A stretch of 35,735 nt of DNA, from NCBI GenBank assembly GCA_030066085.1, contig JASJCI010000030.1:1-35735 (forward strand). The letters run 5' to 3'. Below are positions 1 through 35,735 of the stretch, piece by piece. How positions within the stretch are numbered: position 1 is the stretch's first letter; each line of letters opens with the position of its first letter. This stretch comes from Gammaproteobacteria bacterium (lineage in GTDB: Bacteria > Pseudomonadota > Gammaproteobacteria > GCA-001735895). The position numbers and the translations under genes are program-made. Under the pieces are notes generated by a model. The model had not been told where the DNA came from. It made no database searches and saw only the letters and a list, made by a program, of their open reading frames with translations.

Positions 1-28
1 CAAAGCGGAAAACGCGTTTTCCGCTTTG
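1..28 (-). repeat. 28-bp perfect palindrome after fusA
   Basis: Bases 1-14 are the exact reverse complement of bases 15-28, and the palindrome abuts the fusA stop codon (31-29, minus strand). In RNA it would form a GC/AT stem closing on a tiny loop. It may be a terminator or processing hairpin between fusA and whatever follows. The window ends here, so a U-run cannot be checked. Confidence 0.6.
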
Positions 29-2113
29 TCAACTCATCGCGTCGACGATACTCTTCGGCGCTTCTTCGTACTTCTCGAACTCCATCGAGTAGGTCGCGCG
101 ACCCTGGGTCGCCGAGCGCAGGTCGGTGGCGTAGCCGAACATCTCGGACAACGGCACCGACGCGCGAATAATCTTGCCCGCAACGGAATCTTCCATGCCG
201 GCGACTATGCCGCGACGCCTGTTCAGGTCGCCCATGACGTCCCCCATGTAATCCTCGGGCGTCACGACCTCGACCTTCATCAACGGTTCCAGCAGTACCG
301 GATCCGCCGCCTGCGCGCCCTCGCGCATCGCCAGCGAGCCAGCGAGCTTGAAGGCCATTTCGTTCGAGTCGACATCGTGATACGAGCCGTCGAACAGCGT
401 CGCCTTGACATCGACCATCGGGAACCCGGCAAGTACGCCGTTTTCCATCTGTTCCTGTATCCCCTTGTCGACTGCCGAAATATATTCGCGCGGCACCACG
501 CCGCCGACAATGGCGTTTTCGAACTCGTAACCGCTGCCGCCCGGCAGGGGCTCGAGTTTCAGCCAGACGTGGCCGTACATGCCGCGTCCGCCGGTTTGCC
601 GCACGAACTTGCCTTCCTGTTCGACGGGCTTGCGAATCGTCTCGCGGAAGGCCACCTGCGGTTTGCCGATGTTGGCTTCCACGTTGAACTCGCGCTTCAT
701 CCGGTCGACGATGATGTCGAGATGGAGCTCCCCCATACCCGAGATAATCGTCTGCCCCGACTCTTCGTCGGTGCGCACCTGGAACGACGGGTCTTCCTTC
801 GCCAGTTTACCCAGCGCAACGCTCATCTTTTCCTGGTCGGACTGCGTCCTCGGTTCCACCGCGACCGAAATAACCGGGTCGGGGAACTCCATGCGCTCCA
901 GCGTAATCCGGCTGTTCGGGTCGCACAGGGTATCCCCGGTAACGACGTCCTTGAGGCCAACCGCGGCGGCGATGTCGCCGGCACGAACCTCTTTCAGTTC
1001 TTCGCGCGAGTTGGCATGCATCTGCAGCACGCGCCCGATGCGCTCTTTCCTGTCGCGCACCGTGTTGTAAATCGAGTCGCCGGCATTCAACACCCCCGAG
1101 TAAACCCGGAAGAACGTCAGGTTGCCGACGAACGGGTCGGTCGCGATCTTGAACGCCAGTGCCGCAAACGGCGCCTTGTCGTCGGCCGGCCGCTCGTCCT
1201 CGAACTCGCCATCGGCATTGATGCCGCGGATCGGCGGTACGTCCTCGGGCGACGGCAGGTAGCGAATGACCGCATCCAGCATCGCCTGCACGCCCTTGTT
1301 CTTGAACGCGCTGCCGCACAGTGCCGGCACCACTTCCCCGTTGAGGGTGCGTATTCGCAGCCCCTGGTGGATCTCGTCCTCGCCGAGGTCACCCTCCTCG
1401 AGGTACTTCTCCATCAACTCGTCGTTGGCCTCGGCCGCGGCCTCGACCATGTTCTCGCGCCACTGCTGGCAGAGCTCCAGCATGTCGGCGGGAATCTCTT
1501 CCTCGACGTAGGTCGTGCCCATGTTGGACTCGTCCCAGAAGATCGCCTTCATCTTGATCAGGTCGATCACGCCCTTGAAGTTTTCCTCGGCGCCGATATT
1601 CATCTGGATCGGAACCGGGTTACTGCCGAGCCGATCCTCGACCTGCTGCACCACGCGCAGGAAATCCGCGCCCTGGCGATCCATCTTGTTGACGAACACC
1701 ATGCGCGGCACCTGGTAGCGGTTGGCCTGGCGCCAGACGGTCTCCGACTGGGGCTCGACCCCGGCTACCGCGTCGAACACGACGCAGGCACCGTCGAGGA
1801 CGCGCAGCGAGCGCTCGACCTCGATCGTGAAATCGACGTGACCAGGCGTATCGATGATGTTGATACGATGCTGGTCGAACTGCTGGTCCATGCCGGACCA
1901 GAAACAGGTGGTGGCAGCCGAGGTAATCGTGATACCCCGCTCCTGCTCCTGCTCCATCCAGTCCATGACGGCGGCGCCGTCATGCACTTCGCCTATCTTG
2001 TAGGAGACGCCGGTGTAGAACAGGATCCGTTCCGTGGTGGTCGTCTTGCCGGCATCGATATGGGCAATGATGCCGATATTCCGATACCGCGTAATCGGTG
2101 TCGTCCGCGCCAC
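29..2113 (-). CDS. fusA: Elongation factor G (EF-G1)
   Basis: This is the translational GTPase that moves tRNA and mRNA through the ribosome and works with RRF in recycling. It has 694 residues, the usual EF-G length. The G1 loop AHIDAGKTT is at about residues 17-25, followed by RGITI, DTPGH and NKMD; domains II-V follow, with the conserved [12 protein letters not shown] segment of domain IV. The start is GTG at 2113, with AGGGA 8 nt upstream on the minus strand, and the N-terminus MARTTPI matches E. coli EF-G. It is the third gene of the str operon (rpsL-rpsG-fusA), 28 nt after rpsG. A tuf copy, often the next gene, would lie outside the window. A second, more divergent EF-G lies at 17448-19535; this one is the canonical housekeeping copy. 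Confidence 0.98.
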
Positions 2114-2141
2114 CGCAACCGTCCCTTCGTGTCGTTCGCGC

Positions 2142-2612
2142 TTACCAGCGGAAGTGCGCGAAGGCCTTGTTGGCCTCGGCCATGCGGTGCGTATCCTCGC
2201 GCTTCTTCACCGCCGTGCCCTTGTTCTCGGAGGCGTCCAGCAGTTCCCCGGCCAGCTTGCTGGCCATGGTCTTTTCGCCGCGCTTCTGCGCCGCGTCGAT
2301 AATCCAGCGCATCGCCAGCGTGTTACGCCGTGACGGGCGCACCTCGACCGGCACCTGGTAGGTGGCGCCACCGACCCGGCGGGATTTCACCTCGACCATC
2401 GGGCGAACGTTCTCGAGCGCTTTTTCCATCAGCTCGACCGAATCGACGTGGCTTTTCTGCGACACGCTGTCGAGCGCGTTGTACAGGATCTTCTCGGCGG
2501 TCGATTTCTTGCCGTTGCGCATGATCATGTTGACGAACTTCGCGATCTGCTGATCACCGAACTTCGGGTCGGGCAGGATTTCTCTCTTGGGGACTTCTCT
2601 ACGACGGGGCAT
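2142..2612 (-). CDS. rpsG: 30S ribosomal protein S7
   Basis: Primary binding protein of the 3' major domain of 16S rRNA, lining the E site and mRNA exit. The 156 residues begin [12 protein letters not shown], the standard proteobacterial N-terminus, and end in the S7 core ([20 protein letters not shown]). The length equals that of many bacterial S7 proteins. Start is ATG at 2612, 9 nt after the rpsL stop, so the pair is translationally close. In E. coli S7 is the autogenous repressor of the str operon and acts at the rpsL-rpsG junction. Here that junction is too short (9 nt) to hold the large E. coli regulatory structure, so such control, if present, must use another site. Confidence 0.98.
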
Positions 2613-2621
2613 GGGTTAAAC

Positions 2622-2996
2622 CTACGACTTGGGGCGCTTGGCGCCGTACTTCGAACGACCCTGGCGACGTGCCGGAACGCCCTGGGTATCCAGGCTGCCG
2701 CGCACCACGTGGTAGCGCACACCCGGCAGGTCCTTGACCCGGCCGCCGCGTACCAGTACCACCGAGTGCTCCTGCAGGTTATGGCCTTCGCCACCGATGT
2801 AAGAAGCAACCTCGTAACCAGTGGTCAGGCGCACACGCGCCACCTTGCGCAGGGCCGAGTTCGGCTTTTTCGGCGTGGTGGTGTAGACACGGGTGCAGAC
2901 GCCGCGTTTTTGCGGCGAAGCCTCGAGCGCGGGCACGTTGCTCTTGCTGCGCTTTGACCGGCGCGGCTTGCGCACCAGCTGGTTAACAGTTGACAT
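2622..2996 (-). CDS. rpsL: 30S ribosomal protein S12
   Basis: Decoding-centre protein of the 30S subunit, 124 residues, first gene of the str operon. The loop [13 protein letters not shown] (Lys43) and GGRVKDLPG (Lys88, Asp89) are intact, so the known streptomycin-resistance positions carry the sensitive-type residues. Asp89 is the residue that is methylthiolated in E. coli. The ATG at 2996 is preceded by an AGGAG Shine-Dalgarno about 10 nt upstream. Transcription very probably starts at the strong promoter at 3107-3135, just after rpoC, giving a leader of roughly 100 nt that contains a hairpin. Confidence 0.98.
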
Positions 2997-3061
2997 CGAT
3001 TCGACTCTCCTGCGGTCGCTCGTTCGGGTTATTCAGTAAATTCATGGGTCACAACAAACGA

Positions 3062-3089
3062 CAGGCTATACATTCGCATGTATAGCCTG
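3062..3089 (-). promoter_or_regulatory. Leader hairpin upstream of rpsL
   Basis: Perfect 12-bp inverted repeat (3062-3073 with 3078-3089). Read on the minus strand the 4-nt loop is GCGA, a GNRA-type tetraloop. It starts about 10 nt into the predicted str-operon transcript. No U-run follows, so it is not a classical intrinsic terminator for rpoBC. It may stabilise the mRNA 5' end or serve as a regulatory or processing site. Confidence 0.6.
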
Positions 3090-3106
3090 CCATTTGGGGA
3101 TGCGGA

Positions 3107-3135
3107 ATTTTAGGGACCAAAGCCTTACCTGTCAA
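3107..3135 (-). promoter_or_regulatory. Sigma70 promoter of the str operon
   Basis: On the minus strand a consensus -35 TTGACA (3135-3130) is followed after exactly 17 nt by TAAAAT (3112-3107), five of six matches to the -10 consensus. The -35 box begins four bases after the rpoC stop codon. The predicted start is near 3100, about 100 nt ahead of rpsL. This makes rpsL-rpsG-fusA independently transcribed from rpoBC. Confidence 0.8.
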
Positions 3136-3139
3136 CCGC

Positions 3140-7345
<4,206 letters not shown>

Positions 7346-7347
7346 GA

Positions 7348-11415
<4,068 letters not shown>

Positions 11416-11498
11416 CTAGAATCACCATCGATTAGGTTTAGTCCCGAACGCCAGTATTGCGCGTCCGTTCGCGCCGCTTCCGACCCAGAAGCGCGCGC

Positions 11499-11526
11499 GG
11501 GCCGATGACTCGAAAGTCATCAGCCC
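11499..11526 (-). promoter_or_regulatory. UUCG hairpin between rplL and rpoB
   Basis: On the minus strand a 12-bp stem (one U-G wobble) closes on a UUCG tetraloop. Arms are 11499-11510 and 11515-11526. No U-run follows. Its position matches the E. coli rplL-rpoB attenuator and RNase III processing region, so a role in partial termination or processing ahead of rpoB is likely but not shown. Confidence 0.6.
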
Positions 11527-11565
11527 TTGCACTTTGGAAGTAACTGGTAAACAAGAACCGAGCGC

Positions 11566-11952
11566 TTACTTGAGCTCTACGGTTCCGCCAGCTTCTTCGA
11601 TCTGCTTCTTCATTTCCTCGGCTTCGTCCTTGGATGCCGCTTCCTTGACCGTCGCGGGCGCACCCTCGACCATGTCCTTGGCTTCCTTGAGGCCGAGACC
11701 GGTGATGCCGCGAACGGCCTTGATTACACCGACTTTCTTGTCGCCGAAACCGGTCAGGACGACATCGAACTCGTCCTTCTCGGCAGCAGCTTCGGCACCG
11801 GCATCACCACCGGCGGCTGCGGCCGGGGCCGCGGCAACCGCTGCAGCTGCGGATACGCCGAACTTCTCTTCCATCGCGGCGATCAGGTCTACGACCTCCA
11901 TCACCGTCATGTTGGACAGAGTTTCCAGAATGTCTTCTTTAGAGACTGCCAT
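11566..11952 (-). CDS. rplL: 50S ribosomal protein L7/L12
   Basis: Stalk protein that recruits translational GTPases to the ribosome; dimers bind the L10 C-terminus. It has 128 residues: an N-terminal dimerisation domain (about 1-33), an Ala/Gly-rich flexible hinge (about 34-58), then the C-terminal domain with [21 protein letters not shown], the factor-binding face. It is slightly longer than E. coli (121), with the extra residues in the hinge. The ATG at 11952 lies 24 nt downstream of rplJ. As in other bacteria it is expected at several copies per ribosome, so strong initiation is needed; AGGAG sits shortly upstream. Confidence 0.98.
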
Positions 11953-11976
11953 TACTGTTCTCCTGATACAGAAAAA

Positions 11977-12504
11977 TTAACTCGATTGCTTCTGGTCGCG
12001 GACGGCGGCCACGGTACGGGTCAACTTGCCGGGCACCTCGTTCATGGTGCGCGCCAGTTTTTCCACCGGGGCCTTCATCACGGCCATCAGCATGCTGATA
12101 GCTTGATCGTAGGTAGGCATCGAAGCCAGTCGCTTGATTTCGGACGGATCGAGCAATTCGCCGCCGAACGCGATCAGCTTCACGACCAGTTTCTCGTTGT
12201 CCTTGGTGTAGTCCTTGAGGACGCGGGCGGCACCGCCCGGCTCTTCCATCGAGAACGCGTACACCATCTGGCCCTGCAGCGCTTCGCTCATGCACTCGTA
12301 ATCGGTGCCGTCGAAGGCGCGCCGCGCCAGCGTGTTCTTGACAACGCGCATCTGGACGTTCGATTCCCGCGCGCGATTGCGCAACTCGGTCATCTCGCCA
12401 ACAGTCAAGCCCTGATACTCGGCCGCAATCACGGAATGCGCCTGCGCGGCAACCTCGGCCACCTCGCCCACGACATTCTGCTTTTGCTGGAGAGATAAAG
12501 GCAT
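11977..12504 (-). CDS. rplJ: 50S ribosomal protein L10
   Basis: Base of the ribosomal stalk: the N-terminal domain binds 23S rRNA beside L11, and the C-terminal helix carries L7/L12 dimers. It has 175 residues and begins MPLSLQQKQNVVGEVAEVA, typical of gammaproteobacterial L10. RVVKNTLARRA is the conserved rRNA-binding segment. The ATG at 12504 is preceded by AGGAG about 8 nt upstream. In E. coli the L10-L12 complex represses its own mRNA by binding the leader. The long structured leader here (12505-12710) fits the same scheme. Confidence 0.98.
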   Translation of the reverse strand: MPLSLQQKQNVVGEVAEVAAQAHSVIAAEYQGLTVGEMTELRNRARESNVQMRVVKNTLARRAFDGTDYECMSEALQGQMVYAFSMEEPGGAARVLKDYTKDNEKLVVKLIAFGGELLDPSEIKRLASMPTYDQAISMLMAVMKAPVEKLARTMNEVPGKLTRTVAAVRDQKQSS

Positions 12505-12710
12505 ATGACTTCTCCTGATTAAGTTACTTCACCGGATTCAAATCCGGACCGCTATCCCTGTCCGGCCTCGCGGCCGTGATCCTTTACGACTTCTTAACCA
12601 GGTCACCCTGTCTCAGAAGATCGTCTACGCAGGAAATTAAGACCGGTTTCCCGGTCACCCGCGGTCTTTGACGAGTGGCCCGCCGGGGCGGGCCTTCTCA
12701 AAGATTCCAA
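12505..12710 (-). promoter_or_regulatory. Probable L10 leader (autoregulatory)
   Basis: This is the 5' part of the rplJ transcript, packed with hairpins. They include a GC-rich palindrome at 12677-12694 with an outer pairing CTTTGA/TCAAAG across an internal loop, a GAAA-capped stem at 12641-12656, a GCGA-capped stem at 12564-12575, and a TTGA-loop stem at 12532-12547 next to the Shine-Dalgarno. Position and complexity match the ribosomal-protein L10 leader family, where L10(L12)4 binding represses translation. The specific kink-turn was not confirmed by eye. Confidence 0.55.
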
Positions 12711-12716
12711 TAATCC

Positions 12717-12741
12717 GTTGTTTTTACTCCGTAAAAACAAC
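12717..12741. repeat. 11-bp A/T-rich inverted repeat
   Basis: Perfect arms 12717-12727 and 12731-12741 around a 3-nt loop. It sits 9 bp from the 33-bp repeat copy at 12751-12783. A comparable A/T-rich palindrome lies next to the copy at 16936-16968, so the two palindromes may form one composite element. Confidence 0.7.
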
Positions 12742-12750
12742 TCTTCAAAC

Positions 12751-12783
12751 CGTCATCCCCGCGTACGCGGGGATCTCGTAAAG
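12751..12783 (+). repeat. 33-bp palindromic repeat, copy 1
   Basis: REP-like element CGTCATCCCCGCG...CGCGGGGATCTCGTAAAG with a 20-bp perfect palindrome at 12755-12774. It differs from copies 2 (14107-14139) and 3 (16936-16968) only in the loop bases and, against copy 2, one flanking base. It lies in the rplA-rplJ gap. Confidence 0.85.
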
Positions 12784-12824
12784 TCTTGCTCTTTCCAGCT
12801 TTGGGGATCGCGCCGTCCGCTGGA

Positions 12825-12872
12825 GATCCCCGCTTTCGCGGGGATATAAATCCGGCAGAGCCGGATTTATAT
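12825..12872 (-). repeat. Core repeat plus hairpin over the rplA stop
   Basis: Two palindromes abut. The first is the repeat core (arms 12826-12833 and 12838-12845). The second is a 12-bp stem with arms 12844-12855 and 12861-12872, overlapping it by two bases. The rplA stop codon (12869-12867) lies inside the distal arm of the second hairpin, so the last rplA codons take part in the structure. It may act as a terminator or attenuator after rplKA, but no clear U-run follows. Confidence 0.7.
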
Positions 12873-13562
12873 TTTCAGCGAAGCCTGGTCGACCGAAAAA
12901 CCCGGTCCCATGGTCGTCGAAATCGATACCTTCTTCAGGTACACGCCCTTCGACGAACTCGGCTTGGCCTTTTTCAGATCGGCAATCAGGTGCTCGAGGT
13001 TTTCCTGCAGCTGCGCCACCTCGAAGCTGGCCTTGCCGATCGTGCAGTGAATGATGCCGCCCTTGTCGGTGCGATAGCGCACCTGGCCACCCTTGGCGTT
13101 TTTCACCGCCGTCTCGACGTCAGGCGAGACGGTGCCGACCTTCGGGTTCGGCATCAGTCCGCGCGGACCAAGCAGCTGGCCGAGCTGACCGACGATACCC
13201 ATTGCGTCGGGGCTCGCGATCACGACGTCGTAATCCATTTCCCCGCCTTTCATGGCGTCGGCAAGATCCTGCATGCCGACCTTGTCGGCACCCGCCGCGA
13301 GCGCCTTGTCCGCGTTCTCACCCTGGGTGAAAACCGCGATACGCACCTGCTTGCCGGTGCCGTTCGGCAGCACGCTGGAACCGCGCACGTTCTGATCCGA
13401 TTTGCGCGGATCCACGCCGAGGTTGATCGACGCATCGACCGACTCGTCGAACTTCGCGCGACTGCATTCCTTGAGCAGGTTCAGACCCTCTTCGATCGGG
13501 TACTGGCGCGTGCGGTCGAAGCGTGCCTTGATTTCAGCCATGCGTTTCGATTGTTTCGCCAT
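12867..13562 (-). CDS. rplA: 50S ribosomal protein L1
   Basis: L1-stalk protein controlling E-site tRNA release; in E. coli it also represses its own rplKA operon. It has 231 residues from [12 protein letters not shown], the usual L1 length. [15 protein letters not shown] and the following lysine-rich stretch are the conserved rRNA-binding part. The frame is open 27 codons further upstream into rplK, but the ATG at 13562 fits the family N-terminus and lies 1 nt after the rplK stop, so the pair is translationally coupled. The stop codon is embedded in a hairpin (12844-12872). Confidence 0.97.
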
Positions 13563-13563
13563 G

Positions 13564-13995
13564 TCAGAGGCCCTCCACGTCGAGGCCCATGCTGCGGGCG
13601 CTGCCGGCGATGATGCGTACCGCCGCATCCATGTCGTTGGCATTCAGGTCTTTCATCTTGGTAGTCGCGATCTCCTCGAGCTGGGCACGGGTCACGGTAC
13701 CGACCTTGGCCGAGTTCGGCGTGCCGCTACCCTTGTTGACACCGGCTGCCTTCTTCAGCAACACGGCCGCGGGCGGCGTCTTGATCTCGAAGGTGAAACT
13801 CTTGTCGGAGTAAACCGTAATGACCACCGGCAGCGGCAGGCCGTTTTCGACATCCTGGGTTTCGGCGTTGAACGCCTTGCAGAATTCCATGATGTTGAGG
13901 CCATGCTGGCCGAGGGCCGGGCCGACCGGCGGACTCGGGTTGGCAGAGCCCGCGGGCACCTGCAACTTGATGTAGTTTTCTATCTTCTTAGCCAT
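13564..13995 (-). CDS. rplK: 50S ribosomal protein L11
   Basis: L11 forms the GTPase-associated centre with 23S rRNA and is needed for RelA activation. It has 143 residues from [16 protein letters not shown]; the proline-rich [20 protein letters not shown] is the thiostrepton-region signature. The frame is open 39 codons upstream, but that extension is not L11-like, so the ATG at 13995 is chosen. The AGATAGCT upstream gives only a weak ribosome-binding site. The 299-nt gap to nusG contains repetitive palindromes; in E. coli a separate promoter precedes rplK, but no clear match to consensus was found here. Confidence 0.97.
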
Positions 13996-14106
13996 TAAAG
14001 CTATCTCCCGGGTGCATGCGGACAGCGCTTTAGTCTGTCCTCCCCATCGCCGAGACTGTTCTAAAGCTGCTGCGCTCGCAGATCCTGCGTTAGATTCGAC
14101 CGCCCT

Positions 14107-14186
14107 CGTCATCCCCGCGAAAGCGGGGATCTTGTAAAGGTGCCGCCTTTACAAGATCCCGGCTAAGTGCTTCGCACTTTCCGGGA
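14107..14186 (+). repeat. 33-bp repeat copy 2 in a triple-palindrome array
   Basis: Positions 14107-14139 match the 33-bp repeat (stem 14111-14118 with 14123-14130). A 13-bp inverted repeat follows (14128-14140 with 14146-14158), sharing the repeat's right flank. A third palindrome follows, with TCCCGG arms at 14157-14162 and 14181-14186 and an inner AAGTGC/GCACTT stem. The third resembles the 45-bp repeats upstream of tuf. The array fills most of the nusG-rplK gap (13996-14294), which holds no gene. Confidence 0.8.
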
Positions 14187-14294
14187 CGACCTGCGGTCGC
14201 TTTCGCCTTGTCTCTGCTGCGCTCGCGACGCTTTAAAACAGACTCGTATTCATATACCCCGGTCAAACAGCGACCGGAGACCAAAAAACCTTTC

Positions 14295-14918
14295 CTAACC
14301 TTTCTCGACCTGGCCGAAAGCCAGTTCCACCGGCGTGGAACGACCGAAAATCTGCACCGACACGAGCATTTTGCTCTTTTCGTAGTTGACTTCCTCGACC
14401 ACGCCGTTGAAGTCGTTGAACGGGCCGTCGTTGACGCGCACCACTTCGCCCACCTCGAACAGTACCTTCGGGCGCGGACGATCCACGCCTTCCTCGACCC
14501 GGTTCAGGATCGCGTCGGCCTCGGCCTCGGTGATCGGCGCCGGCTTGTCGCTGGTGCCGCCGATGAAACCCAGTACCTTGGGCACGTCCTTGACCAGGTG
14601 CCAGGTATCGTTGTCCATTTCCATCTGCACCAGTACGTAGCCGGGAAAGAACTTGCGTTCGCTCTTGCGCCGGCTGCCCTCGCGCATCTCGACAACTTCC
14701 TCGGTCGGCACCATGATCGAGCCGAACTTGTCCTTGTATGCCGAGGTGCCGATGCGGCTCTCGAGCACTTTCTTGACGTAAGATTCGAAGCCGGAATAGG
14801 CGTGCACGACGTACCAGCGCAGGTTCGGGTTACCCGGTTTTTCCGCGGGTGCCTCTGCCTGGCCTTCGTCGCTCGCCTCCGCTGTCGGCTCTTCGACCTT
14901 GTTTTCTTCGTCAGTCAT
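14295..14918 (-). CDS. nusG: Transcription termination/antitermination factor NusG
   Basis: RNA polymerase-bound factor that suppresses pausing, contacts Rho or S10 and couples transcription to translation. It has 207 residues from [11 protein letters not shown]. The NGN domain starts near [12 protein letters not shown] and includes [11 protein letters not shown]; the C-terminal KOW domain carries [20 protein letters not shown]. Family members are usually about 177-182 residues; here an extra acidic, Ala/Glu-rich N-terminal stretch of about 27 residues precedes the NGN domain. The ATG at 14918 lies 14 nt after secE, as in the standard secE-nusG operon. The frame is open to 14960, but that would overlap secE and lacks support. 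Confidence 0.96.
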
Positions 14919-14932
14919 CTGTAATCCCGGGG

Positions 14933-15301
14933 TCAGGTCAGCACCTTGGTGACGCCCCAACCCAAAAACATGTCAAACAGCCACAGCATGATTGCGACCA
15001 GGATGACCATGAATAACACCGCTATCGTGGTTTGCAGCGTTTCCTGGCGCGTTGGCCAGACGACCTTGCGAACCTCGACCCGCGCATCCTTGACGAACGC
15101 GAGGCCAGCGCGGCCCTGGTGACTGGTGGCGGCGATCGCGAACGCGACGGCGGCGACCGCCAGCATTCCCAGCACGCGCAACAGCTGCGACTCTTCTTCG
15201 AAGTAGTAAAAACCCACCACGCCGGCAATCAGCACCAGCACGGCTGTCATCAACTTAAAGGTATCGAGCGCCGAAGATGTTGACTCGGTCTTGCTGACCA
15301 C
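14933..15301 (-). CDS. secE: Preprotein translocase subunit SecE
   Basis: Essential membrane subunit of the SecYEG channel. It has about 122 residues with three hydrophobic segments, at roughly residues 16-34, 43-61 and 94-115. The conserved cytoplasmic amphipathic region [17 protein letters not shown] is present. The start is GTG at 15301, preceded by GAGG 8 nt upstream. Longer readings of the frame run into tRNA-Trp and are rejected. Length and topology resemble E. coli SecE (127). It is the first gene of secE-nusG, directly after tRNA-Trp. Confidence 0.95.
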
Positions 15302-15325
15302 TAATAACCTCGAAATCCACAATGT

Positions 15326-15401
<76 letters not shown>

Positions 15402-15435
15402 AATCTGGTGACACCCGCCGAACACGGGCCCCATC

Positions 15436-15472
15436 AAACAAAGGGCGGGGATGGTATCCCATCTCCCGCCCC
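15436..15472 (-). terminator. Intrinsic terminator after tuf
   Basis: On the minus strand a 12-bp GC-rich stem with one bulged A and a GATA loop (arms 15459-15471 and 15443-15454) is followed by TTTGTTTG. It lies about 18 nt after the tuf stop and probably ends the tRNA-tuf transcript, with some read-through to tRNA-Trp. Confidence 0.8.
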
Positions 15473-15489
15473 GATGCAAGATTTATGCC

Positions 15490-16680
<1,191 letters not shown>

Positions 16681-16726
16681 GTCTCTGTACCTTGCAATAA
16701 GCCGGACTGTAGAATTTTATAAACCT

Positions 16727-16770
16727 GCAGACAGTTTAAGAAATGCGCCGGCATTTCTTAAACTGTCTGC
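16727..16770. repeat. 20-bp perfect inverted repeat in the tuf leader
   Basis: Arms 16727-16746 and 16751-16770 are exact reverse complements around a 4-nt spacer. In the tuf transcript this would be a very stable 20-bp hairpin ending 46 nt ahead of the ATG. A TATAAA sequence follows it on the minus strand, without a convincing -35. Terminator, RNase III site or mobile palindrome are all possible. Confidence 0.85.
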
Positions 16771-16773
16771 TAC

Positions 16774-16818
16774 TTCAGCGTCATCCCGGAAAATGCCGCA
16801 GGCATTTATCCGGGACCT
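16774..16818 (+). repeat. 45-bp hairpin repeat, copy a
   Basis: First of two tandemly arranged copies. The hairpin has a 7-bp outer stem TCCCGGA/TCCGGGA, one bulged A, a 7-bp inner stem and a GCA loop. It differs from copy b at 16794 (T) and 16804 (A), which pair with each other. Confidence 0.85.
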
Positions 16819-16858
16819 CGATGTGACGGCGGCCCCAGGGCCGTTGTCGCATCGGTTC

Positions 16859-16903
16859 TTCAGCGTCATCCCGGAAAACGCCGCAGGCGTTTATCCGGGA
16901 CCT
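16859..16903 (+). repeat. 45-bp hairpin repeat, copy b
   Basis: 43 of 45 bases are identical to copy a. The only two differences, 16879 (C) and 16889 (G), form a base pair, replacing T-A by C-G. The pairing is therefore preserved by a compensatory change. Confidence 0.85.
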
Positions 16904-16935
16904 TGTAACAACGGCGCAATCCAGATCGACGCCGT

Positions 16936-16989
16936 CTTTACGAGATCCCCGCTTTCGCGGGGATGACGTAACGAAAAATGCATTTTTCG
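16936..16989 (-). repeat. 33-bp repeat copy 3 plus A/T palindrome
   Basis: 16936-16968 is the reverse complement of the 33-bp repeat (stem 16945-16952 with 16957-16964). It is followed at 16972-16989 by an 18-bp perfect palindrome, CGAAAAATG mirrored. With the two 45-bp repeats and the 20-bp inverted repeat, it fills the tRNA-Thr to tuf gap (16681-17001), in which no gene is seen. Confidence 0.8.
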
Positions 16990-17001
16990 CTACATCGATA
17001 T

Positions 17002-17077
<76 letters not shown>

Positions 17078-17104
17078 GAATAACCGTTTCGGCTACCTCA
17101 AATC

Positions 17105-17179
<75 letters not shown>

Positions 17180-17270
17180 GAAAACGCAATATTTTACGCT
17201 TTTTCAACGCCCTATATATAAGGAGTCGAAATCGGGGTGTGGATACAGTGGTCCCGCCCCTGTTAATAAA

Positions 17271-17355
17271 TGGTGGAGGGAGGTGGATTCGAACCACCGA
17301 AGGCTGAGCCAGCAGATTTACAGTCTGCCCCCTTTGACCGCTCGGGAATCCCTCC
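17271..17355 (-). tRNA. tyrU: tRNA-Tyr (GTA)
   Basis: 85 nt class II tRNA with a long variable arm and encoded CCA. Acceptor GGAGGGA/TCCCTCC, anticodon GTA within CTGTAAA. It is the first gene of the tRNA-tuf transcript, only about 6 nt after the predicted start site. Confidence 0.98.
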
Positions 17356-17367
17356 AGCAAGGGGCGT

Positions 17368-17396
17368 ATTCTCTACACGCCCCAGACCCATGTCAA
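17368..17396 (-). promoter_or_regulatory. Promoter of the tRNA-tuf operon
   Basis: On the minus strand a perfect TTGACA (17396-17391) is followed by 17 nt and GAGAAT (17373-17368, four of six). The GC-rich discriminator ACGCCCC follows, a feature of promoters under stringent control. The start would fall near 17361, just ahead of tRNA-Tyr. A 7-bp inverted repeat (17361-17367 with 17377-17383) flanks the -10 box. Confidence 0.75.
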
Positions 17397-17400
17397 TAGC

Positions 17401-17418
17401 GGCGAATCCTCATTCGCC
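17401..17418 (-). terminator. Hairpin downstream of fusA2
   Basis: 7-bp stem GGCGAAT/ATTCGCC with a 4-nt loop, 29 nt after the EF-G2 stop and just upstream of the tRNA promoter. No U-run follows on the minus strand, so if it ends the EF-G2 transcript it is a weak or Rho-assisted site. Confidence 0.4.
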
Positions 17419-17447
17419 CAAAATAATCAATGGCTTAACAATACTCC

Positions 17448-19535
17448 TCAGCCCCTGGCCGCGCGCCGCTCGTTGGTCTCCTTGATGACCTCGTCGGCGA
17501 CGTTTTTCGGGCACGGCATGTAGGTCTCGAATTCCATCGAGAACTGGCCGCGTCCCGAGGTCATGGTGCGCAGGTCGCCGATGTAGCCGAACATGTCTGA
17601 CAACGGCACGCTGGCCTTGACGCGTACGCCGGTCGGCGTCGGCTCCTGCGACTTGATCATGCCGCGGCGCCGGTTGAGATCGCCGATGACATCGCCAACG
17701 TGATCTTCCGGAACGAACACGTCCACCTTCATGATCGGCTCCATCAGCTGCGGACCGGCCTTCGGAATGGTCTGCCGATAGGCGCCCCTGGCCGCGATCT
17801 CGAACGCAACCGCGGACGAGTCGACCGCGTGGAAAGCGCCGTCGAACAGGTTGACCTTGACATCGAGCAGCGGGAAACCGGCGAGCACGCCTTCGACCAT
17901 GCAGGACGCAAAGCCCTTTTCCACCGCGGGCCAGAATTCGCGCGGCACGTTGCCGCCGGTGACCGAGGACTCGAACTGGAAGCCGCTACCCGGCTCGCCG
18001 GGCTCGACGATGTAGTCGATCTTGCCGAACTGGCCCGAACCACCGGTCTGTTTCTTGTGGGTGTAGCTGTCCTCGACGCGCTGGGTGATGGTTTCACGGT
18101 AGGCTACCTGCGGCTTGCCGACCTCGACGTCCACCATGTGCGTACGGCGCAGGATGTCGACCTTGATGTCGAGATGCAGTTCGCCCATACCCTTGATAAT
18201 TGTTTCGCCGCTCTCTTCGTCGGTTTCGACGTAGAAGGACGGATCCTCCTTGACCATCTTGCCGATCGCGATACCCATTTTTTCCGACGCGGCCTGGTCC
18301 TTGGGCTTGATCGCCACCGAGATGACCGGATCCGGGAATACCATGGGCTCCAGCGTGGCCGGCTCCTTCTGATCGGCCAGCGTGTGACCGGTCTGAACAT
18401 TCTTCAGGCCCACCAGCGCGACGATGTCGCCGGCCTCGGCCTTGTCCAGCTCGATGCGGTCGTCCGCGTGCATTTCGACAATGCGGCCGATCCGTTCGGT
18501 TTTGCCGGTGAAAGTATTGAGGACCGTGTCGCCCTTGGCCAGCTTGCCGGAGTAAATGCGGGTAAAGGTCAGCGCGCCGAAGCGGTCGTCCATGATCTTG
18601 AACGCCAGCGCGCGCAGCGGCCTGGCCGGATCCACGGTCGCCACTTCACCGGTTTCGTTGCCTTCGAGATCGATCTCCGGCTGCGGCTTGACCTCGGTCG
18701 GGTTCGGCAGGTAGTCGACGACCGCGTCGAGCACCAGCTGGATACCCTTGTTCTTGAACGCACTGCCGCAGTAGGTCGGGAAAAAGTCGAGCGCGATCGT
18801 GCCCTTGCGAATGCAGGCCTTGATGTCGTCGATCTCGGGCTCTTCGCCCTCGAGGTACATCATCAGCAGCTCGTCGTCCTGCTCGAGCGCGGTTTCGATC
18901 AGCTTTTCACGGTATTCCTCGATCTGGTCGGCCATGTCCGCGGGCGGATCCTGCACTTCGTACCTGGTCGGGTCGCCGGAGTCGTCCCACACCCAGGCCT
19001 TGCGGGTCAGCAGGTCGACCACGCCGACGAAGTTTTCCTCGGTGCCGATCGGCAGCGTCATGACCAGCGGGTTGGCGCCGAGCACGTCCTCGATCTGTTT
19101 GACCACGCGATAGAAGTCGGCACCCAGGCGATCGAGCTTGTTGACGAAGATGATGCGCGAAACCTCGGAGTCGTTGGCATAGCGCCAGTTGGTCTCCGAT
19201 TGCGGCTCGACACCGCCGGAGCCGCAGAATACGCCGACACCGCCATCGAGCACCTTCAGCGAGCGATACACCTCGATCGTGAAATCGACGTGCCCGGGAG
19301 TATCGATGATATTGAGACGATGGTCGTTCCATTCGCAGCTGGTCGCGGCCGACTGGATCGTGATACCGCGTTCCTGCTCCTGGTCCATGAAGTCGGTGGT
19401 AGCGGCGCCATCGTGAACCTCGCCGATCTTGTGGATCTTGCCGGTGAGCTTGAGAATGCGCTCGGTCGTCGTCGTTTTGCCCGCGTCCACGTGGGCAAAA
19501 ATACCGATGTTCCGGTAGGTGCTCAGGTTAGCCAT
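17448..19535 (-). CDS. fusA2: Second elongation factor G (EF-G2)
   Basis: Full-length EF-G paralogue, 695 residues. The G motifs are intact: AHVDAGKT (14-21), RGITI (56-60), DTPGH (78-82), NKLD (132-135). Domain IV carries [15 protein letters not shown] where EF-G1 has [13 protein letters not shown]. It differs from EF-G1 also at [14 protein letters not shown] after switch II. The ATG at 19535 has no strong Shine-Dalgarno. Many gammaproteobacteria carry such a second EF-G; roles in alternative translocation or ribosome recycling have been proposed for different subfamilies, and the role cannot be set from sequence here. It stands alone between the tRNA promoter and an acyl-CoA cassette, preceded by a terminator-like hairpin. 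Confidence 0.93.
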
Positions 19536-19568
19536 GCTGGTATCCCGTCAAAGTCAATTCGTCTGCGA

Positions 19569-19632
19569 CCGGGGTCCGTCCCCGGCATTTAATAAAAAAC
19601 CCTGCCTCGCGTACTGTCGGGAGACGCGAAGC
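19569..19632 (-). terminator. Terminator-like hairpins upstream of fusA2
   Basis: On the minus strand a 9-bp stem (arms 19624-19632 and 19604-19612, 11-nt loop, one T-G pair) is followed by AGGG and six U (19599-19594). A second hairpin follows (19569-19574 with 19580-19585). It lies about 140 nt after the crotonase stop and 60-100 nt ahead of fusA2. It probably ends the acyl-CoA operon. If fusA2 is transcribed from the extended -10 candidate TGG-TAGAAT at 19692-19700, the hairpins would lie in its leader. The rest of the 19536-19773 gap shows only a TGTAAA/TTTACA inverted repeat at 19637-19655. Confidence 0.6.
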
Positions 19633-19773
19633 CCAATGTAAACTATTGATTTACAAGGAAATTCTGCGGATCGAGAAATCCGCCGGCGCATATTCTACCA
19701 CACTGTGGCAAAACCGGTAGTAGCCGCGGCGATTATTTGCCCGGCGGCATATATAGTCCTGCCAGCGGATATT

Positions 19774-20553
19774 TCAACGATGCTTGAAGTCCGGCCGGCG
19801 CTTTTCGACGAACGCGGCCATGCCCTCTTTTTGATCGTCGAGTGCAAAGGTCGATTTGAACTGCTGACGCTCGCTCTTGATACCCTGCGTCAGCGGCGTC
19901 TCCAGCGCCAGGTCGACCACGTCCTTGGCCATTGCCACCACCGGGCGCGAGAAGGACGCGATCGTGCGCGCCGCGTCCAGCGCAACCTCGAGGTATGAAT
20001 CCAGCGGCTCGACGCGCGATACCAGGCCGCTGCGCTCGGCTTCCGCGGCATCCATCATGCGCCCGGTCAGGCACATGTCCATCGCCTTGGACTTGCCGAC
20101 CAGGCGGGTCAGGCGCTGCGAGCCGCCGAAACCCGGGATGGTGCCGATCGTTATCTCGGGCTGGCCGAATTTCGCGTTTTCGGCGGCAATAATGAAATCA
20201 CACATCATCGCCAGCTCGCAGCCGCCGCCGAGCGCGTAACCCGCCACCGCGGCGATCACCGGCTTGTTGAAATCGGCAATGGTGTCGCAGTGGCGGGTCA
20301 GGCCGCCATCCTCGAGCATGTACTGGTAGCTGACTTCGCGCATCTCCGAGATATCGGCACCGGCGGCGAACGCCTTGTCGTTGCCGGTGAGCACCATGAC
20401 CGCGATCGAATCGTCGGCCTCGAGTTCGGCGAAAACCTCGGCCATCTCCTGCATCAGGCCCATACACAGTGCGTTCAGCACCTCCGGGCGGTTGAGCCGC
20501 ACCAGTGCCACGGCATCATGTTTCTCGACCTGCAAGTAGCTCGCTTCACTCAT
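19774..20553 (-). CDS. Enoyl-CoA hydratase/isomerase (crotonase family)
   Basis: 259-residue crotonase, expected to hydrate trans-2-enoyl-CoA to (S)-3-hydroxyacyl-CoA in beta-oxidation. The oxyanion-hole segments AFAAGADI (61-68) and ALGGGCELAM are present, and the two catalytic glutamates of true hydratases are kept: Glu113 (GGGCE) and Glu133 (GQPEITIG). Both glutamates favour hydratase over isomerase. The ATG at 20553 overlaps the stop of the upstream thioesterase by 4 nt (ATGA). It is the last gene of a four-gene minus-strand cassette. Close relatives are annotated as FadB1x- or PaaF-like hydratases; the substrate is unknown. Confidence 0.92.
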   Translation of the reverse strand: MSEASYLQVEKHDAVALVRLNRPEVLNALCMGLMQEMAEVFAELEADDSIAVMVLTGNDKAFAAGADISEMREVSYQYMLEDGGLTRHCDTIADFNKPVIAAVAGYALGGGCELAMMCDFIIAAENAKFGQPEITIGTIPGFGGSQRLTRLVGKSKAMDMCLTGRMMDAAEAERSGLVSRVEPLDSYLEVALDAARTIASFSRPVVAMAKDVVDLALETPLTQGIKSERQQFKSTFALDDQKEGMAAFVEKRRPDFKHR

Positions 20554-21029
20554 GACGGAATACCCTCGAATTGTTGGATGACGGCTCGCGCGAAGTCCGG
20601 GATCGGCATGCTGCGATCGGCGCCGAAGTCGAACCAGACGCAGGTGGCTTTCGCGGTCGATCTCGGCCGGGTTTCGCCGGGGGCGAAGATCGCCGCCTCG
20701 AAATCGAAGCTGCTGTTGCCGAGCCGACCGATCCGGGACCCCACCTCGAGTGCGCAGGGGTGGTTGATCTGCTGCAAAAAGTTGATGTGGATATCGGCGA
20801 TGATCAGCGTCTGCGCGGGTTCGGCGCTGGCGCGCAGCTCGAGTACACGGTCGAAGTAGTCCAGCCGCCCGGATTCGTAGTAACGCGCGAACTGAACGTT
20901 GTTGACGTGGCCGAACATGTCGCAGTCGCCGAAGCGCGTCGGCGAAGGCGTGAACAGGCGGAAGGTTTCGCGTTCATAACCCGCGTCCCGTTCCGTTTGC
21001 GCCGCAGTCGGCTCCGAATCACGCGGCAT
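20550..21029 (-). CDS. Acyl-CoA thioesterase (4HBT hotdog family)
   Basis: 159-residue single hotdog domain. RFGDCDMFGHVNNVQFARYYE (start about residue 32) is the signature of the 4-hydroxybenzoyl-CoA thioesterase/YbgC group, with Asp37 as the likely catalytic residue and HVNN after it. It should hydrolyse an acyl-CoA to free acid and CoA. A polar N-terminal extension of about 20 residues precedes the domain. The ATG at 21029 lies 5 nt after the acyl-CoA dehydrogenase stop, and its own stop overlaps the crotonase start. Tight packing implies a joint role in acyl-CoA turnover; the substrate cannot be told. Confidence 0.88.
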   Translation of the reverse strand: MPRDSEPTAAQTERDAGYERETFRLFTPSPTRFGDCDMFGHVNNVQFARYYESGRLDYFDRVLELRASAEPAQTLIIADIHINFLQQINHPCALEVGSRIGRLGNSSFDFEAAIFAPGETRPRSTAKATCVWFDFGADRSMPIPDFARAVIQQFEGIPS

Positions 21030-21034
21030 GGTAT

Positions 21035-22816
21035 TCAGAACGCGTCCGCGGCGATCGCCATGACCGATGCCGACCCGGCCCTGACCATGTCGCGCTGAGC
21101 CAGGCTGCGTGGCAGGACCCGGTCGGCGAAAAACTGCGCGGTCGCAAGCTTGTTTGCATAAAAGACATCGTCGTCGCCTTCGTCGATATGCCGCTGCGCC
21201 GCAAGTGCACCCCGGGCCATGAGCCAGGCACAGACGACATTACCGGCCAGCATCATGTAGTCGACGCCGACCGCGCTGCCAAGGTCGGGATCTTCGGCGA
21301 CGTTTTCGAGATACCAGCCGGTCGCGTCCTGCAGCGCATCCAGGGCGGTGCCGAAGGGTCCCGCGAGGTCGGCCGGGGCGCCGGTCGCCGCGGCCAGCGT
21401 GGCCAGCAGCTCGCGCATTTCCGCGATCAGTTCCCCCATGGCCTGTCCCTGGTCGCGCAACATCTTGCGCCCCATCAGGTCCAGCGCCTGGATACCGGTA
21501 GTGCCTTCGTAGATGGTCAGGATGCGCGCATCGCGCATGTGCTGGGCCGCGCCGGTTTCCTCGACGAAGCCCATGCCGCCGTGAATCTGCACGCCCAGCG
21601 ACGTCGTCTCCTGCGCCATCTCGGTACACCAGCCCTTGACGATCGGGATGACCAGGTCGACCCGGCGCTGGTGCGCGGCGCGCGCCTCCGCGGATTCGGC
21701 GTGATGCGCCAGGTCGGTCTGCGCCGAGGCATAATAAGCCAGTGCCCTGCCCGCCTCGGTGGTGGCGCGCATCTGCATCAGCATGCGGCGCACGTCCGGG
21801 TGGTGGATGATCGTGCTGCGCTCGCTGTGGCCGCGCGCAACGCCCTGCACGCGCTCCCTGGCGTAGGCCAGCGCATGCTGGTAGGCACGTTCGGAAATCG
21901 CAACACCCTGCATGCCGACCTCGAGACGGGCGTTGTTCATCATCGTGAACATGCAGGCCAGGCCATTATGCTCCTCTCCGACCAGGTATCCGATGGCGCC
22001 ATCGTTATCTCCGTACGACATCACGCAGGTTGGCGACGAGTGAATACCGAGCTTGGATTCGACCGATACCACGCGCAGATCGTTACGTTCGCCGGGCGAT
22101 CCGTCCGCCGCGGGCAGGTACTTGGGCACGAGGAACAGCGAGATGCCCTTGACCCCCGGCGGCGCGTCGGGCAGGCGCGCAAGCACCAGGTGCACGATAT
22201 TGTCGGCCAGCTCGTGTTCGCCCCAGGTGATGTAGATCTTTTGTCCGCGAATGCGATAGCGATCGCCGTCGCGCTCGGCGCGGGTCTTGATCGCCGCCAG
22301 GTCGGTACCGGCCTGCGGTTCGGTCAGGTTCATCGTGCCGCTCCACTCGCCGCTGATCATGTGCGGCAGGTAGGCCTGTTGCAGGGTTGCGTCGGCGTGC
22401 ATTTCGATCGCCTCGATCGCGCCCGAGGTCAGCAGCGGGCACAGCGCAAACGCCATGTTCGACGCGTACCACATTTCCGCCACCGCCGAGTGCACCAGGA
22501 ACGGCAGGCCCTGGCCGTCGATATCGATCGACTTGCCGATCCCCTGCCAGCCATTGTCGACGAACTGCCGGTAAGCCTCGGCATAACCCGGCGGGCTCAC
22601 GACCGCGCCGTTTTCGACCCGGGTGCCGTGATGGTCGCCGGGCTGGTTCAACGGCGAAAAGACCTCGTTGGCGAGTACGCCGGCCTGCTCGAGCACGGCT
22701 TCCACGAGGTCGGGGCTGGCATCCGCGAATACCGGCAACTGGTTGAGCGCGGCGAGATCGGCGATCTCGTTGACGGCAAAGCGCATGTCGCGCAGCGGGG
22801 CATAATATTCGGGCAT
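21035..22816 (-). CDS. Acyl-CoA dehydrogenase, large DmdC/FadE-type
   Basis: Flavoprotein oxidising acyl-CoA to trans-2-enoyl-CoA. It has 593 residues, the size of the Pseudomonas FadE1/FadE2 and DmdC (methylmercaptopropionyl-CoA dehydrogenase) group, which has an N-terminal extension and an additional C-terminal domain compared with 380-residue enzymes. MNLTEPQAGTD (162-172) is the FAD/substrate signature, and the catalytic base is Glu437 in TIYEGTTGIQ. IHGGMGFVEE matches the conserved helix of the C-terminal domain. The ATG at 22816 has AGGA 8 nt upstream and starts 4 nt after the nitroreductase gene. Fatty acid or short branched/thio-acyl substrates are both possible. Confidence 0.93.
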   Translation of the reverse strand: MPEYYAPLRDMRFAVNEIADLAALNQLPVFADASPDLVEAVLEQAGVLANEVFSPLNQPGDHHGTRVENGAVVSPPGYAEAYRQFVDNGWQGIGKSIDIDGQGLPFLVHSAVAEMWYASNMAFALCPLLTSGAIEAIEMHADATLQQAYLPHMISGEWSGTMNLTEPQAGTDLAAIKTRAERDGDRYRIRGQKIYITWGEHELADNIVHLVLARLPDAPPGVKGISLFLVPKYLPAADGSPGERNDLRVVSVESKLGIHSSPTCVMSYGDNDGAIGYLVGEEHNGLACMFTMMNNARLEVGMQGVAISERAYQHALAYARERVQGVARGHSERSTIIHHPDVRRMLMQMRATTEAGRALAYYASAQTDLAHHAESAEARAAHQRRVDLVIPIVKGWCTEMAQETTSLGVQIHGGMGFVEETGAAQHMRDARILTIYEGTTGIQALDLMGRKMLRDQGQAMGELIAEMRELLATLAAATGAPADLAGPFGTALDALQDATGWYLENVAEDPDLGSAVGVDYMMLAGNVVCAWLMARGALAAQRHIDEGDDDVFYANKLATAQFFADRVLPRSLAQRDMVRAGSASVMAIAADAF

Positions 22817-22820
22817 GGAT

Positions 22821-23561
22821 TTAGTCCTGGTTGTGGAACACGACCGCGTCGGCGAGCGACAGCTTGTCGGGCACGATTCGGTTTTCCGGCAGGCTCTCGT
22901 CCGCGTAACCGAACGAGATACCGAACAGCAATTTCATATCGTCGCCGATACCCAGTTCCCGGCGCACGCTGTCCGCGTCGTAGCCGAGAATGGTCTGCGG
23001 ACAGCTGGCAACACCGTGGGCCCACATCGACAGCATCAGGTTCTGGGCATACATACCGACGTCGCAGGCTTCGCGGATACCGCACCAGTCGGGCATGAAG
23101 ATAAAGGCGACATGCGGTGCGCCGAAAAACTCCAGGTTGCGCAGAAAGGCGCGCTGGCGGCCCTCGCGATCGTCGCGTGCAATCCCGAGCGCCTCGTACA
23201 GCAGCACCGCGACGTCGACCTGGCGACGGCGGAACTCGCCCTCGTATTTAGCCTCGTAGGGAAAGTCGAGCGAGTGTTTACCCTGGGCAATGGTTTCATC
23301 TATGAAAATACGGCTCAGTCGATCCCGCAGTTCACCGGAAACCACGTGGGTCTGCCACGGCTGGGTGTTACAGTTCGACGGCGCCGGCGCGGCCGTGCCG
23401 AAAATGGACTCGAGCGTTTCCCGCGGTACGGGCGCCGGCAAAAAACCACGAATCGAACGGCGCGTGCGCACGAGGCGTTCGAAGGCCGCGGTGTCATCGT
23501 TGTCGAGGGCGGGTAAGTTCATCGCGTCAATCCGGCGCTGGTCAAGCTTCGTGAAATTCAT
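22821..23561 (-). CDS. Nitroreductase-family FMN oxidoreductase
   Basis: About 246 residues; the family are FMN-dependent NAD(P)H oxidoreductases. RTRRSIRGFLPAPV is the N-terminal FMN phosphate-binding region, APSNCNTQPWQTHVV the typical APS-xxxQPW motif, and MYAQNLMLSMWAHGVASCP with FGISFGYAD the C-terminal part. Two starts are possible: ATG at 23561, or ATG at 23522 (13 codons in). Neither has a good Shine-Dalgarno. A candidate promoter at 23564-23591 would start the mRNA near 23560, which favours the inner start. First gene of the acyl-CoA cassette. The true electron acceptor is unknown. Confidence 0.88.
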   Translation of the reverse strand: MNFTKLDQRRIDAMNLPALDNDDTAAFERLVRTRRSIRGFLPAPVPRETLESIFGTAAPAPSNCNTQPWQTHVVSGELRDRLSRIFIDETIAQGKHSLDFPYEAKYEGEFRRRQVDVAVLLYEALGIARDDREGRQRAFLRNLEFFGAPHVAFIFMPDWCGIREACDVGMYAQNLMLSMWAHGVASCPQTILGYDADSVRRELGIGDDMKLLFGISFGYADESLPENRIVPDKLSLADAVVFHNQD

Positions 23562-23563
23562 TT

Positions 23564-23591
23564 ATATTACTGACAACTATCAGCGTGTAAA
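23564..23591 (-). promoter_or_regulatory. Candidate divergent promoter region
   Basis: Minus strand: TTTACA (23591-23586), 16 nt, TAATAT (23569-23564). Plus strand: TATATT at 23563-23568 with a poor TGGTCA 18 nt upstream. Both directions share one A/T-rich box between the divergent nitroreductase and AhpD-like genes. Weak to moderate matches only. Confidence 0.45.
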
Positions 23592-23603
23592 CAAAGGTGT
23601 GCC

Positions 23604-24191
23604 ATGAGCGAACCCGCGGTCAGTCGTTTTCCCGTGCCCGAGCTCGATGATCTGCCCGAGGACATCCGCGAGCGTATCGCCGAAGTTGGGGAGAAAGCCG
23701 GCTTTATCCCCAACGTGTTCCTCGTGCTGGCGCGCAGGCCGGAGGAGTTCCGCGCATTTTTTACCTATCACGATGCGCTGATGGAAAAGGAAACGCCGGG
23801 CCTGTCCAAGGCGGAGCGCGAAATGATCGTGGTGGCGACCTCGGCGCGCAACCAGTGCCAGTATTGCGTCATCGCGCACGGTGCGATCCTGCGCATCCGC
23901 GCAAAAAATCCCTATCTTGCCGACCAGCTCGCGACCAACTATCGCAAGGCCGACATCAGCGCGCGCCAGAAAGCCATGCTCGACTTCGCGATCAAGGTTT
24001 CCTGGCATGCCGAGGAAGTCGACGAGCAGGACTATCGGCTGCTCAACGAATACGGCTTCGACGACGAGGATATCTGGGACATCGGCGCCATCAGCGCGTT
24101 TTTTGGCCTGTCCAATCGCCTGGTCAACCTGACGAGCATGCGCACCAACGACGAGTTTTACCTGATGGGCCGGGTGCCACCCAAAAAGTAG
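23604..24191 (+). CDS. Peroxidase-related AhpD/CMD-family protein
   Basis: 195 residues, all-helical carboxymuconolactone decarboxylase (CMD) fold. The active-site signature is NQCQYCVIAHG, with Cys85, Cys88 and His92 in the C-x-x-C-x-x-x-H arrangement of AhpD and the 'uncharacterized peroxidase-related' subfamily. It probably acts as a thiol-dependent peroxidase or disulfide reductase in the cytoplasm; this is inferred from the family. The ATG at 23604 is preceded by AAAGG. It is divergent from the acyl-CoA cassette and 65 nt upstream of phaR, with no terminator between, so phaR may be co-transcribed. Confidence 0.88.
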   Translation: MSEPAVSRFPVPELDDLPEDIRERIAEVGEKAGFIPNVFLVLARRPEEFRAFFTYHDALMEKETPGLSKAEREMIVVATSARNQCQYCVIAHGAILRIRAKNPYLADQLATNYRKADISARQKAMLDFAIKVSWHAEEVDEQDYRLLNEYGFDDEDIWDIGAISAFFGLSNRLVNLTSMRTNDEFYLMGRVPPKK

Positions 24192-24256
24192 CGCCGGAAA
24201 ACAGACCGGAAAAATAGGTTACACTTGTTTAACACCCAGCCAGCGGGATCCGCGAC

Positions 24257-24724
24257 GTGAGCGATACAGAAGTCGAACCCAGAATCATCAAGAAGTACCC
24301 GAACCGGCGTCTCTACGACACCGAAAAGAGCAAGTACGTCACCCTGCAGCAAATCCGCGACCTGGTGCTCGACGAAGTGGCATTCATCGTCATCGACCAG
24401 AAAACCGAGGAAGACATCACCCGCAGCATCCTGCTGCAGATCATCTTCGAGCAGGAGTCGGAAACCAACCCGTTGTTTTCCAACGACAACCTCGAACGCT
24501 TCATTCGCTTCTACAACGCCGGCGCACACCTCGGCTTTTCCGACTTCATCGGCCAGAGCATGAACTTCTTCCAGCAGCAGCAGCGCGAATTCGGCAAGGC
24601 GATGGAGGGCATGACCGGCCACAATCCGATGACCTTCTGGAACGACATGACGCAGAAAAACATCGACGCCTGGCGGCAGATGATGGGTCTCGGGCCGGAA
24701 AACGACGACTCGGATAAATCCTAA
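24257..24724 (+). CDS. phaR: PHA synthesis regulator PhaR
   Basis: 155 residues. The N-terminal domain (IIKKYPNRRLYDTEKSKYVT, about residues 9-28 onward) is the PHB/PHA accumulation regulator DNA-binding domain, followed by the PHB-accumulation regulatory domain and a Gln/Met-rich C-terminus. PhaR proteins repress phasin and pha genes and are released by binding nascent PHA granules. The start is GTG at 24257 with a weak GGGA upstream. Candidate binding sites with TGC/GCA symmetry lie at the phaB and phaE promoters. It is the first pha gene of the plus-strand cluster. Confidence 0.95.
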   Translation: MSDTEVEPRIIKKYPNRRLYDTEKSKYVTLQQIRDLVLDEVAFIVIDQKTEEDITRSILLQIIFEQESETNPLFSNDNLERFIRFYNAGAHLGFSDFIGQSMNFFQQQQREFGKAMEGMTGHNPMTFWNDMTQKNIDAWRQMMGLGPENDDSDKS

Positions 24725-24768
24725 GACCCTGTTTTAGCACTGTTTTTCGCAATCAGGCCGCCGTCGAC

Positions 24769-24797
24769 TTGACAGCCGCGGCATAAACGCCTATTTT
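24769..24797 (+). promoter_or_regulatory. Sigma70 promoter of phaB
   Basis: Perfect TTGACA (24769-24774), 17-nt spacer, TATTTT (24792-24797; four of six). Start near 24804, about 56 nt ahead of the phaB ATG. The candidate PhaR operator begins inside the last two bases of the -10 box. Confidence 0.8.
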
Positions 24798-24825
24798 GTG
24801 CAGTGCAACATGCTGCATCGCAGCA
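24796..24825 (+). promoter_or_regulatory. Candidate PhaR operator at phaB
   Basis: Two adjacent sites. 24796-24811 (TTGTGCAGTGCAACAT) is the exact reverse complement of a 16-bp site at the phaE promoter (25736-25751). It is followed at 24811-24825 by TGCTGCATCGCAGCA, a perfect palindrome of 6-bp arms around 3 bp that contains CTGC-N3-GCAG. PhaR proteins are known to favour TGC/GCA-symmetric sites. Position over the transcription start implies repression. Confidence 0.65.
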
Positions 24826-24859
24826 AGCTTCCAAACTACCACGTGAATATGACAGAGAT

Positions 24860-25606
24860 ATGAATCAGCCACGCATTGCACTCATCACGGGGGGTACCGG
24901 CGGAATCGGCACCGCAATCTGTAAAGCGCTCGCCGACCAGGGCCGCAAGGTCATCGCGGGATATTATCCGCCGGACAAAGACCAGGCCGAAACCTGGCGA
25001 CACAAGCATCGCGAAGCCGGCTACGACTTCGACATCGTCGCCTGCGACGTCAGCGACTACGAATCCAGCAAACAGATGATGCACGACGTCGAAAACACCA
25101 TCGGTGTGGTCGACATCCTGGTCAACTGCGCCGGCATCACCCGCGACAAAACGCTGAAGCGAATGACCCCCGACCAGTGGGACGCGGTCATGCGCACCAA
25201 CCTCGACTCGGCCTTCAACGTCACCCGCCACGTGGTCGAAAGCATGTCGGAGCGCGGCTTCGGCCGGATCGTCAACATTTCCTCGGTCAACGGCCAGAAG
25301 GGACAGTTCGGCCAGGCCAACTATTCCGCCGCCAAGGCCGGCCTGCACGGCTTCACCAAGGCAGTGGCGCAGGAACTCGCCGCCAAGGGCGTCACCGTGA
25401 ATTCCGTTTCGCCCGGCTACGTCAAGACCGACATGACCGACGCGATCCCGGAAGAAGTCCGCGATGCGATCATCCAGCAGGTACCCATGGGGCGGATGGC
25501 GTCACCGGACGAAATTGCCTACGTCGTCAGCTTCCTCACCGACGATCGCAATACCTACATGACCGGCGCCAACCTGCCGGTCAACGGCGGCATGTACATG
25601 ACCTGA
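24860..25606 (+). CDS. phaB: Acetoacetyl-CoA reductase PhaB
   Basis: NADPH-dependent reduction of acetoacetyl-CoA to (R)-3-hydroxybutyryl-CoA, the PHB monomer. 248 residues, a classical short-chain dehydrogenase: cofactor loop TGGTGGIG (10-17), NCAG (89-92), catalytic Ser142, Tyr155 and Lys159 in SSVNGQKGQFGQANYSAAK. Gly/Asn-rich C-terminus GANLPVNGGMYMT is typical of PhaB. The frame opens earlier at a GTG (24803), but that lies at the predicted transcription start and operator; the ATG at 24860 gives the family N-terminus. It has its own promoter and a strong terminator after it. Confidence 0.95.
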   Translation: MNQPRIALITGGTGGIGTAICKALADQGRKVIAGYYPPDKDQAETWRHKHREAGYDFDIVACDVSDYESSKQMMHDVENTIGVVDILVNCAGITRDKTLKRMTPDQWDAVMRTNLDSAFNVTRHVVESMSERGFGRIVNISSVNGQKGQFGQANYSAAKAGLHGFTKAVAQELAAKGVTVNSVSPGYVKTDMTDAIPEEVRDAIIQQVPMGRMASPDEIAYVVSFLTDDRNTYMTGANLPVNGGMYMT

Positions 25607-25680
25607 TCCTCCGGGGCGAGGATATCCGCTGCCAGTTAGCCTGATTCACCTGCGAATCAAGATAACTGTCAGCAAAACAA

Positions 25681-25704
25681 AAGCGGGCTCGGGCCCGCTT
25701 TTTT
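25681..25704 (+). terminator. Intrinsic terminator after phaB
   Basis: Perfect 8-bp stem AAGCGGGC/GCCCGCTT with a TCGG loop, running into a six-base T-run. It lies about 75 nt after the phaB stop, separating phaB from phaEC. Confidence 0.92.
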
Positions 25705-25731
25705 GCTGCGTTTCGAGCCAGTTTTCGGCGC

Positions 25732-25751
25732 TATTATGTTGCACTGCACAA
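25732..25751 (+). promoter_or_regulatory. phaEC -10 box and candidate PhaR operator
   Basis: TATTAT (25732-25737, five of six) overlaps by two bases the 16-bp site 25736-25751 (ATGTTGCACTGCACAA), the reverse complement of the phaB operator. The spacing of site to -10 box is the same as at phaB. No good -35 is visible 16-18 bp upstream, so the promoter is less certain than the operator. Confidence 0.6.
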
Positions 25752-25799
25752 TAAACTGTGCTAGGCTTCAATCCTTTTTAAAATTAACGAGTTAGCGAC

Positions 25800-26909
25800 A
25801 TGAGCGAAAACAATCCCTGGACCGAACAGTGGTTCAAGGCGCAACAGCAGTTCGTCGATGCCTGGACCGACATGGCGCGCAGCGGCAACGCCGGCGGCGC
25901 CAGCCAGGCCGACCTGTGGGCGAAGAACTTCGATGCCTGGCGGCGCAGCTTCGAGGGCCGCGGTCAACCCGACGCCGAGGTCGCGCTGCGCAAGTGCATG
26001 GACATGGGACGCGAATATTTCGCCATGGCCGAGCAGGTCGGCAAGCTGATGAGCCAGGGCAGCAACCCGGTGGATGCGATCAACCAGTGGCTGGAGCAAA
26101 TGAAGCAGGCACTGGGACAGTTTACCGGCATGCCGGGATTCAACGGCGCCGCGGTCAACGATTTCATGAAGCAGTGGTTTTCACCGAGCGCCAACTGGCA
26201 GGACATGGTGTCGCAGCTGACCCCGATGAACCAGGCGATGTGGCAGATGCCGGGCATGAATACCTCGGTCTTCAACCTCGGCGAGGCCATCGACCCGCTG
26301 GGCAAGATTCTCGAAGCCCCGGGCGTCGGTTACTTCCGTGAACCGCAGGAGAAACAGCAGCGCGGGCTTCAGCTTGCCCTCGAATACCAGGAAGCCAACT
26401 ACCGCTTCAACCAGGCATTCCTGCGCGTCGCGCTGGAATCCATCCAGGGTTTCCAGCAGCGCCTGCTCGGCCTCGACAGCGACACCATGCCGCAGTCACT
26501 GCGCGAGCTCTACGACCTCTGGGTCGAGGTCAGCGAAACGCACTATGCCGAGTTTGCGATGGGCGAGGAATACCAGGGGCTGTACGGCGACATGGTCAAC
26601 AAGCTGATGACCATGCGCAAGCACTACAGCGAAATGACCGACGATTTCCTGCGCGCGCTGAACCTGCCGAACACCCGCGAAATCGATACCATGCAGGAGC
26701 GCCTGCAGCAGCTGCGCCGCGATAACTTTGCGCTCAAGCGCGAAATCAGCGAAATCAAGGCGACGCTGGCGCAGCTGGTCGGCAAGCCGGCAGCCAAACC
26801 GGCGGCAACCGCCAAACCGGCGGCCAAGGCCGCCGCCGCGAAAAAAGCGCCGGCGAAAAAAGCCGCCGTCAAGAAATCGAAAGTAACCCGAGCCAAAGCA
26901 GGAGCCTGA
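25800..26909 (+). CDS. phaE: Class III PHA synthase subunit PhaE
   Basis: Non-catalytic partner that activates PhaC in class III synthases. 369 residues; begins MSENNPWTEQWFKAQQQF. Conserved PhaE features include GYFREPQEKQQRG and, near the end, a heptad coiled-coil (about 290-327, MQERLQQLRRDNFALKREIS). The last 41 residues (329-369) are almost only Ala, Lys and Pro, like the histone H1-type tail of PhaF phasins; ordinary PhaE proteins of about 355-360 residues do not usually end this way. ATG at 25800 with only a weak GAG upstream. phaC follows after 4 nt. The tail could tie granules to DNA; this is inference. Confidence 0.94.
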   Translation: MSENNPWTEQWFKAQQQFVDAWTDMARSGNAGGASQADLWAKNFDAWRRSFEGRGQPDAEVALRKCMDMGREYFAMAEQVGKLMSQGSNPVDAINQWLEQMKQALGQFTGMPGFNGAAVNDFMKQWFSPSANWQDMVSQLTPMNQAMWQMPGMNTSVFNLGEAIDPLGKILEAPGVGYFREPQEKQQRGLQLALEYQEANYRFNQAFLRVALESIQGFQQRLLGLDSDTMPQSLRELYDLWVEVSETHYAEFAMGEEYQGLYGDMVNKLMTMRKHYSEMTDDFLRALNLPNTREIDTMQERLQQLRRDNFALKREISEIKATLAQLVGKPAAKPAATAKPAAKAAAAKKAPAKKAAVKKSKVTRAKAGA

Positions 26910-26913
26910 CACC

Positions 26914-27981
26914 ATGGAAAACATCCCGTTCCGTTCCGACCGCGTGGTCGACGAGCTGGTGCAGTTCAACCAGAACCTGAGCAAGGGCGTCAAGAACCTG
27001 CTCGACGCGGACGAAATTTCCGCCGGCGTTACCCCGCGCGAGGAAGTCTACAGCGAGGACAAGCTCAAGCTGTATCGTTACCAGCCGTCTACCGGCGTGG
27101 TGCAGAACAAGATCCCTACGCTGATCATCTACGCGCTGGTCAACCGCCCCTACATGACCGATATCCAGGAGAACCGCTCGACCATCAAGGGCCTGCTGGA
27201 CACCGGCCAGGACGTCTACCTGATCGACTGGGGTTACCCGGATCGCGCCGACAAGTACCTGACCCTCGACGACTACATCAACGGTTACATCGACCGCTGC
27301 GTCGACGTGATGCGCGAACGCCACGGCGTCGACAAGATCAATATCCTCGGCATTTGCCAGGGCGGCGTGTTCAGCCTGTGTTACACCACGCTGCACCAGG
27401 ACAAGGTCAAGAACCTGGTGACGATGGTCACGCCGGTCGACTGCAAGACGCCGGACAACATGCTGAGCCACTGGGTACAGCAGATGGACATAGACGCGAT
27501 CGTCGACGCCATGGGTAACCTGCCCGGCGAAATGCTCAACTGGACCTTCCTCAACCTGAAGCCTTTCCAGCTGATGGGACAGAAGTACGTGTCCATGGTC
27601 GACATCATCTCCGACGAAAAGAACGTCAAGAACTTCATGCGCATGGAAAAATGGATTTTCGACAGCCCGGACCAGGCCGGCGAAGCCTTCCGCCAGTTCA
27701 TCAAGGACTTCTACCAGCAGAACAAGCTGGTCGAGGGCGGACTCAGGATCGGCGACCAGGAGGTCAGCCTGAAGAACCTGAAAACGCCGGTGCTGAACAT
27801 TTTCGCTGAACAGGACCACCTGGTGCCGCCAGACGCATCGAGGGCGCTGAAAAAGCTGGTCGGCAGCAAGGATTACACCGAGCTGTCATTCCCCGGCGGA
27901 CATATCGGCATCTACGTCAGCGGCACCGCGCAAAAAACCGTGACCCCGGCGATTTCCGACTGGCTCAACGCCCGCGGCTGA
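26914..27981 (+). CDS. phaC: Class III PHA synthase catalytic subunit PhaC
   Basis: Polymerises (R)-3-hydroxyacyl-CoA into PHA on granule surfaces. 355 residues, the class III length. The lipase-box-like motif GICQGG holds the nucleophile Cys148; Asp301 (AEQDHLVPP) and His330 (PGGHIGIY) complete the triad, each one residue off the Allochromatium vinosum numbering. The Trp-rich segment LIDWGYPDRAD is conserved in synthases. ATG at 26914, with AGGAG lying within the end of phaE, so the subunits are translationally coupled. A strong terminator follows. Short-chain (C3-C5) monomers are expected for this class. Confidence 0.97.
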   Translation: MENIPFRSDRVVDELVQFNQNLSKGVKNLLDADEISAGVTPREEVYSEDKLKLYRYQPSTGVVQNKIPTLIIYALVNRPYMTDIQENRSTIKGLLDTGQDVYLIDWGYPDRADKYLTLDDYINGYIDRCVDVMRERHGVDKINILGICQGGVFSLCYTTLHQDKVKNLVTMVTPVDCKTPDNMLSHWVQQMDIDAIVDAMGNLPGEMLNWTFLNLKPFQLMGQKYVSMVDIISDEKNVKNFMRMEKWIFDSPDQAGEAFRQFIKDFYQQNKLVEGGLRIGDQEVSLKNLKTPVLNIFAEQDHLVPPDASRALKKLVGSKDYTELSFPGGHIGIYVSGTAQKTVTPAISDWLNARG

Positions 27982-28009
27982 CAAGACTCGCGCTAACGGC
28001 CACCAGATG

Positions 28010-28041
28010 TGCCCGCGGTTTTACACCGCGGGCATTTTTTT
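28010..28041 (+). terminator. Intrinsic terminator after phaC
   Basis: 9-bp perfect stem TGCCCGCGG/CCGCGGGCA with a 7-nt loop and seven T at 28035-28041. Ends the phaEC transcript 29 nt after the stop, in the convergent gap with the carbohydrate operon. Confidence 0.95.
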
Positions 28042-28080
28042 GCCCGGTAACAGGGCTCGGCCGTCGTGGGCGTGCGGGGA

Positions 28081-29001
28081 TCAGCCCGGCACGTGGTAGC
28101 GATAGTGCGACGACCAGGTCATGGCCTCGCCCGGCAGCAGCCGGATGCGGATAAAGGGTTCGGGACAGGCCGCACGTTCGACCGCCCAGAACACCATGCG
28201 CTCGACCGGCGCATCGCCGCGAAACGCGACCGCGGCACCGCTGCGGTCGTTGCGCACCAGCGCGGCATTGTAAAATCCCGGATCCCTGCCCTCGAACAGC
28301 TCGATCCACAGCGACCGTTCACCGAGGGCTTCACCACAGTCGATCCGGTTACCGCGAAACCAGGCGATATCGTCGATCGAGCGTGGCGCGTCGCTCGCGA
28401 ACGGAAATTCCACGCTGTAATCGGGCCCGTAGGGGCGATCGTCGATCAGCGTGAAATTATGATTGTAATGGTCGATGTCGATTGCGCGGGTACCGGTGTT
28501 TTCGAGCTGGCGGGTCAACACGAGCCCGGGTTCATCGGCCATCAGCTGAACACGTTTCAGGTAGCGGTAACCCCAGCCTGAATCGGTCACCAGCTGCTGC
28601 TCGAAATCGATCGAAGCGGCGGTGGACTCGATCCGCCAGTCACCCGCGTGCAGGATCGGGTAAGGCGCGTCGAAGCGATAATCGGCGCTATCGAGCCGGC
28701 GCAGCAGGCCAACCCCGATCTTGACGAAGGCCTCCCCTGCCCCGGCTTCGGCGTAACCCATTGGGGCAAACATCGCGAATTCCTCGGCCGGGCCCGCGAG
28801 CGCATCGTGCCGCACGGGATCGTGCCGTGCGTGCAGCGGCGCGTAAAAGCGGTGCCCTCGCAGTTCGACCCGCGCAACGATGCCGGACCAGTCGAAACGG
28901 CTTCCTCGATAATAGCCGCGCCCGGCATCCGGCAGGTAGACCAGCGCCTGCAGCTCGCCGTTGTCGAGCACCACGCTCGGATAGGCGGCATCGGGTGTCA
29001 C
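28081..29001 (-). CDS. Galactose-mutarotase-like (aldose 1-epimerase) protein
   Basis: 306 residues with the look of a mutarotase-type beta-sandwich: DNGELQALVYLPDAGR at the N-terminus, GWGYRYLKRVQLM, and a central DHYNHNFTLID in which the histidines sit where aldose epimerases have catalytic His. Start is GTG at 29001, overlapping the GH1 stop by 4 nt (GTGA). No signal peptide, so cytoplasmic. It probably interconverts anomers of a sugar released by the neighbouring glycosidases. It is diverged from GalM, and a different sugar-binding role is possible. Confidence 0.7.
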   Translation of the reverse strand: MTPDAAYPSVVLDNGELQALVYLPDAGRGYYRGSRFDWSGIVARVELRGHRFYAPLHARHDPVRHDALAGPAEEFAMFAPMGYAEAGAGEAFVKIGVGLLRRLDSADYRFDAPYPILHAGDWRIESTAASIDFEQQLVTDSGWGYRYLKRVQLMADEPGLVLTRQLENTGTRAIDIDHYNHNFTLIDDRPYGPDYSVEFPFASDAPRSIDDIAWFRGNRIDCGEALGERSLWIELFEGRDPGFYNAALVRNDRSGAAVAFRGDAPVERMVFWAVERAACPEPFIRIRLLPGEAMTWSSHYRYHVPG

Positions 29002-30416
29002 GCGCGGCCCTTCGCGGCCGCATCGACCGCGCGAATCGAAGCACCCTTATCGGCAAAGCCTCGTGGGTTGTCATCAACCACCGCGTTGGCGGCGATCACG
29101 TGGCTGTACCAGTAGGCCGAGTCTTTCGGCGTTCGCCGCTGGCTGGCGTAGTCGACGTGCACCATGCCGAAACGTTTGGCGTAACCCTCGGCCCATTCGA
29201 AATTATCCAGCAGCGACCAGGCGAAGTAACCGCGGCAATCCACGCCGTCCTCGATCGCGCGCGCGTACTCGTTCAGGTAGCGGCGATGAAAATCGATCCG
29301 CGCCGCATCGTCGACGCGACCGTCGCGCACCACGTCTTCAGCGGCGAAGCCGTTCTCGGTGACTACTACCGGCAGGTCGTAACGCTCGGCGAAAAACTTC
29401 GGTGCCCAGTACATGACCTCGGGCGTCACCGGCCAGCCCATCGCCGAACGGGTCATATCGTCCCGCTCGACCAGGTCGAAGCGGTCCTCGTCCCGCGCGC
29501 GCAGGTAGCTGCCCCAGTAGATGTTGCAGGCGAGAAAATCCAGCGGCTGGCAAATGGTTTCCAGGTCGCCGGAACGCAGCGCGGGCAGATCGTCGGCGAA
29601 CAGCTCGAGCCCGTCCGCGGGATAACACCCGCGCAGCATCGGCTCGCACAACCAGCTGTTGTTGAAAAAGTGTCGCTCGCGCACCGCGAAGCTGGCGCGG
29701 CGCGCGGTCTCGATGTCGAGCTCGTGGTCGCGCTCGGGGACGTAGACGAAACAGGCCTGTACCGCGCTGACGCTGGGCGCTGCCAGCGCGTGCGCGCGAA
29801 TCGCCTGTACCGACTTGCCGTGTGCCAGCAGCGTATGGTGGCCGGCGAGCAACGCTTCGCGCATACCCATTTGCAGACCCGGCGCGTGGCTGCCGTCGAG
29901 GTGCCCGAGGCCGATGTAGATTTGCGGCTCGTTGAGGGTGCACCAGCGGGTTACCCGGTCGGACAGGCGTTCGACGACCAGGCTCGTGTAGTCGGCGAAC
30001 CAGTCCGCGCTGTCGCGGTTGAGCCAGCCGCCGCGGCAATAGAGCTCGTAGGGAAAATCCCAGTGAAACAGCGTCACCCAGGGTTCGATACCGCGCTCGA
30101 GCAGGGCGTCGACCAGAGAATCGTAAAAATCGAGGCCGCGCTCGTTGATCCGGCCGACACCCTCCGGCAGCACGCGCGGCCAGCTGATCGAGAAACGGTA
30201 GGCGCCGAGGCCGATTTGCGCCATCAGCGCGACGTCGTCGCGATACCGGGCTACGTGATCGCAGGCGTTCTCCCCGGTATCGCCGTTGGCAACCCTGCCC
30301 GGCTGGCGGTCGAACATGTCCCATACCGAGGGCCCGCCGCCGGCGCGCCAGGCGGCGCCCTCGACCTGGTAACTTGAGGTGGCGGCACCCCAGGCGAAAT
30401 CCTGCGGAAACGGCAT
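28998..30416 (-). CDS. GH1 beta-glucosidase
   Basis: Retaining glycoside hydrolase of family 1, 472 residues from MPFPQDFAWGAATSSYQVEG. Acid/base Glu163 in CTLNEP and nucleophile Glu354 in VVTENGF are both present; SLLDNFEWAEGY is the conserved aglycone-region motif. The frame is open to a GTG at 30464, but that falls inside a hairpin and the family N-terminus begins at the ATG at 30416. No signal peptide: it should cleave oligosaccharides in the cytoplasm. Third gene of the operon after the barrel protein and lipoprotein, followed by the mutarotase-like gene with a 4-nt overlap. Likely substrates are beta-linked gluco-oligosaccharides. Confidence 0.94.
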   Translation of the reverse strand: MPFPQDFAWGAATSSYQVEGAAWRAGGGPSVWDMFDRQPGRVANGDTGENACDHVARYRDDVALMAQIGLGAYRFSISWPRVLPEGVGRINERGLDFYDSLVDALLERGIEPWVTLFHWDFPYELYCRGGWLNRDSADWFADYTSLVVERLSDRVTRWCTLNEPQIYIGLGHLDGSHAPGLQMGMREALLAGHHTLLAHGKSVQAIRAHALAAPSVSAVQACFVYVPERDHELDIETARRASFAVRERHFFNNSWLCEPMLRGCYPADGLELFADDLPALRSGDLETICQPLDFLACNIYWGSYLRARDEDRFDLVERDDMTRSAMGWPVTPEVMYWAPKFFAERYDLPVVVTENGFAAEDVVRDGRVDDAARIDFHRRYLNEYARAIEDGVDCRGYFAWSLLDNFEWAEGYAKRFGMVHVDYASQRRTPKDSAYWYSHVIAANAVVDDNPRGFADKGASIRAVDAAAKGRA

Positions 30417-30450
30417 GGCCTCGGTTGCCCTGTTGATACTTCGAATCGAT

Positions 30451-30479
30451 GCGCTGCCCGGCACCGGAGCGGGCAGCGC
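30451..30479 (-). promoter_or_regulatory. GC-rich hairpin before the GH1 gene
   Basis: 10-bp perfect stem GCGCTGCCCG/CGGGCAGCGC with a 9-nt loop, between the lipoprotein stop and the GH1 start. No U-run follows on the minus strand. It could lower read-through or protect the upstream mRNA 3' end, giving unequal expression of envelope proteins and cytoplasmic enzymes. Confidence 0.5.
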
Positions 30480-30495
30480 AGGTTACTGCCCCGAG

Positions 30496-31188
30496 TCAGA
30501 GCGGGAAACTGAAGATCTCGTTCACCTGGTCGTAGGTGTAACCCCAGTCTCCGACTTCCTTGGCGGCTTCGTCCGCGTTGATGGCGGGATCCAGATTGAA
30601 CAGCGGGTCGGTGGAGCCTTCCTGGTTACCGCCACCGGCCGGGTTGAACAGGTTTTGCCCGGTCGCCTGGTTCAGGTTGCGCGGCACGATATTACCGCTG
30701 TTCGGCGGCTCCTCGCGAAACCTTATCGAGTCGAAGAAGTTATCCAGGTAGGCGCGGTAGGCCTTGAGCGCCTGCTGGCGCGTCAACTCGCTGTTGCTCG
30801 AACCCCACAGGCGCTGCAGGCTCAGCGCGACGTTATACTGGTTTTCGCCCGGAATACCCGCGCCGCGGACCAGGGCCGTGGCCCAGAGGTAAAAGCGGGC
30901 AGTCTCGGACGGCGCGTCGGCGGCCAGGTCGAACTTGGTCTCCTCGGTAACGATCGAGAACCGGTAGGGATTGGCCGGGTCTTCGAGTACGCACCGGTCG
31001 GGGAAGATCCCGATGTTGGCACAGTAAAGATCCAGCGCTACCGTGTCGTCGAACGCCAGGCCGACCGTGTTGCGATCGTCGCCGTCGTCACTGTCCACGC
31101 CGCAGGCGGCGACCGCGGTCAACAGCAGGGCGGCCAGCGTGACGCGCCAGCCGTTTGAAAGTTTGTTTCGATTCTTCGTGACATGCAT
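30496..31188 (-). CDS. Lipoprotein of unknown function
   Basis: 230 residues. The N-terminus has basic residues, a hydrophobic stretch (LAALLLTAVAA) and the lipobox V-A-A-C with Cys29; the next residue is Gly, not Asp, so outer-membrane sorting is predicted. The mature part starts with an acidic linker (DSDDGDD) and contains Leu/Ala-rich helical stretches and a segment with DLYCANIGIFPDRC, two cysteines that could form a disulfide. I do not recognise a family. ATG at 31188 with GAGG 8 nt upstream, 29 nt after the barrel-glycosidase gene. Co-transcription and predicted outer-membrane location suggest it works with that protein. Confidence 0.85.
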   Translation of the reverse strand: MHVTKNRNKLSNGWRVTLAALLLTAVAACGVDSDDGDDRNTVGLAFDDTVALDLYCANIGIFPDRCVLEDPANPYRFSIVTEETKFDLAADAPSETARFYLWATALVRGAGIPGENQYNVALSLQRLWGSSNSELTRQQALKAYRAYLDNFFDSIRFREEPPNSGNIVPRNLNQATGQNLFNPAGGGNQEGSTDPLFNLDPAINADEAAKEVGDWGYTYDQVNEIFSFPL

Positions 31189-31217
31189 GGTTATAACCTC
31201 TGATCGAATGTCTAATC

Positions 31218-34200
31218 TCAGAATCTGAGAGTGAAGTAGGTCTGGATTTCGAACATGTAGTCGTTTTCACCATCCTGGTACTCGTCTTCTGCCGACAGTT
31301 CGTCGAGCTCGCGGTAGAGCAGCTTGATCCCGTACCGGCTGGAACGGTCCTCGTCGGCCAACGCGTCGAGCAGCCGCGCGTATTCAAGCTTCAGCTGCAG
31401 CGGGTAAACGATATTGAACTGTTCCTGGAAGTCGTAGGGTCCAAAATCGTCGACCTTGACGTAGCCCTCGTAGATATGGATCTTGTCGACGATCAGCTTG
31501 GCCTCTACGGCGTAGTACTCAAGCGTTTCCTCGTCGGGCACGCCGGTCGACTGCTTTTCACCGATGTAGACATCGTACACCTGCGTCAGGCCCTTGCGCG
31601 GATTCAGCACCAGCTTGCTCTTGAGCTGCCAGACGTCTTCCTCGGCGATGCCTCCCCCGAAAGGTACGTTGGAGCGCGTACCCTCGAAGAAGAACAGTTC
31701 GGCATCCGTGTCGGTGCCGTAACTGGTCGCGGTCAGGCCGAGATTGAACGCCATCGGCGCGTCCTCGATCATGTCGACGTTCCAGGCGTAAAAGTACGTG
31801 GCCGGCGTCGGGTCGTAGGTGTAGATCAGCTCCAGCGAGGTTGCCTCCCGGTTATCGAGTACGGCAAAGGGATCTTCCTCGCGGTTGCGCGAGTCGATGC
31901 CCGGGCTCAGGTTGGGACCGGTGGTGACCGCTTCGATATTGGGGTTCGCGTCGACCACGTTTTCGCGGTACAGGAACCGCGGGTAGATCGTGTGCACGCC
32001 CCAGGTCTTGCGCACGCCGCCTTCGATTTCGTACTTGTTGCCGAGCGACGAGTACGGCAGGTCCGTGCCCCACTCGCGATGCGGTTCACCGCCGTCGGCA
32101 ACCAGTCCGGCGAGGTTCAGGCCAATGTAACTCTCGGTCGTACTGCCCTTGTTGAAAGTCAGGGTCGACTTGATACCGAGCGTGTCTTCGTAATCGATCT
32201 GGTCGACCTTGATTTCGCCGCTTTCGACGCGGTCATAGTCGTCACCCTCACGCTCGGTATTGGCAACGATGCCGCCGATTTCGAGCTGCACGTTTTCCAG
32301 CGGATCGAACCGGCCATACAGGGTCACCGCGCGATACTGCCGCTCGGTAGCCTCGGTAAACGACTGTGACTCGTCGCGGCGCGCGATATCCTCGAACATC
32401 ACCACGGAGTACTTGTCGTTGTGGCCGAACTGGTACTTGATGATCGTCGCCGGGTTCGCGCCCCAGTAGATTTCCGGGCCGGCAACAATCTTCAGCCCGT
32501 CGGTTTCTCCCTTGCCGACATACTCGAAACCGTAGGGCGCTTTCTCGTTCCAGATGTCCTGCCCCTCCATGTCGGTGGTTTCGTACAGCAGGCCGAAGTA
32601 GTCGCCCTCGTAGCGCCAGTGATAGCGCGGTACGTGGTAAAACGCGTTGAGATCGTAGCCCGTGGTGGTATAGGACGCCTGGAAGTCGTAGATCTCGATG
32701 CGCTCGTTATCGGTGATGTCCACTTCCTCGCGCGAAATCTGGATCGCACCGAGCTCGGTAGTGGTCTCGATGCCCTCGACGGTCAGCGTTTCACCGCGAT
32801 CGCCGTAACGCAGCTCGAAGTTGCTGTCGGCAACGTTGGCCAGCAGGTTGACCGTCATGTCGCCCTTGATGTCGCGCGTCGGTTCGAAAGCGAAATCGAA
32901 GAACGCCATCTGGCCGTCACTGAAGGTCAGGCCGTCCTCGCCGTCCTCGTCGATGTCGCTGTCGAAACCCTGCACGAACATTTCACCGGTAAAGCTGCCG
33001 CCGACCAGGCGAAACTTGTTGTTTTCCTGATTTTGCGCCTGGATCTTGCGAATGTCGCTGCGCAATTGCATCGTGTCCATGTCGATGCCACCGAAGGATG
33101 CATTGATCGCGGTGCGCGACATGCCGTAGGGGTCTTCCTTCCAGACTTCCTTGAGTACGTCGTAGGCCATGCGCGGCTCGGCAATGTAGACGCCGTCGTC
33201 GTTGATATCGCCAAGGCGGGCCACGCCGAACCATTCCTCGTTCATGTTGTTCTGGCCCTCGACGTGGTCGAACTTGTAGCCGCCGTTGGCCCAGGACGCG
33301 GTGCGATCCTGGATATCGAGGTTCTCGGTCTGGCGGTATTTCCACCATTCGTCACGCCATTCGAACACGAAACCGCCGATCGCGTTGCCTTCCTCGCCGT
33401 TGCCGTAGCTCTTGTTGTAAATTTCCTGCCACTGGCCACGCAGGTAATGCGCCTGCGCCGGCTCGTCCTCGGCGAAGGTGCGCGCGTTGAACGCATCCGA
33501 GCCGAACTCCATGAACACGATCGGGCGGTCGAAACCTTCCTTGACGTCGCGCCACATGGATACGTTGTTGGCCTTGTCCTCGAAGCTGATGCCGCGGTAG
33601 GCGTTGATCCCGAGCACGTCCATCTCGGAGGCGTACTCGGCGATCAGGTCGAGATACTGGATATCGCCGTTGACGATCGTGAACAGGTGCTCGGGCGCGA
33701 TTTCCTTGGCCTCGCGTATGGTTTCGCCGAACAGGCTGTAGAGGAACTTGGCCTTTTCCCGGTTCTGCTCGCCGACCGGCAGATCCTCGATCTCGAAGCT
33801 CGACCAGGACAGGCCGTAGTTGCTCTCGTTACCGAGCGCGAACATGAGCACACCCGGCACGTCCTTGTAGGTGCGAACAACCTCGAATACCTCTTCCTTG
33901 AGCACCTCGCGCGTGCGCTGGTCGGAGTAATCGGTGAACGGGACCCAGACACCGTCGATACTGGCGCCGTAACGACCCATCAACGGGTTGATCACCGAGT
34001 AGATGCCGTACTTTTCGTAGATGTAGGTCACCCACTTCGGCGGGATGATCGTGAACGAACGGTTGGCGGTGACCCCGGCCGCGGCCATCAGGCCGAAGTC
34101 GTGGTCGAGTACCGCGCGAATCCGCTCTTCCGGCTCGCTCCAGAGATTGAAGGTATAGTTCGCGCCGCGCGGCGTATAACCCCAGACGAATCCCTTGACG

Positions 34201-34364
34201 TAAAAGTCGCGGCCATCGACCTGCAGCTTCCAGCCGTTTTCATCCTGCAAGGTCGTGACCCGCTCGTATGCCGCCTGCGTACTCGTCGCAAACGCCAGCG
34301 CGGCCGCAACCGCACACAGGCCAAAGTACCTTTTCGCAATAGCGATAACACCAAGTTTCGCCAT
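31218..34364 (-). CDS. Secreted TIM-barrel glycosidase fused to an outer-membrane beta-barrel
   Basis: 1048 residues. A signal peptide (about 1-32, ending STQAA) is followed by a catalytic-type (beta/alpha)8 domain (about 35-415) resembling clan GH-A enzymes such as the GH2 catalytic domain. FALGNESNYG carries the likely acid/base Glu180, and IVFMEFGSD the likely nucleophile Glu286. A short polar, helix-prone linker (about 428-450) leads to some 590 residues of alternating aromatic/polar strands rich in Asp, Glu, Tyr and Gly, ending in YFTLRF. The C-terminal Phe with alternating pattern is the BAM recognition signature of outer-membrane barrels. First gene of a four-gene operon. The exact GH family and the barrel's strand count were not determined. 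Confidence 0.8.
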   Translation of the reverse strand: MAKLGVIAIAKRYFGLCAVAAALAFATSTQAAYERVTTLQDENGWKLQVDGRDFYVKGFVWGYTPRGANYTFNLWSEPEERIRAVLDHDFGLMAAAGVTANRSFTIIPPKWVTYIYEKYGIYSVINPLMGRYGASIDGVWVPFTDYSDQRTREVLKEEVFEVVRTYKDVPGVLMFALGNESNYGLSWSSFEIEDLPVGEQNREKAKFLYSLFGETIREAKEIAPEHLFTIVNGDIQYLDLIAEYASEMDVLGINAYRGISFEDKANNVSMWRDVKEGFDRPIVFMEFGSDAFNARTFAEDEPAQAHYLRGQWQEIYNKSYGNGEEGNAIGGFVFEWRDEWWKYRQTENLDIQDRTASWANGGYKFDHVEGQNNMNEEWFGVARLGDINDDGVYIAEPRMAYDVLKEVWKEDPYGMSRTAINASFGGIDMDTMQLRSDIRKIQAQNQENNKFRLVGGSFTGEMFVQGFDSDIDEDGEDGLTFSDGQMAFFDFAFEPTRDIKGDMTVNLLANVADSNFELRYGDRGETLTVEGIETTTELGAIQISREEVDITDNERIEIYDFQASYTTTGYDLNAFYHVPRYHWRYEGDYFGLLYETTDMEGQDIWNEKAPYGFEYVGKGETDGLKIVAGPEIYWGANPATIIKYQFGHNDKYSVVMFEDIARRDESQSFTEATERQYRAVTLYGRFDPLENVQLEIGGIVANTEREGDDYDRVESGEIKVDQIDYEDTLGIKSTLTFNKGSTTESYIGLNLAGLVADGGEPHREWGTDLPYSSLGNKYEIEGGVRKTWGVHTIYPRFLYRENVVDANPNIEAVTTGPNLSPGIDSRNREEDPFAVLDNREATSLELIYTYDPTPATYFYAWNVDMIEDAPMAFNLGLTATSYGTDTDAELFFFEGTRSNVPFGGGIAEEDVWQLKSKLVLNPRKGLTQVYDVYIGEKQSTGVPDEETLEYYAVEAKLIVDKIHIYEGYVKVDDFGPYDFQEQFNIVYPLQLKLEYARLLDALADEDRSSRYGIKLLYRELDELSAEDEYQDGENDYMFEIQTYFTLRF

Positions 34365-34697
34365 GGTTCTCCCCTCAGTTTCATATTCGACGTGCCGGGC
34401 GAGTCACCTCGCAGGGCCGGATATGCCACGAACCGCCGCCTCGAAGCAGCTGCCCGCGATGCGCATTTCCATCGCCGAAAAATTACACAATGTCCTTCGG
34501 TTATAAAAACCCGCCGACTCCTTTGTCGGTCTTCGCCCGTTTCGGGCGATGGGCAGTTTTTTGCTATATAGCAGTCTGCCTTCTCACGATTTTGTTGTCA
34601 ATAAAGCCGCGATCAGGCCAATTTAAACTTCAATTCCAACAATAATTTAACGGTTATTCTCAATATTTCGGTTTAACTCAAAGCTCTATAGCAATAT
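34365..34697 (-). promoter_or_regulatory. Structured intergenic region before the barrel glycosidase
   Basis: 333 bp without a gene. On the minus strand, after an A/T-rich stretch (about 34600-34697), come three hairpins: GGCAG/CTGCC (34552-34556 with 34576-34580) enclosing the palindrome TGCTATATAGCA; TCGCCCG/CGGGCGA with an AAA loop (34533-34549); and CCGAC/GTCGG (34514-34529) followed by CGGG and five U (34509-34505). The last is terminator-like and may end the GH30 transcript or attenuate the downstream operon. A perfect TTGACA sits at 34601-34596 but lacks a good -10. Positions 34365-34500 show no further clear signal. Confidence 0.6.
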
Positions 34698-35735
34698 TCA
34701 ATTCAGTCGCAGCCGCACCGTCTGCAGCGCGTTCGCATCGATGTCGATCCGGGCCTGCCGGTCACCGATCTTCAGGCGGTAATCCACCGCTGTATCCCGT
34801 GTATTCAGAACCTGCACCGACAGCAGCCCGCTCGCGTCCAGCGACGCACAGGCGTGCAGGTCGTCTTCGCCGAGACCGGCCAGTCGACGCGCGGTCCCGA
34901 CCGCGCGATCGCCCGGCCGGATCGTGCGGCTCAACTGTTTCAGCACGTGGAAAACCGGCGTGTAGTAGACATGACCGGAATCGGTGTCGATCATGATCGG
35001 CGCGCCGCAGTAGTTGCCGGCGTGGTTCGGGCCGCCGTTGTGATCGAGCACCACGTTCCAGTCGATCCAGCCCGCGAGCCAGTGATTCAGGCTGACGATG
35101 ATATTGCGCGCGTAGCGATGCACCGGGGTATACATCGGGTGATCCTCGGCGACCACGCCTTCCCAGGTTGCGCTGTAGGCCCAGTCGCTGGCATTCGGGC
35201 CCCACCAGAAATCGTCGTTGTCGAACCAGCCCGACTCCTTGTAGCCCGCGGGATCGAGCACGCCGGCCGGCGCGTCCTTGCCGAGGTCGTCGACACAGCC
35301 CTCGGTATGCAGGATCGAGTATTCCGGGTACTTCGCGTGGACTCGTTCGAACACGTCTTCGTAAACCTTGAAGCTGCTTTCGTACCAGTGTACCGCGGCC
35401 CCGCTGACGTAACGCGCCGCGTCCGGGTCGGTGTAAATCACGTCGGCCCAGTACTCGAGATCCGGGCGGCTGTGGTCGAGCATCAGCAACTCGGTTTGCG
35501 CCCAGTCGCCCCGCTGCAGTTTCGGCCCGAGGTGATACTTGATGAAATCGCGCTGGCTTTCGGCGCTGAAGTGCATGCTCTCCCAGGAACCGTTGTTGCC
35601 GAGCGGTTCGTTGACCGGCGTCAGCCCCCAGATGTCGACCCCCTCGTCGCGGTAGGCCTCGAGGTAGCGCAGCAGGTAATCGGCATAGGTCGGCTCGTGC
35701 TCGGGCTTGAGCGAACCGCCGGTGCCGTGGAAGCC
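34698..35735 (-). CDS. GH30 glycoside hydrolase (partial, 5' end outside window)
   Basis: The C-terminal 345 residues of a family 30 retaining glycosidase; the frame stays open to the right edge, so the start is missing. The acid/base Glu is in GLTPVNEPL (codon 35609-35607), the nucleophile Glu in SILHTEGCVDD (codon 35303-35301). LNHWLAGWIDWNVVLDHNGGPN and a C-terminal beta-sandwich (from about YTPVFHVLKQLSR onward) are typical of the GH30 glucosylceramidase / beta-1,6-glucanase branch. The ATG at 35576 is internal and not the start. It lies upstream of the barrel glycosidase operon in the same direction. Bacterial relatives often act on beta-1,6-glucan or side chains of laminarin; substrate here is inference. 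Confidence 0.93.
   Translation of the reverse strand, partial: GFHGTGGSLKPEHEPTYADYLLRYLEAYRDEGVDIWGLTPVNEPLGNNGSWESMHFSAESQRDFIKYHLGPKLQRGDWAQTELLMLDHSRPDLEYWADVIYTDPDAARYVSGAAVHWYESSFKVYEDVFERVHAKYPEYSILHTEGCVDDLGKDAPAGVLDPAGYKESGWFDNDDFWWGPNASDWAYSATWEGVVAEDHPMYTPVHRYARNIIVSLNHWLAGWIDWNVVLDHNGGPNHAGNYCGAPIMIDTDSGHVYYTPVFHVLKQLSRTIRPGDRAVGTARRLAGLGEDDLHACASLDASGLLSVQVLNTRDTAVDYRLKIGDRQARIDIDANALQTVRLRLN

Follow-up and report, generated by a model that had tools for sequence, protein, structure and literature searches.

A TGCA-N-TGCA element shared by the phaB, phaEC and phasin promoters is a candidate PhaR operator in a gammaproteobacterial lineage

The closest described systems are those of the repressor PhaR and its homologues, for which relief of repression through granule binding is established (PMC12542648, PMC3206438, PMC12849132). 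PhaR (AniA) of Sinorhizobium meliloti recognises the consensus WNWD2NYGCRNYGCRNH2WNW, found as ATATTGTGCAGTGCAGCAACA between the -10 element and the start at SMa1961 (PMC12542648). The H. seropedicae homologue PhbF has the footprinted site TG[N]TGC[N]3GCAA and binds the promoter regions of phbC, phbA and phbB (PMC3206438), so that contact between PhaR and synthesis genes is not new in kind. In R. eutropha, PhaR recognises YTKNTGCRNYGCANMAR palindromes, with BS1 upstream of the -35 element and BS2 at the start site of phaP1 (PMC12849132), while B. diazoefficiens PhaR has TGCRNYGCASMA sites (PMC6201568). The genes under control differ from those described below: direct targets in S. meliloti are phasins, depolymerases, EPS and carbon genes, and phbA promoter activity is unaffected by phaR (PMC12542648), whereas the sites we describe in the DNA at hand lie on reductase and synthase genes. 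The described R. eutropha targets are phaP1, phaP3 and phaR, with control of the synthase suggested in a review (PMC12849132, PMC9049629). B. diazoefficiens resembles our locus in its TGCRNYGCASMA sites and in a wide regulon that includes PHA genes, but the available text of that report mentions neither a class III phaEC promoter nor an operator covering a -35 element (PMC6201568). A literature search covering few subscription papers returned nothing on phaEC operators of this type in proteobacteria.

The stretch of DNA analysed here as a whole, a window of 35,735 nt, carries on its forward strand the genes phaR, phaB, phaE and phaC. The product of phaR (24257..24724, GTG start, 155 aa) scores 125.8 bits against the PHA synthesis repressor equivalog model TIGR01848, above the curated cut-off of 109.45, confirming that a PhaR is encoded just upstream of phaB and phaE. 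Its DNA-binding domain matches PF07879 at 8.3e-29; the PHB_acc domain PF05233 gives 22 bits (E 0.00017; Pfam cut-off 27), and a PDB sequence search with PhaR yielded no match at E 0.01. The acetoacetyl-CoA reductase gene phaB (24860..25606, 248 aa; TIGR01829, 376 bits, cut-off 302.1) is followed by phaE, encoding a class III PHA synthase subunit (25800..26909, 369 aa; TIGR01834, 171.7 bits, cut-off 154.95), and directly after it by phaC, encoding the catalytic subunit (26914..27981, 355 aa; TIGR01836, 561 bits, cut-off 365.3). H. seropedicae differs in its pha gene organisation, and PhbF binds its own promoter region as well as those of phaB and phaP1 (PMC3206438). By contrast, an upstream scan of the window's phaR revealed no operator-like site, and thus no operator at the phaR promoter of the kind that autorepression would use; in the genus, an operator lies upstream of phaR in 2 of 15 loci, both with phaR divergent from phaE.

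A 16-mer, TTGTGCAGTGCAACAT, lies at 24796-24811 (+) in front of phaB, and its exact reverse complement at 25736-25751 in front of phaE. The initial annotation had pointed out these oppositely oriented sites, and they are indeed the sole exact copies in the assembly (4,388,651 bases in 85 contigs, 96.6% complete), rather than two of many scattered over unrelated places. Three further places in the assembly match with up to two mismatches; within the window there is no other match, even allowing three. Such a match had been called very unlikely by chance. Dinucleotide shuffles contain a mean of 0.17 matches, with two matches in 1 of 100 shuffles, but exact 16-mer repeats as such are not rare in the window (34 direct, and 29 pairs inverted), many of them stemming from EF-G paralogues and GATCCCCGC repeats, so that the significance of TTGTGCAGTGCAACAT rests on its position and conservation. 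The two elongation factor G genes are different from one another and lie on the same strand (29-2113 and 17448-19535), and the GATCCCCGC...GCGGGGATC palindromes form a REP-like family (12755-12845, 14107-14132 and 16936-16968).

The 15-base core of the 16-mer, TTGTGCA-G-TGCAACA, is a degenerate palindrome of the form TGCA-N-TGCA with a one-base centre and unequal arms. Since 10 of its 15 bases equal its own reverse complement, 'opposite orientation' concerns the outer arms and the centre only. The site has the (Y)GC(R)-N-(Y)GC(R) form, one-base centre and conserved outer arms of known PhaR operators. The same palindrome is used in S. meliloti, where the SMa1961 operator TTGTGCAGTGCAGCA differs from the window 15-mer at one base and lies, like the window's phaB site, between the -10 element and the start; the S. 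meliloti operators are backed by EMSA and point mutations (PMC12542648).

At phaB, the predicted promoter TTGACA-17 bp-TATTTT (24769..24797, +) has 10 of 12 consensus matches, its TATTTT hexamer occupying 24792-24797. The first candidate operator, O1 (TTGTGCAGTGCAACA, 24796..24810, +), overlaps the end of this -10 hexamer and the probable start site. Abutting it is a second candidate, O2 (TGCTGCATCGCAGCA, 24811..24825, +), which carries one mismatch and adds to the sites noted initially. Both the promoter and the operators recur in the genus: across 16 loci with phaB in view, the window among them, TTGACA plus TATTTT or TAAATT and a site at phaB were found in all 16, and a second phaB operator in 15, with centre spacings of 18 (nine loci), 15 (two), 16 (two) and 19 bp (two).

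The candidate phaE operator (TGTTGCACTGCACAA, 25737..25751, +) is placed differently. As at phaB, the first two bases of the 16-mer copy are the last two of a -10-like hexamer, here TATTAT (25732-25737), as had been observed. However, we rejected TATTAT as the phaE -10 element because it is unconserved, whereas a downstream TGnTAnnnT is conserved: in all 15 genus loci that have a phaE site (15 of 16, L213 being the one without), TGNTANNNT starts at offset 22, counted from the start of the operator. Within the operator's TGTTGC arm lies a -35-like TTGCAC or TTGCAG, 17 bp upstream of this extended -10. The probable phaE promoter (25739..25767, +) thus consists of TTGCAC inside the operator, a 17-bp spacer and the extended -10 TGCTAGGCT (25759-25767), which places the phaE operator over the -35 element and spacer. 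Outside the genus, 27 of 50 loci have TANNNT at offset 25 and 11 have it at offset 24; the next best offset counts 8 loci. An alternative layout, with TTGACA and the operator in the spacer, occurs in L227, L229-L232 and L237. The initial statement that geometry as well as sequence is shared therefore fails for geometry, as the phaB operator covers the -10 and start.

This arrangement may account for the operator's inversion at phaE with respect to phaB. The TGTTGCAC arm would supply the phaE -35 element, while the TTTTGTGCA arm would continue the phaB -10, and the unequal arms would be oppositely oriented because they double as promoter elements. In the 14 other genus loci compared, the phaB and phaE 15-mers are identical at 11-14 of 15 positions when compared inversely, and at 9-11 in the same orientation; opposed arms are therefore conserved across the genus, but the exact copy is not, and is peculiar to the window genome. 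These genus loci (L201-L216), which include an Olavius algarvensis Gamma 3 endosymbiont scaffold (L211), come largely from the same contigs as our earlier genus locus set, and the two sets are not independent. The footprint and the promoter-offset analysis used a cut-off of 6 of 8 core bases; 7 of 8 were required for the phaE counts in named genomes, their rearranged-core controls and the G010/G011 check described below.

To describe sites elsewhere in the genome, we used TKBTGCANTGCAVMA, our own condensation of the published operator arms, with the reversed pattern as control. Four exact sites were found, at phaB, phaE, C45:121515 and C42:5758, against none for the control. Allowing up to one mismatch gave 22 places, phaB O2 among them, against 13 in the control; away from the pha genes, most of those with a single mismatch probably reflect chance. 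The C45 site lies, on a different contig from the window, in the promoter of the sole gene with a Phasin_2 match in this genome, which has two further sites (three in total) and is followed by a thiolase gene. A genome-wide search and phylogenetic footprinting had both been proposed initially; in the footprint, the site is present at phaB in 16/16, at phaE in 15/16 and at the phasin gene in 24/24 loci. The proposal of a local regulon is right about the common site at phaB and phaE, but too narrow given the three sites at the distant phasin. At all 24 phasin loci, from 22 genomes, two operators, separated by 58-60 bp, lie around the -35 and -10 elements of a TTGAC(A/T)...TATATT-type promoter, a placement like that at phaP1 of R. 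eutropha/Cupriavidus necator, where release is by granule binding (PMC12849132, PMC9049629). In the window genome's own phasin promoter (L050:9488-9559) a third operator fills the -35/-10 spacer, and this is absent from the 23 relatives' phasin loci.

Two other sites were rejected as regulon members. The C42 site lies 105 bp before a gene of the short-chain PHA depolymerase family (a PHB-depolymerase-like esterase), but none of nine relatives' loci carries it, these nine being the best among 30 loci returned, our own included, with one (L100) partial at a contig start. The C13 site, which lies between osmC and a Crp-like gene, was present in none of the 22 relatives' loci that were examined out of 29 returned. 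A further candidate site in the window genome lies at OmpW (C10).

The operator-as--35 layout also serves to find PHA genes. The compound pattern TTGCRNYGCANMAN{7,8}TGNTANNNT has 23 matches in 19 of 229 gammaproteobacterial genomes, against one for the control, and its single match in the window genome is the phaE promoter. The genes that follow are phaE in nine cases (by tblastn, the window's own included) and Phasin_2 genes in seven (by Pfam), plus one malate synthase G, one FeoA and one HHH-domain protein; four matches have no assigned gene, among them L281 and L297, whose contigs end 39 and 172 bases past the site. The malate synthase G match (L287, in G032) stands 61 bp before the gene of this glyoxylate-shunt enzyme.

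In named genomes, a PhaE-alignment scan of contigs kept 80 of 190 relatives, and four of the 80 loci were dropped for short upstream DNA. Within 300 bp upstream of phaE, the motif is present in 53 of the remaining 76 loci, compared with 152 of 3578 other windows from the same loci and 0-1 of 76 phaE windows for six rearranged-core controls. Outside the genus, 39 of 61 phaE upstream windows have it; the genomes surveyed include Ectothiorhodospira, Thioalkalivibrio, Thiothrix, Hydrogenophilus and Gallionellaceae. The 23 windows without the motif at the 7/8 cut-off belong mainly to genomes of the Lysobacterales type, in some of which phaE has a looser TGCG..CGCA form. In G024, TTGTGCATTGCACAA stands 58 bp ahead of a class I phaC (716 bits), counted from the longest reading of the phaC frame.

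Site number also follows the presence of PhaR. The 57 genomes compared contain 138 exact sites and five control matches; 101 fall in the 28 genomes with PhaR (105.9 Mb) and 37 in the 29 without (77.2 Mb), a difference in sites per Mb with a Mann-Whitney p = 0.0005 for genomes that are phylogenetically non-independent, relatedness being uncorrected. In the genus, PhaR was not detected in 12 genomes, eight of which also lack the phasin. Seven of these eight have 0-1 exact sites, the other (G006, 62% complete) having four; G001, G002, G022 and G027 have no detected PhaR but keep the phasin, with 1-5 exact sites.

Other readings of the sites were weighed. Binding by some other dimeric regulator of TGCA-N-TGCA, with PhaR a mere neighbour, could account for the persistence of sites in five genus genomes without detected PhaR (G001, G002, G006, G022 and G027). 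These assemblies are 62-91% complete, and our guess is that PhaR may fall in an assembly gap; four of the five have operators at phasin genes. Since the motif is that of PhaR operators established by footprinting and point mutation (PMC12542648, PMC3206438), site number follows PhaR presence, and all but one of the eight genus genomes in which neither PhaR nor phasin was found have 0-1 sites, a different regulator appears very unlikely. The exact inverted identity in the window genome could instead suggest that the two copies work as a pair, by looping between promoters 940 bp apart or by recombination. We rejected this for lack of conserved identity, the copies elsewhere in the genus sharing the 11-14 positions given above. 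Moreover, G010 and G011 keep both sites although their phaR is placed between the two genes and is divergent from phaE, showing that a fixed pair arrangement is not needed, and we give this explanation the least credence of all.

A further possibility is that PhaR binds the sites but activates one promoter, most plausibly that of phaE, where a weak -35 lies inside the operator. Precedents exist: phaP3 of R. eutropha is activated by PhaR (PMC12849132), and activation by PhaR has been reported for some B. diazoefficiens genes, including phbB2 (PMC6201568). However, the activated phaP3 has three sites, two of them ~70 and 200 bp ahead of the start (PMC12849132), whereas the phaE operator on the -35 and spacer and the phaB operator on the -10 and start both overlap the expected footprint of RNA polymerase, which makes activation unlikely here.

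We therefore favour, with a probability of roughly 90%, the reading that the 16-mer is a PhaR operator through which phaB, phaEC and the distant phasin gene would be repressed until a PHB granule forms. The initial proposal of a PhaR-type operator common to phaB and phaE is supported to this extent, binding being predicted. The reading draws on the sequences, positions, conservation and co-occurrence observed here, and, for PhaR binding, repression and release by PHB, on characterised homologues. PhaR, as a multimer, would bind TGCA-N-TGCA and block RNA polymerase, whose contacts the sites overlap at the predicted phaB, phaE and phasin promoters. At phaB it would sit on two abutting operators over the -10, start and initial transcribed region, at phaEC on a single operator that spans the -35 and spacer of a promoter with an extended -10, and at the phasin gene on three operators around the promoter. 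Once some PHB is made, PhaR would be drawn onto the granule and all three promoters would open, giving a joint rise in monomer supply, polymerase and granule coat. As the synthase itself would be a PhaR target, the circuit would have positive feedback.

In relatives, the motif also precedes a GNAT gene whose product resembles the acetyltransferase Pat below cut-off (NF058543, 93.5 bits, cut-off 460). An operator is centred ~29-30 bases before the start of this Pat-like gene in 14 of 16 loci examined (L171-L186, of 31 listed, the rest being dropped), and is absent in G015 and the window genome; an example is the gene at L157:1709-2236 with its operator at 2259-2273. TAGGAT-like -10 boxes come after the operator, spaced as at phaE, with the ATG ~six bases further, so that the mRNA would be nearly leaderless. 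An MFS transporter gene is divergent from the GNAT gene in several relatives. In L153, L156 and L169, TTTTGCAGTGCAGAA or its complement forms the centre of a longer inverted repeat (arms, for example, GTGACAGTTAA...TTGACTGTCAC) and has the look of a dispersed palindromic repeat, not of a PhaR site.

More tentatively, and with this broader picture rather doubtful as a whole, PhaR could shut the class III synthase promoter of many Gammaproteobacteria and some Betaproteobacteria through an operator that doubles as the -35 element of that promoter; synthase, reductase and phasin would then be derepressed together by the first granule in an autocatalytic, possibly all-or-none switch, which in this lineage would include the Pat-like acetyltransferase. 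If true, the latter would tie protein acetylation to carbon storage. With the operator laid out as a -35 element, a model in which granule initiation involves positive feedback can be tested directly, and the promoter pattern finds PHA genes in unannotated genomes. For this uncultured gammaproteobacterial lineage, our analysis would place the reductase and class III synthase branch, beyond phasins and depolymerases, under a granule-sensing repressor, and the plastic-making genes would probably be fully on only once granule formation has begun.

Follow-up and report, generated by a model that had tools for sequence, protein, structure and literature searches.

The window, that is the whole stretch of 35,735 nucleotides analysed here, carries on its reverse strand a single unbroken reading frame of 1048 codons with an ATG start, which is present in single copy in the host genome (Table 1). 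The encoded protein starts with a Sec signal peptide; then come a domain some 375 residues long, a helical linker and a stretch of about 600 residues made up of strands. The signal helix (residues 2-28) is followed by STQA/A, strands and helices succeed one another in TIM-barrel order between residues 36 and 407, two helices (417-425 and 429-444) make up the linker, and the strands span residues 451 to 1047, the protein ending in EIQTYFTLRF. The full-length AlphaFold model, built with 51 sequences, reached a pLDDT of 85.

Table 1. Positions, in the window, of the fusion gene, its parts and the adjoining genes.
Feature	Position	Strand	Remark
GH-A glycosidase / outer-membrane beta-barrel fusion, 1048 aa	31218..34364	(-)	
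Sec signal peptide, residues 1-31, no lipoprotein	34272..34364	(-)	lipobox-like motif only in 2/51 relatives
Clan GH-A TIM-barrel domain, residues 34-407, distantly related to GH158	33144..34265	(-)	
N179-E180, predicted general acid/base motif	33825..33830	(-)	aligns with N136-E137 of BuGH158; invariant, 51/51
E286, predicted nucleophile	33507..33509	(-)	aligns with E220 of BuGH158; invariant, 51/51
Insertion past last TIM strand, residues 338-382, strongly conserved	33219..33353	(-)	
Helical linker, residues 408-450, poorly conserved	33015..33143	(-)	33-50 residues in relatives
Predicted 26-strand outer-membrane beta-barrel, residues 451-1048	31221..33014	(-)	
Predicted extracellular loop L4, residues 577-610, conserved, aromatic-rich	32535..32636	(-)	
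Predicted extracellular loop L5 (YWGANP), residues 632-638, nearly invariant	32451..32471	(-)	
C-terminal beta-signal EIQTYFTLRF	31221..31250	(-)	
Small lipoprotein, 230 aa, 29 bases downstream of fusion	30496..31188	(-)	next gene in 58/70 relatives
GH1 beta-glucosidase, next gene past lipoprotein	28998..30464	(-)	
GH30 enzyme, endo-beta-1,6-glucanase-like	34698..35735	(-)	5' part lost at contig end

An earlier sequence-only reading had proposed a signal peptide, a TIM barrel, a linker and an outer-membrane barrel in one chain, with catalytic glutamates at positions 180 (GNESN) and 286 (MEFGS). This anatomy proved correct in every point that could be checked, including the coordinates of the frame and the exact positions of both residues, and confirms that an enzyme and an outer-membrane barrel are joined in one protein. 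Two other explanations were discarded: a frameshift or assembly chimera is excluded by full-length relatives in isolates and metagenome-assembled genomes of many phyla, and a C-terminal half made of a string of soluble beta-sandwich domains is excluded by the barrel seen in both AlphaFold models and in barrel-only fold searches. The linker has in many relatives the look of a short coiled coil (for example INELDMELYSLKGVIREL in L015), resembling that of some trimeric porins.

The nearest solved structures to the TIM domain are the GH158 and GH157 laminarinases and GH2 enzymes, which match it at Z about 27. The alignment pairs N179, E180 and E286 with N136, E137 and E220, the catalytic residues of the laminarinase BuGH158, whose mutation abolishes activity (PMC7157763). 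The three residues of the fusion are invariant in all 51 relatives. The arrangement is that of clan GH-A, in which strand 4 of the TIM barrel is followed by N-E and strand 7 by E. At the profile level the domain matches the GH158 structures 9oro (E 2e-8) and 6pal (E 1e-7), and hhalign against GH158-like proteins encoded in the neighbourhood gave 99.6 % over 288 columns; comparison of the single sequence to GH158 reached an E of only 0.0014. In Pfam the only match was to the GH2 TIM barrel (PF02836), at 18 bits and below the curated cut-off of 21, and the NCBIfam search returned no match. Public annotation, in a plasmid record, says only 'glycoside hydrolase family 2 TIM barrel-domain containing protein'. 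We therefore regard the N-terminal domain as a clan GH-A enzyme related to GH158 and as a candidate member of that family.

The fusion is like the endo-beta-1,3-glucanases BuGH158 and GH158(Pro) (6pal, 9oro) in TIM fold, N/E/E catalytic residues and profile similarity, whereas these enzymes are stand-alone, lie beyond easy pairwise similarity and differ from the fusion in its conserved insertion at residues 338-382. This insertion carries the motif WWK...ASWxNGGY...NNMNEEW; its strong conservation and the partly low confidence of the model in this region are an unusual pair; perhaps it becomes ordered only in contact with substrate, metal or the barrel.

The barrel modelled alone (residues 447-1048) gave a pLDDT of 89 and a pTM of 0.83, in agreement with the outer-membrane barrel of about 590 residues proposed by the sequence-only reading. 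Without exception its leading structural matches are beta-barrel membrane proteins, the majority from outer membranes of bacteria, and include AlgE, OccK porins, FimD/PapC and MtrB; a family missing from the match lists was not counted as evidence. FimD/PapC and MtrB match the whole length of the barrel. AlgE, the best partial match (Z 17), and the Occ porins, which score nearly as high, cover only about 270 residues. Both the barrel and its strand number are AlphaFold predictions: 26 membrane strands were counted by hand on the predicted structure, an even number, which compares with 26 in MtrB, 26 in LptD and 24 in FimD/PapC. The median length of the connections is 16 residues past odd strands and 3 past even strands (p = 2e-4). 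The model thus has the features of an outer-membrane beta-barrel, namely a signal peptide, an even strand number, loops that are long outside and turns that are short inside, and an aromatic beta-signal at the C-terminus.

None of the 51 barrels from the relatives matched Pfam and no related sequence was found in the PDB, so that by sequence this is a barrel without a Pfam family or a relative of known structure. No plug or receptor Pfam match of a TonB-dependent transporter or SusC was found in the full fusion or in the 51 barrels, and the N-terminus is occupied by the glycosidase; such transporters have 22 strands, against 26 predicted for the fusion. The sugar porins LamB, OprB and ScrY have 16-18 strands against the 26 predicted here; no Pfam match assigns the fusion to them and the structural similarity is partial.

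The even strand number and the asymmetry of the loops imply that both ends of the barrel are periplasmic, the normal outer-membrane topology, and the N-terminal domain should consequently be periplasmic as well, short of being threaded through the pore. Such threading would make the protein a surface-displayed enzyme, its barrel serving mainly to carry the glycosidase through the outer membrane so that it works outside. In fact, the order of signal peptide, passenger, helical linker and C-terminal barrel is that of a type V autotransporter, and 33-50 residues of linker would be long enough to span the barrel. We nevertheless consider surface display unlikely, because the barrel of 597 residues has about 26 predicted strands instead of the 12 of a type Va domain and matches no Pfam autotransporter domain, no part of the mature protein is less conserved than the linker (0.41), and separate secreted GH16 and GH158 enzymes are already present in the loci. 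A mere anchor would also leave the conserved aromatic extracellular loops unexplained: the predicted extracellular loops are more conserved than the strands (0.62 vs 0.56, p = 0.002), as expected of a ligand-specific pore, with the aromatic-rich L4 and the YWGANP motif of L5 as examples. Of the two placements suggested by the sequence-only reading, the cell surface is disfavoured by the 26 strands and the long loops past odd strands, and a position directly at the pore is plausible for its inside mouth. On the predicted topology, the most likely place of the enzyme is at the inside mouth of the pore, not at the cell surface.

Genome contigs were scanned for relatives, which gave 230 matches; the best 80 were retained. 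The two-domain layout recurs at full length in all of these best 80 of 230 that are not cut by a contig end (blastp). Hosts belong to at least eight phyla, isolates and metagenome-assembled genomes alike; they include, in the Gammaproteobacteria, Woeseiaceae, Thiotrichaceae, Thioalkalivibrio and Thiomicrorhabdus and, elsewhere, Mariprofundus, Geobacteraceae, Myxococcaceae, Cloacimonadota, Delongbacteria, Zixibacteria, a spirochaete and Bacteroidota. Three of these genera, Thiomicrorhabdus, Thioalkalivibrio and Mariprofundus (L049, L019, L017), are chemolithotrophs with a beta-1,3-glucan locus, which is unexpected for autotrophs.

With a profile of the barrel only, the fusion was found in 2 of 398 genomes of Pseudomonadota, in 17 of 395 from the class of Flavobacterium aquaticum and in 51 of 195 from the phylum of Pyxidicoccus. 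All complete matches lay in frames of at least 1041 aa and the shorter ones were fragments, several of them at contig edges; the barrel was therefore never seen apart from the enzyme, and no barrel without enzyme was present in these three sets of genomes, fragments aside. The fusion occurs once per genome in the 13 genomes examined, is patchy in the host genus of the window (4 of 31 genomes) and had no relative in the viral contigs searched. In a maximum-likelihood tree the sequences cluster by phylum, with 8 changes against a minimum of 7, a pattern that fits one old fusion and little recent transfer.

The survey of the gene neighbourhood took in 42 loci flanked on each side by at least 5 kb, genes being counted approximately, by phmmer similarity to representatives. 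GH16 enzymes were present in 37 of these well-flanked loci, the small lipoprotein in 34, the GH149 phosphorylase in 21, GH30 in 17, GH17 and GH1 in 15 each, parts of ABC importers in 14-18 and an MFS symporter in 11; bona fide GH158 proteins are encoded as separate genes in 8 of 42, and GntR/LacI regulators are among the genes of the loci. The identity of GH149 is certain (NF058639 at 1716 bits and a match to 6hq6). The joint occurrence of glucanases, a phosphorylase or glucosidase, an importer and a regulator marks these loci as clusters for the utilisation of beta-1,3-glucan, a sugar of algae and fungi. The families of large neighbours that were shown included no recognisable TonB-dependent receptor or SusD; the large neighbours left unassigned carry carbohydrate-binding modules, GH3 or housekeeping domains. 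Fold, catalytic residues and gene neighbourhood all support the action on beta-glucans that the earlier reading claimed; the substrate itself is inferred.

In the window the GH1 beta-glucosidase gene lies 31 bases past the lipoprotein gene, and the GH30 gene precedes the fusion. The end of the contig (35735) falls inside the GH30 gene, a GH149 gene is found at the edge of another contig (C10) of the host genome and a 1533-aa GH16 frame on a further one (C45); the glucan locus has probably been split by assembly. Genes for the PHA synthase subunit PhaE and a PhaC-like hydrolase (25800-27981, (+)) adjoin the glucan genes in convergent orientation. In Bacteroides finegoldii (NZ_OY725931.1, L133 11867-22903) the fusion is accompanied by a lipoprotein, GH16, a fimbrillin and BglX, and neither SusC nor SusD is present in this annotated locus. 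The record is labelled as a plasmid, yet it carries a valine-tRNA ligase gene and rpsA, and may be a mislabelled piece of chromosome.

The composition of the loci also bears on the direction of transport. Periplasmic enzymes such as AlgL, BcsZ and PelA trim or proofread other exopolysaccharides, and the barrel could similarly secrete a beta-glucan made by the cell, with trimming or proofreading left to the glycosidase in the periplasm; the structural match to the alginate exporter AlgE and the presence of chemolithotrophs among the hosts point in this direction. AlgE, however, matches over part of the barrel only, with the Occ porins scoring nearly the same; no glucan synthase was recognised among the neighbours scanned, and the loci hold cytoplasmic GH149, importers of the MFS or ABC kind, regulators of sugar type and glucanases of extracellular type. 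Export is for these reasons very unlikely.

The small lipoprotein is encoded directly after the fusion in 58 of the 70 loci with sequence there, and 58 of 61 copies adjoining the fusion have a lipobox. Its family has no Pfam or NCBIfam match and is recognised by the conserved core VL.DP.NP...FY.WAT.LA...GE.Q...QA..AY...LDNF; in Bacteroidota a longer lipoprotein takes its place and is followed by GH16. This protein is a possible lid or plug of the barrel. A barrel closed by its loops or by the lipoprotein might conduct nothing and serve only to anchor the glycosidase, or to position it, within the periplasm or a complex. A barrel so wide must indeed be partly blocked for the membrane to stay tight, and the long conserved loops and the adjacent lipoprotein could do so. 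Still, a conserved barrel of 597 residues would be a costly anchor where lipidation would suffice, and no other path for oligosaccharides across the outer membrane was recognised in the loci; we therefore give little credence to a closed barrel.

Surface display, export and a non-conducting anchor are each weaker than the import-pore reading. According to the latter, which we consider fairly likely, the fusion is the outer-membrane entry component of beta-1,3-glucan (laminarin-type) utilisation, a wide pore with a glycosidase at its periplasmic mouth. GH16 and similar enzymes would release beta-1,3-gluco-oligosaccharides outside the cell, and these would be admitted by the barrel of about 26 strands as a wide, substrate-lined pore with its conserved aromatic loops. 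At the periplasmic mouth the GH-A domain would cut the incoming chains by retaining double displacement, with E180 as acid/base and E286 as nucleophile. The products would be kept from diffusing back and would be of a size suited to an MFS or ABC importer of the inner membrane, so that import would be coupled to trimming; the cytoplasmic GH149 phosphorylase and beta-glucosidases would complete catabolism. The adjacent small lipoprotein would be the likely partner, as lid or plug. Against this reading, a passive pore supplies no energy for uptake and GH16 was not found in 5 of the 42 loci.

A broader proposal, which we put forward tentatively as something short of probable, is that the fusion represents a widespread TonB-independent machine for glycan uptake, made of a giant substrate-specific pore, a glycosidase at its inner mouth and a dedicated lipoprotein, in which periplasmic cutting makes diffusion one-way and which replaces SusCD in the beta-1,3-glucan loci of many phyla, gut Bacteroides included.

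Laminarin accounts for a carbon flux that ranks among the largest in the ocean; current models have glucans cross the outer membrane through TonB-driven SusCD pairs or through ordinary porins. An enzyme-pore fusion conserved across at least eight phyla would add a further route and would allow trapping by hydrolysis at a pore to be put to the test. We found no description of an outer-membrane enzyme-barrel fusion in the open-access literature, and the protein is probably an undescribed outer-membrane gate for glucans. It has in common with the SusCD and TonB-dependent importers of laminarin PULs the outer-membrane uptake step and loci with GH16, GH30, GH17 and GH149; it differs in its fused enzyme and its barrel of about 26 strands, lacks a plug domain and any Pfam match to TonB receptors, and no SusC/D was recognised in its loci. 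The fusion would explain glucan clusters without susCD. Kuhaudomlarp et al. describe GH149 clusters with ABC transporters, others with TonB receptors and Bacteroidetes CAZyme clusters without susCD, in passages that make no mention of the fusion protein (PMC5827456). A study of Woeseiaceae reports laminarin PULs with GH149 and GH158, a SusC gene being present in only seven (PMC12175321).

Large barrels (MtrB, LptD, FimD/PapC) and sugar porins (LamB, ScrY, chitoporin) belong to the same fold class as the barrel of the fusion but have no detectable sequence relationship to it. To our knowledge, none of them has a glycosidase attached. GluM, a homologue of the receptor Oar, can be likened to the fusion by its description, as a myxobacterial outer-membrane barrel with glucanase activity. 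GluM of Corallococcus is described as an outer-membrane beta-1,6-glucanase (PMC10971235).

The sequence-only reading had held that enzyme and channel are normally separate proteins; this stands with an exception in the inner membrane, the MFS-GH17B of Formosa (FORMB_24740), for which the authors propose a coupling of hydrolysis and uptake and of which they state that a transporter-CAZyme fusion of this kind is otherwise undescribed (Unfried et al., PMC6246565). It is the closest precedent. Both proteins are encoded in laminarin loci and unite a transporter and a beta-1,3-glucan hydrolase, the latter a predicted activity in our fusion, in one chain; MFS-GH17B is an inner-membrane helical MFS carrier with a C-terminal GH17 domain, whereas the fusion described here would be an outer-membrane beta-barrel with a GH-A, GH158-like domain at its N-terminus.
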